Positions 1-64,000 of a DNA stretch of 64,000 nucleotides are shown here, piece by piece (position 1 is the first letter of the stretch; every line of letters starts with the position of its first letter). Source of the DNA: Lacinutrix mariniflava (GTDB lineage Bacteria; Bacteroidota; Bacteroidia; Flavobacteriales; Flavobacteriaceae); NCBI RefSeq assembly GCF_001418015.1, contig NZ_LIQG01000026.1:372001-436000 (forward strand), written 5' to 3'. The position numbers were made by a program, and so were the translations under genes. The notes under the pieces are model-generated. The model saw only the letters and a list, made by a program, of their open reading frames with translations. It had not been told where the DNA came from and searched no databases.

Positions 1-1
1 T

Positions 2-1138
2 ACGTATTTTGATACTGAAAAGTTTAAAACAAAATTCGCTTGTGAGTTAAAAAACTTTGTCGCCACCGATTTTCTAGAAAGAAAAGAGGCGCGAAAAATG
101 GACAGGTTTACCCAGTACGCAATGGTCGCATCTGATGAGGCTATTGCGGACTCAAACCTTAATTTAGATACCATCAACAAATTAAGAGTTGGTGTTATTT
201 GGGGAGCAGGAATTGGAGGCTTGGAAACGTTCCAGAACGAAGTACTAAACTTTGCCGCTGGAGATGGAACACCAAGATTTAATCCATTCTTTATCCCAAA
301 AATGATTGCAGATATTGCACCAGGAAACATATCTATAAAAAATGGATTTATGGGACCTAACTATACAACTGTATCTGCCTGCGCATCATCTGCTAACGCC
401 ATGATAGACGCACTTAACTATATTCGTTTAGGACATTGCGATGTTATTGTTACAGGTGGAAGTGAAGCCGCTGTAACTATTGCTGGAATGGGCGGATTTA
501 ATGCTATGCACGCATTATCAACAAGAAATGAAAGCCCAGAAACAGCCTCAAGGCCTTTTGATGGAACTAGAGATGGTTTTGTTTTAGGTGAAGGTGCTGG
601 AGCAATTATTCTTGAAGAATATGAGCATGCAAAAGCAAGAGGTGCAAAAATTTATGCTGAAGTATTAGGTGGAGGAATGTCTAGCGACGCTTACCACATG
701 ACAGCGCCACATCCTGAAGGAATAGGTGTTATTGCAGTTATGAAAAACTGTTTAGAAAATGCTGGTTTAAAACCTGAAGATGTCGATCACATTAACACAC
801 ACGGAACATCTACACCGCTTGGTGATGTAGCCGAACTTAAAGCAATTTCAAACGTTTTTGGAGATCACGCTAAAAACATCAATATTAATTCTACAAAGTC
901 AATGACTGGTCACTTATTGGGTGCTGCTGGTGCTATTGAATCTATTGCCTGTATTTTAGCAATGGAACATGGTATCGTACCTCCAACAATTAATCATACA
1001 ACTATTGACGAAAACATAGATCCTAATCTAAACTTAACGCTTAACCAACCACAAAAACGCGAAATTAAAGTCGCAATGAGTAATACTTTTGGTTTTGGCG
1101 GACATAATGCTTGTGTATTATTTAAAAAGTTAGATTAA
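2..1138 (+). CDS. fabF: Beta-ketoacyl-ACP synthase II (partial, 5' end off the window)
   Basis: Condensing enzyme of type II fatty acid synthesis: it extends acyl-ACP with malonyl-ACP in the cytoplasm. The open frame continues upstream of the first ATG (98) to the window edge and encodes the expected family sequence (YFDTEKFKTKFACEL), so the true start lies outside. About 378 residues are present of roughly 415 usual. The catalytic Cys is in SACASSANAM (codon 380-382); the two active-site His are in NTHGTSTPLGD and SMTGHLLGAAGA; the C-terminal SNTFGFGGHNA motif is intact. It is followed 7 bp later by rnc, a pairing (usually acpP-fabF-rnc) common in bacteria. Identity is secure; only the N-terminus is missing. 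Confidence 0.97.
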   Translation, partial: TYFDTEKFKTKFACELKNFVATDFLERKEARKMDRFTQYAMVASDEAIADSNLNLDTINKLRVGVIWGAGIGGLETFQNEVLNFAAGDGTPRFNPFFIPKMIADIAPGNISIKNGFMGPNYTTVSACASSANAMIDALNYIRLGHCDVIVTGGSEAAVTIAGMGGFNAMHALSTRNESPETASRPFDGTRDGFVLGEGAGAIILEEYEHAKARGAKIYAEVLGGGMSSDAYHMTAPHPEGIGVIAVMKNCLENAGLKPEDVDHINTHGTSTPLGDVAELKAISNVFGDHAKNININSTKSMTGHLLGAAGAIESIACILAMEHGIVPPTINHTTIDENIDPNLNLTLNQPQKREIKVAMSNTFGFGGHNACVLFKKLD

Positions 1139-1145
1139 ATATTGA

Positions 1146-1889
1146 ATGAAAAGAATTCGAAACATATTCTCAAAATCTAAAGAAGGAAAAGGAGAGTTCT
1201 TTACTACAATTTCAGAAATTATAGGCTACAAGCCAAAAACGATTAAACACTTTAAAACAGCGTTTACACATCGTTCTATGAATATTAAAAACGACAACGG
1301 TCATATTATAAATTATGAACGTTTAGAGTTTTTAGGAGACGCAATGCTAAGTTCAGTCATTGCACATCACTTATATAAAGAAGTTCCAAGTGGAGACGAA
1401 GGCTACTTAACTAAAATGCGCTCTAAAATTGTTAGTAGAGAACATTTAAACGAACTTGGGCGCGACTTAAAACTTATCGATCTTGTAGAAAGTAAAATTC
1501 CAAAAGGGCAATTTGGTGATAATATTCATGGTAACTTATTCGAATCTTTAGTAGGTGCCATTTACTTAGATGGTAACTATAAAGCGTGCGAGAAATTTAT
1601 TTACAAACGTGTTATTACACCTTTTGTAGACATAGAGCAACTTGAAGGAAAAGTTATTAGCTATAAATCCTTATTGATTGAATGGTGTCAGAAAGAAAAA
1701 AAGACTTTCGATTATAATGTTTACGAAGATACTGGTAACGATAATATTCGTCATTTTTCTGTAAAATTATCAATAGACGATAAAATAGTGTCTAAAGGCA
1801 GAGCAACTTCAAAAAAGAAAGCAGAAGAAAAAGCCTCAAAACGCGCATTTTTTGTTTTTCAAAACCAAATATCAAAAGCTTTTTCATAA
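1146..1889 (+). CDS. rnc: Ribonuclease III
   Basis: Endonuclease that cleaves double-stranded RNA, processing rRNA precursors and structured mRNAs. The N-terminal catalytic domain carries the signature ERLEFLGDAML (residues about 59-69) and the second acidic cluster in GNLFESLVGAIYLDG. A double-stranded RNA-binding domain fills the C-terminal third (about residues 170-240, ending in the basic KGRATSKKKAEEKASKRAF pattern). At 247 residues it has normal length for Bacteroidota. It starts 7 bp after fabF, so the two are probably cotranscribed; the 150-bp gap after it suggests a new unit begins with the next gene. Confidence 0.97.
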   Translation: MKRIRNIFSKSKEGKGEFFTTISEIIGYKPKTIKHFKTAFTHRSMNIKNDNGHIINYERLEFLGDAMLSSVIAHHLYKEVPSGDEGYLTKMRSKIVSREHLNELGRDLKLIDLVESKIPKGQFGDNIHGNLFESLVGAIYLDGNYKACEKFIYKRVITPFVDIEQLEGKVISYKSLLIEWCQKEKKTFDYNVYEDTGNDNIRHFSVKLSIDDKIVSKGRATSKKKAEEKASKRAFFVFQNQISKAFS

Positions 1890-2039
1890 GCTCTATTGGT
1901 ATTTTATCATTTTAAATAAATTAAGAGCAAACTACAACGTTTTCGTATTATCTTCTTGTTAAGATTAAGTAAAACAACGTACTTCAAACCATTTTAAATA
2001 CTATATTTACAATTCTGTCAAAGAAAAGTTGGTATTAAT

Positions 2040-2528
2040 ATGGCAATTAAAAAACTCGTTTTAGATGATTTTTTAGAGGATGAAAACTTCTCGCTTATTG
2101 GCATTCATTGCACCATAGAAGATTATCGTTTAGCTTATTTACTTAATAAAGTTTTAGAATTAAAACTAGTAAGGCAAGACAACGATATAGATAATAACAA
2201 CAACAAAACGGCTTTTTCTATTTTCGAATGGGAAGACGACACACAATTTAAAACTTGGAATTTAGTATCTAACACTTGTAAAGTAGTTACAAACCAAACA
2301 GGTAACGATTTTGATTCTCTATTTAGTTTTAATCCAACAGAAACAAAAACGCATCATTTGGTGCCAGAATTTAGCAAAGCTAATTACCTGCTAAAAATTG
2401 ATAATGAGTTTCATTCTAAAAAAGAAAAACTCATCCTAGAAAAAATACTAAAAATAGATCAAGTTATTACAGCTTACAGCATAGCTTCTGAAAGTTTAAA
2501 ATCTAAAGATCAACTAATATTCAACTAA
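2040..2528 (+). CDS. IPExxxVDY family protein
   Basis: Small acidic protein of 162 residues, found almost only in Bacteroidota and usually placed directly before pyruvate kinase, as here. The name-giving motif appears in variant form as VPEFSKANY (about residues 110-118). No signal peptide or membrane segment is visible, so it is probably cytoplasmic. Its stop codon overlaps the pyk start in TAATG, which points to translational coupling with pyk. No biochemical function is known to me for this family; a role tied to glycolysis or pyk is only inference from the position. A near-consensus -7 box (TATATTTA, 2002-2009) lies 30 bp upstream of the start. Confidence 0.85.
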   Translation: MAIKKLVLDDFLEDENFSLIGIHCTIEDYRLAYLLNKVLELKLVRQDNDIDNNNNKTAFSIFEWEDDTQFKTWNLVSNTCKVVTNQTGNDFDSLFSFNPTETKTHHLVPEFSKANYLLKIDNEFHSKKEKLILEKILKIDQVITAYSIASESLKSKDQLIFN

Positions 2529-3952
2529 TGTTAAGAAAAAAAACCAAAATAGTAGCAACCTTAGGTCCTGCAACAAGTAGTAAAAAAGTTTTAAAAGGCA
2601 TGCTAGACGCAGGTGCTAACGTTTTTAGAATAAACTTTTCTCATGCAGATTACAATGATGTAAAAGAACGCGTACAAATGATACGTGAACTAAATGACGA
2701 ATTTGGATACAACGCTTCTATTTTAGCAGATTTACAAGGTCCTAAACTACGTGTAGGCGTAATGAAAGGTGAAGTTTACGTGCAACCAGGTGACGAAATT
2801 ATTTTCGCTACAGGAGAACGTTTCGAAGGCACAAAAGATCGTGTTTACATGACTTATGATAAGTTTCCACAAGACGCAAAAAAGGGAGAACGCATTCTTT
2901 TAGATGATGGTAAATTAATTTTTGAAGTTATTTCTTCAGATAAAGTATCAGAAGTAAAAGCCAAAGTTATACAAGGCGGACCATTACGTTCTAAAAAAGG
3001 TGTAAACCTTCCAAACACAAATATTTCTCAGCCGGCTTTAACAGAAAAAGATATTGAAGACGCAAAATTCGCTTGCGAATTAAAAGTCGATTGGCTAGCA
3101 TTATCATTCGTGCGTCATGCCGAAGATTTAATGATATTACAAGAGCTTATAAAAGAGCACAGTGACCATAAAATTCCAATTATTGCTAAAATTGAAAAGC
3201 CAGAAGGTGTAGCAAACATCGATAAAATTGTTGCTTATTGTGACGGTTTAATGGTAGCACGTGGTGATTTAGGAGTAGAAATTCCTGCCGAAGAAGTACC
3301 ATTAGTACAAAAGCAATTAGTGCTACGCGCAAAACGTGCTAGAATACCAGTAATTATTGCAACACAAATGATGGAAACCATGATAGATAGCCTTACGCCA
3401 ACACGTGCAGAGGTTAACGATGTGGCTAACTCAATCATGGATGGAGCAGATGCCGTAATGTTATCTGGCGAAACTAGTGTTGGTAAATATCCAGTACAAG
3501 TAATAGAGCAAATGGCAAGCATTATTCGTAGTGTTGAGGACAGTGATTTAATTAAAGTACCACACGAACCACCAACCATTAGAACTAAGCGTTATATAAC
3601 AAAATCTATATGCTATCACGCAGCGCAAATGGCGAACGAGATTGATGCAAAAGGTATTTCTACATTAACAAATAGTGGATATACAGCATTTCAAATTTCA
3701 GCTTGGAGACCAAAGTCTCACATATTAGTGTTCACATCTAACAAGCGTATTTTAACGCAACTAAACTTACTTTGGGGAGTTAAAGCTTTCTTTTACGATA
3801 AGTTTGTAAGTACAGACGAAACTATAGAAGATGTAAACAAAATGGCTCAAGAAATGGGTTATTTAGAAAAAGGAGACATGCTAGTAAGTTTAGCAGCCAT
3901 GCCTATTCAAGAAAAAGGAATGGTGAATACATTACGTATCTCAGAAATATAA
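2528..3952 (+). CDS. pyk: Pyruvate kinase
   Basis: Last step of glycolysis: phosphoenolpyruvate plus ADP gives pyruvate plus ATP, in the cytoplasm. The N-terminus KTKIVATLGPATSS is the classical family start. The catalytic Lys/Glu region is IIAKIEKPEGVANI, and the metal/PEP site is GLMVARGDLGVEIP with QKQLVLRAKRARIPVIIATQMMETM behind it. The C-terminal domain (about residues 350-474) is complete. Length 474 is typical. It shares one base with the preceding IPExxxVDY gene (TAATG overlap). A hairpin with a T-run at 4068-4097 can end the transcript. Confidence 0.98.
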   Translation: MLRKKTKIVATLGPATSSKKVLKGMLDAGANVFRINFSHADYNDVKERVQMIRELNDEFGYNASILADLQGPKLRVGVMKGEVYVQPGDEIIFATGERFEGTKDRVYMTYDKFPQDAKKGERILLDDGKLIFEVISSDKVSEVKAKVIQGGPLRSKKGVNLPNTNISQPALTEKDIEDAKFACELKVDWLALSFVRHAEDLMILQELIKEHSDHKIPIIAKIEKPEGVANIDKIVAYCDGLMVARGDLGVEIPAEEVPLVQKQLVLRAKRARIPVIIATQMMETMIDSLTPTRAEVNDVANSIMDGADAVMLSGETSVGKYPVQVIEQMASIIRSVEDSDLIKVPHEPPTIRTKRYITKSICYHAAQMANEIDAKGISTLTNSGYTAFQISAWRPKSHILVFTSNKRILTQLNLLWGVKAFFYDKFVSTDETIEDVNKMAQEMGYLEKGDMLVSLAAMPIQEKGMVNTLRISEI

Positions 3953-3960
3953 AACAATTT

Positions 3961-4039
3961 GGGCGTTACCTAAAGGTCGCGCTTTCCGCTATATCTTTTG
4001 CAGAAAAAGCAAAAGGATGCCGCATCAATCGCTAACGCG
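3961..4039 (+). repeat. Intergenic repeat of the GGGCGTT...CTAACGCG type, copy A
   Basis: The segment opens with GGGCGTTACC and closes with ATGCCG...TCGCTAACGCG, giving inverted ends GCGTTA/TAACGC. An internal imperfect hairpin is formed by CTTTTGC and GCAAAAG around AGAAAAA. The same ends, reversed, occur at 12065-12147. The two copies share terminal blocks but have different hairpin cores. Elements of this look are frequent between genes in flavobacteria as far as I recall; no coding capacity is seen. Confidence 0.6.
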
Positions 4040-4067
4040 GACTTGCGAGAGTAAATATAAATTAGAG

Positions 4068-4097
4068 CCAGTTACAATTTTGTAGCTGGTTTTTTTG
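4068..4097 (+). terminator. Rho-independent terminator of pyk
   Basis: Stem CCAGTTAC (4068-4075) pairs with GTAGCTGG (4082-4089) with one G-T wobble and a 6-nt loop, followed by seven T. It lies 115 bp after the pyk stop, beyond the repeat element. Confidence 0.75.
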
Positions 4098-4118
4098 TTT
4101 TGAACAGCACTAAAAAAT

Positions 4119-4244
4119 TTAGTTTAAGCTCAAAAGCCCATCCTTAAAATGCTGCCAGTCAGAAAAAATAGCAGAAGTAAAAATAAATACAATTACCAAA
4201 ACAGTTATTTTTCTATACTCCATTTTTGTTAATGCTCTTTTCAT
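4119..4244 (-). CDS. Small single-pass membrane protein (41 aa)
   Basis: A short open frame downstream of the metal ABC permease genes on the same strand, 27 bp after the stop of the second permease. It encodes a basic start (MKRALTKMEYRK), one hydrophobic segment (about residues 13-27) and the tail SDWQHFKDGLLSLN. The D-W-x-x-F-K-x-G pattern after a membrane segment recurs in small and large Bacteroidota membrane proteins that I remember, which supports coding. An alternative start is Met8 (4223). Function is unknown. It may be the last gene of the metal transport operon, or a separate short unit. Confidence 0.5.
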   Translation of the reverse strand: MKRALTKMEYRKITVLVIVFIFTSAIFSDWQHFKDGLLSLN

Positions 4245-4271
4245 AGTATTAATTTTATTTAAAACACTTCA

Positions 4272-5432
4272 TTATCCTCTAAACAAAAAGAAATCATCTT
4301 TCATATCTTCAATCTGAGTATCTTCATTAGTAATAATATAGTCTATCGCTTTAGAAGTAAATGTGTCACCTTTTTCGGTTAGTGAAACAATATTTTTATC
4401 AACCACAATCATATTGTTTTTAAGCGCCAATTCTAAAACCGTCTTAGCGCGTACCTTTTGCCAATTAATATGTTCTCTTAAATGATTTACATGTCTTTCT
4501 TCTAACTCATTATGGTTTTTTAAATGAAGTAAAAACGTTAATAAAGAAACCTCTATACGTTGTTGTTTTTCACGATACATTACAGCAATCACACCTTTAC
4601 TTGGCGCAAATAGATAAACCATTAAAAACAGTAAGCCTAACATAGTTGTAATAGAACCAGCAATAGAAGCATCTAGCCAATGTGCAAACCAATAACCAGA
4701 AATAGCACTCATCACACCAAAAGTGATAGCGAGCCCTAACATCTTCTTTAAATCTGTAGTTAGTAAATAGGCAGCAGCGGCAGGCGCAATCATTAAAGCA
4801 ACCACTAAAATGGCTCCTACGGCATCAAAAGCACCTACAGTTGTAACCGAAGCTACACTCATTAGTCCATAATGGATGATTGCAGGAGAAAAACCAAGAG
4901 AAGCAGCTAAACCAGCATCAAACGTACTTACTTTTAATTCCTTGAAAAAAGCTATAAGAAGCGTCACAGTAATTAATAAAATAACACCAATAATCCATAA
5001 TGCTTTTGGTCCAACATCTACTCCAGAAATTAGCAACCTATCAAATGGTGCAAAAGCTAATTCTCCTAAAAGAACAGCATCAACATCTAAATGTACATCA
5101 TTCGCATTCTTTGCAATTAAAATAACTCCAATACTAAACAAAGCCGGAAAAACTAATCCTATTGCAGTGTCTTCTTTTACGAGTCCTGTTTTTTGAATAT
5201 ACTCCACCAAAATAACTGTAATAATACCAGTAAAGGCAGCAAATAAAATTAATAGTGGAGAATTAAGATCTTGTGTTATAAAGAAACCTATAACAATACC
5301 AGGAAGTATAGAATGACTTATAGCATCGCTTATCATCGCCATTTTACGTAAGACTAAAAATGTTCCTGGAATGGCGCAAGCAATGGCAACTAAACTCGCA
5401 ATAAGTTGTATTTCTATTTGTGCGCTATTCAT
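4272..5432 (-). CDS. Metal ABC transporter permease (second), with C-terminal winged-helix-like extension
   Basis: Inner-membrane subunit of a TroCD/ZnuB/MntB-type importer for zinc, manganese or iron. Residues 1-about 280 are hydrophobic with eight or so membrane segments and family motifs (FLVLRKMAMISDAISHSILPG; DAVGAILVVALMIAPAAAAYLL). The start is placed at the ATG at 5432 (MNSAQIEIQL), because an in-frame upstream start (5480) would overlap the preceding permease by 56 bp; the chosen start overlaps it by 8 bp. About 100 extra residues at the C-terminus contain a pattern resembling a winged helix (VRAKTVLELALKNNMIV ... VSLTEKGDTF), as in DtxR-type repressors. Paired with the permease at 5425-6552. 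Metal specificity cannot be read from this subunit. Confidence 0.93.
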   Translation of the reverse strand: MNSAQIEIQLIASLVAIACAIPGTFLVLRKMAMISDAISHSILPGIVIGFFITQDLNSPLLILFAAFTGIITVILVEYIQKTGLVKEDTAIGLVFPALFSIGVILIAKNANDVHLDVDAVLLGELAFAPFDRLLISGVDVGPKALWIIGVILLITVTLLIAFFKELKVSTFDAGLAASLGFSPAIIHYGLMSVASVTTVGAFDAVGAILVVALMIAPAAAAYLLTTDLKKMLGLAITFGVMSAISGYWFAHWLDASIAGSITTMLGLLFLMVYLFAPSKGVIAVMYREKQQRIEVSLLTFLLHLKNHNELEERHVNHLREHINWQKVRAKTVLELALKNNMIVVDKNIVSLTEKGDTFTSKAIDYIITNEDTQIEDMKDDFFLFRG

Positions 5433-6552
5433 CTTCAGTAGATTGTTTAGTGTATAAATTTGCTGCAGCTTCAAACCCAACTTTGGTTAAGCTCCACATA
5501 TTACCTTTTAGCTCTACATAATTCATTTCAACTAATTTCTGAAGTGTTTTACGTGTGTAACCTTGAAAACTATTTAATAATTTAATAGCATGAGGATGCG
5601 AAATATTCTCATGTGTTTCAGCAATATGATGCATGAACGCTAAAGTTTTATGCAATTCTAAATCGCGTCTGTTTTTAATAAATCTCAATTGTTTAAATAA
5701 TAAACCACGACTTGGAGAAAACACAAACGAAAAAAGTACAAAAACGGAAGCTACCAACACAATTACTGGTCCTGTAGATAAATTTGTTTGGCTTGCACTA
5801 ATTGCGGTTCCAAAAACACCAGAAAAAGCACCAAAAACAGCTGCTAAAAGCACCATTGTAGCCAAACTATTTGTCCATTGCCTAGCTGCAGCAGCAGGAG
5901 CCAAAAGCATTGCACTCATTAAAACAACACCAACAGTTTGTAGACCTAAAACAATAGCTAACACAATAAAACTAGTAATTAATATGTCTATAAACCTAGT
6001 ATTAAAACCTAGTGTTTTAGTGTAATCTGCATCAAACAATAGTAATTTAAACTCTTTCCAAAACAATAACAAAACAAACAAGCATAAACCAGTAACTATA
6101 GCCATTAACCAAACATCACTTTCTACTAAAGTAGCTGCCTGTCCAAAAAGATATTTATCTAATCCTGCTTGATTAGCATTAGGTTGTTTTTGTATAAACG
6201 TTAATAACAACATTCCAAAACCAAAAAACAGAGATAAAATTAAACCTAAAGCTGTATCACTTTTTAAATGTGTTTTTTTAACGATACTTCTAATCCAAAA
6301 CGTACCAATTAAGCCACTAACTAAAGCGCCCAAAAGCAACGTATTAGTATCTTTTGTTCCTGTAATTAAAAAAGCAACAGCAATCCCTGGTAAAGCTGCG
6401 TGTGAAATAGCGTCACCAAGTAGACTTTGCTTTCTTAATACCGCAAAACTACCAAGCATTCCTGTTACAGCCCCTAAAATAGCGGTTCCAAGCGTGATGG
6501 TTCTTAGTGTATAATCACTAAATACTAATGAAAAATATTCTGATATATCCAT
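5425..6552 (-). CDS. Metal ABC transporter permease (first), with C-terminal winged-helix-like extension
   Basis: Inner-membrane permease of the same TroCD/ZnuB-type importer as its downstream neighbour. It shows the family motifs AVLRKQSLLGDAISHAALPGI near the N-terminus and VGVVLMSAMLLAPAAAARQW near the centre, and about eight membrane segments over the first 280 residues. Length 375 exceeds the usual 270-300 because of a soluble tail with a helix-turn-helix-like run (SFQGYTRKTLQKLVEMNYVE) followed by a wing-like WSLTKVGFEAA. Its stop codon lies inside the start of the next permease gene (8-bp overlap), indicating translational coupling. The 147 bp before its start hold a small hairpin and short repeats. 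Confidence 0.94.
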   Translation of the reverse strand: MDISEYFSLVFSDYTLRTITLGTAILGAVTGMLGSFAVLRKQSLLGDAISHAALPGIAVAFLITGTKDTNTLLLGALVSGLIGTFWIRSIVKKTHLKSDTALGLILSLFFGFGMLLLTFIQKQPNANQAGLDKYLFGQAATLVESDVWLMAIVTGLCLFVLLLFWKEFKLLLFDADYTKTLGFNTRFIDILITSFIVLAIVLGLQTVGVVLMSAMLLAPAAAARQWTNSLATMVLLAAVFGAFSGVFGTAISASQTNLSTGPVIVLVASVFVLFSFVFSPSRGLLFKQLRFIKNRRDLELHKTLAFMHHIAETHENISHPHAIKLLNSFQGYTRKTLQKLVEMNYVELKGNMWSLTKVGFEAAANLYTKQSTEDE

Positions 6553-6563
6553 TTTTGTTATTC

Positions 6564-6575
6564 CTGCTAATGCAG
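6564..6575. repeat. Short hairpin repeat CTGC-taat-GCAG
   Basis: Lies 11 bp before the permease start codon. It belongs to the same hairpin group as 21447-21458, 24929-24946 and 25980-25993: a CTGC or CCTGC stem, 4-nt loop, often flanked by GATT and GGAAT. Confidence 0.45.
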
Positions 6576-6665
6576 AAATATTCTTTATTGTTTTGTTATA
6601 AATTATGAGATTCTTCGCATTGCTTTGAATGACATATTAACTATCTTATTTTAAACCGAGCAAAT

Positions 6666-6697
6666 ACTGCCAACTGTTGACTGCTCACTGCCAACTG
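6666..6697. repeat. Direct repeat ACTGCCAACTG (two copies)
   Basis: Two identical 11-mers at 6666-6676 and 6687-6697, separated by TTGACTGCTC, which is itself similar. They fill the gap before the ATPase stop codon. No coding function is seen; probably slipped-strand expansion. Confidence 0.5.
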
Positions 6698-6699
6698 CT

Positions 6700-7434
6700 T
6701 TACTCTTGAACACTTACTTTAAAATTAATACCATAGGTTTTTGTTAAATTATCATCGTTAAAAATATCTTTAACTGGACCTGTAGCTATTTTCTTCACAT
6801 TTAAAAACGTTACCCAATCAAAATATTCTGGTACAGTTTGTAAATCGTGATGAACAACAATAACTGTCTTACCCGCTTTTCTTAATTCTTTTAAAATATT
6901 AATAATTGCAATTTCTGTTGTAGCATCAACACCTTGAAAAGGCTCATCCATAAAATAAATAGATGCGTTTTGCACTAAAGCACGCGCCAAGAAAATACGC
7001 TGCTGCTGTCCTCCAGATAACTGACTAATTTGCCTACCCTTAAAAGCCAACATCCCTACTTTCTCTAAAGCCTCTAATGCAGCTTTTTTCTCCTTCTGTC
7101 TTGGTCTTTTAATCCAACCCAAACTACCATAGGTTCCCATCATAACAACGTCTAAGGCAGTTGTTGGAAAATCCCAATCTACACTTCCTTTTTGTGGTAC
7201 ATAAGCAACAAGCTGTCTTTGTTTATTGTAAGGTTTACCATAAATAGTAACACTTCCTGCAATTGGTTTTAAAATGCCTAGAATGGATTTTATAAGTGTT
7301 GACTTTCCCGCTCCATTTGGTCCAACAATAGCCATCAGCACACCTTCCGGAATTTCTAAATCGATATCCCAAAGTACAGGCTTGTAGTTATAAGCCACTG
7401 TAAGGTCATCTACTTTTACTGCTATTTTACTCAT
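6700..7434 (-). CDS. Metal ABC transporter ATP-binding protein
   Basis: Cytoplasmic ATPase of the zinc/manganese/iron-type ABC importer encoded around it. Visible motifs are Walker [10 protein letters not shown] (residues about 38-46), signature [15 protein letters not shown], Walker [15 protein letters not shown] and the switch His in VVHHDL. Length 244 is normal. It lies between the binding protein gene (upstream, 167 bp) and the two permease genes (downstream, 147 bp). Both spacers are unusually long for an ABC operon and are filled by repeats, so internal promoters or hairpin-controlled expression are possible. Confidence 0.96.
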
Positions 7435-7450
7435 TAATTTATTATTTTTC

Positions 7451-7552
7451 GTCAGTTCGAGTGATTCGGAGTTTTTTTCGGAATTGTATCGAGAACTATT
7501 TGATGACTTCTCGATACAATTTTTTCATTCTTCAAAAATCACTCGAAGTAAC
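7451..7552. repeat. Nested inverted repeat between ABC ATPase and binding protein genes
   Basis: The inner arms are perfect over 14 bp (7482-7495 AATTGTATCGAGAA and 7508-7521), with a 12-nt loop. The outer arms TTCGAGTGAT (7456-7465) and ATCACTCGAA (7538-7547) pair over 10 bp. It fills nearly the whole 167-bp spacer. The TTCGAGTGA / ATCGAGAA wording is typical of flavobacterial intergenic repeats as I recall them. It could fold as a long hairpin in the polycistronic mRNA. Confidence 0.8.
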
Positions 7553-7601
7553 AGTCTTTTGTTTTCATTCTAGTAAGTACTTTATACTGATGACTAATTA
7601 C

Positions 7602-8516
7602 TTATTTAAGTGCTTCAACAATTGTATTTACATTATACTCAAACATTCCTATATAAGTTCCTTCTACAGTTCCTGCATTACCAAGCGCATCAGAATACAA
7701 AGTACCACCAATTACAACTTCGTGGTCTTTAGATTTAACAGCTGCCTGCAATGCTTCAATAGTACGTTTTGGCACAGAACTTTCTACAAAAATAGCTTTC
7801 ACCTTATTTTCTATTATAAAGGTAGCTAATTTTTGAACATCTTGTACTCCTGCTTCTGTAGCTGTACTTATACCTTGTAAACCAACAACATTAAAACCGT
7901 AATTTTTACCAAAGTAATTAAAAGCATCATGCGCAGTAACAAGTATTCTTTTTTCTTTTGGAAGCGTTTCTATAGTTGTTAAAACCTTTTGTTCTAACGT
8001 TTCTAATTTTTTAAGAAATAGTGTTTCATTTTCTAAAAAAGCAGCAGCATTTTCAGGATCTTTTTCAGATAAAACCGCAGTTACTTTTTTAGCAAATTGC
8101 TTAAAAAAAGCAATATTAAACCACACATGCGGATCGTAATTTGAAGCAAAATATTCCGAACCTATTAATTGCGACTTATCTAAAGCTGCACCAAGCTCTA
8201 TTGTATTTGTAGTTTTGCTTCCCATTTTCTCGAAAACCTCAACTAGTTTGCCTTCTAAGTGTAAGCCATTGTAAAAAATAACATCGGCATTTACTAATTT
8301 AGAAACATCACCTTCACTTGCTTTAAACAAATGTGGATCTACTCCACTTCCCATTAAACCTTGGGTATTTACTAAATCTCCACCAATATTATTAACCAAA
8401 TCTGTTATCATTGTTGTTGTAGTGACCACATTTAGTTTACCTGTATCTTCTTTAACATCGTTTTTACAAGCAAATGTAATGACGGCTAATAGTAATATTA
8501 TTATGTTTTTTTTCAT
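7602..8516 (-). CDS. Metal ABC transporter substrate-binding lipoprotein (ZnuA/TroA/MntA family)
   Basis: Binds a divalent metal outside the inner membrane and delivers it to the permeases. The N-terminus is a lipoprotein signal (MKKNIIILLLAVITFACKND, lipid Cys at about residue 17). Conserved metal ligands typical of the cluster A-I fold are visible: His in GVDPHLF, His in SNYDPHVWFN, His in VTAHDAFNYFG, and the C-terminal acidic residue in GTLYSDALG. No His-rich loop is present, which argues against a ZnuA-type zinc-specific protein and fits a manganese or iron binder better, though this is inference. It begins 41 bp after the TonB receptor gene, so it is probably cotranscribed with it. Confidence 0.95.
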   Translation of the reverse strand: MKKNIIILLLAVITFACKNDVKEDTGKLNVVTTTTMITDLVNNIGGDLVNTQGLMGSGVDPHLFKASEGDVSKLVNADVIFYNGLHLEGKLVEVFEKMGSKTTNTIELGAALDKSQLIGSEYFASNYDPHVWFNIAFFKQFAKKVTAVLSEKDPENAAAFLENETLFLKKLETLEQKVLTTIETLPKEKRILVTAHDAFNYFGKNYGFNVVGLQGISTATEAGVQDVQKLATFIIENKVKAIFVESSVPKRTIEALQAAVKSKDHEVVIGGTLYSDALGNAGTVEGTYIGMFEYNVNTIVEALK

Positions 8517-8557
8517 AAGTCTAAAAATTTGTTGTGAAGGTACTAAAAATGATGCAA

Positions 8558-10810
8558 TTAGTTTAAAGTATATCTCAGACCAAGAAAAATACGTCGCCCT
8601 TGATTTGGCCCATAAACATACGAAGGATCAAAAGTAAGCGCATAAGGATTATTAGCTGTTACTTGTGCGTTTCCTTGATTGTCAAACTGCACCTCTTCAT
8701 CAAAAGGATCATCGGCTCTCGCAATTATAAATGGATTCCCTTTATTTGGCGTCCAATTTAAAATATTTTTTACACCACCATAAATTTCAAAATTATTAAA
8801 ACCATCGTACGTAGCTTGAATGTTTTGAATACTCCATGTTGGCGAATATTCTTGTCTTGGATCTAGATCACCTAAAGTTGGTAATCGCATTGGACCATAA
8901 ACGTTTCCTGTATAATCAAAAGTCAAATTTGTTGGATAATTTTTATAAGAAAACGACCAAGTACCTGTAAAGCGCTCTGTTAATATTTGCCTAGTTTTTA
9001 CATGATTTTCTGTTTGATTAACGTCTTGAACCGTAATACCCAAACCTCCTGATATACCACTACCAAAAATAGCATCAACATTTAAACTAAAACCTTTTGA
9101 GACAGAAAAGCCATCTAAGTTATCGTAAATAATTTGATTTGGATTGGTGTCGTAATCTGGAATAATAGCATTAGAAAAATAAGTATACCATGCAGAAGCA
9201 TCTATTGTAAATTGCATTGCATTTTTGGTGTATATTTTTTTTAAGTAATTAACATTTACATTAAACGATTGCTCTGGCTTAAGCTCCTCTTCAACGATAA
9301 CATCTCGAGAACCTGTTAAGGCGGCATGCTCTTCGGTAAACAAGTTAACCACTCTAAATCCTGTTCCTGCATTTACCCTAAAGATATCATCGGCTGTTGG
9401 TTTATAACGGTATGCTACTCGTGGTGTTACAATAGAACCATGACGTTTATCGTAATCATAACGCAGTCCTAAAAGTACTTTTTGTTTTTTAGTTAAAGTA
9501 ATTTCGTCTTGCACAAACACAGATGGAATTATAATATTATCGGCTTTTACGGTTGCTGTAGTATTATCGTTATAATAATTATAGCGTCCTGCAACGCCAA
9601 AAAGTAAATCATGATTTTTTAAAGGTTTATCCCAAGTTAACTGTCCGAAACCTATACGCTGTTGTGCTAAATAAGGCACATTACCATAAACCGAATTTTG
9701 GTCATGATCTGAATATGAAAACTGAAAAGTCATGTTTTCCTCTATTGGTAATTGATACTCTCCAAGCAACTCGTATCGTGTGGTGTAAATACTTTCACCA
9801 TAAACCTCGTCTCCTCCTCTAAAACCTTTATTCCATTGTAGTTCTCCTCCCCAACGGTCTTCGTAAAAAAAACGTCCTGCAAGCGAAAATTTCTTTTTAC
9901 TTTCTCTATTAAAACTCCATTTTTGAAATACCGAAATACGATCTTGCAACGTTAAGTCTGTAAAATTATCGTTGTTGTTATCTATTGGGTTATCATATTT
10001 AAAATAATTAGTACCAAACAAAAGCGTCGCTTTTTCTCCAACTTTTGTTTTAAAACCAATATCTGCATTTACTTCTCCCCAACCACTAACATAACTATCT
10101 GCAAAAACAATAGGCGCATGCTCTGGAAGTTTTGTAATTATATTTATTAAACCACCAACAGCTTCACTACCGTAAAGTGATGACGCTGGACCTTTTACAA
10201 TTTCAATTTGTTCGATTAAAGAATTCGGAATTCCGGACAAACCATAAACAGTAGATAAACCGCTTACTATTGGCATACCATCGATTAAAACCAAAGTATA
10301 AGGCCCTTCTAGACCATTAATATGAATATCTCCAGTATTACAAACATTACAATTAAGCTGTGGTCTTACTCCGTTTACATTCTGAAGTGCTTCGAAAATG
10401 TTTGGCGTTGGATTCTTTTTTAAGAAAGCAGGTGTATACACCTCAACAGGCACCGGACTTTCTAAACGACTAACTGCTTTTAATGTTCCTGTTATTACAA
10501 CTTCATTTAACGCTTGATTTTCTAGTAAATCGAAATTAACAATACTATTAACACTAGAAACAGTTATACTTTTTTTTCTTGAGTTAAAACCTGTAAACGA
10601 AGCGATAATTTTATACGCTCCTGAAGGTACATTTTTAATTTCGAAAGAACCATCCTCTTTGCTTGTTGTTCCTAAGGTTGTGCCTTGTAAGTAAACATTA
10701 GCATATGGTAGTGTTTCTCCTTCGGAAGTTATTACTCCAGAAATAGTGACTGTATTTTGGGCTTCACAAAACAAGCTTAAACAAAAAATAAAAGTAGTTA
10801 TTAGTTTCAT
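8558..10810 (-). CDS. TonB-dependent outer-membrane receptor, probably for metal uptake
   Basis: Outer-membrane beta-barrel transporter of 750 residues. The order is a signal peptide (about 1-17), a carboxypeptidase-regulatory-like domain (ISGVITSEGETLPYANVYLQGTTLG...), a plug domain (residues about 105-225, ending in IEIVKGPASSLYGSEAVGGLINI) and a barrel with terminal aromatic pattern RRIFLGLRYTLN. The plug holds a CNVC cysteine pair in QLNCNVCNTGDIHINGLEG, which I recall as recurrent in one receptor subgroup. It is the first gene of a likely operon with the ABC metal importer. Its promoter (TACATTTG at 10828-10835, reverse strand) abuts a palindromic operator shared with the divergent DtxR/MntR regulator, so metal-dependent repression is likely. 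The substrate is not known. Confidence 0.95.
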   Translation of the reverse strand: MKLITTFIFCLSLFCEAQNTVTISGVITSEGETLPYANVYLQGTTLGTTSKEDGSFEIKNVPSGAYKIIASFTGFNSRKKSITVSSVNSIVNFDLLENQALNEVVITGTLKAVSRLESPVPVEVYTPAFLKKNPTPNIFEALQNVNGVRPQLNCNVCNTGDIHINGLEGPYTLVLIDGMPIVSGLSTVYGLSGIPNSLIEQIEIVKGPASSLYGSEAVGGLINIITKLPEHAPIVFADSYVSGWGEVNADIGFKTKVGEKATLLFGTNYFKYDNPIDNNNDNFTDLTLQDRISVFQKWSFNRESKKKFSLAGRFFYEDRWGGELQWNKGFRGGDEVYGESIYTTRYELLGEYQLPIEENMTFQFSYSDHDQNSVYGNVPYLAQQRIGFGQLTWDKPLKNHDLLFGVAGRYNYYNDNTTATVKADNIIIPSVFVQDEITLTKKQKVLLGLRYDYDKRHGSIVTPRVAYRYKPTADDIFRVNAGTGFRVVNLFTEEHAALTGSRDVIVEEELKPEQSFNVNVNYLKKIYTKNAMQFTIDASAWYTYFSNAIIPDYDTNPNQIIYDNLDGFSVSKGFSLNVDAIFGSGISGGLGITVQDVNQTENHVKTRQILTERFTGTWSFSYKNYPTNLTFDYTGNVYGPMRLPTLGDLDPRQEYSPTWSIQNIQATYDGFNNFEIYGGVKNILNWTPNKGNPFIIARADDPFDEEVQFDNQGNAQVTANNPYALTFDPSYVYGPNQGRRIFLGLRYTLN

Positions 10811-10827
10811 GAAATATATATTTTTTA

Positions 10828-10835
10828 CAAATGTA
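10828..10835 (-). promoter_or_regulatory. -7 promoter box of the TonB receptor/ABC operon
   Basis: Read on the minus strand this is TACATTTG, an exact match to the Bacteroidota consensus TAnnTTTG. It is 17 bp upstream of the receptor ATG. The palindrome at 10843-10860 sits immediately upstream, between the -7 and the -33 positions. No clear -33 TTG is visible. Confidence 0.6.
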
Positions 10836-10842
10836 AATAAAA

Positions 10843-10860
10843 ATTTAGATTAATCTAAAT
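10843..10860. promoter_or_regulatory. Palindromic operator for the DtxR/MntR-family regulator
   Basis: A perfect 18-bp palindrome, ATTTAGATTAATCTAAAT, between the divergent -7 boxes of the receptor operon and the regulator gene. Its T-T-A-G-n-T-T-A-A-n-C-T-A-A architecture resembles known DtxR/MntR operators (TTAGGTTAACCTAA-like). A 14/18 match lies at the feoA promoter (14659-14676). Binding is inferred, not shown. Confidence 0.7.
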
Positions 10861-10884
10861 ATAAATTTTAGAAAATTATATTAC

Positions 10885-10892
10885 TATATTTG
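10885..10892 (+). promoter_or_regulatory. -7 promoter box of the DtxR/MntR-family regulator gene
   Basis: TATATTTG matches TAnnTTTG exactly and lies 18 bp before the ATG at 10911. The operator palindrome ends 24 bp upstream, near the -33 position, so the regulator could also repress itself. Confidence 0.6.
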
Positions 10893-10910
10893 TTTCTGTT
10901 ATACAAACCT

Positions 10911-11567
10911 ATGATTACACTTACTGAAGAAAATTACATTAAAGCTATTTATCACCTTGGAAAACAAGGTGTAGAAACGGTAAACACAAATGCTATTGCA
11001 GAAGCTTTGCAAACTAAAGCCTCTTCGGTAACAGATATGTTAAAGAAGTTAGCAGAGAAAGGTTATGCCGATTACATAAAATACCAAGGTGTAAATTTAA
11101 CGCTAGAAGGTAAGAAAATTGCGATTGGCATTATTAGAAAACACCGTCTTTGGGAAGTGTTTTTAGTTGAAAAACTAAATTTTAAATGGGATGAAGTGCA
11201 CCAAGTTGCTGAAGATTTAGAGCATATAAAATCTGAAAAACTAATTGACCAATTAGATGCTTATTTAAAACACCCAACTCACGATCCACATGGTGACCCA
11301 ATACCAGATAGAGATGGAAATTTTAAGCAAATTGAAAAAATACTATTATCCCAAGCTACTTTAGGAAAAAAATACCAATGTGTTGGTGTAAAAGACACGT
11401 CTTCGGCTTTTTTAAATTATTTAGACGCTAATACTATCGCTTTAGGAACGGAAATTGTATTACTGCATAAAGAACCTTTTGATCAGTCTATTAAAATAAA
11501 AATTAATAGTCGCGAAATTACAGTCTCTCAAAATGTTGCAAAAAACCTATTTTTAAAAACTGTTTAA
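10911..11567 (+). CDS. DtxR/MntR-family metal-dependent transcriptional repressor
   Basis: Cytoplasmic repressor that binds DNA when loaded with Fe(II) or Mn(II). The start is set at ATG 10911 (MITLTEENYIKAIYHL), the usual family beginning; an in-frame TTG at 10890 lies inside the -7 box and is discarded. The order is a winged helix-turn-helix (about 1-65: AIAEALQTKASSVTDMLKKLAEKGYADY), a dimerisation/metal domain (HRLWEVFLVEKL ... AEDLEHIKSE), and a FeoA/SH3-like C-terminal domain (about 145-218). The ligand run A-E-D-L-E-H has Glu where DtxR has Cys102, as in MntR, but the MntR Asp8/Glu11 pair appears as Asn8/Lys11. The metal is therefore uncertain. It lies divergent to the metal uptake operon. 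Confidence 0.93.
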   Translation: MITLTEENYIKAIYHLGKQGVETVNTNAIAEALQTKASSVTDMLKKLAEKGYADYIKYQGVNLTLEGKKIAIGIIRKHRLWEVFLVEKLNFKWDEVHQVAEDLEHIKSEKLIDQLDAYLKHPTHDPHGDPIPDRDGNFKQIEKILLSQATLGKKYQCVGVKDTSSAFLNYLDANTIALGTEIVLLHKEPFDQSIKIKINSREITVSQNVAKNLFLKTV

Positions 11568-11569
11568 TT

Positions 11570-11992
11570 ATGAAATATTTACTTTCCGTTTTAGTCTTTT
11601 TCACCATTTTATTTTCGTTTGCTCAAGATTCGACAACGGTTAAAGTAAAAACGCCCAAAATTGTTTCAAAACTAATGTATGGTAAATCCATTACAGTAGA
11701 CGATCTAGAACTTAAATTTGTAGCTGTAGAAAGCGATTCGCGTTGCCCAAAAGGTGTACAATGCGTTTGGGCTGGAGAAGCTGTTGTGCTTTTAGATGTT
11801 TTTAAAAACGGAAAGAAATTAGAGCAAAAACGTGTTATTATTTCCCCAACAAATTCATTAGTAAATAAAATTGGAAATGTTTTCTCTTCGGAAACACTTA
11901 AAGTTTCAGGTTTTAACATTGCTCCTTATCCTGAATATAGAAATAAAATTAAACCTGAAGATTACTATATCCAATTAGATATTAGTGAGTAA
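11570..11992 (+). CDS. Secreted protein of unknown function with Cys pair (DSRCPKGVQCVWAGEA)
   Basis: A 140-residue protein with a signal peptide (about 1-19, cleaved after FAQ) and a small beta-rich domain. Its most striking part is DSRCPKGVQCVWAGEA (about residues 57-72), with two cysteines six apart, a wording I recall from many small Bacteroidota envelope proteins of unknown function. It starts 2 bp after the regulator stop codon and is surely cotranscribed with it, so its expression should follow metal status. A periplasmic metal-binding or metal-stress role is only inference. A terminator follows at 12016-12050. Confidence 0.75.
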   Translation: MKYLLSVLVFFTILFSFAQDSTTVKVKTPKIVSKLMYGKSITVDDLELKFVAVESDSRCPKGVQCVWAGEAVVLLDVFKNGKKLEQKRVIISPTNSLVNKIGNVFSSETLKVSGFNIAPYPEYRNKIKPEDYYIQLDISE

Positions 11993-12015
11993 TTGTTACT
12001 TAAATACAATAGAGA

Positions 12016-12050
12016 GACCTTATAATTTTAAAATTTGTGAGGTCTTTTTT
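12016..12050 (+). terminator. Terminator after the regulator/secreted protein operon
   Basis: GACCTTATAA (12016-12025) pairs with TTGTGAGGTC (12035-12044), 10 bp including two G-T wobbles, followed by six T. It is 24 bp after the stop codon of the secreted protein. Confidence 0.7.
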
Positions 12051-12064
12051 ATACGTTGAATATT

Positions 12065-12147
12065 CGCGTTAGGGATGGAACGGCATGTTTGAGCTCTTTT
12101 TTGTTTTTTTCAAAAAAAGCGAGTAGTGACAGCCTGTTAAAACGCCC
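12065..12147 (-). repeat. Intergenic repeat of the GGGCGTT...CTAACGCG type, copy B
   Basis: Read on the minus strand it begins GGGCGTTTTAACAGGCTGTC and ends ACATGCCG...CATCCCTAACGCG, matching the ends of copy A at 3961-4039. The core is a T-run/A-run hairpin. It sits between two convergent transcription units. No open frame is seen. Confidence 0.6.
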
Positions 12148-12190
12148 AAAAAATTACAACACTGTACATGCTATTCTTTTTTAGAGCTAT

Positions 12191-12322
12191 TTAGTGGCAG
12201 CCACAATCGTCTGTCCCACATGCTTTTTTAGATTTATTTTTCCAGAAATATTTCTTTACTAGAAATCCTACAGCAAAACTTAAGATTATTAAAACAATTA
12301 TATTTTGAAGTGTTGTACTCAT
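12191..12322 (-). CDS. FeoB-associated Cys-rich membrane protein (43 aa)
   Basis: A short protein starting directly after the feoB stop codon (ATG at 12322, no spacer). It has one membrane segment (about residues 7-24: NIIVLIILSFAVGFLVKKYF), a basic stretch, and the Cys-rich tail ACGTDDCGCH. This layout matches the FeoB-associated Cys-rich membrane protein family, which accompanies FeoB in Bacteroidota and Firmicutes and is thought to replace FeoC as a small partner in ferrous iron transport. The start position and operon context make the call secure even though the gene is very short. Confidence 0.88.
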   Translation of the reverse strand: MSTTLQNIIVLIILSFAVGFLVKKYFWKNKSKKACGTDDCGCH

Positions 12323-14428
12323 TTATTTTAGGAATTGAAATGCTATTAAAGCTACAATATATGCTATTGCAGTCATGATAGTAAATTGATAAACCGGCCA
12401 TTTCCATGTATTAGTCTCTTTTTTTACAATAGCTAACGTACTCATGCATTGCATTGCAAAGGCATAAAATAAAAGTAAAGAAATACCTGAAGCAAAATTA
12501 AATAATGGACCTCCAAGAATAGGGTTTACCTCTCCTGCCATTCGGTTTTTTATAGTTTCTTCATCATCACTACCTACACTATAAATAGTGGCTAAAGTTC
12601 CTACAAAAACCTCTCGTGCTGCGAAAGAACTTATTAAGGCTACACCAATTTTCCAATCGTAACCTAAAGGTCTAATAGCTGGCTCAATTGCACGTCCTGT
12701 AATACCTATAAAGGAATATTCTAATTTATGTGAAGCGATTTTATGATCTAACTCATCGACAGTTAAATTGTCTTGCGCGTACTGTTCTGTTACAATACTC
12801 TCGGCATTATTAAACTGCTCTCCAGGCCCATAAGACGCCAATACCCAAAGTACTATTGAAATGGCTAGAATTATTTTTCCAGCACCAAAAATAAACGCCT
12901 TTGTTTTCTCTAAAACCGTAAGTGCTACATTTTTTAAAAGTGGCACTTTGTAGTTTGGCATTTCAACTACAAAAAAGGTTTTACTCTTAATTTTAAGGAT
13001 TTTATTTAAGATCCAAGCAGAACCAACTGCCGCACCAAAACCTATGAGGTACAATAGCATTAATGTTAATGCTTTATAACTTATAAAACCTAGAATTTTA
13101 CCTTCTGGTATTACTAACGAAATGATGATTAAATATACTGGTAAACGCGCTGCACAGGTTGTAAAAGGTGTTACTAAAATGGTAATTAAACGTTCTTTCC
13201 AGTTCTCTATATTTCGTGTTGCCATTATTGCAGGAATAGCACAAGCTGTTCCAGAAATTAAAGGCACAATACTTTTACCACTTAATCCAAAACGACGCAT
13301 GATTCTGTCCATTAAAAACACGACACGACTCATGTAACCACTTTCTTCAAGTATGGCTATAAACAGGAATAGAAAGGCTATTTGAGGTATAAAGATAATA
13401 ATTCCACCTAATCCCGAAATAATACCTTCGGCAATTAAATCTGTTACTTTCCCTCCTCCTGGAAATGTAGATTTTACCCAATTACTTAGTGAAGCAAAAG
13501 ACGAATCTATCCAATCCATTGGAATACTAGACCAATCGTAAATGGCTTGAAAAATAGTTAAAAGGATTAAAAAGAAAATAAGGTAACCCCATACTTTATG
13601 CGTTAGAATACGATCTAACTTTGCACGAACATCTGTTGCTTGAGATGCGTCTATGGTTTGTCCTTTTTTAAGAACATTGTTTATAAACTGATACCGTTTT
13701 ATGGTTTCTTTTTGCTGAAGTCTTTTTAAATCGCCTTTAGATTTTGTTTTAAAACTTGCAATAGCATCAAAATCTTTTCTATTTGTTTTACCAAAGTTTA
13801 CATCCTGAGTAATAACCAACCATAGTTTGTATAATAATTGATTTGGAAATGCTTTGCGCAATCTACTAAAATACTCATCATCGATTGTTGAAGCATTTAA
13901 ACAAGGCTTAACAGATAACTCTTTATAATTTATTATTTGCTGTTTTAAGTTATCAATACCCTCATTTTTACGCGTACTAATGACAGCTATTTTAGTTTCT
14001 AATTGCTGTTCTAAATACTCTATATCTAACGTAATACCTTTTCTACGCATTCTATCTGCCATGTTAACAATAAGCAAACAAGGTATTTCAAGATCTTTAA
14101 TTTGTGTAAAAAGTAATAGGTTACGTTTTAGGTTTTCGACATCACTAACAACTACAGCAACATCCGGAAAATCCTTATCGTTTCTATTTAAAAGTAATTC
14201 TATAACTACGTTTTCATCTAACGATGAAGCATTTAAACTGTAGGTTCCTGGTAAATCTATAATATGCGCTTTTAGACCACGTGGTAGTTTACAGATACCT
14301 TCTTTTTTCTCTACAGTAATACCAGGATAGTTACCAACTTGTTGGTTTAAACCTGTAAGAGCATTAAAAACAGATGTTTTTCCGGTATTAGGATTTCCTA
14401 TTAAGGCTACGTTTATTTGCTTACTCAT
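12323..14428 (-). CDS. feoB: Ferrous iron transport protein B
   Basis: Inner-membrane Fe(II) transporter with an N-terminal G domain. G1 is GNPNTGKTS (residues about 10-18), G3 DLPGTYSL, and G4 appears as NMAD. The membrane part (about residues 280-700) carries the duplicated Gate regions, with GTACAIPAIMATR and TTCAARLPVY containing the conserved Cys residues. Length 701 is normal for Bacteroidota. The start codon overlaps the feoA end by 8 bp, indicating coupling. The Cys-rich partner gene follows without a gap. The feoA promoter region holds a putative DtxR/MntR box, so iron or manganese should repress the unit. Confidence 0.97.
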   Translation of the reverse strand: MSKQINVALIGNPNTGKTSVFNALTGLNQQVGNYPGITVEKKEGICKLPRGLKAHIIDLPGTYSLNASSLDENVVIELLLNRNDKDFPDVAVVVSDVENLKRNLLLFTQIKDLEIPCLLIVNMADRMRRKGITLDIEYLEQQLETKIAVISTRKNEGIDNLKQQIINYKELSVKPCLNASTIDDEYFSRLRKAFPNQLLYKLWLVITQDVNFGKTNRKDFDAIASFKTKSKGDLKRLQQKETIKRYQFINNVLKKGQTIDASQATDVRAKLDRILTHKVWGYLIFFLILLTIFQAIYDWSSIPMDWIDSSFASLSNWVKSTFPGGGKVTDLIAEGIISGLGGIIIFIPQIAFLFLFIAILEESGYMSRVVFLMDRIMRRFGLSGKSIVPLISGTACAIPAIMATRNIENWKERLITILVTPFTTCAARLPVYLIIISLVIPEGKILGFISYKALTLMLLYLIGFGAAVGSAWILNKILKIKSKTFFVVEMPNYKVPLLKNVALTVLEKTKAFIFGAGKIILAISIVLWVLASYGPGEQFNNAESIVTEQYAQDNLTVDELDHKIASHKLEYSFIGITGRAIEPAIRPLGYDWKIGVALISSFAAREVFVGTLATIYSVGSDDEETIKNRMAGEVNPILGGPLFNFASGISLLLFYAFAMQCMSTLAIVKKETNTWKWPVYQFTIMTAIAYIVALIAFQFLK

Positions 14429-14654
14429 CTATTCTATCTATTAAAATGTGAATAGCTGTTTCTTTTCTAATTGCTAAATGGCTTCCATTAATGTTTAAAT
14501 ATAATGGGTCCGAAAATGGCGCAACTTGTACTAACTCGACAAGATTACCAGGTAGGCAACCCATTTCAAGAAGTTTTAAAGGGATTAATGCTGAAGAAAC
14601 ATCAGTAATTATACCTTTTTCTCCGCGTTTTAAATGTGCTATTGTATGTTGCAA
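14421..14654 (-). CDS. feoA: Ferrous iron transport protein A
   Basis: Small cytoplasmic SH3-like protein (77 residues) that supports FeoB. Typical features are LKRGEKGIITDV near the start, LLEMGCLPGNLVELVQVAPFSDP in the centre and GSHLAIRKETAIHILID at the end. The only usable start in frame is TTG at 14654: a stop codon lies three codons upstream and there is no ATG. It overlaps feoB by 8 bp. A -7 box at 14681-14688 and a palindrome-like site at 14659-14676 lie directly upstream. Confidence 0.93.
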   Translation of the reverse strand: MQHTIAHLKRGEKGIITDVSSALIPLKLLEMGCLPGNLVELVQVAPFSDPLYLNINGSHLAIRKETAIHILIDRIDE

Positions 14655-14658
14655 GCTT

Positions 14659-14676
14659 ATTTAGATTGATTTTAAA
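14659..14676. promoter_or_regulatory. Candidate DtxR/MntR operator at the feoA promoter
   Basis: ATTTAGATTGATTTTAAA matches the palindrome at 10843-10860 in 14 of 18 positions, including all of the left half. It overlaps the expected transcription start of feoA and sits just before its start codon, where a bound repressor would block transcription. This is inference from similarity. Confidence 0.5.
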
Positions 14677-14680
14677 GAAG

Positions 14681-14688
14681 CAAAAGTA
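14681..14688 (-). promoter_or_regulatory. -7 promoter box of feoAB
   Basis: Read on the minus strand: TACTTTTG, an exact TAnnTTTG match, 26 bp upstream of the TTG start of feoA. Confidence 0.55.
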
Positions 14689-14729
14689 AGAGAAAAAACT
14701 TAAGCTAAAAATTTAAAACCAAAAAACTA

Positions 14730-15401
14730 TTAATTTTCCATACGTTTTAACTTTTCTATATCATTTAGAAGTTGAGATATAGCTTCTGGATCTGTACCAT
14801 CGTAGAACCCACGAATTTGACGTTTTTTATCAATAAGCATGAAGTTTTCGGTATGTATCATATCGTATTTATCACCGTTACCTACAGATTTTACTGCTAA
14901 ATAACTTTTTCTAGCCAGTTCATAGATTTGTTTTTTATCTCCTGTTACTAAATTCCACTTAGCATCGTTTACTCCTTTTTGTACTGCATACTTTTTAAGC
15001 TGCGCAACACTATCGATTACTGGAGTTACAGAATGTGATAGTAACATAATATCATTATCGTTAAGTATTTCCTTTTGAATATCTCCCATGTGACCTGTCA
15101 TTATCGGACAAATAGTCTGGCAAGTGGTAAAAAAGAAATCGGCTACATAGATTTTATCTTTGTAATCCTTTTGGGTGATGGTTTCTCCGTTTTGGTTAGT
15201 TAAACTAAAATCTGCAATTTTATGGTATTTTTTCACATGCTGAATTGTACTGTCAACCAGGGTTACCTCTACATTACTAGGCTGATAAACTGGTAAAGGT
15301 TTTTCAACATTTAAAATGTTATATATAATGAAAACAATGATAGCTGAAAGGATAAAGAATCCAATCGCAAATTTTTTATAGTCTTTAAAAAAAGAAAGCA
15401 T
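14730..15401 (-). CDS. SCO1/SenC family protein
   Basis: Membrane-anchored thioredoxin-fold copper chaperone family, usually serving cytochrome c oxidase CuA assembly or redox maintenance. It has an N-terminal membrane anchor (about residues 12-30), then the copper motif C-x3-C in FFTTCQTICPIMTGHM and the third ligand His in DMIHTENFMLID. Length 223 is normal. It stands between feoA (75 bp downstream) and rseP (divergent). No cytochrome oxidase genes are in the window. A -7 box TATTTTTG (reverse strand, 15428-15435) precedes it, so it likely has its own promoter. Confidence 0.93.
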   Translation of the reverse strand: MLSFFKDYKKFAIGFFILSAIIVFIIYNILNVEKPLPVYQPSNVEVTLVDSTIQHVKKYHKIADFSLTNQNGETITQKDYKDKIYVADFFFTTCQTICPIMTGHMGDIQKEILNDNDIMLLSHSVTPVIDSVAQLKKYAVQKGVNDAKWNLVTGDKKQIYELARKSYLAVKSVGNGDKYDMIHTENFMLIDKKRQIRGFYDGTDPEAISQLLNDIEKLKRMEN

Positions 15402-15427
15402 AAAAGAAGAATTAAGTCAATATCCTA

Positions 15428-15435
15428 CAAAAATA
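15428..15435 (-). promoter_or_regulatory. -7 promoter box of the SCO1/SenC gene
   Basis: On the minus strand the sequence reads TATTTTTG, an exact TAnnTTTG match 26 bp upstream of the ATG. No -33 TTG is obvious. Confidence 0.4.
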
Positions 15436-15560
15436 CAACCCAAACAATTCTTAAACCACTTTTTAGGCTCATAAATTGCTGTTAAAACGTAAAGCAATTA
15501 AGTAATGGCTTTTTAAATGAGAACTCATTTGCACATTTTCTATTTGCTAAAAAATTGTTC

Positions 15561-15639
15561 TTTTTAACTCAATTTTCGTCTTTTTATTACTCCGTAGCGA
15601 TACTATGCAGCTCAAAAAAGGCAAAAACTGAGTTAAAAA
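15561..15639. repeat. Inverted repeat in the divergent SCO1/rseP gap
   Basis: Arms TTTTTAACTCA (15561-15571) and TGAGTTAAAAA (15629-15639) are perfect over 11 bp and enclose 57 bp. It is the only clear structure, besides the two -7 boxes, in the 330-bp gap between the SCO1/SenC gene and rseP. I see no open frame in that gap. Confidence 0.55.
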
Positions 15640-15694
15640 CTCCTAATTTTCGCTTAAACACAAAAAGTATAAACGAGTTCTAAGCCTAAATACT

Positions 15695-15702
15695 TACTTT
15701 TG
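15695..15702 (+). promoter_or_regulatory. -7 promoter box of rseP
   Basis: TACTTTTG matches TAnnTTTG and lies 29 bp before the rseP ATG. Confidence 0.5.
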
Positions 15703-15731
15703 GGCGTCATAAAAATGAATAGATAAACTAC

Positions 15732-17078
15732 ATGGGAATTATTATACAAATCTCTCAGTTTTTACTGGGTCTTTCACTATTAATCATACTTCACGAGCTT
15801 GGGCACTTTATACCAGCAAAATTATTTGGAACTAGAGTAGAGAAATTCTACTTATTTTTTGATGTAAAATTTTCTCTTTTTAAGAAAAAAATTGGAGAAA
15901 CTGTCTACGGAATTGGATGGCTACCGCTTGGTGGATATGTTAAAATTTCTGGAATGATTGATGAAAGCATGGACACCGAAGCCATGAAAGAAGAACCAAA
16001 ATCTTGGGAGTTTAGATCTAAACCAGCTTGGCAACGTTTAATTATTATGCTTGGAGGTGTAATTGTAAACTTTGTATTGGCTTATGTAATTTACTTTTTC
16101 TTGTCTTTTATTTATGGTGACAAAAATATTGATGCTACAAGTATTCAAGATGGTTATTTAGTTGAAAATCCGCTATTAACAGATTTAGGTTTTAAAACTG
16201 GTGATAATATTACTAAGGTTGGAGATTATGATGTTAACTATGTTTCTGATATTAAAGGAAACTTTATTGGTGCCAAAACTATTGAGTTTACAAGAGATGG
16301 TGTTAAGAAAGAAATTGCAATGCCTGTAGATTTTTTAGGTCAATTTTCAGACAGTAAAAGAAGAGATTTATTTGAAATGCGTTATCCTTTTATGATAGCT
16401 GAAGTACCAGATTCTTCTATAAATAAATCTGTGAACTTAAAACAATATGATGTTTTAACTAAAATTGGTCAAAATAAAATAAAATATTACGACCAGGCTG
16501 TTTCAATATTAGAGAATTATAAAGGTCAAACAATTGATGTAGAATTTCTAAGAGAAGATGTTGTTTTAAACGAAACTATAAAAGTTAGTAACGAAGGGAA
16601 AATAGAAGCAGTTCCTTATGGAAGAGTTGGTTCGGATTATATGCAGAAACTAGGTTATTACAATATGACAACTAAAGAATACTCTTTTGGAGAAAGTTTT
16701 AGTGGTGGATATAATAAGTTTACTGGACAAGTAGGTAAATACTTTGGACAACTTAAAGAAATAGGGAATCCTGAAACAGGTGCTTATAAAGGTGTAGGTG
16801 GTTTTTACGCCATTTTAAATGTTTTCCCTAATACTTGGAGCTGGCCAGTTTTTTGGAGCATTACAGCTTTCTTATCGATTATGTTAGGTGTACTTAACTT
16901 ATTACCTATTCCTGCTTTAGATGGTGGACACGTTATGTTTTTATTATACGAAATGATCTCAGGACGTAAACCAAGTGATAAATTTATGGAGTATGCACAA
17001 ACTGTAGGCTTCTTTATTTTAATAGGTTTAGTACTATTTGCCAACGGAAATGATATTTTTAAGGCAATTTTTAAATAA
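15732..17078 (+). CDS. rseP: RIP metalloprotease RseP (site-2 protease)
   Basis: Intramembrane zinc protease that cleaves anti-sigma factors and signal peptide remnants inside the inner membrane. The zinc motif HELGH is in the first membrane segment (LLIILHELGHF, about residues 16-26). The second motif NLLPIPALDGGH is near the C-terminus (about 393-404). One or two PDZ-like regions lie between (about residues 130-300). Length 448 is typical. The start MGIIIQISQFLLG places HELGH at the usual distance. It is monocistronic, followed by tRNA-Asn 67 bp later. Confidence 0.96.
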   Translation: MGIIIQISQFLLGLSLLIILHELGHFIPAKLFGTRVEKFYLFFDVKFSLFKKKIGETVYGIGWLPLGGYVKISGMIDESMDTEAMKEEPKSWEFRSKPAWQRLIIMLGGVIVNFVLAYVIYFFLSFIYGDKNIDATSIQDGYLVENPLLTDLGFKTGDNITKVGDYDVNYVSDIKGNFIGAKTIEFTRDGVKKEIAMPVDFLGQFSDSKRRDLFEMRYPFMIAEVPDSSINKSVNLKQYDVLTKIGQNKIKYYDQAVSILENYKGQTIDVEFLREDVVLNETIKVSNEGKIEAVPYGRVGSDYMQKLGYYNMTTKEYSFGESFSGGYNKFTGQVGKYFGQLKEIGNPETGAYKGVGGFYAILNVFPNTWSWPVFWSITAFLSIMLGVLNLLPIPALDGGHVMFLLYEMISGRKPSDKFMEYAQTVGFFILIGLVLFANGNDIFKAIFK

Positions 17079-17093
17079 AAATTAAAAAAAGTT

Positions 17094-17123
17094 TTGCAGA
17101 TACTAAAAAAGAATATATATTTG
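17094..17123 (+). promoter_or_regulatory. Promoter of tRNA-Asn (-33 TTG and -7 TATATTTG)
   Basis: TTG at 17094-17096 and TATATTTG at 17116-17123 are separated by 19 bp, the textbook Bacteroidota spacing. The -7 box ends 22 bp before the mature tRNA start. It is the best-formed promoter in the window and would also be the only visible promoter for the GIY-YIG genes downstream. Confidence 0.75.
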
Positions 17124-17145
17124 CGCTCGCAACAGCGAAAAACAC

Positions 17146-17219
17146 TCCTCTTTAGCTCAGTTGGTTAGAGCATCTGACTGTTAATCAGAGGGTCCTTAGT
17201 TCGAGCCTAAGAAGAGGAG
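17146..17219 (+). tRNA. tRNA-Asn (GTT)
   Basis: A 74-nt cloverleaf. Acceptor TCCTCTT (17146-17152) pairs with AAGAGGA (17212-17218), with discriminator G. The anticodon arm TCTGA/TCAGA encloses the loop CTGTTAA with anticodon GTT at 17180-17182. The T-arm is CTTAG-TTCGAGC-CTAAG. CCA is not encoded. The 3' half is partly duplicated twice downstream (see the tandem repeat at 17196-18010). Confidence 0.96.
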
Positions 17220-17232
17220 CAAGTTTACAGAA

Positions 17233-17257
17233 GCCACTAGAAATAGTGGCTTTTTTT
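17233..17257 (+). terminator. Terminator of tRNA-Asn, abutting the first GIY-YIG start codon
   Basis: GCCACTA (17233-17239) and TAGTGGC (17244-17250) enclose a GAAA tetraloop, followed by seven T. The ATG of the nuclease gene begins at the next base. Identical copies are at 17607-17631 and 17981-18005. Confidence 0.9.
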
Positions 17258-17545
17258 ATGGAAAATACCGTCTACATACTACATTCGATTAAACTTGATA
17301 AATTCTATACAGGTGAAACTGCCGACTTTAATACTAGAATAGAGTTTCATAAAAATGCTGAGTCTCGAAAATTTACCGCTAAAGCTAATGACTGGACTTT
17401 ATTCTTGAAATTTCAATGCGAAAACAAAACAATTGCCAAAAAGATTGAACTACACATTAAAAAAATGAAAAGTAAAGTATACATCAAGAATCTAAAAAAG
17501 TATCCAGAAATTATCAGCAAACTAAAAGAAAAATATAAAAGTTAA
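17258..17545 (+). CDS. GIY-YIG nuclease family protein, copy 1
   Basis: A 95-residue single-domain GIY-YIG (URI/UPF0213-like) nuclease. The core motif is VYILHS...KFYTG (residues about 4-19), then the conserved Arg in RIEFH and Glu in KKIELHIKKMKS; the C-terminus is highly basic. The start is ATG 17258; an in-frame GTG at 17246 lies inside the terminator stem and is rejected. No promoter fits between the T-run and the ATG, so expression must come from read-through of the tRNA-Asn transcript. The stop codon lies in a sequence derived from the tRNA anticodon region. The role is unknown; a homing-type or mobility function is inferred from the tRNA duplication. Confidence 0.9.
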   Translation: MENTVYILHSIKLDKFYTGETADFNTRIEFHKNAESRKFTAKANDWTLFLKFQCENKTIAKKIELHIKKMKSKVYIKNLKKYPEIISKLKEKYKS

Positions 17546-17551
17546 GCAGAG

Positions 17552-17569
17552 TCCCGATAGCTATCGGGA
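17552..17569. repeat. 18-bp perfect palindrome TCCCGATAGCTATCGGGA (first copy)
   Basis: It separates the degenerate anticodon-like block (17541-17551) from the tRNA T-arm copy. It replaces the five bases GGTCC of the real tRNA. The second copy is at 17926-17943. Confidence 0.9.
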
Positions 17570-17606
17570 TTAGTTCGAGCCTAAGAAGAGGAGCAAGTTT
17601 ACAGAA

Positions 17607-17631
17607 GCCACTAGAAATAGTGGCTTTTTTT
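17607..17631 (+). terminator. Terminator hairpin, copy before the second GIY-YIG gene
   Basis: Identical to 17233-17257 (GCCACTA-GAAA-TAGTGGC and T7) and again directly followed by ATG. It would limit read-through into the second nuclease gene. Confidence 0.85.
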
Positions 17632-17919
17632 ATGGAACATACCGTCTACATACTACATTCGATTAAACTTGATAAATTCTATACAGGTGAAACTGCCGAC
17701 TTTAATATTAGAATAGAGTTTCATAAAAATGCTGAGTCTCGAAAATTTACAGCTAAAGCTAACGACTGGACTTTATTCTTGAAATTTCAATGCGAAAACA
17801 AAACAATTGCCAAAAAGATTGAACTACACATTAAAAAAATGAAAAGTAAAGTATACATCAAGAATCTAAAAAAGTATCCAGAAATTATCAGCAAACTAAA
17901 AGAAAAATATAAAAGTTAA
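17632..17919 (+). CDS. GIY-YIG nuclease family protein, copy 2
   Basis: A tandem duplicate of copy 1, 95 residues, differing at two amino acids (Asn3 to His, Thr to Ile in the FN-x-RIEF region) and at a few silent positions. All family motifs are intact, so both copies appear functional and the duplication is recent or maintained by conversion. It is preceded by the same tRNA tail and terminator, and followed by the same degenerate tRNA block, palindrome (17926-17943) and a third tRNA tail. Function is as for copy 1. Confidence 0.9.
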   Translation: MEHTVYILHSIKLDKFYTGETADFNIRIEFHKNAESRKFTAKANDWTLFLKFQCENKTIAKKIELHIKKMKSKVYIKNLKKYPEIISKLKEKYKS

Positions 17920-17925
17920 GCAGAG

Positions 17926-17943
17926 TCCCGATAGCTATCGGGA
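17926..17943. repeat. 18-bp perfect palindrome TCCCGATAGCTATCGGGA (second copy)
   Basis: Same position in unit 2 as 17552-17569 in unit 1. The rest of the gap up to dprA (18011-18142) shows no gene or clear signal. Confidence 0.9.
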
Positions 17944-17980
17944 TTAGTTCGAGCCTAAGAAGAGGAGCAAGTTTACAGAA

Positions 17981-18005
17981 GCCACTAGAAATAGTGGCTT
18001 TTTTT
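17981..18005 (+). terminator. Terminator hairpin, third copy
   Basis: The same 25-bp hairpin and T-run close the tandem array. The five bases ATGGA and a TAA follow, the remnant of a third nuclease start. Confidence 0.85.
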
Positions 18006-18142
18006 ATGGAGTAAACTTTCACTCACTAACTGCTATATCTATACTTAGTCTTTAATAACAAAACATCATTAATTTTATTTCTTCACGATATAGAATAACA
18101 AGTCAAAACTTTAAGAAACTAATTATTAAAAAGAAGAGAATT

Positions 18143-19246
18143 TTAAATAACCTCAAACAATTTCCCTGGTAAAGGTCTAATTACACCTTTAAGTTCCATA
18201 TTTAATAACAAACCAGCGATTTTAAAAGTAGGCATATTACAGTTTAGTGCAATAATATCAAGCATTACCTTATCATTATCTTTAAGGTAATTATAAATTA
18301 CTTTTTCGTTATCGTCAAGCTCTACAAACAATTGCTTTTGTATTACCGGTTTTTTACTGTCTTCTAATTGCCAATTAAGTATATAAGGCACATCTAAAGG
18401 TGTCGATAATAAGTGTGCTCTTTGTTGTTTTATTAAATTGTTACATCCAACACTTTGCGAATCTGTTGTGCGACCAGGAACCGCAAATACATCGCGATTA
18501 TAAGAGTTTGCAATATCTGCAGTAACAAGACTACCTCCCTTTACGGCAGATTCTACAACTATAGTTGCTTCGCTAATACCAGCAATAATACGATTACGTT
18601 TTAAAAAATTATTTCTATCAAAATTAGCAGTACTCCAAAAATCGGTATAGAAACCTCCATTATTCTCTACCTCTGCCATATATTTTTTATGTGTTTTTGG
18701 ATAGATTTGATTTAAACCATGAGCTAAACAACCAATAGTTTGCAAGTTGTGTTTTATGGCTGCTTTATGTGCTGTAATATCTGTACCATACGCAAAACCA
18801 GAAACAATTACAGGATCGTAAATAGCAAGCTCTTCCACTAACTTCTCACAAAAAGCAATACCGGAAGTTGTTATTTTTCTTGCACCAACAATACTAATAA
18901 TGTGCTTTTTGTTTAGATCTATATTTCCTGCTTCAAAAAGTAAAATAGGACTATCAATACAGTGTTTTAATCTTTCAGGATAAGAATCTGAATTAAAGTA
19001 GTGTGTTTTTAAACCTTCAGCTTTAATAAATTTAAGTTCATTTTCTGCTGCTTCGAAATGGTTTCGGCTAAACAAATCGGAAATAGTAACACTACCAATG
19101 CCATCTATTTTTAAGAGGTTTTGTTTCTTCTCTTTAAGCACAGCTTCGGCAGAACCGCAATGAGATATGAGTTTTTTTGCCGTTACATCACCAATTTTAA
19201 TGACATTTTGTAGCGCTAATATGTAAAGCAAGTCGTTTTCTGTCAT
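18143..19246 (-). CDS. dprA: DNA-processing protein DprA
   Basis: Loads RecA on incoming single-stranded DNA during natural transformation. An N-terminal helix-hairpin-helix/SAM-like region (residues 1-about 70: NVIKIGDVTAKKLISHCG, IDGIGSVTI) precedes the Rossmann-like core with IVGARKITTSG and SGFAYGTDITAHKAAI, ending with DIANSYNRDVFAVPGR. A C-terminal winged-helix part (about 300-367) is present. Length 367 is typical. It is divergent from the SPOR-domain gene, and no other competence genes are nearby. Confidence 0.96.
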   Translation of the reverse strand: MTENDLLYILALQNVIKIGDVTAKKLISHCGSAEAVLKEKKQNLLKIDGIGSVTISDLFSRNHFEAAENELKFIKAEGLKTHYFNSDSYPERLKHCIDSPILLFEAGNIDLNKKHIISIVGARKITTSGIAFCEKLVEELAIYDPVIVSGFAYGTDITAHKAAIKHNLQTIGCLAHGLNQIYPKTHKKYMAEVENNGGFYTDFWSTANFDRNNFLKRNRIIAGISEATIVVESAVKGGSLVTADIANSYNRDVFAVPGRTTDSQSVGCNNLIKQQRAHLLSTPLDVPYILNWQLEDSKKPVIQKQLFVELDDNEKVIYNYLKDNDKVMLDIIALNCNMPTFKIAGLLLNMELKGVIRPLPGKLFEVI

Positions 19247-19337
19247 TTTATCTAATTGATTTTGAGACTACAATAAAAGAATTTTAACGGTGTTAATAAC
19301 TAATAGAGCCTACATTTTTATGGGTAATAAAAAATCT

Positions 19338-19345
19338 TAACTTTG
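19338..19345 (+). promoter_or_regulatory. -7 promoter box of the SPOR-domain gene, possibly giving a leaderless mRNA
   Basis: TAACTTTG is an exact TAnnTTTG match ending only 5 bp before the ATG at 19351. With the usual spacing, transcription would start at or just before the start codon. Confidence 0.5.
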
Positions 19346-19350
19346 TTTCT

Positions 19351-20289
19351 ATGCAATTAGAGACTTACATAAGCGATTTATTATACCGTTACGAATGTGT
19401 TACTGTACCTGAGTTTGGTGCTTTTTTATCACAACGCGTATCTGCAACTGTTCACGAAACTACAAATGCTTTTTATCCGCCAAAAAAACGATTATCGTTT
19501 AACGAGCAAATACAAACTAACGATGGTTTATTAGCACGTTATATTGCTGATGTAGAAAAAATACCATTTGAAGCAGCTACCGAAAAAATCGCAAAACGCG
19601 TAAAATCTCTTAAGTCTAATTTAACTGAAGGTAAAACACTTTCTTTCGAAAATATTGGTGATTTAAAACTCAATACCGAAGCTAAAATTGAGTTTAACCC
19701 AAGTTACCACTTAAACTACTTAACTGATGCTTTTGGTTTATCTCAATTAGTTTCTCCTGCTGTAACACGTGAAGTTTACAAGGAAGAAGTTGAAGCGATT
19801 GAAAAAGTAATTCCGTTAACAATTACTCAAGAAAGCCGTAAAACAAAGCCTTATCTTAAGTATGCTGCTATTGCTTTAATTGCATTAACGATTACAGGTT
19901 TGGTTTCTGGTAGTAATTATGTAAATACTATTGAGTCTCAAAATCAAATTGCACAAGAAGAAGCCAATACACAGTTAGAAACCAAAATTCAGGAAGCTAC
20001 TTTTATTATTAGTAATCCATTGCCTGCTGCAACATTAAATGTAAGTAAGCAATCTGGAAACTACCATATTGTTGCTGGTGCTTTTAGAGTAGAAGACAAT
20101 TGTCTTAAAAAAGTAGCACAACTAAAAGAACAAGGTTTTAAAGCTAGAAAAATTGGTGTTAATAAATATGGATTACATCAAGTTGCTTACGGAAGCTTTA
20201 ACGATAGAAACGAAGCTATAAACATGCTAAATTCTATTCGTAAAAACGAAAACGAAGCTGCTTGGTTATTAGTTAATGACTTAAACTAA
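19351..20289 (+). CDS. HU-CCDC81 and SPOR domain-containing protein
   Basis: A 312-residue cell-division or envelope protein typical of Bacteroidota. The N-terminal 130 residues show the duplicated HU-like CCDC81 pattern (MQLETYISDLLYRYECVTVPEFGAF; LSFENIGDLKL). A membrane segment lies at about 170-190 (YAAIALIALTITGLVSG). A C-terminal SPOR domain (about 233-310: YHIVAGAFRVEDNCLKKVAQL ... AYGSFNDRNEAINML) binds denuded peptidoglycan glycan strands. The HU-like part would be cytoplasmic and the SPOR part periplasmic. A link between nucleoid or cytosolic partner and septal wall is inference. Confidence 0.93.
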   Translation: MQLETYISDLLYRYECVTVPEFGAFLSQRVSATVHETTNAFYPPKKRLSFNEQIQTNDGLLARYIADVEKIPFEAATEKIAKRVKSLKSNLTEGKTLSFENIGDLKLNTEAKIEFNPSYHLNYLTDAFGLSQLVSPAVTREVYKEEVEAIEKVIPLTITQESRKTKPYLKYAAIALIALTITGLVSGSNYVNTIESQNQIAQEEANTQLETKIQEATFIISNPLPAATLNVSKQSGNYHIVAGAFRVEDNCLKKVAQLKEQGFKARKIGVNKYGLHQVAYGSFNDRNEAINMLNSIRKNENEAAWLLVNDLN

Positions 20290-20343
20290 ATACACTTTCT
20301 CTTAATATTTCCTAAAATTTAAGGCTGAACCTTTAAATCGGCT

Positions 20344-20351
20344 TACCTTTG
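20344..20351 (+). promoter_or_regulatory. -7 promoter box of the acyl-CoA thioesterase gene
   Basis: TACCTTTG, an exact consensus match, 53 bp upstream of the ATG at 20405. Confidence 0.5.
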
Positions 20352-20404
20352 CATTTTACAAAAAGACCCTCATTTTCATGAGAACAAATTTTTAAATAAA
20401 ATTG

Positions 20405-20914
20405 ATGGAAGCAAGAACAGCAAAAGAATCAAGAACAATAATGACTGATATGGTTTTACCTGGTGAAACCAATCCAATTAACAACCTTTTTGGTGGTGAG
20501 TTATTGGCTAGAATGGATCGTGCTGCAGGTATTAGTGCGCGTCGTCATTCTAGACGTGTTGTTGTTACCGCATCTGTTAATCACGTTGCTTTTAATCGCG
20601 CCATTCCTTTAGGGAGTGTTGTAACTGTAGATGCAAAAGTATCTCGCGCTTTTACAAGCTCTATGGAGATTTACATAGATGTTTGGATAGAAGACAGAGA
20701 ATCTGGCGTAAAAGCGAAAGCTAATGAAGCCATATATACTTTTGTTGCAGTAGATGAAACCGGAAGACCTATTCGAGTACCAGAATTAATTCCAGAAACT
20801 AAAGAAGAGATTGAGCGTTTTGAAGGTGCCTTAAGACGTAAACAATTAAGTTTAGTTTTAGCAGGAAAAATGAAACCTCATGATGCGACTGAGTTGAAGG
20901 CGATTTTTGAGTAG
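20405..20914 (+). CDS. Acyl-CoA thioesterase (hotdog fold)
   Basis: Hydrolyses acyl-CoA to free fatty acid and CoA in the cytoplasm. A single hotdog domain of the YciA/ACOT type shows VLPGETNPINNLFGGELLARMDRAAG (with the catalytic Asp/Asn region) and VVTASVNHVAF. The start is ATG 20405; the TTG one codon upstream is not needed. The length of 169 residues matches the family. It is probably monocistronic with its own -7 box, and no fatty acid genes lie next to it. Confidence 0.94.
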   Translation: MEARTAKESRTIMTDMVLPGETNPINNLFGGELLARMDRAAGISARRHSRRVVVTASVNHVAFNRAIPLGSVVTVDAKVSRAFTSSMEIYIDVWIEDRESGVKAKANEAIYTFVAVDETGRPIRVPELIPETKEEIERFEGALRRKQLSLVLAGKMKPHDATELKAIFE

Positions 20915-20961
20915 GTTCTGTTTACAAAGCTTAACGGCTTAAGCTAAAATGTTTAATGCTC

Positions 20962-21043
20962 TGCGATATTTGTAACTTCGCAGTTATAATATAAAAATCA
21001 GATTTCTTGTTTTGGTGCGAAGTTACAAACTTCGCAAATCGCA
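20962..21043. repeat. Inverted repeat with TGCGAAGTTACAAA arms
   Basis: TTTGTAACTTCGCA (20969-20982) is the exact reverse complement of 21016-21029. The right side also folds on itself (GCGAAGTT-ACA-AACTTCGC, 21017-21035). It lies downstream of the thioesterase gene and beside the broken gene at 21056-21387. It resembles a REP/RAYT-type palindrome, but no transposase is present. Confidence 0.7.
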
Positions 21044-21055
21044 GTCATAGTAAAA

Positions 21056-21387
21056 CTAAAATGGTAGTTTATCCCAAACACATTTCACACAATTTAATAG
21101 ACTATCTGGTACTGGCTTATGCAAATACAACTCACTATATTTAGGTTTTTCATTACTGTATTTAACTAAAAACATCTTACCTATATACTTTTCTTGAATT
21201 GGTTATTAGCATAAAACGCGTATCTAAAACTATTAGATACTTTTGCTCCGCTATTAAGATTCGTAATAGTACCAATACTATACCTTACATTTCCTTTTAA
21301 ATGATCTTTTCTATCTTTATGAAATAAATACATAGAAAAAAGGATAAAGAGAAGAACAGATGTAAAAATTAAATTTAATTTTTACAT
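21056..21387 (-). pseudogene. Broken gene for a small membrane-anchored protein
   Basis: Coding-like sequence with two lesions. From an ATG at 21387 the second codon is TAA (21384-21382), where AAA would give MKKLNLIFTSVLLFILFSMY, a membrane anchor. The frame then runs to a stop at 21183-21181. Shifting by one base near 21187-21195 restores YIGKMFLVKYSNEKPKYSEL and continues through HKPVPDSLLNCVKCVWDKLPF to a stop at 21056. The F-L-V-K-(Y/F)-S-x-(E/K)-x-P-K-x-S-E-L pattern recurs in small flavobacterial proteins of unknown function that I remember. Intact length would be about 110 residues. It occupies most of the 549-bp gap 20915-21463. Confidence 0.6.
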
Positions 21388-21389
21388 CT
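21358..21389. repeat. 32-bp perfect palindrome
   Basis: The left arm AGATGTAAAAATTAAA (21358-21373) is the exact reverse complement of 21374-21389. It covers the start and the nonsense codon of the broken gene at 21056-21387. Confidence 0.95.
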
Positions 21390-21446
21390 AAGTATCATAA
21401 CTATCCAAAGTAGCACTTCATGTTTTTATTTAATTTCAAGAGATTA

Positions 21447-21458
21447 CTGCCTTCGCAG
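21447..21458. repeat. Short hairpin repeat CTGC-cttc-GCAG
   Basis: It is flanked by GATTA and GAAT, matching the consensus GATTCCTGC-nnnn-GCAGGAATGACA of this hairpin group. It lies 5 bp beyond the stop codon of the EnvC-like gene. Confidence 0.55.
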
Positions 21459-21463
21459 GAATG

Positions 21464-22693
21464 TTACATCTTAAAAATCCAACTAGAAGGATTCTGAGTT
21501 TTATTATCCTTATCTATTCTAAATTTTAAAACGGTTTCACCAGTTGTAGGATTAGTAAAAACCTCTCCAATTTCCTGTTTAGTTGTTACTTTATCGCCAG
21601 TCTTAACAAATATTTTACCAAGATTTTGGTATGTAGTAATATAATTACCATGCTTTACCATTACAATAGGATTACTACGTTTAGGTTTTAAAATACCCAT
21701 AACTTCTCCATTAAAAACAGCCCTTACTTTTGCTCCTTTTTCCGTAGAAATTCTAACACCATTACTATTAATAGTTAAGTTTCTATCTACAGGAGACGGT
21801 TGCTTACCATAGCGCAGTTTTACCACACCTTTTTCTACTGGCCAAGGTAATTTACCTTTACTCCCTAAAAAGTCTGCTGCAAGCGCCTTTGCTTCTGCTG
21901 TTAATGCAAAACCCTTAGATTTTGTTGTTGTTTTAGCACCCGCTTTTTTATTAGAGGCTGCAATAGCATCTCTAATTAACTTATCTATCTGCCCATCTAT
22001 TCTTCTTGCTTCTTTTTCTTTAGCTTTAATTTGAGCTGTGTATTTATTTAAATCCTTTTTAATGGACGCCATAATAACTTCGTGCTGCTTACGCTCAATT
22101 TCTAGCGTTTTTTGTTCTTTTTTATTTTCTGAAATTAGTTTGCTCTTTGCTTCTTTTTGAACTAATAGATTGGTGTTTGCTTCTTGAAGCGCAATGGTTT
22201 TAACCTTTATTTTATCGGCTTGTTCTTTTTGATAATCTGCATATTGATTTAAATACTGAACACGTTTGTAAGCTTGTTTAAAATTATTTGCAGACAGTAA
22301 AAACATAATACGACTTTGCTTGTTTTTATTCTTGTATGCTTTTTGAAGCATTTTAGCATAGCCGTCTTTTAAAACTGTTAACTCATCGCGATTTGCTGTA
22401 ATTTGTTTTTGATTGGTGTTAATTTCGCGTGTTAATAAATTAGCTTGTTGATTGGTTACTTTTATAAGATTCTCACGAACACTAACCTTATGGTTCAGGT
22501 CTTCTATTTGAGAAATTTGTGATTTTTTTTTAGATTGATTTGAAGATAATAATTTATTTATCTGTTGGATCTCTCTTGATAATTCCAATCGCCTCGCTTC
22601 TAGCTCCTTTTGCTTTCCGCTTTGCGCAAAGACAAGAGCACTGCAAAAAAATAGCAAACTAAAAACTAATAATTTATGTTGAAAATTGGTCAT
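21464..22693 (-). CDS. EnvC-like murein hydrolase activator with degenerate LytM/M23 domain
   Basis: A secreted protein of 409 residues: signal peptide (about 1-23), long coiled coil (about 25-250) and a C-terminal LytM domain (about 285-405). The LytM zinc ligands are lost: NGVRIST stands where active enzymes have GVDIA, YQNLG replaces Y-x-H-L, and VLKFRID replaces H-L-H-F-x-I. It therefore probably regulates an amidase at the division site, like E. coli EnvC, instead of cutting peptidoglycan itself. It is the last gene of an operon, sharing one base with the DUF4292 gene (TAATG). An HxH-intact copy is not in the window. Confidence 0.92.
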   Translation of the reverse strand: MTNFQHKLLVFSLLFFCSALVFAQSGKQKELEARRLELSREIQQINKLLSSNQSKKKSQISQIEDLNHKVSVRENLIKVTNQQANLLTREINTNQKQITANRDELTVLKDGYAKMLQKAYKNKNKQSRIMFLLSANNFKQAYKRVQYLNQYADYQKEQADKIKVKTIALQEANTNLLVQKEAKSKLISENKKEQKTLEIERKQHEVIMASIKKDLNKYTAQIKAKEKEARRIDGQIDKLIRDAIAASNKKAGAKTTTKSKGFALTAEAKALAADFLGSKGKLPWPVEKGVVKLRYGKQPSPVDRNLTINSNGVRISTEKGAKVRAVFNGEVMGILKPKRSNPIVMVKHGNYITTYQNLGKIFVKTGDKVTTKQEIGEVFTNPTTGETVLKFRIDKDNKTQNPSSWIFKM

Positions 22694-23469
22694 TATTTTA
22701 ATTCTATTTTGTCGTAACCTGAAGGAATCTTAAACGGAAACCTAAGGCTTTGGTTTAACTCTATACCTTTGTACTCAAGGTCTATTATTAATTGGTCTTC
22801 ATTTTCTAACGCAAGAATTTTTATGCGTTCTGGAAGAATTTCTTTATCCACGTTTTGATACGCTAAATAATCTATTTTAAGTAAACGTTTGTTTTTAGAT
22901 TGTGCTATTTCTTGAGAATCCATTTTAAAATGCGTTGGATTAAAAAGTAAAAATAACTCGAATAAATCGTTTTGTTTTTTAGGTTGTAGCATATAAGATT
23001 TCTCGAAAACTGAAGCCTCGTAATCCTTTGTATTTGGATTAAAAATTGGCTCTCCTAAAAGGAGTGCTTGCACTTTATTAAAATCGAGATCGGTTCCTAA
23101 TAATTCGCTTAAATAAGTAAAATCACCATCAAAATAGGTTCCATCTAATTTATTATAAAAGGCAACTCTATTTGGTGTAATTAAGGCTTTTACAATACCT
23201 AGTTTACTCATCCAAATCATTTTATCTTTCTCCATCCTTAAAGACACAGAAACAGATTGTGATTTCTTACCATCGGTAGATTCAATTTTTAATCTAGCGC
23301 TAAGCATTTTAAATTCAGAATTACTTTTCGCGTTATTCTTTATTATCTGTTTTGAAGAAAGATTAGCATTTAAGGTTCCGTTCTCTGTAATAGTTTTTGC
23401 AGAGTTACAACTTACCAAACCAATACAAAGCACAAGTATTAGCGAAACTATTTGAGGTCTAAATTTCAT
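22693..23469 (-). CDS. DUF4292 family lipoprotein
   Basis: A 258-residue envelope protein with a lipoprotein signal (LILVLCIGLVSCNSAK, lipid Cys at about residue 21). The body is beta-rich with the family pattern MIWMSKLGIVKALITPNRVAFYNKLDGTYFDGDFTYLS. The fold is thought to be related to LolA/LolB-type lipid-binding domains, so a role in lipoprotein or lipid transfer is possible but unproven. It lies between the TPR gene (adjacent with no spacer: stop at 23470, start at 23469) and the EnvC-like gene (1-bp overlap), an order I recall as conserved in flavobacteria. Confidence 0.88.
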   Translation of the reverse strand: MKFRPQIVSLILVLCIGLVSCNSAKTITENGTLNANLSSKQIIKNNAKSNSEFKMLSARLKIESTDGKKSQSVSVSLRMEKDKMIWMSKLGIVKALITPNRVAFYNKLDGTYFDGDFTYLSELLGTDLDFNKVQALLLGEPIFNPNTKDYEASVFEKSYMLQPKKQNDLFELFLLFNPTHFKMDSQEIAQSKNKRLLKIDYLAYQNVDKEILPERIKILALENEDQLIIDLEYKGIELNQSLRFPFKIPSGYDKIELK

Positions 23470-24834
23470 TTAATTTGGGATTTCTAACTTTATAGCTTTA
23501 TCACTAAACGTTTTTGCTTTCGCTAAATTGTTTAAACCAGTATAAGCTTTACTAAGCTGCTTGTAAAAATCGGCTTCCATTTTTGCATCATCTATAATAT
23601 AATCGAGTCCAATTTCGAGAGTTTCTATTGCATCATTAAACTTTTCTAATTGATTTAAAGCAACGCCATTAATAAGATAAAGCACTGGTTGCGAAGGATA
23701 TTTTTCTAGACCTTCACTACTTTTTTGTTCTGCTTTATCAAACTCTTTTAAGTCAATATGTAATAAAATAATATTTCTTAATATTCCAAAATTATCAGGT
23801 TCAATAGCTTGAGCTTTTACATAATACCCAATAGCACTAGCTTTGTCATCATTAGCTAAATAATATTGAGCAATTTCAATAAATGTTTTAGCATCAGCGG
23901 CACTTTCACTAACCAAAGAAGTAATATCTACTAAATCTTTTTCGTATTCCGGATTCTTACCTACAAAGGTTACAAAATCTGTTAACACTTTTAGTTTAGC
24001 CTCTGGTTTTATTTGTCTACTACTTAAAACCACTTTCATCGATTTTATAGCCATCTCTGCATCATTATCATCTAAATAAAACTTGTATAATGCTAGATGT
24101 ACCAATTGCGATTCTGGATGCACTTCTAAGAGTTTCTTCGCCGTTTCAAATGCTTTTTTTGTATCGTTACTCTCACTATACCTAAAGATTAAAGCCAAGT
24201 AATTTTTTTCAGCATCTGGATTCTCATCTACCCGTGCTTCAAGATTTTTTATTTGCTGCTTTTTTTGTCCTGTAACGTTATAAATCTGATTTCTTAAACG
24301 GTCTCTTTCATCTGAAGTTCCTATTTCTTCATCTAAATCATCAAGTACTCTTATTGCTTCCTTATATTTTTTAGTTCTTACATATAATGAAGCTAAATCT
24401 TCTTTATAATCCGGATGATATTTTACCAATTGCTTGATAGTTTTTATCGCTTTATCGTAGTCTTTTTGCTGTGCATAACTTTCGTAAAGCTCGTCTAAAT
24501 ACCACTCGTTATCAGGCTCTTTACTTACCGCTTCTTTAAGCGCATCTTCTGCAGCACCAAAGTTTTTAAGCTTATTGTAATTTTTACCTAATTCAAAATA
24601 CAAAATAGATCGCGAATCGTCCATTTCAATACACTTCTGTAATGCATTAATGGCTTTATCGTAGTTTTCTATTGCTTTTTCTTTAAGTGCTTCGTAAAAA
24701 AGTTCTTGAAATTCATCTGATACATTTCCTAAATCATCATCTGGTGCTGCATTAAAATCTACTTGCGCAGAAACAGCTACCGGAAATAGGAGTATTCCGA
24801 AGACAAAAAATAATATATAGCTTAGTTTATTCAT
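23470..24834 (-). CDS. Tetratricopeptide repeat protein
   Basis: A 454-residue secreted or periplasmic protein: signal peptide (about 1-23, ending VSAQ) and TPR helices through most of the chain (for example YDKAINALQKCIEMD, YDKAIKTIKQLVKYHPD, KASAIGYYVKAQAIEPDN, FNDAIETLEIGLDYI). It probably acts as a scaffold for protein contacts; partners are unknown. It stands directly before the DUF4292 and EnvC-like genes, so a function in envelope assembly or division is likely by context. Confidence 0.9.
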   Translation of the reverse strand: MNKLSYILFFVFGILLFPVAVSAQVDFNAAPDDDLGNVSDEFQELFYEALKEKAIENYDKAINALQKCIEMDDSRSILYFELGKNYNKLKNFGAAEDALKEAVSKEPDNEWYLDELYESYAQQKDYDKAIKTIKQLVKYHPDYKEDLASLYVRTKKYKEAIRVLDDLDEEIGTSDERDRLRNQIYNVTGQKKQQIKNLEARVDENPDAEKNYLALIFRYSESNDTKKAFETAKKLLEVHPESQLVHLALYKFYLDDNDAEMAIKSMKVVLSSRQIKPEAKLKVLTDFVTFVGKNPEYEKDLVDITSLVSESAADAKTFIEIAQYYLANDDKASAIGYYVKAQAIEPDNFGILRNIILLHIDLKEFDKAEQKSSEGLEKYPSQPVLYLINGVALNQLEKFNDAIETLEIGLDYIIDDAKMEADFYKQLSKAYTGLNNLAKAKTFSDKAIKLEIPN

Positions 24835-24840
24835 ATTTAT

Positions 24841-24858
24841 TTCCCTTGAAAAAGGGAA
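24841..24858. repeat. Hairpin TTCCCTT-gaaa-AAGGGAA before the TPR gene
   Basis: Perfect 7-bp stem with a GAAA loop, 6 bp upstream of the TPR start codon. It belongs to the same positional class as the other operon hairpins at 24929-24946, 25980-25993 and 26508-26519. Confidence 0.7.
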
Positions 24859-24928
24859 TCTTTACATTTTAAAGATGAATCAATCAAAATTTATTCCAAA
24901 TCTAAATTATTCTAATTGATTCAAAAGA

Positions 24929-24946
24929 TTCCTGTCTGCGCAGGAA
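24929..24946. repeat. Hairpin TTCCTG...CAGGAA after the nucleotidyltransferase gene
   Basis: The 6-bp arms lie 6 bp downstream of the nucleotidyltransferase stop codon, flanked by AGA and C. With 24841-24858 it occupies the 117-bp spacer between the two genes. Confidence 0.6.
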
Positions 24947-24951
24947 CTAGG

Positions 24952-25971
24952 TTATTCTAAAATAGAATAATCACCAATACTAATTTTAGTAAATTTCCCA
25001 TCGTACTTAACGTGGTTACCAATCATTGCTTCGTCTAAATTAGCGTTTTTAATTATTGTCTCGTTCTGAATAAGACTATTTTTAATTGTACTATCTTCAA
25101 TAACACAGTTGTTTCCAATAGAAACGTTTGGTCCAATTGTAGCGTTTTTTAAAATAACATTCTCACCAATATAACAAGGCTCAATAATGTTTGAGTTTTC
25201 ATTTTTTATTGAATCTGCTAATAACTTCTCTTCTCCATCTGCTTTTAAGAAACCTAACATACGTTGGTTAGTTTCTAGAGTTACTGCTTTATTTCCACAG
25301 TCCATCCACTCGCTAACCTCACCTGTTTTAAACACCTTCCCATTAGCCATCATGCCTTTAATACCATCGTTAATTTGGTATTCTCCGCCATTAATAATGT
25401 TATTATCTAGTACTTTTTGCAATTGATCTTTTAAATATGAAACCTCTTTAAAATAGTAAATTCCAATAACTGCTAAATCACTAACAAACTGCTCTGGCTT
25501 TTCTACAAGCTCTACAATTTCTTTATTGTCATTTAATTTAACAACACCATAAGCTTCTGGTTGATCCACCTGTTTTACCCAAATAACAGCATCTGCTTCT
25601 GGATCTAAGTTAAAATCTGCACGAATTAACGTATCTGCATAAGCAATAACAGCTGGTCCAGACAGCGACTCTTTAGCACACATAATGGCATGACCAGTTC
25701 CTAACGGTTGGTCTTGTCTATAAATGGAAGCTTTTGCACCTAAGCTTGTAGCTAGTTCTTTTAAACTTGATACAACATCGTCTCCAAACCAAGCGGGATC
25801 ACCTAAAACAAAGGCAATCTCTTCTATTGGTTGGTTTAATACTTTTACAATATCTTTTACTAAACGATGTACAATAGGTTGTCCTGCAACAGGAATTAAT
25901 GGTTTTGGTACTGTTAAACTATGTGGACGCAGTCGAGAACCTCGTCCTGCCATTGGTACTATTATTTTCAT
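24952..25971 (-). CDS. Sugar-phosphate nucleotidyltransferase
   Basis: Activates a sugar 1-phosphate with NTP to form an NDP-sugar. The N-terminal nucleotidyltransferase domain opens with MKIIVPMAGRGSRLRPHSLTVPKPL (the pyrophosphorylase G-x-G-x-R-L-x-P...K-P signature) and includes AYADTLIRADF. The C-terminal part (about 255-335) has left-handed beta-helix hexapeptides (ENVILKNATIGPNVSIGNNCVI). The start is ATG 25971; an upstream in-frame ATG at 25986 falls inside a hairpin and is rejected. The 339 residues fit the glucose/mannose-1-phosphate group, but the sugar is not decided. It is in an operon with dut and the flippase. Confidence 0.92.
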   Translation of the reverse strand: MKIIVPMAGRGSRLRPHSLTVPKPLIPVAGQPIVHRLVKDIVKVLNQPIEEIAFVLGDPAWFGDDVVSSLKELATSLGAKASIYRQDQPLGTGHAIMCAKESLSGPAVIAYADTLIRADFNLDPEADAVIWVKQVDQPEAYGVVKLNDNKEIVELVEKPEQFVSDLAVIGIYYFKEVSYLKDQLQKVLDNNIINGGEYQINDGIKGMMANGKVFKTGEVSEWMDCGNKAVTLETNQRMLGFLKADGEEKLLADSIKNENSNIIEPCYIGENVILKNATIGPNVSIGNNCVIEDSTIKNSLIQNETIIKNANLDEAMIGNHVKYDGKFTKISIGDYSILE

Positions 25972-25979
25972 ATTAATTG

Positions 25980-25993
25980 CCTGCAAAAGCAGG
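25980..25993. repeat. Hairpin CCTGC-aaaa-GCAGG before the nucleotidyltransferase gene
   Basis: A 5-bp stem with an A4 loop, 8 bp upstream of the ATG at 25971. It could affect translation start or mRNA stability between dut and this gene. Confidence 0.6.
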
Positions 25994-26063
25994 TGTTTTT
26001 TAAATTAAACTTTATTTAACTTCTACCTACACGTTTTTAGAACGTGTTAGTAGTTTTTATTTT

Positions 26064-26498
26064 CTACTTCACTCCTGTACTTCCAAAACCACCTTCTCCT
26101 CTGTCGGTTTTAGATAGTGTTTCTACTTCTAACCATTCTGTTCTTTCATGTTTAGCAATTACTAGTTGTGCAATACGTTCTCCGTTTTCGATGGTAAATT
26201 CTTCCGAAGATAAATTAACTAAAATCACGCCTACTTCACCTCTATAATCTGCATCAACCGTTCCTGGAGCATTAAGCACTGTAACGCCTTTTTTTATTGC
26301 TAGACCACTTCTTGGTCTTACTTGAGCTTCTATGCCAATTGGCAGCTCTAAAAACAGCCCTGTTGGTACGATTGTGCGCTCCAAAGGTTTTAATATAATA
26401 CTCTCTTCTATATTAGCCCTTAAATCCATTCCTGCAGAAGCAATGGTTTCGTAATGCGGTAAAGCGTGAGCAGATTTATTTATTATTTTTATTTGCAT
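26064..26498 (-). CDS. dut: dUTP diphosphatase
   Basis: Hydrolyses dUTP to dUMP and pyrophosphate, keeping uracil out of DNA and supplying dTMP synthesis. All five motifs are present: [39 protein letters not shown] and the C-terminal [10 protein letters not shown]. The start is ATG 26498 (MQIKIINKS), giving 144 residues, the usual trimeric dUTPase length; an ATG at 26513 would add five residues. It lies in the envelope operon between the flippase and the nucleotidyltransferase, a recurrent flavobacterial order as far as I recall. Confidence 0.97.
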
Positions 26499-26507
26499 GG
26501 TTACTTT

Positions 26508-26519
26508 CCGCATAAGCGG
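26508..26519. repeat. Hairpin CCGC-ataa-GCGG before dut
   Basis: A 4-bp G/C stem with a 4-nt loop, 9 bp upstream of the dut ATG. The same position relative to a start codon is seen for the hairpins at 25980 and 24841. Confidence 0.5.
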
Positions 26520-26578
26520 TATTGCTTTTAAATTATGTATTTATTACTGATAGTCTTCGCTTTTCTCTCAATGACAAA

Positions 26579-28039
26579 TTACTTACTTTTTAAAATTTGA
26601 ATAATTTCCTTTTTTTCAAGCTGAAAAACGATGCCTAAAAATACAATTAATGCTCCAATTCCAATAACATAATTACCTCTAAATTGATAGAAATACAACA
26701 TAGAGAATAGTGTTGAAAGTCCAAAGTAAAGTACTATCTTTTTAAAATTATATGGGATTGGATAGTATTTTCTACCGAAGTAAAAAGATAACAACATCAT
26801 TATTGCATAAGCAGAAAGTGTAGCAATAGCTGAGCCTTTAAATCCAATTTTAGGAATTAAAATATAATTTAAAACCAGTGTTATTATTGCTCCAAATATA
26901 GAAATGTATGCACCAAATTTAGTGCGATCTGTAATTTTATACCAAACAGAAAGGTTGTGATATATTCCTAAACAAAAGTTTGCAAGAAGAATAAAAGGAA
27001 CAATCCACATGGCTTCATAATACGCTTCACTTTTAATAATAAAAGGTTTTATAACATCGGCAAATACCACAACAGACAAGAAAATTACGGACCCAAAAGC
27101 AACGAAATACTCTAATATTTTTGCATAATTTTTTTGAGGATTTTCTGTTTTTGAATGACTAAAAAAATAAGGCTCTATGCCTAAACGGAAAGCAGTTGCA
27201 AACAAAGTCATAAATAAGGCTAGCTTGTAACATGCAGAGTACATACCGACTTGTTCGTCTGCTATGTTTTCTGGCAGTAGTTTTTCTAAAAGAATACGGT
27301 CGAAGGTTTCATTAACAGAATAGGCTATACCTGCAATTAAAACAGGCATAGCGTAACGCATCATTTTCTTCCACAATTCTGTATCAAATTTAAATTTAAT
27401 TTTGACGTAAAATGGAAGTAACAACAGTAATGTAATAGCACTTGCTATAATAAGAGAAATAAATATATAACTGATCTCAAAATTTGGTTTATAAATACTG
27501 TTAAAAAGAGAATTGTTTTCAGCCAAATCCTTTAAATACAATAGCAGAAAAATATTAAGACCTAAATTAATAGCAACGTTTACTAATTTAATAATAGCGT
27601 AGCGCATTGGTTTTCCCGTTGCACGTAACCACGAAAAAGGAACGATTACTAATGCGTCTAAAAGTAGAACTATAAACACTAAATTTAAGTATTTAAGATC
27701 TATACTTATAAGTGATGAAATTTGATTTCTAAAAAGAAAAGCGCCACCTAATAAAGCAAAAGAGCTTACTATTATAGAAATAGCCGATGTGCTTGTTACC
27801 TTATCTTGGTTATCGTTTTTATTAAAAAACCTAAAAAATGCAGTTTCCATTCCATAAGCTAGAACAACATTAAACAATACAAAATAGGCAAATATAAAAG
27901 ATACACGACCATACTCTGCAGTAGATAATACTTCTGGATCCGTGTAAAGTGGCACCAAAATAAAGCTCAACATTCGTGGTAACACAGTGGCTAGACCATA
28001 AATAAATGTTTGCTTAAAAAGAGATTTAAATCCGCTCAA
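26579..28039 (-). CDS. Oligosaccharide flippase (Wzx/MATE-like polysaccharide export protein)
   Basis: An integral membrane protein of about 486 residues with 12-14 hydrophobic segments and the family opening FKQTFIYGLATVLPRMLSF. Such proteins flip undecaprenyl-linked oligosaccharides across the inner membrane. The first usable start is TTG (28039); no ATG is in frame until residue 24, which would delete the first membrane helix. It is the first or second gene of the dut operon. Its substrate may be made by the large polysaccharide cluster to the right, about 20 kb away, which shows no flippase gene of its own within the window. Confidence 0.92.
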   Translation of the reverse strand: MSGFKSLFKQTFIYGLATVLPRMLSFILVPLYTDPEVLSTAEYGRVSFIFAYFVLFNVVLAYGMETAFFRFFNKNDNQDKVTSTSAISIIVSSFALLGGAFLFRNQISSLISIDLKYLNLVFIVLLLDALVIVPFSWLRATGKPMRYAIIKLVNVAINLGLNIFLLLYLKDLAENNSLFNSIYKPNFEISYIFISLIIASAITLLLLLPFYVKIKFKFDTELWKKMMRYAMPVLIAGIAYSVNETFDRILLEKLLPENIADEQVGMYSACYKLALFMTLFATAFRLGIEPYFFSHSKTENPQKNYAKILEYFVAFGSVIFLSVVVFADVIKPFIIKSEAYYEAMWIVPFILLANFCLGIYHNLSVWYKITDRTKFGAYISIFGAIITLVLNYILIPKIGFKGSAIATLSAYAIMMLLSFYFGRKYYPIPYNFKKIVLYFGLSTLFSMLYFYQFRGNYVIGIGALIVFLGIVFQLEKKEIIQILKSK

Positions 28040-28103
28040 ATTGGTGTGAAATAATTACTATAAATGTACGGCAAATAATAAAGACATACAATGCTTAATT
28101 CTA

Positions 28104-28640
28104 TTAGTGACGTGGAGGAGCGCTTGGATATTCTAATTGCGGCTTCTCTTGCACATTTTTTACTAACAAATACTTAGTTGTATTGTTCTCGATATAGCTT
28201 AATACACATTCATTCTCCTTTAGCTGAAAAGGAAAATTTTGTTCTTCAGGTGGAAGATTACCATATTCGTCATTTTTATTATTACTCATAATAATATCGT
28301 CCTTCTGGTTTGCAGAAGTTTTAAAACTCGCTATATAACTTATTTTACTAAGTTCGACTTTGGTTTGAAGACCTCTAAAATAAACACTATCTAACATGAC
28401 ATTGTTCTTATTGCTTTCCAAAGTAATATACATATGAATTCCTGAACCTCCTCCACGTACTCCAGCCATCCAACTTTGAATATAAACAGTGTCTAAAATA
28501 AAAGATGCACTGTCTTCTAATTCTAAACTTTCTGGGTTTTTATTAAGATCACTTGTGTTTCTTGAGCTAGAGCATTGCGTAAAACTTGTAAGCATTATAA
28601 CAGATAGTGTTAATACAGCAAATATTTTATATCGTTTCAT
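28104..28640 (-). CDS. Putative lipoprotein of unknown function (178 aa)
   Basis: It has a lipoprotein signal (LTLSVIMLTSFTQCSSSRN, lipid Cys at about residue 23). The mature part has a GVRGGGSGIHMYITLES stretch and an ending PQLEYPSAPPRH. No known domain is recognised. It lies 64 bp upstream of the flippase gene on the same strand and after the terminator of atpG, so it may start the envelope operon. It is probably anchored in the outer or inner membrane facing the periplasm. Confidence 0.75.
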   Translation of the reverse strand: MKRYKIFAVLTLSVIMLTSFTQCSSSRNTSDLNKNPESLELEDSASFILDTVYIQSWMAGVRGGGSGIHMYITLESNKNNVMLDSVYFRGLQTKVELSKISYIASFKTSANQKDDIIMSNNKNDEYGNLPPEEQNFPFQLKENECVLSYIENNTTKYLLVKNVQEKPQLEYPSAPPRH

Positions 28641-28736
28641 AGTCCTAATAAATTAATTATAAATATAGTAAAACAATTTTCATTCCATTATGGTTAAAAT
28701 TAACCCATAAATGTTTTAAGCCTTATATTAAAAAGA

Positions 28737-28765
28737 AAAACCTTGTTCATGAAGAACAAGGTTTT
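28737..28765 (-). terminator. Terminator of the atp operon
   Basis: Perfect 12-bp stem AAAACCTTGTTC/GAACAAGGTTTT with a 5-nt loop (28749-28753), 40 bp after the atpG stop. On the minus strand it ends in TTTTTCTTTTT. Confidence 0.85.
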
Positions 28766-28805
28766 AAGTATTGTAGATTCTGTTTAACACACAGAATAAG
28801 TAATA

Positions 28806-29666
28806 TTAGTTATTTAAAGCTTCTGCTCCACCAACAATCTCTAAGATTTCATTGGTAATAGATGCTTGACGTGCTTTATTATATGTTAATTTTAACTGAT
28901 CTCTAAGCTCAGTTGCATTATCTGTTGCTTTGTGCATTGCTGTCATACGTGCACCATGTTCACTTGCAAAACTATCTCTAATACCTTTGTATAATTGTGT
29001 TTTTAACGACTTAGGTATAAGCGCTTCAACAATTTCCAATTTAGACGGTTCGAAGATATAATCTGCTTTAGCAACTGCTGCTCCTTCTATTGGAACAATA
29101 GGTAAAAACTGCTCAGTCATTATAATTTGAGTTGCAGCATTTTTAAACTTGTTATAAACGATTTCGATTTTATCAAACTCACCAGAAACAAATTTATCCA
29201 TTAACATTTCTGCAATAATTGCCACGTTATCGAAAGTTAAATCATCGTATAGTTCACTGTGATTTGAAATAACATTACCTGTTTTAGCGAAAGCATCGTT
29301 AGATTTCTTTCCAATTGCAATTACAGAGACATTTTTACCTGAATGTACATTATCAATTAAATTTTTAGTTTGTTTGATAATATTCGAGTTAAAAGCTCCT
29401 GCCAAACCTCTGTTTGAAGAAATTGAAACAATAAGTACGTTCTTTACTTCTCTTTGATCAGAATACTGACTTCCAGTATCTGCATCAAGAGTAGCACTTA
29501 AACTTTGTAAAAGCTCTGTTAACTTATCTGCATAAGGTCGCATTGCTGTAATAGCATCTTGAGCCTTCTTTAACTTAGCAGCAGATACCATTTTCATGGC
29601 ACTAGTAATCTGCATCGTTGAAGATACTGAAGATATTCTATTACGTATTTCTTTTAAATTAGCCAT
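28806..29666 (-). CDS. atpG: F1 ATP synthase gamma subunit
   Basis: Central rotor shaft of F1, coupling proton flow to catalysis. The N-terminal ANLKEIRNRISSVSSTMQITSAMKMVSAAKLKKA is the classical helix, and the C-terminal HGARMTAMHKATDNATELRDQLKLTYNKARQA completes the coiled coil. Length 286 is normal. It is the last gene of atpB-E-F-H-A-G; atpD and atpC are not here, as usual in Bacteroidota where they form a separate unit. The 101-bp spacer to atpA holds a hairpin. Confidence 0.98.
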   Translation of the reverse strand: MANLKEIRNRISSVSSTMQITSAMKMVSAAKLKKAQDAITAMRPYADKLTELLQSLSATLDADTGSQYSDQREVKNVLIVSISSNRGLAGAFNSNIIKQTKNLIDNVHSGKNVSVIAIGKKSNDAFAKTGNVISNHSELYDDLTFDNVAIIAEMLMDKFVSGEFDKIEIVYNKFKNAATQIIMTEQFLPIVPIEGAAVAKADYIFEPSKLEIVEALIPKSLKTQLYKGIRDSFASEHGARMTAMHKATDNATELRDQLKLTYNKARQASITNEILEIVGGAEALNN

Positions 29667-29723
29667 TCTTTATATTATAAAGACTCTTCGACAAGCTCCG
29701 AGTGACATTAGTTTTATAATAAT

Positions 29724-29759
29724 AATTTAGAGTTGCAAGTTACCTTACAACTCTAAATT
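29724..29759. repeat. Inverted repeat between atpA and atpG
   Basis: Arms AATTTAGAGTTG (29724-29735) and CAACTCTAAATT (29748-29759) are perfect over 12 bp with a 12-nt loop, 8 bp after the atpA stop. A CTTCGACAAGCTCCGAGTGAC-like repeat fragment (29682-29706) follows in the same spacer. Confidence 0.8.
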
Positions 29760-29767
29760 AAAACTTT

Positions 29768-31348
29768 TTATGATCTATATTTAGCTGATAGGTCTTTACA
29801 TACAGTTATAAGTGTATCTGTAACCTCGTCAGTTAATTTTCCTGCTTTTAATGTATCTAAAACACCTCTGTGCTTAGCATTTAAGAATTCAAGGTAATCT
29901 CTTTCAAATTCTTTAATTTTATTTACAGGAACGTCTTTTAATAAGTTTTTAGATCCAGCATAAATAATTGCTACTTGATCTTCTACAGTAAATGGATCGT
30001 TTTGACCTTGCTTTAAGATCTCTACGTTACGTTTACCTTTATTAATTACATTTAAAGTTACCGCATCTAAATCTGAACCAAACTTAGCGAAAGCTTCTAA
30101 CTCACGGTATTGTGCTTGATCTAATTTTAAAGTACCAGATACTTTTTTCATTGACTTAATCTGAGCGTTACCACCAACACGAGATACAGAAATACCTACG
30201 TTAATTGCCGGACGAACACCAGAGTTAAATAAATCTCCATCTAAGAAAATTTGTCCATCTGTAATTGAAATTACATTTGTTGGAATATATGCCGAAACAT
30301 CTCCTGCTTGTGTTTCAATAATTGGTAAAGCTGTAAGAGAACCACCACCTTTAACGATTGGCTTAAGCGAATCTGGTAAATCGTTCATTTCTTTAGCAAT
30401 AGCATCATTATTAATGATTTTTGCAGAACGTTCTAATAATCTTGAGTGTAAGTAAAATACATCTCCAGGATACGCTTCACGTCCCGGTGGACGTCTTAAT
30501 AATAAAGATACTTCACGGTATGCAACTGCTTGTTTAGATAAATCATCAAAAACAATTAAAGCTGGTCTACCAGTATCTCTAAAGTACTCTCCAATAGAAG
30601 CTCCTGTAAAAGGTGCATAAACTTGCATTGCAGCAGGATCTGATGCATTTGCAGCTACTATTGTTGTGTATGCTAAAGCTCCTTTTTCTTCTAAAGTTTT
30701 AGCAATAAGCGCTACTGTTGCGGCCTTTTGACCTACAGCAACATATATACAATATACAGGCTCACCTGCATCGTAAAATTCTTTTTGATTTAAGATAGCA
30801 TCAATACAAACTGCAGTTTTACCTGTTTGTCTGTCACCAATTACTAGCTCACGTTGTCCTCTACCAACTGGAATCATTGCATCAATAGCTTTAATTCCTG
30901 TTTGTAATGGCTCTGTTACTGGCTCTCTGTAAATAACACCAGGAGCTTTACGCTCTAGAGGCATCTCGTAAGTTGTTCCAGTAATAGGTCCTTTTCCATC
31001 GATAGGGTTTCCTAAAGTATCTACAACACGCCCAACAATACCTTCACCTACTTTAATAGATGCAATACGTTCTGTACGTTTTACTGTAGATCCTTCTCTA
31101 ACTCCTACTGATGTTCCTAAAAGTACAATACCAACATTATCTTCTTCAAGATTAAGTACAATACCTTCTAATCCACCATCAAATTCTACTAATTCTCCAT
31201 ATTGAGCGTTAGCTAATCCGTATGCACGTACGATACCATCACCTACAGTTAATACTGTTCCAACTTCGTCTAAAGAAGCGCTAGCTTCAAATCCTGCAAG
31301 TTGTTGTTTTAAGATTGCTGATACTTCAGCTGGTTTTACTTCTGCCAT
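29768..31348 (-). CDS. atpA: F1 ATP synthase alpha subunit
   Basis: Non-catalytic nucleotide-binding subunit of F1. Walker A GDRQTGKT (about residues 170-177), the [33 protein letters not shown] block and SISDGQ-like [26 protein letters not shown] are intact. Length 526 is typical for flavobacteria. It lies 29 bp downstream of atpH and is cotranscribed. Confidence 0.99.
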
Positions 31349-31377
31349 CTTATTATATATTTAGATATAAAAATACC

Positions 31378-31908
31378 TTAGTTTAATGTAAATTCTCTTC
31401 TTAATTTATTTAGTTGATTTGTAATACTTGCATCGTACTGTAAATCTCCTACTCTTAATATGAAACCTCCTAAGATCGTTTCATCTATAACATTTTCAAC
31501 AGCTACTTCTTTTCCAGTAAGTTCTTTAACTTTAGCTAAAACTTTTACTCTTAAATCGTCTGTTAATGGTAATGCTGTTGTTACTGTTGCAACTTCAGTT
31601 CCATTTAATTGATCGAATAAAACAGTGTATTGCTTCGCTACTTCTGCAAGTATTGAAATTCTTTTATTCGTAATTAATGTATCTATTGCATTTACTGATA
31701 AAGGATTGATGCCTTTAAAAATTTCCAGTAAAGCAGATTTTTTAATTGTATCGTTAACTACAGGACTCTCAAGCACATCGCTTAAGTCTTTGCTTTGCGC
31801 GACAGTATTTACAATTAGCTTCATATCATTATTAACAACATCCGTTGTTTTTTGATCTTGTGCTAAACTTAAAACTGCTTTTGCATAACGTAATGCTGCT
31901 CTTCCCAT
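31378..31908 (-). CDS. atpH: F1 ATP synthase delta subunit
   Basis: Peripheral stalk protein linking the b subunit to the top of F1. The sequence shows the family N-terminus RAALRYAKAVLSLAQ and C-terminal ILGGFILRVGDLQYDASITNQLNKLRREF. Length 176 is normal. It follows atpF by 7 bp and precedes atpA by 29 bp. Confidence 0.97.
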   Translation of the reverse strand: MGRAALRYAKAVLSLAQDQKTTDVVNNDMKLIVNTVAQSKDLSDVLESPVVNDTIKKSALLEIFKGINPLSVNAIDTLITNKRISILAEVAKQYTVLFDQLNGTEVATVTTALPLTDDLRVKVLAKVKELTGKEVAVENVIDETILGGFILRVGDLQYDASITNQLNKLRREFTLN

Positions 31909-31915
31909 CTATTTA

Positions 31916-32407
31916 TTAGTTAAGTTTTGCTTCGCCTAATAAAGACTCTACTAATGCTAGTTGCTTGTCTTTGTTAGTTAATTCTTGACGTACTACTTTT
32001 TCTGCTATATCTACAGATAATCCAGCTACATGATTTTTTAATTCTGCCATTGCAGATTTCTTTTCGCTTTCGATAGCAGCTTGCGCTTGAGCAATCATTT
32101 TGTTTGCTTGCGTTTGCGCTTCTTCTTTAGCGTCGTCAATCATTTTGTTTTTAATCTCACGAGCATCCTTTAACATAGCTTCGCGCTCTGCACGTGCTTC
32201 TTTTAAAAGGTTTTCGTTATCTGCTTGTAAATTTTGCATTTCAATCTTTGCATTCTCAGCAGACTTTAATGCATTATTAATAGACTCTTCACGACTTTTA
32301 ACGGCTCCCAAAATTGGTTTCCAAGCAAACTTTTTCATTAAGAAAAAGAATACTACAAAGATTATAGTTGTCCAAAAAATTAAACTTTCTGGTGCAGTAA
32401 AGTTCAT
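31916..32407 (-). CDS. atpF: Fo ATP synthase b subunit
   Basis: Membrane anchor and stalk helix. One N-terminal membrane segment (about residues 8-26: LIFWTTIIFVVFFFLMKKF) is followed by a long charged helix (WKPILGAVKSREESINNALKSAE...) to the C-terminus KLN. Length 163 is typical. A single b-type gene is present, with no b' copy. It is preceded by the strong hairpin at 32444-32478 that separates it from atpE. Confidence 0.97.
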   Translation of the reverse strand: MNFTAPESLIFWTTIIFVVFFFLMKKFAWKPILGAVKSREESINNALKSAENAKIEMQNLQADNENLLKEARAEREAMLKDAREIKNKMIDDAKEEAQTQANKMIAQAQAAIESEKKSAMAELKNHVAGLSVDIAEKVVRQELTNKDKQLALVESLLGEAKLN

Positions 32408-32443
32408 ATCTATATTATTTTTTAAATTAATTCTTTAATTTTA

Positions 32444-32478
32444 AAATAGTTCCAGAACCAACCGTTCTGGAACTATTT
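32444..32478. repeat. Strong hairpin between atpE and atpF
   Basis: AAATAGTTCCAGAAC (32444-32458) pairs perfectly over 15 bp with GTTCTGGAACTATTT (32464-32478), with a 5-nt loop. It begins 16 bp after the atpE stop in the direction of transcription. Only a weak T-run follows, so it may act as an attenuator or an mRNA-stabilising end that raises atpE expression relative to the rest. Confidence 0.85.
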
Positions 32479-32494
32479 AATTTCTTCTCAAAAA

Positions 32495-32710
<216 letters not shown>

Positions 32711-32736
32711 TTAGTTAATAATTAAAAAACTCATAT

Positions 32737-33822
32737 TTAATGATGGTCGTGCTCTGCTACAGCTTGACCAATATATAATGCTGATAATAACGTAAAAACA
32801 TACGCTTGTAAAACAGCAACCAGCATCTCTAAAACACTCATAAACAAAACGAAAACACCTGAAACAGGAGAAATAAAAACACTTTTGAATATAAAAATAA
32901 GAGATACTAAACTTAATATAATAATATGACCGGCTGTTATGTTAGCAAACAAACGAATCATTAATGCGAAAGGCTTTGTTATTAGTCCTATAATTTCGAT
33001 AGGAATCATAATAGGATATAACGCTTTTGGTACTGGCGGAGCGAAAACATGCTTCCAGTAATCTTTATTACCATTGAAAGAAGTAATTAAAAATGTAATT
33101 GCTGACAATACAAATGTAAAAAAGATATTTCCTGTTAAGTTAGAACTAAATGGAAAAAAAGGAATTAATCCAAATATATTATTAATCCAAATAAAGAAAA
33201 AGATTGTTAATAAATACGGCATAAATTTAGCGTACTTTTTTTCTCCTATATTAGGAATAGCGATATCATCTCTTACAAACAATACTAATGGCTCTAAGAA
33301 ACCAGCTAATCCTTTTGGTGCTTTATCGTTTTTGCTATAAGATCTAGCTACCACATAAAACACAATAAATAATATTATTACAGAAAACAACATTGAGAAT
33401 ACCAATTTCGTAATTGAAAAATCTAAAGGTCTTGCTTCAAAATTAAAAGCACTTTTATCGTCTTCTGCTAAGTTCGCATAATCATCGGCATAATAAATAA
33501 CCTCATTATGACGCACAAATTTCTGCCCGTTAGTTTCAACTATATGCTCTCCAGTATTATCGTGATGAAATTTTTCTGAAGAAAAAACAGTTAAACCATT
33601 ATCTGTCCATAAAATTACCGGTAAGTAAAAAGAAATTGGGTGTCCATTCCAATCTGCAATATGAAATTCATGAGAATCACCAATGTGTCCATTAATTAAT
33701 TCACTTGCATTAAATTCTTTATCATCACCATGTTGACCACCATCAAATGCTAAAGCAAAGAATGGAAGCATAGCTATAATAAGCGTTGCGATTAATTTGA
33801 TAGGATTTTGTGCGATCGTCAT
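32737..33822 (-). CDS. atpB: Fo ATP synthase a subunit
   Basis: Stator channel subunit. The essential Arg is in LMIRLFANITAGHIIIL (about residues 280-296). At 361 residues it is longer than the E. coli protein because of the N-terminal signal-like segment and periplasmic domain (His-rich: DGGQHGDDKEFN, DSHEFHIADWNGHPISFYLP) that Bacteroidota a subunits carry. It is the first true atp gene; a -7 box TACCTTTG lies 41 bp upstream (reverse strand, 33863-33870). Confidence 0.97.
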   Translation of the reverse strand: MTIAQNPIKLIATLIIAMLPFFALAFDGGQHGDDKEFNASELINGHIGDSHEFHIADWNGHPISFYLPVILWTDNGLTVFSSEKFHHDNTGEHIVETNGQKFVRHNEVIYYADDYANLAEDDKSAFNFEARPLDFSITKLVFSMLFSVIILFIVFYVVARSYSKNDKAPKGLAGFLEPLVLFVRDDIAIPNIGEKKYAKFMPYLLTIFFFIWINNIFGLIPFFPFSSNLTGNIFFTFVLSAITFLITSFNGNKDYWKHVFAPPVPKALYPIMIPIEIIGLITKPFALMIRLFANITAGHIIILSLVSLIFIFKSVFISPVSGVFVLFMSVLEMLVAVLQAYVFTLLSALYIGQAVAEHDHH

Positions 33823-33862
33823 ACCTTTTATAATAAAAAATTATAGTTCTAAAAATTCCGTG

Positions 33863-33870
33863 CAAAGGTA
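33863..33870 (-). promoter_or_regulatory. -7 promoter box of the atpBEFHAG operon
   Basis: TACCTTTG on the minus strand, an exact consensus match in the 131-bp gap between the small membrane protein gene and atpB. Confidence 0.55.
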
Positions 33871-33953
33871 TGGTTTTTCTTTAGACTTTGTAACTATTCT
33901 TCTAAAAAAAAAATTAGAATGCAACTCGTTAATTGCTAAGGCTTAAATAGTAA

Positions 33954-34337
33954 TTATTTATTAAGAACTTTAACAACATATACTGTTTCTAACAATAGAA
34001 AAAGAAAGTAGGGAACAAAGAATGCTAAAACATCGTTTAAAGCATCTATTTCTTTATTTTGAATTAATGGCAATAAAAAGACTAAAGCAGCCATCATTTT
34101 TACCAAACCACATGCCATAAAAGCAAAACCAGTTTGATCTGAAAATGTTTTATTTACAAAAAGCACAGCCATGTAAACTAATAAAGTTGCAATAAAATGA
34201 AATAGATACACACTCCATGTGCTATAAAATAGCGCCAAGTCACTAACTAATTTAGTAACTACAAAGTATTGAAGTGCAAATAATATTAATGAAAAGGGTA
34301 TTAATATTGTTGAGAAGGTTATTAGTTTATTTTTCAT
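33954..34337 (-). CDS. Four-helix membrane protein of unknown function upstream of atpB
   Basis: 127 residues with four hydrophobic segments (about 8-27, 37-60, 69-93, 104-122). It sits exactly where many bacteria carry the accessory gene atpI, and overlaps the AtpZ-like gene by 11 bp, so the two are coupled. Flavobacterial genomes usually have a similar uncharacterised gene here. It may be an AtpI-type assembly factor for the c-ring, but the sequence shows no diagnostic motif and this is inference. Confidence 0.75.
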   Translation of the reverse strand: MKNKLITFSTILIPFSLILFALQYFVVTKLVSDLALFYSTWSVYLFHFIATLLVYMAVLFVNKTFSDQTGFAFMACGLVKMMAALVFLLPLIQNKEIDALNDVLAFFVPYFLFLLLETVYVVKVLNK

Positions 34338-34551
34338 TATTCATTGATGTCACTTTTTTTATAACTTGATACATTGAAAATAACACTCCTAATAAAGAAA
34401 ATATAACTGTGTAGAGGCTATAATTATTTGGGAATTTAGAGTCAAGCCATATCCCAAAAAGAGTAAGCAACCCAATAGTAGCAATCATTTGAAACGCTAT
34501 AGTGGTAAATTTTACGTAATTACTAAGCTGTTTTTTTGGTTTTTTGCTCAC
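34327..34551 (-). CDS. AtpZ/AtpI family protein
   Basis: A 74-residue protein with two membrane helices (about 14-33 and 44-62) and the family layout K-K-x-L-x-x-Y-x-K-F-T-x-x-A-F-Q-M...G-x-W-L-D-x-K-F. AtpZ/AtpI proteins help c-ring assembly or magnesium supply for the ATP synthase. The start codon is GTG (34551), 29 bp inside the bactofilin gene; no ATG is available until the first membrane helix. Overlaps on both sides indicate translational coupling. Confidence 0.85.
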   Translation of the reverse strand: MSKKPKKQLSNYVKFTTIAFQMIATIGLLTLFGIWLDSKFPNNYSLYTVIFSLLGVLFSMYQVIKKVTSMNNEK

Positions 34552-34924
34552 CTTTAATATCTTTTACTGTAGATTTCATAACGCACGATACGTTAAATGT
34601 TGCTCCAGGCTCTACGGCTAACTTTCCTGTTATCACTTCGCCTTCAATGTGCGCAGATGCTTTTAAAGTTAATGTTCCTGTAAGCTTTAATTTGCCCGTA
34701 AGTTTCCCTTCAAAATGCGCGTTACTGCTTTCTAAAGAGCCATGAATCTCTCCTGTTTTACCAACAACAACTTTTCCCGGTGTAATAACATCACCTTCTA
34801 TTATACCATCTATTCTAATATCGCCTTCGCTTGAAAACGTACCAACTATTTTGGTGCCGTTGGCAATTAAATTTTGAATTGAAGAATTTTCGTTTTGTTT
34901 GCCTTTTTTATTCTCAGAGAACAT
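34523..34924 (-). CDS. Bactofilin (polymer-forming cytoskeletal protein)
   Basis: 133 residues dominated by the bactofilin beta-helix (about 20-118): NGTKIVGTFSSEGDIRIDGIIEGDV ... GKTGEIHGSLESSNAHFEGKLTGKLKL. Bactofilins polymerise without nucleotide, form membrane-associated filaments and position wall enzymes. Short disordered charged tails flank the core as usual. It lies 27 bp after sprE and overlaps the AtpZ-like gene, so morphology, gliding and ATP synthase genes may share a transcript. Confidence 0.94.
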   Translation of the reverse strand: MFSENKKGKQNENSSIQNLIANGTKIVGTFSSEGDIRIDGIIEGDVITPGKVVVGKTGEIHGSLESSNAHFEGKLTGKLKLTGTLTLKASAHIEGEVITGKLAVEPGATFNVSCVMKSTVKDIKGEQKTKKTA

Positions 34925-34951
34925 TGCTATTAATTTTAAGGTTATGCAATA

Positions 34952-37501
34952 CTATTGGTTAGTAGTATAAGCTTGTAAATTTTTATGAATTTGAAGCGTT
35001 CTGTAATTGTTAGTTGAAATTCCGAAAAACGGACGCTCTATTTTAGATTTTAATTCCGAAGGAAATAAACTTACAAACTCTTTTGCTGTTTCTATACTTC
35101 TTAACCCATGGACTACAACAAATGTTTGGTCTTTACTATAAACATCTACAGACGTAGACATGTTATTGTATTTTGCAGTAGCTATTGTTTCGTCTAAAGT
35201 CTTCTTAAAAGTTTCAATTTCTGTTTTTGCTGCGCTTGAAAACGTGTAAACCACTTTACATCTTGTTGCACTAATATCATCTTCAAATTTAGAACTCTCT
35301 AAACCTTTTATAGAGGTATCTAAAATGGCTTGCGCTTGAATCCCTTCTTGTGTATTGGCGTAATTTACAGCAACCTCATTAATCGCTTTCTTATAAGCTT
35401 CAAAGCCATGCAACCTTCCTTTTGCAAAAGCTTTTAGTAATTCGAATTTTGGAACTATTTCGTCACCTTCAAAAGCTCCAATATATTTTACACATTTTGT
35501 AATAACTGCCTCGAACTCTTGTGCCTCGAACAGACTATAAGTGTCTTCATAAATACTTTCCGGACTACTATCATCCTTAGCCAATGCAACTTCTGGATTA
35601 CTTAATATTTTTGCGTAACGAGAGTCTGGATAATTAGAAATTATTTCATTTTTAAGAATATTCATTTCCGCAGTTCTACCTAAAGTTTCATACATTTTAA
35701 GCAAGTTATATTTTGCAGGCAAAATTAAACGTTCCTCTGGATTGTTATTTAACAAGTCTGTAAACTTAGATTTTGCTAAGTCGTACTCTTTAAATTTTTC
35801 CTTATATATTAACCCTAATTGGTAGTATGCAAAATTACGTTCTTTCGAAATGCTATCAATTGCTTTTTCTTCTGTAGGAATCTGCGCAATATAATAATCG
35901 ACATCTAACGTTTGATCTTCTACATTATTTGCTATATCGGTATTAGAGCTTGTTACAATTTGAGTCGCTCTAGAGCCGTCTGACCATCTCCAATTGTCTT
36001 GATTCTCTCTTTCTCCCCAAATACGTTGAAACTCATTTTTACCATAAGCAACTGTCTGGTCGTTATAAAAATAAAATGCCGATGCTCCCGGAGGACCACC
36101 TTTTGGTTTAAACGCACTACTTTGAGTTTGACCTACGTTAGTTTGAGCTAATACTTTTTTCTGCTCCTCTATAGCCAAACGCTCTGCTTCCACTTCTCTC
36201 TCCTCTCTTAGTTTAGCCACATAATCTTCGAAGAATCGCTGCCTAGCAGAATCTCCCATTTTCACTAAACGCATAATACTGTCGTTTACCTCAGCTAAAC
36301 CTTCATAATAAATAACATCGTCTAAATTTTCTCTTTTACGCTTGATTGTTCTAAATGGCTTACTATTTTCAACCATCTTTATCATCGTACTATCGTAATA
36401 AGCTCCTGCTACTTTGTAATTATTAACATCGAAACTCATATCTCCAAGAATCTCGTAGTTTCTTGCCATTAGAATATTATCTCGAGAATTTGTACGTATA
36501 GATTTGTTATAATAAGCGATTCCTATAGAATCTTGCTTCTGGTTTATATGATATTGTGCTACTTGGTGATAAATCTGATCTAAAAAAGGTCTATTTTCTC
36601 TATCTTCTTCAAGCTTTGTTAAATGCTCAATGAACTCTAGCTTATTTCCTTTTTCGTAATCGAAATTTTTAGCCTTTTCTACGTGAGCACTTATTAGATA
36701 TTTACGAGGGATTTTTCGATTTAAATCGATTACTTTATCAAAAGCAATATTTGCACTATCTTTATCCTGTAACGCATTGTATAACTGACCTTGAATAAAG
36801 AAATACCTTCCTTCTTCGAAACGTTTTTTAGTAGACTCTGCAGCAATTACAATTTGTGTTAATGCACTATCTAAATATTTTGTATTTATATACGCTTGAG
36901 CCATTGTAGACGCCGCATCTGCCAAATCTTGCCCTTCTAATTCCTCTTGCTCTAAGAGCGTTTTTATGTTTTTAATTGCTAACTCATCATTCTCCAAGCG
37001 CATATTGGTTTTCTCTCTCCAAATTCGTGCTTGATTAATATTACTACTTGCTGGATATTTATATAGAATGTAATTGAAAGCTTCTAAGGCTGGCACAAAA
37101 CGCTGATCGAAATAACGCGATTTCCCTAACAAAAGATAAGCTTCATCTATTTGGGGATTGTGTTCTTTACCTTGAATATTCATGCCATGTTTTTGTATGG
37201 CTTTTACGGCTTTCTCTTCTGCCGTAGTAAAGTTTTCGTTTTTAGATTGACCAGGCAATACAATTTCATCAAGAATTTGCATACGCTCTACTGGTAAAAT
37301 ATCCCAATAGTTATCTCTATAAGCTTCGTTTAAGGTTTCACGCCCTTTTTTTAAGGCTATAAAACCATTATATAATGTATTATATTCTGTAGTTACAGCA
37401 TGGTAATTTCGACTAATAAAACTGTTGTTCTTACGCGAACAACCTGTAATAATCAAGGTAGAAAGAGCTATAAATAGTATGGATTTTTTTACTGTTTTCA
37501 A
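34952..37501 (-). CDS. sprE: Gliding motility / type IX secretion lipoprotein SprE (PorW)
   Basis: An 849-residue TPR lipoprotein of the type IX secretion system, needed for export of adhesins and for gliding. It has a lipoprotein signal (ILFIALSTLIITGCSRKN, lipid Cys at about residue 21), followed by the family-specific FISRNYHAVTTEYNTLYNGFIALKKG and many TPR-like helices, with a central linker around residues 430-490. The only in-frame start is TTG (37501), since a TAA lies five codons upstream. No other secretion genes are nearby, in line with the scattered arrangement of this system. Confidence 0.9.
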   Translation of the reverse strand: MKTVKKSILFIALSTLIITGCSRKNNSFISRNYHAVTTEYNTLYNGFIALKKGRETLNEAYRDNYWDILPVERMQILDEIVLPGQSKNENFTTAEEKAVKAIQKHGMNIQGKEHNPQIDEAYLLLGKSRYFDQRFVPALEAFNYILYKYPASSNINQARIWREKTNMRLENDELAIKNIKTLLEQEELEGQDLADAASTMAQAYINTKYLDSALTQIVIAAESTKKRFEEGRYFFIQGQLYNALQDKDSANIAFDKVIDLNRKIPRKYLISAHVEKAKNFDYEKGNKLEFIEHLTKLEEDRENRPFLDQIYHQVAQYHINQKQDSIGIAYYNKSIRTNSRDNILMARNYEILGDMSFDVNNYKVAGAYYDSTMIKMVENSKPFRTIKRKRENLDDVIYYEGLAEVNDSIMRLVKMGDSARQRFFEDYVAKLREEREVEAERLAIEEQKKVLAQTNVGQTQSSAFKPKGGPPGASAFYFYNDQTVAYGKNEFQRIWGERENQDNWRWSDGSRATQIVTSSNTDIANNVEDQTLDVDYYIAQIPTEEKAIDSISKERNFAYYQLGLIYKEKFKEYDLAKSKFTDLLNNNPEERLILPAKYNLLKMYETLGRTAEMNILKNEIISNYPDSRYAKILSNPEVALAKDDSSPESIYEDTYSLFEAQEFEAVITKCVKYIGAFEGDEIVPKFELLKAFAKGRLHGFEAYKKAINEVAVNYANTQEGIQAQAILDTSIKGLESSKFEDDISATRCKVVYTFSSAAKTEIETFKKTLDETIATAKYNNMSTSVDVYSKDQTFVVVHGLRSIETAKEFVSLFPSELKSKIERPFFGISTNNYRTLQIHKNLQAYTTNQ

Positions 37502-37628
37502 CGGTATGGTATTTAGTCTAATTAAATAACTTTAAACTTACACGAATATTGTTAGCTATTAGATAAGCACGTAAAAATAAGCATCTTTTTTGAATTTACT
37601 AAATATTAGCAATAATCCAACAAGAAAA

Positions 37629-38336
37629 TTAAACCTCAGCCACACCAGAAAAATGCGCTTCCAACTCTTTTAAGGTTTCTGGATTAGTAGCTAAATCTTT
37701 TACTATTTCACCTTTTTCTAAAACCACAATACGTTCGCAAACGTCTGTAACATGCATTAAATCGTGACTTGACACCAAAACAGTTACACCTTTTGTTTGT
37801 GCTAAATCTTTAATAATACCTTTTAATCTTATTTGTGTTGTTGGATCTAAATTAGCAAAAGGTTCGTCTAATATTATTACTTCTGGATTTCCAATAAGTG
37901 CTGCAACAATACCTGCTTTCTTTTGATTTCCTTTACTTAAATCTCTTAAATACTTCTTTTTATTTAAAATTTCGTCGTGGAAAAAGTCTTCAAACTGAGC
38001 TAAAAGCGCATCTACATCTTCCTTATTTTGCCCTCTAAGTTCACCAATAAAGTAAAAATATTCTTCGGCAGTTAGGTATCCAATTAAAAAGCTTTCATCT
38101 ATAAAAGCCGAAGTAAATGGTTTCCAGTCTTCACTTTCATTAACTAAAACACCATTACTTTTAATAGCTCCAGTTGTAGGCTCAATAAGATCTAATAACA
38201 AACTAAAATAAGTTGTTTTACCTGCACCATTATTTCCTACTAAACCAAAGCTCTGGCCTTTTGGTATCTCTAAATTTTCTATATTTAAAACGGTTACTTC
38301 GTTGTATGTTTTTGTAAGGTTTGATGTTGTTATCAT
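37629..38336 (-). CDS. ABC transporter ATP-binding protein
   Basis: 235-residue ATPase of an exporter. Walker A GNNGAGKTT (about 35-43), signature LSKGNQKKAGI and Walker B VIILDEPFANLDP are intact; the switch His is in VSSHDL. It follows the DUF5687 membrane protein gene by 24 bp and works with it. It closes a module headed by a PadR regulator (41549). The substrate is unknown. Confidence 0.94.
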   Translation of the reverse strand: MITTSNLTKTYNEVTVLNIENLEIPKGQSFGLVGNNGAGKTTYFSLLLDLIEPTTGAIKSNGVLVNESEDWKPFTSAFIDESFLIGYLTAEEYFYFIGELRGQNKEDVDALLAQFEDFFHDEILNKKKYLRDLSKGNQKKAGIVAALIGNPEVIILDEPFANLDPTTQIRLKGIIKDLAQTKGVTVLVSSHDLMHVTDVCERIVVLEKGEIVKDLATNPETLKELEAHFSGVAEV

Positions 38337-38360
38337 GATTTTAATACGTTTAACTGTTGG

Positions 38361-39833
38361 TTAATTTTTTTCTGAAAAAGCTGCGATGGTTTTATATTTT
38401 CCTTTTTTGTAGACATTTACAATAAAATTGAAAATATACTTTCTAAATACAATGCCTAAAACACCACTTAAAGCAATGGTAATAAGCCCTGCATTGAAAC
38501 CAATAAGTTTGTATGGAATGTAGAATAAAATCATTGGTAAAAATATTTTAGGCAAACTTATTAGTAATTGAACAGGATTAAACCCATTAGTATTACTAAA
38601 TGCTTTTGCCTTAACATTAAGCTCTATTGGTACTCTATTAAGTGCTCCTCCAAATAATGTAATAAAGGAATTTAAACCAACATTAAATATTGCTCCGGCA
38701 GCAATCATAGCATAAATGTCCCAACCAAAATAAATGTAAGGAGTTGCTAATATAAAAGAGATAATTACCGCAAAAACCATAAGGTACCATTTAGACTCTA
38801 AATACTGTTGGTATGGTATATTCTGGCTCATTAGCATTTTATAATATTCACTATCCCAAGAAGGAACCAATTGTCCAAATGAAATTAAAAATCCACCGGT
38901 TATAAACATAGATGCAAAAGCCAAAAGTGCAGGTATTTCTTTATAGGTTTCTTGTGTGAAGAAAAACAAACCGTAGAATAAGAACATAAAAGACATCATC
39001 ATAACTTGTTTTGGCCTCGCATTTCTCCAAATTAGTTTAACATCGTTTTTTATAAAAGGTGCGACACTTCCAAAACGATTCATCCAAGACAAGTCTGTTG
39101 CATTTACTTGTTTTACCTTTTTAGAAACAGCATCGTCTAAATAAAATCCTTTTTTAATAAAATTAAATGTTGTTTTGTATAGCAACACTAAGATAGCTAT
39201 TGGTAAAAGTGCAATGTATGGATTGTTGTATAAAAAATTAAAAGCATTACCAATTGGTTCTGAAACCTTAAAGATGTTGTAATATTCTAATCCTACAAAT
39301 GCTACTAAAATGGTTAGGATACTATAAAAAACAGCATTGTTTTTATTTACTAAAAAATTAGTGAAATTTAAACATAATGTAATAGCTACAACCGAAACAA
39401 ACCAGCCTAAAACATTTAGCACTGCATAACCGTGAAATAGTAAAACAATACTAAACGGAATAAAAATAAAAAGTGGTAAAATATTAAAGAATGAAATACT
39501 TGTTTTGCCTAACAAATAATGAATAACAGTACTCCTTTTTATAGGAATTACCATTAATGGCTTTACATTCATTACTGGTAATTGTTGCATGAAATAGCGA
39601 AAGAGTAAATCGAATAGGAACCAAAATATAAGAAACTTGTTAATGGTTTCTATTGGGTCTACTTCTGGTATTGCTTTTTTAGCAATAAAAAAGACACCTC
39701 CTCCAAATAGTAAGGCCATTCCTCCAAAATAAAGAACTACAAATGCCATTAATATTTTAATAGCAAGACCTTTTTGAAAATAAGAAGCGCGACGAAACTG
39801 CTTCCATTCTAGGCTTATAAAATTTTTAAACAT
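38361..39833 (-). CDS. DUF5687 family membrane protein (ABC exporter permease)
   Basis: 490 residues with about 10-12 membrane helices, beginning FKNFISLEWKQFRRASYFQKGLAIKIL, a typical start of flavobacterial ABC-2-like permeases. A charged cytoplasmic loop lies around residues 225-270. The family is usually paired with an ATPase like the one directly downstream. It may export a lipid, peptide or toxic compound, but there is no direct evidence. Confidence 0.85.
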   Translation of the reverse strand: MFKNFISLEWKQFRRASYFQKGLAIKILMAFVVLYFGGMALLFGGGVFFIAKKAIPEVDPIETINKFLIFWFLFDLLFRYFMQQLPVMNVKPLMVIPIKRSTVIHYLLGKTSISFFNILPLFIFIPFSIVLLFHGYAVLNVLGWFVSVVAITLCLNFTNFLVNKNNAVFYSILTILVAFVGLEYYNIFKVSEPIGNAFNFLYNNPYIALLPIAILVLLYKTTFNFIKKGFYLDDAVSKKVKQVNATDLSWMNRFGSVAPFIKNDVKLIWRNARPKQVMMMSFMFLFYGLFFFTQETYKEIPALLAFASMFITGGFLISFGQLVPSWDSEYYKMLMSQNIPYQQYLESKWYLMVFAVIISFILATPYIYFGWDIYAMIAAGAIFNVGLNSFITLFGGALNRVPIELNVKAKAFSNTNGFNPVQLLISLPKIFLPMILFYIPYKLIGFNAGLITIALSGVLGIVFRKYIFNFIVNVYKKGKYKTIAAFSEKN

Positions 39834-39880
39834 AGTTTGTGGTTTGGTTTAATAGATAAGTATTAAAAGTATAGAAATTG

Positions 39881-40570
39881 TTACAAAGAAAATTCTGGAT
39901 AAGTTTCATTTATTAGTTTTTCAGCTTTATTAGGAAGTAATTCTAGGCTTATATAATTTATTAAAACTAAAAAAGTGAATAAGAGTGCAAAAGCTAGTAT
40001 AGCATACTTATTGTTTAAAGATGTATCGGATATACTGATTACATTAAACAGTTGCGAAAGAAATAATCCCGTTATTCCGCCAGCTTGTTTAAAAATCATA
40101 TCTTCAAGCATCCACTTTTTGTTAGATTTTTCTTTTCTTCTTTTAAATATTCTATTTAATTGCCAACTTTTATATCCACACCAAATCGCTATAATAATAT
40201 AAAATATAACAGAAAGGTATTCTACGTAAACTGTTGAAAACGTATAGTAGAAAAATAAAAATAGTGCTAATGTTATTACTATTTGCGGTACTGCAAACCA
40301 CTTTTTAAGTTCAACCAACAAATAACGTCTATACCTTTTGCTCATGGCTTTTTGCTTTTGTTCAATAGGTTCCATAAAACCAAAAATGCCGAATTTTTTA
40401 AAGGCTTTTGTTTTTGCCTCTTCAAAGGATAATTGTGGTTGTTCCTGCCACATAGCTTCAATATCGTTTGCTAAATGGTCTACGAGCTCTGTTTGTAAAT
40501 CGTAATGTTCTACAAAATGGTTTTTTGTGAAGGTGTAGAGGTGTTGTATTTGAGTTTCGTTTAATTTCAT
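39881..40570 (-). CDS. Membrane protein with N-terminal helical domain, PadR-associated (first of two)
   Basis: 229 residues: a soluble N-terminal helical part (1-about 85) with the pattern HYDLQTELVDHLANDIE and EEAKTKAFKKFG, then four membrane helices (about 93-225). Such N-terminal helices, resembling DUF1700/HAAS-type domains, often accompany PadR regulators and ABC exporters. The neighbour at 40576-41211 shares the x-E-L-x-D-H-L-A motif. It may sense or modulate the exporter. Name and function are tentative. Confidence 0.72.
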   Translation of the reverse strand: MKLNETQIQHLYTFTKNHFVEHYDLQTELVDHLANDIEAMWQEQPQLSFEEAKTKAFKKFGIFGFMEPIEQKQKAMSKRYRRYLLVELKKWFAVPQIVITLALFLFFYYTFSTVYVEYLSVIFYIIIAIWCGYKSWQLNRIFKRRKEKSNKKWMLEDMIFKQAGGITGLFLSQLFNVISISDTSLNNKYAILAFALLFTFLVLINYISLELLPNKAEKLINETYPEFSL

Positions 40571-40575
40571 ATTAA

Positions 40576-41211
40576 TTATGCGAATACAATTTTATTGTAG
40601 TTTTCATAAGTCTCTTTAAGAAGCTTATTAAAAACAATTAGTCCAGATATGCCCATAATTAAAGCTATAAACCAATAGATATAGAATAAATTGCCATCAA
40701 AAGGTAAGTGATTTTTAATAGGAGTAAACATATATAAAAACAAACTTGGTAACGACATTATACTGCAAACTGTTTGATACGATTGAATTTTTTTTAATTT
40801 TGATTGCGCCCTAATTTGTTTATAAAGCGCAATTGCAAGTGGTGTAGTAATAGAACCTAAAAACAACCAAAGTGTAATTTTTTGAGCGTTTAACTCTTTT
40901 ATATTAAACAACACAAGAATTATTAACGCAGTAAAAATTAGAAATCTCGGTTTATAAAAAAACAAAGCTACCTGCTTAATAATTTGTTTCTGATAGGCCC
41001 AATGAATTTTGCTCTGCCTTTCTTTAATAAAGGTTTTAATAAAATCACGATTTCTCATTAAAAAAGCGTGTAATTTTTCGTTTTGATTCTCTAATTCATA
41101 TTTTGAAGCTAAGTGATCTATCAATTCTAAACGAACATCTATAAACTTAACTTTATGACGCATTAAAAATTCGTCAATCTTCTTTATATCTTCTTGGCTT
41201 AATTCTACCAT
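40576..41211 (-). CDS. Membrane protein with N-terminal helical domain, PadR-associated (second of two)
   Basis: 211 residues: soluble helical N-terminus (1-about 85, with VRLELIDHLASKYE) and four membrane helices (about 90-205). It starts inside the stop codon of the padR gene (TAATGG), so translation is coupled to the regulator. It is related in layout and motif to the next gene, probably by old duplication. No enzymatic motif is seen. A role as membrane partner or anti-regulator of the PadR module is inference. Confidence 0.72.
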   Translation of the reverse strand: MVELSQEDIKKIDEFLMRHKVKFIDVRLELIDHLASKYELENQNEKLHAFLMRNRDFIKTFIKERQSKIHWAYQKQIIKQVALFFYKPRFLIFTALIILVLFNIKELNAQKITLWLFLGSITTPLAIALYKQIRAQSKLKKIQSYQTVCSIMSLPSLFLYMFTPIKNHLPFDGNLFYIYWFIALIMGISGLIVFNKLLKETYENYNKIVFA

Positions 41212-41549
41212 TATTCTAAATTAAACTTAGGATTTACCAATGCCTGCATTGTTGCAATGTAATTAGCAAGTTCATTTAACTTATTACTAGTTTCTTTTGT
41301 ACCACTTTCTGTAATTTTATAATATTTGCGTAAACGATTATCTACTTTTTTAACCTCAACATCTAGTAAACCTTCTGCTTCAAGCTTGTGCAAAGCAGGA
41401 TACAACGCACCTTCAGTTATTTTTAATTCACCTTTAGTTAACTCCTTTACTTTTTGCGTAATCTCATAACCATACATTTTATCGCTTTCGTTTAAAAGCT
41501 TTAAAATAATAGTGGTCAAACTACCTTTATATAATTTAGAATTACTCAT
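41211..41549 (-). CDS. PadR family transcriptional regulator
   Basis: 112-residue winged-helix repressor: GSLTTIILKLLNESDKMYGYEITQKV (DNA-binding helices), ITEGALYPALHKLEAEGLLDVEV and a C-terminal dimer helix. It heads the operon with two membrane proteins, a DUF5687 permease and an ABC ATPase. An inverted repeat at 41562-41581, just upstream, is a good autoregulatory operator candidate. Ligand unknown. Confidence 0.94.
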   Translation of the reverse strand: MSNSKLYKGSLTTIILKLLNESDKMYGYEITQKVKELTKGELKITEGALYPALHKLEAEGLLDVEVKKVDNRLRKYYKITESGTKETSNKLNELANYIATMQALVNPKFNLE

Positions 41550-41561
41550 AATTCAAATATA

Positions 41562-41581
41562 CATAATATTCTTATGCATAA
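41562..41581. promoter_or_regulatory. Candidate PadR operator
   Basis: CATAA (41562-41566) and TTATG (41572-41576) form an inverted repeat with 5-nt spacing, and TTATGCATAA (41572-41581) is itself a 10-bp palindrome. The site is 13 bp upstream of the padR ATG. Binding is inferred from position and symmetry. Confidence 0.45.
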
Positions 41582-41657
41582 TAATCTTAGGTATTATTTT
41601 TTTCATAATTGATTTTAATTGGTTTCAAGCTTCACTATTTTTACAAAAAATAAACAG

Positions 41658-42713
41658 ATGTCACATTTTCATAAATTATCAATAAAAAACATTACACGCC
41701 AAACAGAGCAATGTGTAACATTAAGTTTTAATATTCCAGAAGATTTAAAACAGGAGTTTAACTTTACTGCTGGGCAATACATTACGCTAAAATCTACTAT
41801 AGATGGAAAAGAAGTACGTAGAGATTACTCTTTATGCTCGTCTCCAAAAAGCGGAGACATTACTGTAGCTGTTAAGGAAGTTGAAAATGGAACGTTCTCG
41901 AAATATGCAAATAACAACTTAAAAGTAGGAGATGTTTTAGAAGTTGCTGCACCACAAGGTCGTTTTACTTTTACTCCAGACAGTTCTAAAACAAGAACAG
42001 TAGCTGCCTTTGCTGCGGGTAGTGGTATTACGCCTGTATTAAGTATTGCTAAAGCTATTTTAGAAGAAGAACCAAACAGCACATTTGTATTGGTTTATGG
42101 TAACAAAACTGCCAAGGACACTATCTTTTTTGATGATATACTAAAACTACATCACGAATACAAAGAACGTTTTGATATTAAATTTGTGTTCAGCCAATCT
42201 CAAGAGCCTGATGCCTTATTTGGACGTATAGAAAAAAGCACGGTTAATCTTATAGTAAAAAACAAATACAAACATACAACTATAGATGCCTTCTACCTTT
42301 GTGGACCAGAAGCCATGATACATACTGTAAAAGATGTATTAACAGAAAATAACATCTCTAAAGACCGTGTGTTTTTCGAGCTTTTTAAAGTTGCAAAAAC
42401 TGAACAGGCAATTGAAAACGCTGTAAACACAGGAGAAACTGAAATAAAAGTAATTGTAGACGATGAAGAAGCAACCTTTGTAATGTCTCAATCTAAAACT
42501 ATCTTAGAAGCCGCTTTAGATAAAGACTTAGACGCACCTTACTCTTGCCAAGGCGGTATTTGTAGTAGCTGTATTGCTAGAGTTACAGAAGGTCAAGCAA
42601 CCATGAGACAAAATAATATATTAACAGATAATGAAGTGGCCGAAGGCTTAATTTTAACCTGTCAAGCACATCCTACTAGCTCTAAAATTGTAGTAGATTA
42701 TGATGATGTTTAA
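41658..42713 (+). CDS. PaaE-like ferredoxin-NAD(P)H reductase with 2Fe-2S domain
   Basis: 351-residue three-domain flavoprotein. FAD-binding domain (about 1-100: GKEVRRDYSLCSSP is the flavin motif), NAD(P)-binding domain (about 105-235: AAGSGITPVLSIAKAIL) and C-terminal plant-type [2Fe-2S] domain with C-x4-C-x2-C in YSCQGGICSSC and the last Cys in LTCQAHPTS. The start is ATG 41658 (MSHFHKLSIKN); an in-frame TTG at 41619 is not needed. It resembles the reductase of phenylacetyl-CoA epoxidase, but no paaABCD genes are here. In flavobacteria such genes are common as stand-alone reductases, so the electron acceptor is unknown. Confidence 0.93.
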   Translation: MSHFHKLSIKNITRQTEQCVTLSFNIPEDLKQEFNFTAGQYITLKSTIDGKEVRRDYSLCSSPKSGDITVAVKEVENGTFSKYANNNLKVGDVLEVAAPQGRFTFTPDSSKTRTVAAFAAGSGITPVLSIAKAILEEEPNSTFVLVYGNKTAKDTIFFDDILKLHHEYKERFDIKFVFSQSQEPDALFGRIEKSTVNLIVKNKYKHTTIDAFYLCGPEAMIHTVKDVLTENNISKDRVFFELFKVAKTEQAIENAVNTGETEIKVIVDDEEATFVMSQSKTILEAALDKDLDAPYSCQGGICSSCIARVTEGQATMRQNNILTDNEVAEGLILTCQAHPTSSKIVVDYDDV

Positions 42714-42902
42714 TACAAAAACGTTATTAACTGTATTTTATCCGATTTAATCGTTATTTCATCGAAATACCGAATAATAAAATTATTATACTACAATTAT
42801 CCCGATTAACTGCATAGATTTGCTTTCAGGTTGTAACGCTTAAAATTTGTTAGTTTAAGGGATAAAACAGTAGATATTTTTAATACGTTATAAAACCGAT
42901 AA

Positions 42903-42930
42903 GTCTCACTTTTTAAGTGAGGCTTTTTTT
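42903..42930 (+). terminator. Terminator of the PaaE-like gene
   Basis: GTCTCACTT (42903-42911) pairs with AAGTGAGGC (42915-42923), one wobble, 3-nt loop, then seven T. It lies 190 bp after the stop; the 215-bp gap holds no other clear feature. Confidence 0.75.
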
Positions 42931-43945
42931 ATAGTAAAGATTCTATTTTTCTTATTACAGTTTCTGGAGCAATTGTTCTTGATGCTTCTTTATAATTTTC
43001 AGGAAATTTGTTACCATAAATTGAGGTAGGAATTAATGGAAACTGACTCCTATTAGCCTGTAAACAATATTCTTTTGGTTGATTAAATGGCGCGAACCCA
43101 GCAAATGGATGTGTAACATTCCAAATTGTAACCACCCTTTTTCCCAACATTGCTGCAATATGCGCATTTCCTGAATCCATACAGAGCATAACATCTAGAT
43201 TAGAAATAACATTTAACTCTTGGTTTAGAGATAGTTTTCCTGCTAGATTAATAACATTCTCATATTTATTTTGGAGCGTATTTAATATTTTAATCTCTTT
43301 ATTACCGCCTCCAAATAATATTATTTTATGTGTTTTGGATAATTCTGCTATAACACGTTCCAACAAATCTAAAGGATACATTTTAGATTGGTATTGCGCA
43401 AAAGGAGCTATACCAATCCAATTTTTATTGTCTTTCCCTAAGTATTCCTGTGTACTCAAGTCTAATTTAGCTTGTTCTGGAAAGTTAGGATTACTAAGAC
43501 TAATATTATAACCTAAACTTCTAAAAACATCAGCATAACGCTCGTGTGTTGTTTTAAGTTGTTCAAAATTTCGGCCTTCTACTAATGCTTTCTTTTCATC
43601 TCTTCCTTTATCAATTTGCTTAAAAGTCTTTCCGAAGAAAAAAAACTTTAGAACCTTTGTTCTTAAAACATTATGCAAATCTGCAACTTGATCTATACCT
43701 AAACTTTTTAATTCTTTCGATAGCTTATAGAGACCAAAAAACCCTTTATGCTTTCCTTTTAAATCTGGTGAGCATACTGTAACATTCTCTAAATCTCTAA
43801 AAAAAGGCTTAAAAAACTCTCGTGTTAAAACAGTAAGCTTAATATTAGGATGCTGCTGCGTAAAAGCACGCAAAACAGGCACGGACATTGCAACATCACC
43901 CATTGCAGAGAGTCTAATTACTAGAATGTGTTTTCGTTTTGACAT
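42929..43945 (-). CDS. Glycosyltransferase family 9 (heptosyltransferase-like)
   Basis: 338-residue cytoplasmic glycosyltransferase that adds a sugar to the LPS core. Family signs are KHILVIRLSAMGDVAMSVPVLRAF at the N-terminus, VADLHNVLRTKVL, the nucleotide-binding HHxP-like region IGIAPFAQYQSKMYPLD, and CMDSGNAHIAAMLGKRVVTIWNVTHPF. In flavobacteria this gene is usually next to a DUF4254 gene, as here (43946-44059 gap with a strong terminator). The exact sugar is not known. Confidence 0.92.
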   Translation of the reverse strand: MSKRKHILVIRLSAMGDVAMSVPVLRAFTQQHPNIKLTVLTREFFKPFFRDLENVTVCSPDLKGKHKGFFGLYKLSKELKSLGIDQVADLHNVLRTKVLKFFFFGKTFKQIDKGRDEKKALVEGRNFEQLKTTHERYADVFRSLGYNISLSNPNFPEQAKLDLSTQEYLGKDNKNWIGIAPFAQYQSKMYPLDLLERVIAELSKTHKIILFGGGNKEIKILNTLQNKYENVINLAGKLSLNQELNVISNLDVMLCMDSGNAHIAAMLGKRVVTIWNVTHPFAGFAPFNQPKEYCLQANRSQFPLIPTSIYGNKFPENYKEASRTIAPETVIRKIESLL

Positions 43946-43996
43946 TACCTTTTTTTCTTTTAGGTTAAACTCTTTCCGTTTAATAATATAAAAATT

Positions 43997-44036
43997 AAAA
44001 TGCTCCTTTCCTTAAATTTAAGGAAAGGAGCATTTT
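43997..44036 (-). terminator. 40-bp perfect palindromic terminator
   Basis: The left arm (43997-44016, AAAATGCTCCTTTCCTTAAA) is the exact reverse complement of 44017-44036. It lies 23 bp after the DUF4254 stop and continues into an A/T-rich run on both strands, so it can terminate transcription. It separates DUF4254 from the glycosyltransferase gene. Confidence 0.75.
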
Positions 44037-44059
44037 ATAGCGTAAATGAAAATAAAAAA

Positions 44060-44665
44060 TTACTTCTGTCCTCTTAATACAGGATTAAGCTCATCGTCAT
44101 TGTACATTTTCATTTGCTTGTATACCTTCATATATTTATCACCTTTACTAATATCTTCAAGTAAAGTATCTATTGCTGTAGACAAATCTACACGCTGTTC
44201 TAATAAAATATCAAACTTTACTTGACAAGCAGCTCTGTGCGCTTCTGTTGCATCTGCTCTTGTAGCTTCTTCTTCCATGTGGTATACTTTAAGCGCGAGA
44301 ATAGAAAGTCTATCGACTCCCCAAGCTGGACTTTCAGTGTTTATAGTTGCTGCTTCTTTAGAAGACACATCGTTATATTTTTCTAAAAAGTAGCTATCAA
44401 TATACTCTACCATGTCTGTTCTATCTTGGTTAGAGGCATCAATTTTACGCTTCAAAGTTAACGCTGCCACTGGATCTATTTGTGGGTCGCGAATAATATC
44501 TTCATAATGCCATTGTACAGTATCTATCCAACACTTTCTGTATAATAAATGTTCTAATAAATCTGATTTTTCATATTTATTAGTAAACGGTTGGTCTACT
44601 GTATTAATTTTATGATATGTTGCTATTACATCTTGAAAAATAGCATTGGCTTTAGTTGAAAACAT
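44060..44665 (-). CDS. DUF4254 family protein
   Basis: A 201-residue, largely helical cytoplasmic protein found in Bacteroidota. Recognisable are LLEHLLYRKCWIDTVQWHYEDIIRDPQID and the region SPAWGVDRLSILALKVYHM. It lies upstream of the glycosyltransferase family 9 gene on the same strand, a recurrent pair, suggesting a role in LPS core synthesis, but the molecular function is not known. Confidence 0.85.
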   Translation of the reverse strand: MFSTKANAIFQDVIATYHKINTVDQPFTNKYEKSDLLEHLLYRKCWIDTVQWHYEDIIRDPQIDPVAALTLKRKIDASNQDRTDMVEYIDSYFLEKYNDVSSKEAATINTESPAWGVDRLSILALKVYHMEEEATRADATEAHRAACQVKFDILLEQRVDLSTAIDTLLEDISKGDKYMKVYKQMKMYNDDELNPVLRGQK

Positions 44666-44739
44666 ATTGATTTATTTTTAAGACTGTAAAATTACGGATA
44701 AATATTTAACTTTACCATTCAATACTTAGATTCACTACA

Positions 44740-45399
44740 ATGCATATTCATAACTTATCTGAAGAAAATTCAATTTTAAATACTTTTGTTTCTGAATTAC
44801 GAGACGTCAACATTCAAAAAGATAGTATGCGATTTAGGCGAAACATAGAACGTATAGGCGAAATTTTAAGCTATGAGATAAGTAAGTCTTTTAATTATAA
44901 AGCTACAAAAATCACGACTCCTTTAGCCGAAACTGAAGTACAAGTCATCGACAACGATGTGGTATTGTGTTCTATTTTAAGAGCAGGCGTACCTTTGCAT
45001 AATGGATTACTAAATTATTTTGATAAAGCCGAAAACGCCTTTATTTCTGCTTATAGACACCATTTGCAAAATCCAGAAACCTTCGAAATTATAGTAGAAT
45101 ATCTTGCTTGTCCAAGCTTAGAAGGTAAAACACTAATTCTTGCAGATCCTATGATAGCAACAGGACAATCTTTACTTGCTACTTTTGAAGCCTTGAAACC
45201 ATTTGGTACTCCAAAAGAAATACATTTAGCCGCGGTAATTGGAGCACAAGAAGGTATAGATTTTGTTGCTAAAAACTTTCCAGAAAACACCCATTTATGG
45301 ATAGCAACTATAGATAAAAAACTTAACGACAAAGGTTATATTGTACCTGGATTAGGTGACGCTGGCGATTTAGCATACGGCGAAAAACTACAACACTAA
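44740..45399 (+). CDS. upp: Uracil phosphoribosyltransferase
   Basis: Pyrimidine salvage: uracil plus PRPP gives UMP. The PRPP-binding loop is LILADPMIATGQSL (about residues 131-144); the uracil-binding end ending YIVPGLGDAGDLAYG is typical. Length 219 is close to the usual 208-215. The start ATG 44740 gives the family N-terminus MHIHNLSEENSIL. Its 3' end overlaps the convergent DUF6427 gene by 12 bp. Confidence 0.96.
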   Translation: MHIHNLSEENSILNTFVSELRDVNIQKDSMRFRRNIERIGEILSYEISKSFNYKATKITTPLAETEVQVIDNDVVLCSILRAGVPLHNGLLNYFDKAENAFISAYRHHLQNPETFEIIVEYLACPSLEGKTLILADPMIATGQSLLATFEALKPFGTPKEIHLAAVIGAQEGIDFVAKNFPENTHLWIATIDKKLNDKGYIVPGLGDAGDLAYGEKLQH

Positions 45400-46311
45400 T
45401 AATACTAAAGGAATCGCTAATAATAAAACAACAAAGATTGTTTTAAACCATTTCTCTTCTATGGTTTCAATATAATTTGAAATTATAATTGCCAAAGGAG
45501 CGAATAAAAACAAGAACTCACTACCATCTTTTTTTGGAGCGATGATAACTAATAGTGTCGAAATTATAAAAGCTACAAAAACAACTTTATAAGCTGGTCT
45601 GTAGGTTTTCATTTTCTTTTTAATATCCTTTAAATAAAAAATTGAAGCCCATAAACCAAAAGATAACAACATAGTAATAGCTACAATAAATTGCACAGAA
45701 TTATAGGCATTAAAATTAAACCCAACCGCTAGATTAATATTTAATAAAGAAATAAAGTCGTCGTTTATTACTATAGAAAGACCAATAGACATCATAACTA
45801 TTGCAAGTAATCCAAGAGTTGGTGCAATCCATTTCTTTATTTCGGACTCGGCATATAATAAAAGTGCAATAAAAATTAAAATGAAAAATAGGAGCGCCCA
45901 AAAATAAAACAAACTTGCTAGCCCTATTAAAAAACCTGCATCAAACAACTTTTTTATATGCTCATTCTGGGTTCTTAAACTAATAATTCTCCTTAGCGCT
46001 AGAAGCACTAAAAAGTTAGATAAAATAATTTTCCAATCTAGATAAACCTGTGGAATGGTTATTAAAAACAGGCTAAACAGTAATAGTTCGGCATTACCTT
46101 TTTGAGATAATGAATTTTTAGCAACTATAAAATCTACCAACAAAACAGACAAGAAGCAACATAGAAAAACAGCTGATAATTTGATAGTTGAGAACATAGT
46201 AAACGTAAAATCTCCATACTTATTTACAGCCACAAGTAGTGCCAATAAGGACAGCGAAAAGACAATTAAAAAATTAATTGGTTTAGATTTACTAAAAACA
46301 TTTGTAATCAT
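45388..46311 (-). CDS. DUF6427 family membrane protein
   Basis: 307 residues with about nine membrane helices, regularly found next to purD and upp in flavobacteria. The sequence has no enzymatic motif; charged loops are short. It overlaps upp by 12 bp tail to tail. It is divergent from the small DUF6341 gene, with a 41-bp gap that must hold both promoters. Function unknown. Confidence 0.82.
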   Translation of the reverse strand: MITNVFSKSKPINFLIVFSLSLLALLVAVNKYGDFTFTMFSTIKLSAVFLCCFLSVLLVDFIVAKNSLSQKGNAELLLFSLFLITIPQVYLDWKIILSNFLVLLALRRIISLRTQNEHIKKLFDAGFLIGLASLFYFWALLFFILIFIALLLYAESEIKKWIAPTLGLLAIVMMSIGLSIVINDDFISLLNINLAVGFNFNAYNSVQFIVAITMLLSFGLWASIFYLKDIKKKMKTYRPAYKVVFVAFIISTLLVIIAPKKDGSEFLFLFAPLAIIISNYIETIEEKWFKTIFVVLLLAIPLVLLVL

Positions 46312-46352
46312 TATCTGTTTTTGTATTTTTGTCTTTTAAATATACTACTCTT

Positions 46353-46580
46353 ATGAAAGATTTATTTTACGCTATACAAGACTTTTTTGTTAATGTTGCA
46401 TTTGCTCCTTTAGACGGACTTAGAGCACTAGAGCTAGAAAACTGGTTTCTTGCAAACGGTATTAACTGGTTCTTTATGATTATATGTGCAGTAGCAATGG
46501 TTTACTGGATGTTACAACTAAAGAAATTTGACAGCAACAACGAAGAAGATAAAAGTATCTCTTCGCATTCATTTTTATAG
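46353..46580 (+). CDS. DUF6341 family small membrane protein
   Basis: 75 residues: MKDLFYAIQDFFVNVAFAPLDGLRALELENWFLANGINW..., one membrane helix (about residues 36-55) and an acidic tail. The start is ATG 46353; an in-frame TTG at 46329 is rejected. It sits between DUF6427 and purD, as in other flavobacteria. Function unknown; the conserved neighbourhood suggests that it works with the DUF6427 protein. Confidence 0.8.
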   Translation: MKDLFYAIQDFFVNVAFAPLDGLRALELENWFLANGINWFFMIICAVAMVYWMLQLKKFDSNNEEDKSISSHSFL

Positions 46581-46599
46581 AAACTAATTTATTTAGTTT
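46581..46599. terminator. Possible bidirectional terminator between DUF6341 and purD
   Basis: AAACTAA (46581-46587) pairs with TTAGTTT (46593-46599) with a 5-nt loop in the 17-bp gap between two convergent genes. The stem is weak, and the hairpin includes the first bases of the purD stop. Confidence 0.35.
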
Positions 46600-47869
46600 A
46601 TAAATCGAAACCAATATCTTTTCGATAATTCATCTTATCAAAATGTAGTTTTTCTATATTTTGATAAGATTTTTTTATGGCCTCTTGGTACGTTTCACCG
46701 TAACTAGTAATCGCCATAACACGTCCTCCAGAGGTTACAACTTTATTATCTTTAAGTTGTGCTCCTGCATGAAAAGCTATAGAACCTTCTATGTTTTCTA
46801 TACCAGAAATTTCTTTTCCTTTCTCGTAAGCTTCTGGATAACCACCAGATACCAACATAACTGTTGTAGCAGCACGCTCGTCTATTTCAATATTAATTTT
46901 GTCTAAAGTTTGATCGGCAACAGCTTGAAAAACTTCGACTAAATCATTTTTTAAACGTGGTAATACTACTTCTGTTTCTGGATCACCTAAACGCACATTG
47001 TATTCTATAACAAAAGGATCGTTTCCTACTTTTATTAAACCTATAAATACAAAACCTTTATACGGTAAGTTATCTTTTTGCAATCCGTTAATTGTTGGAA
47101 TAACAACACGTTCCTTTATTTTAGACATAAAAACATCGTCTGCAAAAGGGACTGGAGAAATGGCTCCCATTCCACCTGTATTTAAACCTGTATCTCCTTC
47201 TCCAATGCGTTTATAGTCTTTTGCTGTTGGTAAAATCTTATAATTTTTACCATCAGTTAGAACAAAACAACTTAACTCTATACCATCTAAAAACTCTTCT
47301 ATAACCACTTTGGTACTAGCGCTACCAAATTTTGCATCTACAAGCATAGCTTTTAATTCAGCTTTAGCTTCATTTATATCTTCTAAAATTACAACTCCTT
47401 TTCCTGCAGCTAACCCATCTGCTTTTAATACGTATGGAGGATTTAATGTTTCTAAAAAGGCATAACCTTCTTCTACAGTACTTGCATTAAAACTTTGGTA
47501 TGCAGCAGTTGGAATGTTGTGTCTAAATAAAAACTCTTTAGCAAACTCTTTACTTCCTTCTAATTCAGCAGCAGCTTTTTGTGGTCCAATAACGGCAACG
47601 TTTTTAAGTGCTTCATCTTCTAAAAAGAAATCATGAATACCAAGTACCAAAGGATCTTCTGGCCCAACAATAACCATAGTAATATGGTTATTTAATACTA
47701 CTTCTTTTATAGCCTGAAAATCTGTTACACCAATAGGAACATTAGTTGCAATAGTAGCTGTACCCGAGTTTCCTGGTGCTACATATAAATTGCGACATTT
47801 GTTACTTTGTGCAAGTTTCCAAGCGATTGTATGTTCTCTTCCTCCAGAACCAAGTATTAAAATATTCAT
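46598..47869 (-). CDS. purD: Phosphoribosylamine-glycine ligase
   Basis: Second step of purine synthesis: phosphoribosylamine plus glycine plus ATP gives GAR. It opens with the phosphate-binding MNILILGSGGREHTIAWKL (start ATG 47869; an upstream in-frame ATG at 47887 would add six Thr-rich residues and cover the -7 box). The ATP-grasp core includes YVLKADGLAAGKGVVI and FVIEYNVRLGDPETE. Length 423 is typical. It is monocistronic; no other pur genes are near. Confidence 0.97.
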   Translation of the reverse strand: MNILILGSGGREHTIAWKLAQSNKCRNLYVAPGNSGTATIATNVPIGVTDFQAIKEVVLNNHITMVIVGPEDPLVLGIHDFFLEDEALKNVAVIGPQKAAAELEGSKEFAKEFLFRHNIPTAAYQSFNASTVEEGYAFLETLNPPYVLKADGLAAGKGVVILEDINEAKAELKAMLVDAKFGSASTKVVIEEFLDGIELSCFVLTDGKNYKILPTAKDYKRIGEGDTGLNTGGMGAISPVPFADDVFMSKIKERVVIPTINGLQKDNLPYKGFVFIGLIKVGNDPFVIEYNVRLGDPETEVVLPRLKNDLVEVFQAVADQTLDKINIEIDERAATTVMLVSGGYPEAYEKGKEISGIENIEGSIAFHAGAQLKDNKVVTSGGRVMAITSYGETYQEAIKKSYQNIEKLHFDKMNYRKDIGFDL

Positions 47870-47886
47870 AGTTGTAGTTGTTTCCA

Positions 47887-47894
47887 CAAAAATA
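47887..47894 (-). promoter_or_regulatory. -7 promoter box of purD
   Basis: TATTTTTG on the minus strand, an exact consensus match 17 bp upstream of the purD ATG at 47869. A second match (TAAATTTG) lies further upstream. Confidence 0.4.
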
Positions 47895-48005
47895 CTGTTT
47901 TGAATTAAAAAAAGCGTCTCAAATTTAGTTTTTCAATTGAAATCTACCTTCCATAAAAAAGACACGTATTTTAAATAATATTTCTTTAATTTACATTTCT
48001 ATTAT

Positions 48006-49331
48006 TTGAAACCATTACAATTGAATTTATTTGATCTTTCTTTAAAATTAAAAGGCTTTCCTATAAAAAAAGCAAAGCTTGCTTTGAAAGCAATTATAGA
48101 TTTAACTCCAATTGAGAAAGAGCACTATATTTTAAATAAAAGAACAGAGATTGTTAACTACCACTTAAAATATAACCATTTTTATAAATCGTTTGCAGCA
48201 AATGCTAATGTAAAAAATTGGACAAGCATTCCTGTTTTAACTAAACGCGATCTGCAACAACCATTAACATATAGACTCACGCAAGGTTATACTAAAAAAA
48301 ACTGTCAAATAAATAACACTTCTGGCTCTTCTGGTTACCCACTTTCATTTGCAAAAGATCAATTTTGCCATGCTCTATCATGGTCGATATTTATGGATAG
48401 ATACAGTTGGCACGATTTAGATTTAAACACTTCTAAGCAAGCCCGCTTTTATGGCATTCCTTTAGATACTATAAATTATTATAAAGAAAGACTTAAGGAT
48501 AAACTAAGTAACAGGTTTCGGTTTTCTGTCTTTGATATGAGTGACGAACAATTAGCTAAAAATGTTGGATTGATTAGCAAATCTAATTACCAATATCTTT
48601 ACGGCTATTCTAATGCATTAACGCTTTTTGGAAAGTATTTAGAGCGAGAGAATATTATTTTAAAAGAGAAATGCAAAAGTTTGAAAGCATGTATTGCAAC
48701 CTCTGAAACATTGTTTACAAATGACAAAAAGCTGTTAGAAAAACAATTTGGTGTTTCTATTATTAACGAATATGGTTGTGCAGAATTGGGCCTAATAGCA
48801 TTTCAGAACACCAAAGATGAATGGTTAATAAATAGTGACGATCTATATATTGAAATCTTAGATGCTAATAATAATATTCTGCCACATGGCAAACAAGGCC
48901 GAATTGTTATTACCTCTCTATATAATAAAGCACATCCGTTTATTCGCTACGATACTGGTGATATTGGTACGCTTTCAAAAAATAGCACGTTAAGTAAACC
49001 AATTCTTGAATCTTTAGCCGGAAGAACTAACGATACCTTAAAATTACCTAGTGGAAAAATAGCTGCTGGTTTTACCATGTATTACGTTACTAAAACGGTA
49101 ATTGAAGACGCTTCTAAAATAAAGGAATTTATGCTTGAACAGTTTAAACTAGACACTTTTAAAGTAAGCTATGTTGCTGAAGAAGAACTTACAGAAGTTC
49201 AAAAAATAACTGTAAAAAAAGCTTTAGACGATTATCTAGAACCTGGTTTAAATGTCTCTTTTGAAAGAAAAGAAAGTTTAGAACGTGCCAAAAGCGGAAA
49301 AGTGAAACAGTTTATTTCGTATGTTGAGTAA
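48006..49331 (+). CDS. Phenylacetate-CoA ligase / CoF synthetase-like adenylating enzyme
   Basis: A 441-residue member of the ANL-type superfamily. The adenylate-forming motif is NNTSGSSGYPLSF (about residues 102-114), then NEYGCAELG and FIRYDTGDIGTL. Proteins of this group lie in many polysaccharide clusters and probably activate a carboxylic acid for transfer to a sugar. The start must be TTG (48006): a TAA stands ten codons upstream and no ATG exists near the N-terminus. It is the only plus-strand gene of the cluster, and its end overlaps the convergent GT2 gene by 20 bp. Confidence 0.85.
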   Translation: MKPLQLNLFDLSLKLKGFPIKKAKLALKAIIDLTPIEKEHYILNKRTEIVNYHLKYNHFYKSFAANANVKNWTSIPVLTKRDLQQPLTYRLTQGYTKKNCQINNTSGSSGYPLSFAKDQFCHALSWSIFMDRYSWHDLDLNTSKQARFYGIPLDTINYYKERLKDKLSNRFRFSVFDMSDEQLAKNVGLISKSNYQYLYGYSNALTLFGKYLERENIILKEKCKSLKACIATSETLFTNDKKLLEKQFGVSIINEYGCAELGLIAFQNTKDEWLINSDDLYIEILDANNNILPHGKQGRIVITSLYNKAHPFIRYDTGDIGTLSKNSTLSKPILESLAGRTNDTLKLPSGKIAAGFTMYYVTKTVIEDASKIKEFMLEQFKLDTFKVSYVAEEELTEVQKITVKKALDDYLEPGLNVSFERKESLERAKSGKVKQFISYVE

Positions 49332-50097
49332 TAGTAACTGTCTGTTTACTTTTTACAAAAAAGTGTTCCCAAATAAATATAAGCATACAATAGATTGATT
49401 TAATTGTAGAAAAGCCTAGTCCTTTTTTATAAACCCAATAATTATGTTTAAGTAATTCTACTTTATTCGAAGACATGGAGTTTTCTCGAACACGATATAA
49501 AGCTAACGATTCCTGAACGCTTTTAGCTGATTTCCCAGAGGCTTTTATGGCATTTAGCCACAACAACCAGTCTTGACGCTTACGCAGATTAGGCGATGTT
49601 ATTTTACCTAATGCCTTTACGCTATATACTCCTGTTAAGTTACCAATATAATTACTTTTTAAATATTTTTTATAACTTAAGGTTGGTAGTGCTTTTACTA
49701 ATTTATTTAACGGTTTTCCGTATTCATCTATTTGTTCATAACTACAAAAACAAACATCGCAATCTTGGTTTTGCATGAAGACTATCTGTTTCTCCAATTT
49801 TTGTGGTTTCCAAAGATCATCAGCATCTAAAAAAGCAATATAATCTCCTTTTGCAGCCATTATTCCTTTGTTTCTAGACACTGCCGCTCCTTGATTTATT
49901 TCGTTTTTTATAAGTGTAATATTCTTATTTTCTGAAATAAAACTGTGCGCAATACCAACCGTATTATCAGTAGAACAATCATCTATTAATAGCAATTCCC
50001 AATTAGAATATGTTTGACTTAATATGGATAGAATAGTCTCCCCGATAAAGGCTTCCGAATTATAAAGTGGTGTAATTATTGAAACGAGTGCTTTCAT
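49312..50097 (-). CDS. Glycosyltransferase family 2
   Basis: 261 residues, GT-A fold: VSIITPLYNSEAFIGETILSILSQTYSNWELLLIDDCSTDNT at the N-terminus, ISRNKG-like VSRNKGIMAAKGDYIAFLDADDLW with the D-x-D motif (DAD, about residues 94-96). It adds a sugar to the growing lipid-linked repeat unit at the inner membrane face. It is the last minus-strand gene of the polysaccharide cluster, 90 bp after the sugar transferase. Donor and acceptor unknown. Confidence 0.94.
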   Translation of the reverse strand: MKALVSIITPLYNSEAFIGETILSILSQTYSNWELLLIDDCSTDNTVGIAHSFISENKNITLIKNEINQGAAVSRNKGIMAAKGDYIAFLDADDLWKPQKLEKQIVFMQNQDCDVCFCSYEQIDEYGKPLNKLVKALPTLSYKKYLKSNYIGNLTGVYSVKALGKITSPNLRKRQDWLLWLNAIKASGKSAKSVQESLALYRVRENSMSSNKVELLKHNYWVYKKGLGFSTIKSIYCMLIFIWEHFFVKSKQTVTITQHTK

Positions 50098-50187
50098 GTG
50101 TTTCTTTTATTTTTTTAAATTGTCACATGTTGCTCGCTATTAATCTATTCTTTTAGCTATACCATTTTTAACATGCTCGCTTCACAA

Positions 50188-51597
50188 TTAATACGCTTTA
50201 TCTTGACCTCTAAAAATATTTAAAGTTGTTTGAATAATAATTTTGATATCTAATAATAACGACCAATTTTCAATGTAAAAATTATCGAATTTGATACGAT
50301 TTATTATGTCTTCGTCATTTTTTATCTCTCCTCTAAAACCTTTTATTTGCGCTAAACCTGTAATACCTGGTTTTACATGATGACGAAAAATAAAGTTATA
50401 CTTATCTATTTTTTTAGAATAATCCTCAGTGTAAGACAACATATGTGGTCTAGGGCCTACAACGGACATGTCTCCTAGCAATACATTAATAAATTGCGGT
50501 AACTCATCTATACTCGTTTGACGTAAAACTTTACCAATTTTAGTTAATCGTGTATCATTTTGTTTTACATAAGTACCTTTAACTTCTTTTACTGTTCTTA
50601 AAGATCTAAACTTATAACAGCTAAATTCCTTATACTTAATCCCGTTGCGCTTATGTTTATAGAATAGTGGTCCTTTAGACTCTAATTTTATCAAAATGAA
50701 AAGAATAACAGAAACCCAAGACAATATAAAAACGATAACAAATGCAGAAAAAATAACATCAAAAACTCGCTTAATTAACTTATTAAAGTCCTGATTTAAT
50801 GCTACTTCTTGAATTGACAAGACAGGTAAGTAGTTGTAAAAATCTGTTTTTAAACGTTTAGAAAAGAGCTTTTTACTTTCTGGAATAAACTTAATATTGC
50901 AATGGTGAATGTTAGCATATTTCACAAAATCATTAACCTGATTTTCTGTTAATTCTCCCATTGCGCAGTAAATTTCGTCAATACCTTCATTGCTTTCTAA
51001 AAACGAAAAACTTTCTTTTATACTTCCTGTAATACCTTCAGATTCAATATTACTAAAACGCGCTAATAATCTATATCCTAATTCCTTTTTTTGATTAAAT
51101 ATAGATTTTAATTCATTTGCTCCATCTGTATCTCCAATAATAATTACACGCCGCACATTTCCTTTTAGTTTTAATCTATAAGCTCTAAGCAAATAATAAC
51201 TTAAAACTTTCACAAAACCAATTAGCCCAAAAATTAAAGTTAAATATTTGAAGGTTACAAAGGCCTGAATATTAACACTTCTAAAAAGACCAATAAATGC
51301 ATAAACTAAGATTGAAAATATTAGAAATTGCTTTATTAAAAGAGATAAAATATTTAATACAGATGTATATCTATAAACATTATAAAAACCTATAAAAGAA
51401 GTTGATAACATCCAAAAAAATACAGAATACGCTATATATAATAAATGTTTATTGTTAAAAAATGCTGAAGAAAACAAATGAAGGTTTTCAGCATTAAAGT
51501 TGAAGAAATAATACGCGAAAAAATTGATAATAAACAGGTCTAAAATAACTAAAAGAGGTCTAATTAACCAAGAAAATCTTCCACGCGTATATTCCAT
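50188..51597 (-). CDS. Polyprenyl glycosylphosphotransferase (WbaP/EpsE-type initiating transferase)
   Basis: 469 residues. About five N-terminal membrane helices, a CoA-binding-like domain (VRRVIIIGDTDGANELKS), and a C-terminal bacterial sugar transferase domain (about 275-469) with LIKLESKGPLFYKHKRNGIKYKEFSCYKFRSL, RQTSIDELPQFINVLLGDMSVVGPRPHM and HHVKPGITGLAQIKGFRG. It transfers a sugar-1-phosphate to undecaprenyl phosphate. It is the large, multi-helix type, in contrast to the small PglC-like enzyme at 57765-58370. It directly follows uxs with a 3-bp gap. Confidence 0.95.
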   Translation of the reverse strand: MEYTRGRFSWLIRPLLVILDLFIINFFAYYFFNFNAENLHLFSSAFFNNKHLLYIAYSVFFWMLSTSFIGFYNVYRYTSVLNILSLLIKQFLIFSILVYAFIGLFRSVNIQAFVTFKYLTLIFGLIGFVKVLSYYLLRAYRLKLKGNVRRVIIIGDTDGANELKSIFNQKKELGYRLLARFSNIESEGITGSIKESFSFLESNEGIDEIYCAMGELTENQVNDFVKYANIHHCNIKFIPESKKLFSKRLKTDFYNYLPVLSIQEVALNQDFNKLIKRVFDVIFSAFVIVFILSWVSVILFILIKLESKGPLFYKHKRNGIKYKEFSCYKFRSLRTVKEVKGTYVKQNDTRLTKIGKVLRQTSIDELPQFINVLLGDMSVVGPRPHMLSYTEDYSKKIDKYNFIFRHHVKPGITGLAQIKGFRGEIKNDEDIINRIKFDNFYIENWSLLLDIKIIIQTTLNIFRGQDKAY

Positions 51598-51600
51598 TTG

Positions 51601-52593
51601 CTATTTATTATTATAGCTAGAAAAATCTTTATGCTCACTTTTATAAAGCTCCTCTTCACTCAGGTTTTTAAAATAATCAAACGTAATTCTCATGCCTTCT
51701 GCTCTCCCTACTTTTGGTTCCCAGCCTAGCAGTTTTTTAGCTAGAGAAATGTCTGGTTGCCTTTGCATAGGATCGTCTACAGGCAAATCTTTATAAATTA
51801 CCTTTTGCGTTGTGCCAGTAAGTTTAATAATTTCTTCGGCAAAGTCTTTTATTGTAATTTCATGCGGGTTTCCAATGTTAACAGGATAACTGTAATCGCT
51901 TAATAACAACTTATAAATACCTTCTACTTGATCATCTACAAAACAAAAAGAACGTGTTTGCAAACCTTCTCCAAAAACAGTTAAATCTTCTCCGCGTAAT
52001 GCTTGTCCCATAAAAGCAGGAATTACACGACCATCGTTAAGCCTCATTCTTGGTCCATACGTATTAAAAATACGTACAATTCTTGTTTCTATACCGTGAA
52101 ACCTATGGTAAGCCATTGTTATAGATTCTTGAAAACGCTTAGCCTCGTCATAAACTCCTCTTGGTCCAATGGTATTAACATTGCCATAATACTCTTCGGT
52201 TTGAGGATGTACTAATGGATCTCCATAAACTTCAGATGTGGATGCTATAAGTAATCGTGCTTCTTTTGCCTTTGCTAATCCAAGTAAATTATGTGTACCT
52301 AAAGAGCCAACTTTTAGTGTTTGAATTGGTATTTTAAGATAGTCTATTGGGCTAGCAGGAGATGCAAAATGTAAAATATAATCTACTTTTCCTTCTATTT
52401 TAATAAACTCTGTAACATCGTGTTTAATGAAAGTGAAATTAACATGATCTAAAAGATGTGCAATGTTTTTTTTATCACCCGTAATAAAGTTATCCATACC
52501 AATTACTTGATAACCTTCTTTTATAAAGCGATCGCATAAATGAGAACCTAAAAATCCTGCTGCTCCTGTAATTAATATTGTTTTTAAATCCAT
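51601..52593 (-). CDS. UDP-glucuronate decarboxylase (UDP-xylose synthase)
   Basis: 330-residue SDR enzyme converting UDP-glucuronic acid to UDP-xylose. NAD-binding [10 protein letters not shown], then [26 protein letters not shown] (catalytic Thr/Ser) and the Y-x-x-x-K dyad in [33 protein letters not shown] is characteristic of the UXS subgroup. It directly follows ugd with one shared base, so the two-step route UDP-glucose to UDP-GlcA to UDP-xylose is encoded together. Confidence 0.95.
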
Positions 52594-53891
52594 TATCTTC
52601 CTATTGACACGTATTTAAATCCTTCGTTTTCAATATCCTTTACGTCGTATAAATTTCTACCGTCAAAAATGATATTACCATTCATTGCTGTTTTTATTTT
52701 ATCGGTATTAGGTGTTCTAAAAATACTCCATTCTGTACAAATCACCAACGCATCTGCATTTTCTAACGCTTCATACATACTTTCTGCATAGCTAATTTTG
52801 TCTCCAAGCTTCCTTTTTACATTTGGCATAGCTTCTGGATCAAAGGCTGTAATGTTTGCTCCAGATTCTAATAAACTATCGATCATATATAGTGCTGGTG
52901 CTTCTCGAATATCGTCTGTTTCAGGCTTAAATGCTAATCCCCATATAGTAATATTTTTACCTTTTAAATCATTATTAAAGTGTGCTTCAATCTTAGGAAT
53001 TAACACTAATTTTTGTCGCGCATTTACATTAATAACTGCATCAAGGATTTGAAAATTGTAATTATTGTCTTTTCCTGATTTGTGAAGTGCTTTTACATCT
53101 TTTGGAAAGCAAGAACCACCATAACCTATTCCTGGAAAAAGAAAACGTTTTCCAATTCTTGAATCTGTTCCCATTCCAATTCTCACTTTATCTACATTTG
53201 CACCTACTTTTTCGCAAAAGTTGGCAATCTCGTTCATAAAAGTAATTTTAGCCGCTAAAAAGGCATTTGAAGCGTACTTAGTAAGCTCTGCAGACTTCTC
53301 GTCCATTACAATTATAGGATTTCCTGAACGTACATAAGGTTTATACAGTTTCTCCATTAATTTAATAGCTCTATCACTACTTGCTCCCACAACAATACGT
53401 TCTGGCTTTAAAAAATCGTCTACAGCGAAACCTTCCCTTAAAAATTCTGGATTTGAAACGACATCGAAATCTACAGTTGCATTTTTAGCAATTGCAGCCT
53501 CTACCTTTTCTGATGTGCCTACAGGAACTGTACTTTTATCAACTATAACTTTATAATCTTTTAATTGTTTACCAATATCATCTGCTACGCCTAAAATATA
53601 CTTTAAATCGGCAGAGCCGTCTTCACCTTCTGGTGTTGGTAGAGCTAAAAATATAATGTCTCCATGTTCTAAACCTTCAGCTAAACTTGTTGAAAATTTT
53701 AAACGGTTGGCTTTTATATTTCTTTCGAATAAAACGTCTAAATGCGGTTCGTAAATTGGTACTTGACCTTCCTGCATTTGTTTTACTTTATTCTCATCTA
53801 TATCTATACAAAGAACATCGTTCCCTGTTTCCGCTAGGCAAGTTCCTGTAACTAAACCAACATATCCTGTACCGATTACTGCTATTTTCAT
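52593..53891 (-). CDS. ugd: UDP-glucose 6-dehydrogenase
   Basis: 432 residues. Oxidises UDP-glucose to UDP-glucuronic acid with two NAD+. The N-terminal Rossmann motif is [20 protein letters not shown]; the catalytic Cys is in [16 protein letters not shown] (about residues 253-268); the C-terminal domain with [12 protein letters not shown] completes the fold. It overlaps uxs by one base and lies 75 bp after the dehydratase gene. Confidence 0.97.
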
Positions 53892-53966
53892 TTAAAAAAA
53901 TTATCCTTTTAATATTAAAAAAACGTTTCAATACATTGAAACGTCATTTTTAAACCTGATTATATT

Positions 53967-55931
53967 TTATACTATCTTTTTATCTAGTCTTTCAAAATCT
54001 GAATTCATACTTAAAAATTCGGGAACTATATCTTTCATTTTTAGTACTATTTCATTTTTAGTGCCTTCTTTTGCTGTGGATGCTAGGTCTAAAATCAACT
54101 TATTTATAACCTCGTAATCATGGCAAACTATTTTTGCAATCATTATTTTTTCATTGTAAGTTGGTAAGGTTTCAGATTTATCGTTAAGCAACTCTTCATA
54201 TAACTTCTCACCTGGTCTTAAACCAATAACCTTAATATCAATTTCTTTGTAAGGCGTAAACCCAGCCAATCTAATTATTTTTTTAGCTAAGTCTATAATT
54301 TTTACAGCCTCTCCCATATCGAAGATAAATACCTCTCCTCCATTACCCATTGCTCCTGCTTCTATTACCAGTTGGCACGCTTCTGGAATAGTCATAAAAT
54401 ACCTTATAATATCTGGATGTGTTATGGTTAATGGACCCCCTTCTTCTATTTGTTTTTTAAATAATGGTACTACAGAACCATTGGAACCTAAAACATTACC
54501 AAACCTTGTCGTTACATATTGAGTTGTGGACTTATTATCTGCTTTTATTTTTTCTTGAAGTGCTTGAATATATATTTCTGCTATACGTTTAGAAGCACCC
54601 ATAACATTACTTGGATTCACAGCTTTGTCTGTGGATACCATGACAAACTTTTCGGCATTATATTTATTTGCCATGTCTGCAACATTTTTAGAGCCTATAA
54701 CATTAGCAAACACAGCTTGAGACGGATGCTTCTCCATTAACGGAACATGTTTATATGCTGCTGCATGATAAACAACGTCTGGTTTATGGGTTTCGAAAAC
54801 CTCATCAATAGTTTCTCTATTTCTTACATCTGATATAATCGCTTCAAAATCTAAATTTGGAAAATTTTGATTTATTTCGTGCTGTATACGGTATAAAGGC
54901 GTCTCTGCATTATCTAAAATAAGTAATTTCTTAGGCTTATAATTTGCAACCTGCCTTACAATTTCACTTCCTATTGACCCAGCTCCTCCAGTTACTAAAA
55001 TACATTTGTTATAAATTTCTTTAGCAACTAATTTATTATCAAGTTTTATTGGGTCTCTTTCAAGAATATCTTCAATTTGAATTTTTTCAATTTGGTTAGA
55101 TAAACTTATATTATTCTCAATATCTGAAATTAAAGGCGCTCTATAAACTTTAAAGTTATATTCAAGACAGTTGTCTACAATGTCTATACTTTCCTCTTTC
55201 GTTAAACTATTATCGGCAAGAATTAAGGCTTGCGCTTTATTAATTCTTAAGGTTACAGCAACTTTTCTATGTAAATGAACAATAGGAAGTCCTAGAATTT
55301 CTTTACTTTTATTTTTACCTGCTTTATCTATAAAACCCAATACTTTATAGCGTGATGGCTTTTCAGATTTTAATGCTGAAGCAATAGCTATCGCATTTTC
55401 GTCTGTACCAAAAACCAATACATTTAATTCGTCCTCCTCGTATTGATTAGTTAAATAAGCTTCAAAAATATATTTCACTAAAATTCTAAAGAGAAATAGC
55501 CCACAAAAGGAAACTATAGAATAAACGAGAATTTCTGGAACTAGAAAGATGCTATCTTTTGTAATTAAAAAATAAAGGTAATGTATGCCTAATGTGGTAA
55601 TTAATGTGGCAGCAGATGCTAAGAAAAATTTAACCGCATCAATAAACGTTGAATGTCTAATTAATCCTGCATAAGTTCTAAAAAAGATAAAGAATAGTAC
55701 ATTTACTAGTATAACAATTAACTCCTGACTGGTTGGGAGATACGAGAAATAAATAGAACTATTTTTTAAATTACCAATAATAATTTTAGTAATAACTAAA
55801 GCCATCATTAATATAACACTATCGAAACATAGTATCGCCCATCTAGGTAGATAGCTTATATTTTTAAAATCTATCTTCTTTCGGCTAGATTCTAAAACTT
55901 GAAATAGTGCTTGTTTTAATTTTTTATACAT
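53967..55931 (-). CDS. Membrane-bound UDP-sugar 4,6-dehydratase (PglF/WbpM/CapD type)
   Basis: 654 residues. Four N-terminal membrane helices (about 30-160), a CoA-binding-like domain, then an SDR domain (about 300-600) with LVTGGAGSIGSEIVRQ. The active site reads MVSTDKAVNPSNVMGASKR: Met replaces the usual Tyr and the STDK triad is present, as in PglF and WbpM. These enzymes make UDP-4-keto-6-deoxy-GlcNAc. Together with the aminotransferase and acetyltransferase just upstream in the operon, this predicts a bacillosamine-type sugar. Confidence 0.95.
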   Translation of the reverse strand: MYKKLKQALFQVLESSRKKIDFKNISYLPRWAILCFDSVILMMALVITKIIIGNLKNSSIYFSYLPTSQELIVILVNVLFFIFFRTYAGLIRHSTFIDAVKFFLASAATLITTLGIHYLYFLITKDSIFLVPEILVYSIVSFCGLFLFRILVKYIFEAYLTNQYEEDELNVLVFGTDENAIAIASALKSEKPSRYKVLGFIDKAGKNKSKEILGLPIVHLHRKVAVTLRINKAQALILADNSLTKEESIDIVDNCLEYNFKVYRAPLISDIENNISLSNQIEKIQIEDILERDPIKLDNKLVAKEIYNKCILVTGGAGSIGSEIVRQVANYKPKKLLILDNAETPLYRIQHEINQNFPNLDFEAIISDVRNRETIDEVFETHKPDVVYHAAAYKHVPLMEKHPSQAVFANVIGSKNVADMANKYNAEKFVMVSTDKAVNPSNVMGASKRIAEIYIQALQEKIKADNKSTTQYVTTRFGNVLGSNGSVVPLFKKQIEEGGPLTITHPDIIRYFMTIPEACQLVIEAGAMGNGGEVFIFDMGEAVKIIDLAKKIIRLAGFTPYKEIDIKVIGLRPGEKLYEELLNDKSETLPTYNEKIMIAKIVCHDYEVINKLILDLASTAKEGTKNEIVLKMKDIVPEFLSMNSDFERLDKKIV

Positions 55932-56025
55932 TTAAAGTGTTATAATTGGGACTACAAATATCTTAATTATAATTACAATATAGAAATATAAGCCCATTTA
56001 ACAATTGTAATAAGTATAATATAAG

Positions 56026-57153
56026 TTATTTAATACTTATTACAACCTTTAATATTCTATCTCTTTCTTCTTGGGTAAGGTTAGAACCACTTGGCAGACA
56101 TAGTCCATTTTTAAATAGCGATTCGCTTAATTTATTACCAAAATACAAAGGATTCTTAAAAACTGGCTGTAAATGCATAGGTTTCCATAACGGTCTAGTT
56201 TCTATATTTTCTGCATCCATTGCTTCTTGAAACTGTGCTTTTGTAAATGGAGCATCTTCATGAATTAAAATACAACTTAACCAAAAGTTAGAATAAAACT
56301 CTGAACCAGGCTGTTTTTGCACCTCAACACCTTTAATATCTTTAAATAAATCGACATAAAAAGCATTCATATCTCTTCTTAAACCAATATGTTTATCTAA
56401 GACTTCCATTTGACCTCGACCAATTCCTGCACTAATATTACTCATCCTATAGTTGTATCCTATTTTAGAATGTTCGTAATGTGGTGCTATATCTCTGGCT
56501 TGTGTTGCATAAAATACTGTTTGGTTTTTATCTTCTTCGGTATTACACACCATCGCTCCTCCTCCAGAGGTTGTAATTATTTTATTTCCGTTAAATGATA
56601 GTATTGAAAAATCTCCAAACGTTCCACATTTTCGGCCTTTGTAAGTTGACCCTAATGCTTCTGCAGCATCTTCTATAACTGGTATTTTGTATTTTGAAGC
56701 AACTTCTAATAGCTCATCTATTTTAGAAGGCATTCCGTATAGGTGAACTATAATGATAGCTTTAGGAGTTATTCCGTTAGCAATTCTATTCTTTATTGCT
56801 GCTTCCAAATGTAATGGACACATGTTCCATGTTTCTGGTTCACTATCTACAAAAACCGGAATTGCACCTTGATACGCTATTGGGTTTGATGAACCACAAA
56901 ATGTAAACGTTTGACAAATAACCTCATCATTTAATACTACACCCAATTGTACTAATGCTAAATGTATTGCTGCTGTACCCGAGGATAAACAAGCTACATT
57001 TTTATCTTGTTCCAAATAATTTTCTAAATCCTTTTCAAATCCATTTACGTTTGGTCCTAATGGTGCTATCCAATTAGCGTCAAATGCTTCTTTTATATAA
57101 TTTTGCTCTGTTCCTCCCATGTGAGGTGAGGATAACCATATTTTTGCCTTCAT
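56026..57153 (-). CDS. DegT/DnrJ/EryC1/StrS aminotransferase (PglE-like)
   Basis: 375-residue PLP enzyme that aminates the 4-keto sugar nucleotide. The PLP lysine is in ILSFNGNKIITTSGGGAM (about residues 180-190) and the phosphate-binding part in CLSSGTAAIHLAL. The opening KIWLSSPHMGGTEQNYIKEAFDANWIAPLGPNV is typical of the PglE/DegT subgroup acting on UDP-4-keto-6-deoxy-HexNAc. It is immediately next to the PglD-like gene (no spacer) and 94 bp from the dehydratase. Confidence 0.95.
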   Translation of the reverse strand: MKAKIWLSSPHMGGTEQNYIKEAFDANWIAPLGPNVNGFEKDLENYLEQDKNVACLSSGTAAIHLALVQLGVVLNDEVICQTFTFCGSSNPIAYQGAIPVFVDSEPETWNMCPLHLEAAIKNRIANGITPKAIIIVHLYGMPSKIDELLEVASKYKIPVIEDAAEALGSTYKGRKCGTFGDFSILSFNGNKIITTSGGGAMVCNTEEDKNQTVFYATQARDIAPHYEHSKIGYNYRMSNISAGIGRGQMEVLDKHIGLRRDMNAFYVDLFKDIKGVEVQKQPGSEFYSNFWLSCILIHEDAPFTKAQFQEAMDAENIETRPLWKPMHLQPVFKNPLYFGNKLSESLFKNGLCLPSGSNLTQEERDRILKVVISIK

Positions 57154-57765
57154 TTAATTTAATGTTTTAATTACTTTTCCTGGATTACCTACAACAACAG
57201 AGTTGTCTGGTATATTTTTAAGAACTACAGTTCCAGCTCCTATTTTGCACCATTTACCTATAGTAATGTTTGGAAGGATAATAGCTCCTGCTCCTATATG
57301 ACTTCCTTCTCCTATTTTAACACCTCCTGTTAAGGTAGCATTAGGGGAAATATGTACGTAATCTTCTATTATACAATCATGTTCCACTATTGAAGCTGTA
57401 TTAATAATACAATGCTTACCTATAGTTGATGCCGAATTAACAATTGCATTAGCCATAACTACAGTACCCTCTTTAATTATTGTGTTATTTGAAATAACTG
57501 AGCTGTCGTGTATTGCTACAAAAAAACTGTTATTATCCAATTCTTTTGAAACATTTTTTCTAATCAAATTGTCTCCAATACAGATAACAAGCTTACCGCC
57601 TTTATTAATTTTTGACTTATCAAAACGGCCTAAAAAAGGTAAGTCGATAAAATGATTAATTGACAAATCATCATCAAAAACACCTAATATAGAATTAGTT
57701 AGTTTAGAATTTATAATATCTGCTATTACTTTAGCATGACCACTTGCCCCATATAAATATACCAT
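57154..57765 (-). CDS. Sugar O/N-acetyltransferase (PglD-like)
   Basis: 203 residues. N-terminal Rossmann-like UDP-sugar domain (YLYGASGHAKVIADII) and C-terminal left-handed beta-helix (about 90-200) with hexapeptides. The catalytic His is in ASIVEHDCII as in PglD. It acetylates the 4-amino sugar with acetyl-CoA to complete the UDP-diNAcBac-type donor. It shares one base with the PglC-like gene and abuts the aminotransferase gene. Confidence 0.94.
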   Translation of the reverse strand: MVYLYGASGHAKVIADIINSKLTNSILGVFDDDLSINHFIDLPFLGRFDKSKINKGGKLVICIGDNLIRKNVSKELDNNSFFVAIHDSSVISNNTIIKEGTVVMANAIVNSASTIGKHCIINTASIVEHDCIIEDYVHISPNATLTGGVKIGEGSHIGAGAIILPNITIGKWCKIGAGTVVLKNIPDNSVVVGNPGKVIKTLN

Positions 57766-58370
57766 TAGTTCAATCCTGTAAATTTTTCTGTTGTAACTGC
57801 ATCTACAGCATTTATCCCTTCAGATTTAATTACTTTAAACACCGTTTTTAATAATATTTTAATATCTAATTTAAAACTAATATTTTCTACATACCAGATA
57901 TCTAATTCAAACTTTTTTTTCCAGCTTATAGCATTACGTCCATTAACCTGAGCCCAACCTGTTATACCTGGTTTAACATTATGTCTCTTGCTTTGAGCTG
58001 GCGTATACAAAGGTATGTATTCTGGCAATAAAGGTCTTGGTCCAATTAAACTCATATCCCCTTTTAAAACGTTTATTAGTTGTGGCAATTCGTCTAAGGA
58101 TGTTTTTCTAACAAACTTGCCTAATTCTGTTAGTCTCTTGGCATCAGGCAGTAGAATGCCTTTATCATCCTTTTTATCATTCATGGTTTTAAACTTAATA
58201 ACCTTAAATATTTTACCATTTTTACCTGGCCTTTTTTGAAAGAAAAATGGCTTTCCTTGATTATTAAACATTAATAATACAAGAACGATTAAAAAAAAAG
58301 GAGAGAGTATTGCAAAACCTATGAGTGCTAATAAAAAATCGAAAATCGGTTTTAAAAGTGTTTTATACAT
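57765..58370 (-). CDS. Initiating sugar transferase (PglC-like phosphoglycosyltransferase)
   Basis: 201 residues, small monotopic type: one N-terminal re-entrant helix (about 12-35) followed by the catalytic part with [25 protein letters not shown] (includes the basic pattern), [31 protein letters not shown] (the D-E dyad) and [18 protein letters not shown]. It transfers phospho-diNAcBac-type sugar to undecaprenyl phosphate. It follows the GT4 gene by 1 bp. Confidence 0.95.
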
Positions 58371-58371
58371 A

Positions 58372-59610
58372 CTACAAGATAGATTTTATTTTATGAATAT
58401 AATTTGAAGCTAAAACTTCTCTATCAAAATGTTTTTTTGCGTAAAGGTATCCGTTTTCGCCTATCTGCTCTAAATCTTCTTGTTTTTCTATCATTAACCT
58501 TATACCTTTTTCAATCTCAATCGCACTTTCTGGCTCGACATAGAAACCACAATTTGCTTCTTCAATTAGTAAGCGAGAAACACCGTCTATCGCTAACAAA
58601 ATTGGTTTTTTACACGACATATAATCAAAGGTTTTATTTGAGTATATGGTTTTAAAAGTGTCTACTTTCTTTAATACTGAGGCTCCTGCGTTGGACGCTA
58701 AAATATATTTAAAAACCTCTGACTTAGGAACAGAGTCTCTAAAAATTACATTTTCAATGTTTCTCTTTTTTGTTTCTGAAATTAGCATTTCCTTTTGCAT
58801 ACCAGCTCCAATTAATTGAAACACTACATTCGTATCTTTTAAACGTTCTGCGGTATCTATTAACTGAATTAGGTGATTCGCTATACCGTGAGCACCTACA
58901 TAAGTAATTACAAATTTATCTTGAAGGTTTAAGTCTCTTTTAAACTGATTTGCATCAAAGTCTTTTTGAATATCTTCTGCTAATGTGAAGTCTGCAGCAT
59001 TGGGTATAAATATTACTTTTTCTGATGGTACTTTTTTATCGTTAATTAATTTATCTCTAAAGGCTGGTGTTAATACGTTAATCAGTTTAGCGCGTTTGTA
59101 TATAAATTTCTCAAACCAATACGCAAATTTAATAATAATTTTGTTTTTTAAAACTCCTGTATCTATTGCCGATTCTGGCCATAAATCTCTTATTTCAAAT
59201 ACAAAAGGAACACGTTTAATCTTTGATAAAACATAAGCTGTAATGCCCACAAAAAGTGGTGGAGAGGTTACAATAATAACATCATATTTTTCCTTCGTTT
59301 TAAATACACCAGCATAAATACTAGAAAACACAAAAGAAAAATAAGCCCATAGTCTACCAATAAAATTTACATTATAACTTTCGGATACATGGCATCTAAT
59401 AACATCTACGTCTTTATAAAAACCCAAATCTTTATAGAAGTGTTTTCCTTTATATTTTTCTGGTTTTTTTCCTGTTGCATAATGTACCATTCCAGCTAAA
59501 ACAGTTATTTGATGTCCTTCCTTAGCCCAAACTTGAGTCATCTCATTAAACCGAGAACCTCCTCCATCTCCTTTTTCTAAAAAGTATTGATGTATTAGCA
59601 AAATATTCAT
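58372..59610 (-). CDS. Glycosyltransferase family 4 (WbuB-like)
   Basis: 412 residues, GT-B fold: [40 protein letters not shown] at the N-terminus; donor-site EX7E-like region in the C-terminal half ([39 protein letters not shown]). WbuB-type enzymes add a sugar such as L-FucNAc to a lipid-linked HexNAc. It stands between the heparinase-like gene (3 bp upstream) and the PglC-like gene. Confidence 0.93.
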
Positions 59611-59613
59611 AAA

Positions 59614-61542
59614 CTAAAAATTTATTTGTGTTTCTATTGATTTTTCAGAGGATACAGAGTTAAAACGCATAGCAGGTATTGTACTTCCATACTTATCAGC
59701 TATTTCAATTTCCTCAGATACTACTTCTAAGCTTTTGGAAATGCTTTTAGATTTTATAGATGTTATTAGTTTAGGGTTTTTAGTAATCCAATTATGTTTT
59801 ATGGTCCTAATATTTTTCATAGAATTTAATTCGTCTATAATATTAAGAGTACTATTATTATAATCTAGTACAAATGTTCTGTTTATCTTTAACTTTGAGT
59901 TCAAATATCTATAAGCAGAAAGCTGGCAAGACACTCGTATTTCATTTTGGTTAATGTTGTCTTCAATTTTAATATCTTCCACATAAGTCCAGTCTAATAG
60001 TATAAAATTCATTAGTGGTTTCATTTGGCTGTCATCATTAATTACCAACACATTATGAAATTTTGATAAATTAAAATCATACTTTTCTTTATCTACTTCA
60101 GGAATATTATAAGAATAAGTACCACTATCTAACAATATTGCTTTACCGTTTTTCCATAGGTCTATATGCGTATTGTCTGATTGGCTCGGCCTGAACTTAT
60201 GAATTCCAAGCCTTATAAACATAAAAACATTATTTCTATTTACCGTAAGGTAGCCTGAGTCTGGGAAATACTGTATGTCTTTTGAGTTTTCTGTATTTTG
60301 AGGTAAATGCAACTCCTCGTTTTCAAACCATAAATAGTCATCTAAAAATAGCTTATTATTATTGAATCTAAAATTACTCGACTTAATTAATTTTACAAAA
60401 GCACCTACTTGAGGTAAAAAATTAGATATTTCTTTCGTTTCATTAAATTTAAAATAAAGTGAGCCATCATTTGCACCATAGTTTGGTACTTGACCATTAT
60501 CAATTATAACAGCATTAAAAAAGTTGACCATCGCCTCCAATTTATTCTTATTTTCTTGAATAAACTTATTTTTATCTTCTACTTGGTTAATAAAAATTGA
60601 TGTTAATTGAATTTTGGTTCTGTAATAATTTAATGAGTATTGATTATCTGAGCCATCATTAAAAATTTGAAACTTAAATTCTTTAATGAAACCGTCGTGT
60701 CCTATTTTTTTAAATTTTGAAACCTCATCAATATGGTTAAACATATTGCCCACTAAGTAAAGTGCTAAAAGCTCTGAAAATGCATGGTTATTTCTAACTG
60801 CTTTTTTTGAAAAATTAATATTTTCCTTTACATGTAAAATCTGATCGAATATACTTTGAATTATGATTTTAAGTTCGGGATAATTATTTTTATATAACTC
60901 TTCTTTGTAGAAGCATATAAACATTAGCCAGTTAATTAAGCGAAGGCTTATTTCTTGACTACAAGCCCAATTTGGACCTGTGTTTACCGAATTGCTACTT
61001 ATCCAATCAAGAATATCATCTAAAATGTATTGTTGGTTAGACTGACCCGTAACAAGGTCGTACACCATAAAATCTTGTATTTCAGTAAATTTAGATTTCT
61101 CCCAAACAAATTTAATATCCCCTAGATCGTTATCTAGTAAGTTAAGAGTTGTCCAATGTTGTAATGGGTATTCCTTTTTTGATTTAACATTATAGTTCCA
61201 GGTACCCATTTGTAATTTAGAATACCACTTATATCTAAAAAACAACTTATCTCCTTTTTTATAGTTTAAAATTCGCTGTTCTAAACCAGAGGTTTCTAGG
61301 TTAAAATCTAGCCATTTTTTAGACCGTTTTTCTCTTTTTAAAAAAATTCCTTTGAATTCTTTTGAATACCAAGCATCTATTTCTAAGTTATCAATAGACC
61401 TTAAGCTTTGTTGAGGAAACCTCTTTTGGAAAAGATTCAACTTATTTTGAAAAATCCTTGATATCTTAAATACGATATATTGACTGCCCATTTTTTTTAA
61501 AAAAATGGTAAATGAAATTATAAGTTGAATTTTCTTGCCCAT
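59614..61542 (-). CDS. Heparinase II/III family protein
   Basis: 642 residues with an alpha-toroid domain (about 90-340) and a C-terminal beta-sandwich Hepar_II_III domain (about 420-640: SQSDNTHIDLWKNGKAILLDSGTYSYN, ending in the beta domain). Family members cleave uronic-acid-containing polysaccharides. The usual N-terminal signal peptide is absent, as in copies found in biosynthesis clusters; it opens with the hydrophobic IQLIISFTIFLKKMG. The start ATG 61542 lies 25 bp inside asnB; the ATG at 61491 is an alternative. The target may be a uronate-containing glycan, given ugd nearby. Confidence 0.88.
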   Translation of the reverse strand: MGKKIQLIISFTIFLKKMGSQYIVFKISRIFQNKLNLFQKRFPQQSLRSIDNLEIDAWYSKEFKGIFLKREKRSKKWLDFNLETSGLEQRILNYKKGDKLFFRYKWYSKLQMGTWNYNVKSKKEYPLQHWTTLNLLDNDLGDIKFVWEKSKFTEIQDFMVYDLVTGQSNQQYILDDILDWISSNSVNTGPNWACSQEISLRLINWLMFICFYKEELYKNNYPELKIIIQSIFDQILHVKENINFSKKAVRNNHAFSELLALYLVGNMFNHIDEVSKFKKIGHDGFIKEFKFQIFNDGSDNQYSLNYYRTKIQLTSIFINQVEDKNKFIQENKNKLEAMVNFFNAVIIDNGQVPNYGANDGSLYFKFNETKEISNFLPQVGAFVKLIKSSNFRFNNNKLFLDDYLWFENEELHLPQNTENSKDIQYFPDSGYLTVNRNNVFMFIRLGIHKFRPSQSDNTHIDLWKNGKAILLDSGTYSYNIPEVDKEKYDFNLSKFHNVLVINDDSQMKPLMNFILLDWTYVEDIKIEDNINQNEIRVSCQLSAYRYLNSKLKINRTFVLDYNNSTLNIIDELNSMKNIRTIKHNWITKNPKLITSIKSKSISKSLEVVSEEIEIADKYGSTIPAMRFNSVSSEKSIETQINF

Positions 61543-63335
61543 ACTTCTAAAAAAATAATTCGTTGAAATAATCTGAAATCCGCTTTTTTACTAAACTTAT
61601 CTTGACTCAATGTTTTAACTAAATCTTGACTTAAAAGATTATGTCGTGATGGAAACGAATCTTTTTCTAACACTTTCGTTATAAACTGTTTAGCTTCTGG
61701 TAGCTGAAAATATTCTCTTTCAGGAATATTAAAACCCATTTTTACCTTACGTTGTGATATACGTTTTGGCAATGCTTTAATGGCATCTCTAAGTATGCGT
61801 TTTGATACCCCTTTTTTAATTTTAAATTCGGTTGGCAAGCCTAAAGAAAACTCAACAAGTCTATAATCTAAAAACGGCAATCTTATTTCTAAAGCGTATG
61901 CCATGGCATTTCTATCTTCATAATGGCATAATGGTGGCACCGAGTATTTTTGATAGTCTACTACTTGACGGTCTACTATGTTATTTGAAATAGAAAAATC
62001 CTTTGGTGTATTAACTTTAAAAGTAAAATTCTCTTTTTGAGGAAAAAGTTTATTAAAGTAACGTTTAGATAGATTAAAATTAAATTCTTTAGCTAGTCTA
62101 GGAAAAGCATAATACATTTCGCTTATAAGGTTTGAAAACCCTTTTTTCTTTGCTTCAAGTATATTCATAATCGTATACTTACCATAACCACACAAACCTT
62201 CATCTCCTCCTTGGCCACTTAAAACAACCGTTAAGCTTGTTTCGTTCTTCACTTTTTTCATCATGTTAAAGTGATTAACAGCACTAAACGATAGTATAGG
62301 TTCGTCGTTATGGTAAATGACTTCTTCAAGCATTTTCCATGGATTTAAAGCATCTGACGATATTTTTTTAACGTTAATATTGTTTTCTTTTACAAGTTCA
62401 TCTACATAAACCTCCTCAGAGATTCCTTTTTCTGCACTTACCACAGAAAAATTTAATAAATTTGGTGTATGCTTGTCTGCTACTACCGCAATACTTGATG
62501 AATCTAAACCACCACTAAGCGTGTTTCCTACAGGAACATCTGATCTTAGTCTTATCTTTACTGCATCTTCAAAAAGAGCACCATATTCTATTACAGCCTC
62601 ATTGTAGCTCTCTTTGTATGGTGTAATATTATTGATATTCCAATAAATTTCATCATTATACTGTCCAGAACTTAGTTTAATTGTGCGCGTTGTTGCCGCT
62701 GGTATTTTATAAATCGAATCAAAAAAAGTGTCATTATTATGATCTAAAAAGGCTAAAGATAAATAGTCTTTTATATTTGAAAGATTTGGTTTTAATTCTT
62801 CTAAATGATGCAACAGTTGTTTTGCTTCAGAACCAAAGATAAAACTATCCTTCGTTTCGGTGTAGTAGAGCGGTTTAATACCAAAACGGTCTCTTGACAA
62901 TACTAATTCGTTCTTTTTTTTATCTAAAATCGAAAAAGCCCACATGCCATTGAGCTTATTAAAAGCTTTTGATCCTTGGTCAATGTATAAATTTAAAAGT
63001 ACCTCTGTATCAGAATCGGTATTGAAACGAACACCTTTCTTTATTAATTCTTCTCTTAACTCGATGTAATTAAATATTTCACCATTAAAAATAATGGCAT
63101 AGTCATCTTTCTCAAAAGGTTGGTTTGCACTCTCGTTTAAATCAATTATTGACAACCTATTGTGACCTAAAGCAATATTGAAAAGGTCGTTATCATTTGA
63201 CTTTGTATTGTAGAATTTAAGGGTTGAATTATCTGGTCCTCTGTGAGAAATAATATCTATTGATTTTTTATGCCTGTCAATTAACTTGATATCTTCAAGT
63301 TTTGAGTGATTTATATATCCATAAATTCCGCACAT
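61518..63335 (-). CDS. asnB: Asparagine synthase (glutamine-hydrolysing), cluster-associated AsnB type
   Basis: 605 residues. N-terminal glutaminase with catalytic Cys2 (MCGIYGYINH) and LSIIDLNESANQPF; C-terminal synthase domain with the pyrophosphate loop VGNTLSGGLDSSSIAV (about residues 275-288). Copies inside polysaccharide clusters often amidate a uronic acid of the glycan instead of making free asparagine, so this one may modify glucuronate-derived sugar. It overlaps the heparinase-like gene by 25 bp. Confidence 0.93.
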   Translation of the reverse strand: MCGIYGYINHSKLEDIKLIDRHKKSIDIISHRGPDNSTLKFYNTKSNDNDLFNIALGHNRLSIIDLNESANQPFEKDDYAIIFNGEIFNYIELREELIKKGVRFNTDSDTEVLLNLYIDQGSKAFNKLNGMWAFSILDKKKNELVLSRDRFGIKPLYYTETKDSFIFGSEAKQLLHHLEELKPNLSNIKDYLSLAFLDHNNDTFFDSIYKIPAATTRTIKLSSGQYNDEIYWNINNITPYKESYNEAVIEYGALFEDAVKIRLRSDVPVGNTLSGGLDSSSIAVVADKHTPNLLNFSVVSAEKGISEEVYVDELVKENNINVKKISSDALNPWKMLEEVIYHNDEPILSFSAVNHFNMMKKVKNETSLTVVLSGQGGDEGLCGYGKYTIMNILEAKKKGFSNLISEMYYAFPRLAKEFNFNLSKRYFNKLFPQKENFTFKVNTPKDFSISNNIVDRQVVDYQKYSVPPLCHYEDRNAMAYALEIRLPFLDYRLVEFSLGLPTEFKIKKGVSKRILRDAIKALPKRISQRKVKMGFNIPEREYFQLPEAKQFITKVLEKDSFPSRHNLLSQDLVKTLSQDKFSKKADFRLFQRIIFLEVWARKFNL

Positions 63336-63373
63336 AGTTCTATATCGGTTTTTGACTTTCTAAAAAGTCTTTA

Positions 63374-64000
63374 TTAATTTTGTTTTTCTGATGAAAGATA
63401 AAAAAAGAATGGACCATATTCTTTATCTGTAGTTGGTATGTTAACAACCACCTCTTCTATATTTTTTCCAGTCTTATTAATTTCAAATGATGCTGTACCG
63501 CCTATGTCAAGCGCTAGTACGTTTGGTTGATTAACAGTGGAAATATTGAAATTTTTATAATAACTAGCTCCACTTTTCCTTGGGCCTCTGCTTATTTTTG
63601 AAATAATAGTATCATTTAATACAATCTGAGGATATCCCATAAAATTTATTTTTTTTCCTCCATTATTAATAATTTCAAAAGTCATGCTTTCTCCGCTTAA
63701 TTTATAAGAATCTCCATGATTAATTCTTTTATTGTTTTCATCTCTTATATAGATATTCGATACTAAGGTTTCCCTATCTGTAATTTGGTTCCTTTCTTGA
63801 GTGTTAATTTGACCAACTAAACCTACCAATCTATCACTCGCAAAATTATCATAAAAAAAATTATCAATTGCCACTACATTTATAGCATCCTTGTTCGTGC
63901 TTAAAATAGCATCGTTATAAAACTCATTGCCTTCTATCCTTATGTTTTTATAATTTTTACTTAATAACACGCCAACTCCTAAATTGTGATCAAACTTATT
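63374..64000 (-). CDS. C-terminal part of a large envelope protein with right-handed beta-helix-like sequence (partial)
   Basis: The frame is open to the right edge and lacks its start; an internal GTG at 63970 is not the true start. The upstream end reads NKFDHNLGVGVLLSKNYKNIRIEGNEFYND, the regular coil pattern of right-handed beta-helix proteins such as polysaccharide lyases, epimerases and tail-spike-like enzymes. A beta-sandwich-like tail of about 110 residues follows (DSYKLSGESMTFEIINNGGKKIN ... YGPFFFYLSS). It ends 38 bp before asnB starts. It probably acts on the cluster's own glycan. Only about 209 residues are visible, so the family is uncertain. Confidence 0.6.
   Translation of the reverse strand, partial: NKFDHNLGVGVLLSKNYKNIRIEGNEFYNDAILSTNKDAINVVAIDNFFYDNFASDRLVGLVGQINTQERNQITDRETLVSNIYIRDENNKRINHGDSYKLSGESMTFEIINNGGKKINFMGYPQIVLNDTIISKISRGPRKSGASYYKNFNISTVNQPNVLALDIGGTASFEINKTGKNIEEVVVNIPTTDKEYGPFFFYLSSEKQN

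Follow-up and report, generated by a model that had tools for sequence, protein, structure and literature searches.

Two tandem units of 374 bp, each carrying a gene for a small GIY-YIG nuclease, follow the tRNA-Asn(GTT) gene of Lacinutrix mariniflava, and we put the probability that they are copies of a minimal homing-type mobile element of tRNA genes at roughly 70%. Units of this kind are about 300-400 bases long, contain little beyond one nuclease gene and lie inside tRNA genes of many Bacteroidota; since a complete tRNA is left behind, the unit has the appearance of a very small selfish element able to spread while the gene that it enters stays whole. The mobile-element reading is supported by empty sites, by copies at other tRNAs and by partial tRNA copies, and the movement would presumably be driven by the nuclease. 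The tRNA-Asn(GTT) gene was the sole tRNA gene found by ARAGORN in the window (the whole stretch of DNA analysed, 64,000 nt), in which the parts of the locus are arranged as follows.

17146..17220, plus strand: complete tRNA-Asn(GTT), presumably the functional copy (ARAGORN; Rfam tRNA, 68 bits)
17191..17195, plus strand: variable-loop bases GGTCC, which the palindrome replaces in the displaced copies; boundary and putative cut region (sequence comparison)
17221..17257, plus strand: tRNA terminator, copy 1, with a hairpin at 17231-17252 and a T run (67-nt repeat)
ATG at 17258, stop ending at 17545, plus strand: GIY-YIG nuclease gene of unit 1, 95 aa (ORF; Pfam PF01541)
17541..17551, plus strand: GTTAAGCAGAG of unit 1, tRNA anticodon-side remnant overlapping the nuclease stop codon (10/11 match)
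17552..17569, plus strand: palindrome TCCCGATAGCTATCGGGA, 18 bp, junction between element and displaced tRNA half in unit 1 (sequence comparison)
17570..17594, plus strand: displaced tRNA-Asn 3' end (100% identity with 17196-17220)
17595..17631, plus strand: terminator, copy 2 (67-nt repeat)
ATG at 17632, stop ending at 17919, plus strand: GIY-YIG nuclease gene of unit 2, 95 aa (ORF; Pfam PF01541)
17915..17925, plus strand: GTTAAGCAGAG of unit 2 (sequence)
17926..17943, plus strand: palindrome of unit 2 (sequence; genome motif search)
17944..17968, plus strand: last displaced tRNA-Asn 3' end (67-nt repeat)
17969..18027, plus strand: terminator and native downstream flank of the empty site (59 nt identical to the post-tRNA sequence of congener G005, locus L055)

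Repeat, ORF and Pfam evidence confirmed the tandem 374-bp GIY-YIG units behind tRNA-Asn that had been noticed in an initial, sequence-only reading of this DNA, which was right in all essentials. A 67-nt block, made up of the last 25 nt of tRNA-Asn and the terminator through TTATGGA, is present in three copies of 100% identity (17196-17262, 17570-17636 and 17944-18010) at a spacing of 374 nt. Tandem Repeats Finder (TRF) reported 2.2 copies with a period of 374 bp and 99% matches, and the two units (17196-17569 and 17570-17943) are identical at 370 of 374 positions and differ at 4. The copy of the tRNA 3' end and terminator is exact, as had been described, with a length of 25 rather than 24 nt; the 18-bp palindrome lies where it had been placed, between the anticodon-like block and the 3' copy (17552-17569), and the nuclease stop codon does fall within the tRNA-derived block GTTAAGCAGAG. 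The 10/11 match of GTTAAGCAGAG (17541-17551) to GTTAATCAGAG in the anticodon region of the tRNA (17180-17190) held when recomputed, with a chance probability of about 8e-6 at one fixed place, and longer versions of this remnant occur in relatives of the unit. The two nuclease ORFs match PF01541 with E-values of 2.2e-9 and 8.1e-9, and they are the only genes encoded by the units, an integrase gene being absent from the ORF listing. One unit may thus be taken to comprise the tRNA 3' part with its terminator, a single-domain GIY-YIG gene, and a junction hairpin marking the displaced half.

A query spanning rseP and tRNA-Asn matched all 13 genomes of the genus (13/13), and in 11 congener loci that were read the same tRNA was present and the unit absent; the nuclease was missing from 12/12 congeners in a search at E 1e-6. 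Compared with the tRNAs of these 11 empty sites, the window tRNA-Asn has no mismatch in 7 cases and 2-3 mismatches in the other 4. In congener G005 (L055), the sequence following the tRNA is identical over 59 nt to that following the last tail in the window, and over 42 nt to what succeeds the complete window tRNA. By the 59-nt identity, the old native end survives in the window as the last tail with its terminator and flank. As all three terminators in the window are of the native kind, this copy by itself is uninformative on whether a 3' half came with the unit, and is indistinguishable from a local duplication. In the twelfth congener (G006, L064), a complete tRNA-Asn with a terminator of another type is separated by about 100 bp from a leftover native tail and its terminator, an arrangement resembling the scar that a unit would leave after loss of its gene. 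Empty and filled alleles of the same site are thus found, among the congeners and in Flavobacterium. The sequence-only reading had set against mobility a pattern of simple duplication with no empty site and no copies at other tRNAs; what was found were empty sites in the genus and in Flavobacterium, and the nuclease clade at many tRNA genes.

The arrangement can be resolved further in Flavobacterium, where the rseP-tRNA-Asn query matched 71/111 genomes and the best 30 of the 71 loci were read. A ATACCACTTA terminator type, ATACCA(C/T)TTA, follows the last complete tRNA in 13/30 loci; a nuclease or hairpin tail was present in 10 of these 13, compared with 0 of the 17 others (12 with the GACTATCA terminator type and 5 with other terminators). 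Seven of the 10 had a good nuclease hit, one was cut by a contig end and two were GIY-less. Behind the displaced half, L347, L327 and L330 have the terminator type that in their empty relatives (L345/L346, L326 and L329, respectively) comes directly after the tRNA, so the terminator adjoining the complete tRNA is not native in these three loci. In these relatives the unit appears to have brought its own end of the target gene and displaced the native end, a relation not discernible in the window, and there are exceptions: L335 has the same terminator type on both sides, three of the 13 loci (L334, L342 and L348) have the unit-linked terminator with neither nuclease nor tail, and L349 combines that terminator with a divergent nuclease. 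The latter four loci show that terminator and nuclease can be parted. The first tRNA-Asn is identical in filled and empty loci (29/30). Scars are also found here: L325 and L338 have hairpin tails, and the 1.3 kb that were read gave no nuclease hit. About 11 GIY-less mini-units of 93 nt are present in L344, together with one nuclease gene.

The array in L344 would be in keeping with a decoy useful to the host, in which broken tRNA copies and hairpins bait tRNA-cutting toxins or phage nucleases and the nuclease serves only for amplification, as SegB does with tRNA-Tyr; according to the available text of PMC13096335, SegB amplifies tRNA units when a tRNA-cutting defence attacks. We consider a decoy most improbable, given that the copy in many Asn loci consists of the 3' half only and cannot form a cloverleaf, that PADLOC gave no hit for the window protein and that the nuclease was found in 0/12 congeners. 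A defence-system reading was rejected in the same way, PADLOC giving no hit for the window protein and weak hits for one Pro-type member.

The association with tRNA genes extends well beyond tRNA-Asn. An initial search found homologues in 23/149 genomes, many of them adjoining Asn, Arg, Phe, Met, Pro, Val or Ser/Pro tRNAs, and an alignment of 21 proteins (A1) was the basis of a profile for a wider search. This profile matched 230/299 genomes of the family at E 1e-8, a threshold that also lets in ordinary GIY-YIG genes; loci were taken from the top of the profile list, and the set is therefore one chosen by score, not at random. A tRNA was located at most 200 nt away in 103/119 fetched rows, and in 86/101 loci after re-fetched rows had been removed (18 rows, one of which, L048, is actually a separate locus). 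Nine of the 15 loci without a tRNA call were checked by eye, and each of them showed a contig end or, beside the gene, tRNA-like sequence or fragments of a tRNA. Among control rows of ordinary GIY-YIG genes, a tRNA was near in 1/34, and this row (L199) is itself a member of the element clade, leaving 0/33 for the others (L002 and L170 being the same gene); 31 of the 33 come from the main measurement, and the two without a profile hit were checked separately and had no tRNA in their loci.

In a second set of 80 loci, chosen for Asn-type proteins, 61 were beside a tRNA and 19 were not called; the 61 (10 of which were already present in the first set) comprised 49 with a complete tRNA-Asn upstream, 10 with tRNA-Asn downstream, 1 Met and 1 Leu. 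In a phylum-wide sample, 164/392 genomes matched at E 1e-16, a level above the scores of the controls (at most 58 bits). Of the best 28 loci read from this sample, 26 had a tRNA within 200 nt, adding Ala, Thr, Asp, Ile and Pro-CGG to the isotypes, and most of them had a partial copy of the neighbouring tRNA nearby. The Ile association is less clear, with the tRNA 144-145 nt from the nuclease gene, and isotype labels met once (Ser, Cys, Arg-TCG, Pro-CGG) may represent degenerate copies. Members of the same protein clade thus lie at many tRNA genes, the side opposite the tRNA usually having a partial copy of it, and the different tRNAs, which the sequence-only reading had proposed to count, correspond to at least ten amino acids. 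Predictions of tRNA-SeC and tRNA-Stop also appear among the tRNA calls at the loci examined.

Two layouts can be distinguished. Classes with layout a (Asn-a, Val, Arg-TCT, Met, Phe, Leu) have the nuclease gene preceded by the complete tRNA and followed by a 3' remnant. In those with layout b (Asn-b, Arg-CCT, most Pro, some Asp), a 5' remnant comes first and the complete tRNA follows the gene. Asn-a and Asn-b share a tRNA and use it from opposite sides. Counted over distinct loci only, with duplicates removed, the boundary is at tRNA position 51 in 18/28 measurable Asn-a loci (of 51), position 14 in 11/12 Asn-b loci, position 46 in 7/11 measurable Val loci (of 15), position 41 in 3/4 measurable Met loci (of 5), position 62 in 4/6 measurable Phe loci (of 10) and position 22 in 3/4 measurable Arg-CCT loci (of 5); the boundaries scatter for Arg-TCT (43 to 59) and Pro (9 to 51). 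The window boundary is in the variable loop, at tRNA positions 46-50, and those of other classes are in the anticodon, T or D arm. Entry at the anticodon loop, as originally proposed for the window, was accordingly replaced by entry at the variable loop, and the proposed rebuilding of the 3' half finds support in the relatives only, the window terminators being native. That the tRNA gene stays intact is borne out in so far as one complete tRNA is left; the native half is displaced, and in some classes it would be the 5' half that is rebuilt. In a few layout b loci that were read, promoter-like sequence was seen upstream of the broken copy, from which it would follow that the tRNA may be transcribed through the nuclease gene.

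Lateral movement is best seen in Psychroflexus. Between P. longus (L300) and P. montanilacus (L308), upstream windows are 68-88% identical and downstream windows 32-48%, whereas the windows from tRNA to tail are 83-100% identical (12/14 at 95 or more); near-identity being limited to the stretch from tRNA to tail, this stretch has moved laterally. Between L300 and P. lacisalsi (L281), identity is 83-97% upstream and 67-83% in the nuclease windows. Over 50 distinct loci, rseP and nuclease distances were correlated with r 0.45 (single values are rough, some rseP segments looking truncated), which indicates that vertical inheritance contributes, mixed with transfer. These data bear on simple tandem duplication, by which a nuclease gene that happened to lie near a tRNA would have been duplicated with the surrounding stretch, the tRNA tails being by-products. 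Such an origin would account for units in tandem with direct repeats, for the identity of all window terminators and for the variation in copy number (2 units in the window; 5 to 7 GIY hits in L093, L133, L141 and L142). It is at odds with a layout shared by single-copy loci at many different tRNAs, with the two mirror-image layouts, with a unit-linked terminator type that differs from the one behind the tail, and with the sharp edges of the transferred stretch. Tandem duplication is therefore refuted as a full account, for which we regard it as very improbable, and probably gave rise to the extra copies.

In a tree of 125 rows, a single branch (100/98) separated 24/25 control rows from all element rows, the twenty-fifth being L199, on the element side. 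Subclades were formed by Arg-CCT (100/98, 5 rows), by Phe together with one uncalled row (100/98), by 7/9 Asn-a rows with one uncalled row (100/98), and by Pro-TGG with four other rows inside (98/97); Arg-TCT, Met and Asn-b had no subclade of their own in this tree, whose alignment is short and many of whose forks are unresolved. The tRNA labels required 36 changes on the tree, compared with a mean of 91 for shuffled labels, and none of 200 shuffles was as low. By sequence, then, the element nucleases are a clade apart from ordinary GIY-YIG genes, and the subclades largely track the tRNA. The nuclease is under purifying selection, with a median dN/dS of 0.13 (range 0.06-0.51; 33 pairs, duplicates removed). 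A homing-type endonuclease domain is present by the match to PF01541, by motif residues that are invariant in the 21 rows of A1, and by an AlphaFold model with a single GIY-YIG domain and C-terminal helices (mean pLDDT 89, pTM 0.78). The nearest solved structures by sequence are UPF0213 proteins (1zg2, E 2.6e-11), namely BH0048 and EF2693, and Slx1; a fold search ranked the same proteins first, with a best E-value of 1.2e-3 and none at 0.001 or better.

This kinship lends some weight to a passive role, in which incoming DNA would be exchanged by ordinary homologous recombination between conserved tRNA genes and the nuclease would do something else, for example Slx1-like repair of branched DNA. 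tRNA genes are conserved targets for recombination, Slx1 is a structure-specific nuclease and, with UPF0213 proteins, among the nearest solved relatives, and the 95-aa protein has no separate DNA-binding domain. Passive carriage nevertheless leaves unexplained why this clade, unlike the control clade, keeps to tRNA genes, and why subclade, tRNA and boundary match; it is unlikely in our view. Carriage by phages or plasmids was rejected: the window protein had no tblastn match among 50,697 phage records and no match in the plasmids searched, one other member had no tblastn match in phages (the only records searched for it), and among IMG/VR viral contigs the Asn set gave 99 pattern matches and no relative. 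PHROGs gave only a weak homing-endonuclease hit for one Pro-type member. A group I intron was likewise rejected, there being no such Rfam match in the window region or in the scanned loci.

A perfect hairpin of at least 6 bp was found in 114/133 flanks, compared with 8.0 expected from shuffles, and the dominant stems were TCCCGA (39) and CCCCGA (32). More weight attaches to the stem tally than to the hairpin count, because the flanks may include the terminator and a hairpin of this kind is also present in 25/137 complete tRNAs. In the loci read, the hairpin lies where the element meets the displaced half, or close to that point, and some tails have a second hairpin. The palindrome of the window occurs at 11 sites in its own genome at up to 2 mismatches, 4 of them exact, and 2 of the exact ones inside the units. 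CCCGATAGCTATCGGG was present in 21/149 genomes and 0/12 congeners, with up to 40 copies per genome, and in 9/23 genomes with a nuclease match compared with 12/126 others. A palindrome private to the element was thus rejected, since genomes also have copies elsewhere, in surroundings that do not resemble a tRNA. The palindrome takes the place of AGGTC in an IS3-like gene of the own genome; the other sites read do not obey this replacement rule, as off-target scars would. Our best guess is that the hairpin caps the junction and thereby abolishes the cut site of the displaced copy.

Under the mobile-element reading, the nuclease would cut a unit-free tRNA gene at a point typical of its class (here the variable loop). 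The broken left end would then pair with the complete tRNA of the donor and copy its 3' half, terminator, nuclease gene and hairpin, and the right end would pair with the tail of the donor. The product would be a complete tRNA composed of the recipient 5' half and the element 3' half, and the native 3' half and its terminator would end up behind the hairpin; in other subclades the process would be mirrored, the 5' half being rebuilt. Repair of a double-strand break with the tRNA halves as homology arms would explain the layout, the foreign terminator, the native tail with its terminator, the typical boundary and the transferred stretch; DNA cleavage, this repair route, the role of the hairpin and nuclease-driven movement are what we infer. 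We lean towards seeing the units as a Bacteroidota-wide class, perhaps the smallest autonomous homing elements, with tRNA isotypes taken up clade by clade, fixed entry points, 3' or 5' rebuilding, a hairpin-capped displaced half, and GIY-less mini-units that may move in trans.

One observation does not fit homing. In filled loci the complete tRNA is unchanged and only the displaced copy is altered, and insertion does not destroy the site in the former; as the window and 7 of 11 empty congener loci have an identical complete tRNA-Asn, and 29 of 30 filled or empty Flavobacterium loci an identical first one, the supposed target persists beside the nuclease. Immunity through an altered complete tRNA was unsupported both for tRNA-Asn (among the congeners) and for the anticodon arm of tRNA-Val (over 110 genomes, irrespective of element presence). 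This arm does not differ between filled loci and the own genome, whose GIY-YIG matches include no Val-type unit. The resident tRNA could possibly be spared by low expression, by repair of cuts from neighbouring copies, which would also produce the arrays, or by action on folded or incoming single strands.

Genomic islands with tyrosine integrases also enter the 3' ends of tRNA genes, restore the tRNA and leave a partial 3' copy; the window units differ in having no integrase and in being smaller than 0.5 kb, and in this class remnants occur on the 5' side as well. Closer in logic are the mORFs of fungal mitochondria, which the available text of PMC3630166 places in Allomyces atp6 and in Glomus atp6, atp9, cox2 and nad3. 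There, an endonuclease ORF carries a foreign 3' end of the target, and the native end is replaced and displaced downstream; the enzyme of the Glomus atp9 mORF is of the GIY-YIG type, and homing by double-strand break repair is the mechanism given (PMC3630166, same text). The mORFs are mitochondrial and reside in protein genes, and the Glomus hybrid genes listed in that source measure 1.2-1.9 kb in all (PMC3630166), whereas the present units are in tRNA genes of bacterial chromosomes and have junction hairpins and mirror-image 5' versions. Since loss of the target on insertion was tested and not found, our claim is that the unit works like an mORF-type homing element, not that it is a full member.

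SegB, as described in the available text of PMC13096335, belongs to the T-even phages and is a free-standing homing endonuclease of the GIY-YIG type whose cuts fall within tRNA genes. It resembles the present enzymes in lying beside tRNAs, and its nuclease activity drives tandem amplification of tRNA plus nuclease; it differs in being phage-borne and in that amplification raises the dosage of tRNA-Tyr, and the same text reports no displaced half or junction hairpin (PMC13096335). A close sequence relationship to SegB-like phage proteins was not found, in that two members had no tblastn match in phages. UPF0213 proteins are the nearest solved single-domain GIY-YIG proteins by sequence and fold, but the ordinary chromosomal GIY-YIG control genes are across a supported branch and not beside tRNAs. 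No description of GIY-YIG units in bacterial tRNA genes or chromosomes was found in the open-access literature, preprints aside; the suggestion that the unit is undescribed therefore stands for bacterial chromosomes within that literature, and has to be qualified in that homing elements of the mORF type are known.

If the reading is correct, it raises the sharp question of how the host's own tRNA gene escapes. It may explain some of the small GIY-YIG genes and odd tRNA calls (tRNA-SeC, tRNA-Stop) in Bacteroidota annotations, and it would supply compact nucleases whose likely tRNA targets are evident from the genome sequence. The units would be a chromosomal counterpart of the tRNA-cutting phage nuclease SegB, and would place in bacterial chromosomes a logic known from fungal mitochondria, in which the end of the target is carried along. 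Essential tRNA genes across a bacterial phylum would then be a niche for elements of less than 0.5 kb, which spread without intron, intein, transposase or integrase.

Copies of the palindrome were also found away from the tRNA-Asn units in the L. mariniflava genome. In an IS3-like transposase gene (loci L010 and L381), the palindrome TCCCGATAGCTATCGGGA took the place of AGGTC, and a palindrome-free copy of this transposase gene, 90% identical, was present as well. Interspersed repeats of the form GTCACTTCGAGTGA...TTGTATCGAGAA harboured a variant of the palindrome whose stems are TCCCGA (L016 and L018). In a second genome (G062), the D arm of a tRNA-Pro-like gene (L206) has apparently given way to the original palindrome rather than the variant, as judged by eye from the sequence context; this is possibly an old scar. 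An ordinary GIY-YIG gene of L. mariniflava (control locus L002) was adjoined by a Flavo-1 RNA match (L002:1099-1173).

Two different GIY-YIG types were present at a single tRNA-Asn locus in Psychroflexus longus (L081 and L300 being one and the same locus); the C-terminus of one type resembled a translation of a different tRNA's 5' end, as though one element had been stacked upon another. Within an Asn-type array in genome G215 (L141), a nuclease copy was apparently interrupted by an inserted transposase-like gene. An array of approximately 11 mini-units of 93 nt each, which lacked the GIY-YIG gene and carried hairpin tRNA tails, adjoined one nuclease gene in Flavobacterium (L344), and looks like a non-autonomous derivative. 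The pattern for tRNA-Val(TAC) was matched four times in tandem, at a spacing of 112 nt, in genome G045 (contig C8, positions 46588-46951).

A close relative of the nuclease (59% identical) was encoded on a contig of a metagenome-assembled genome named Rickettsiales (L299), which would reflect either a binning error or transfer beyond the phylum.
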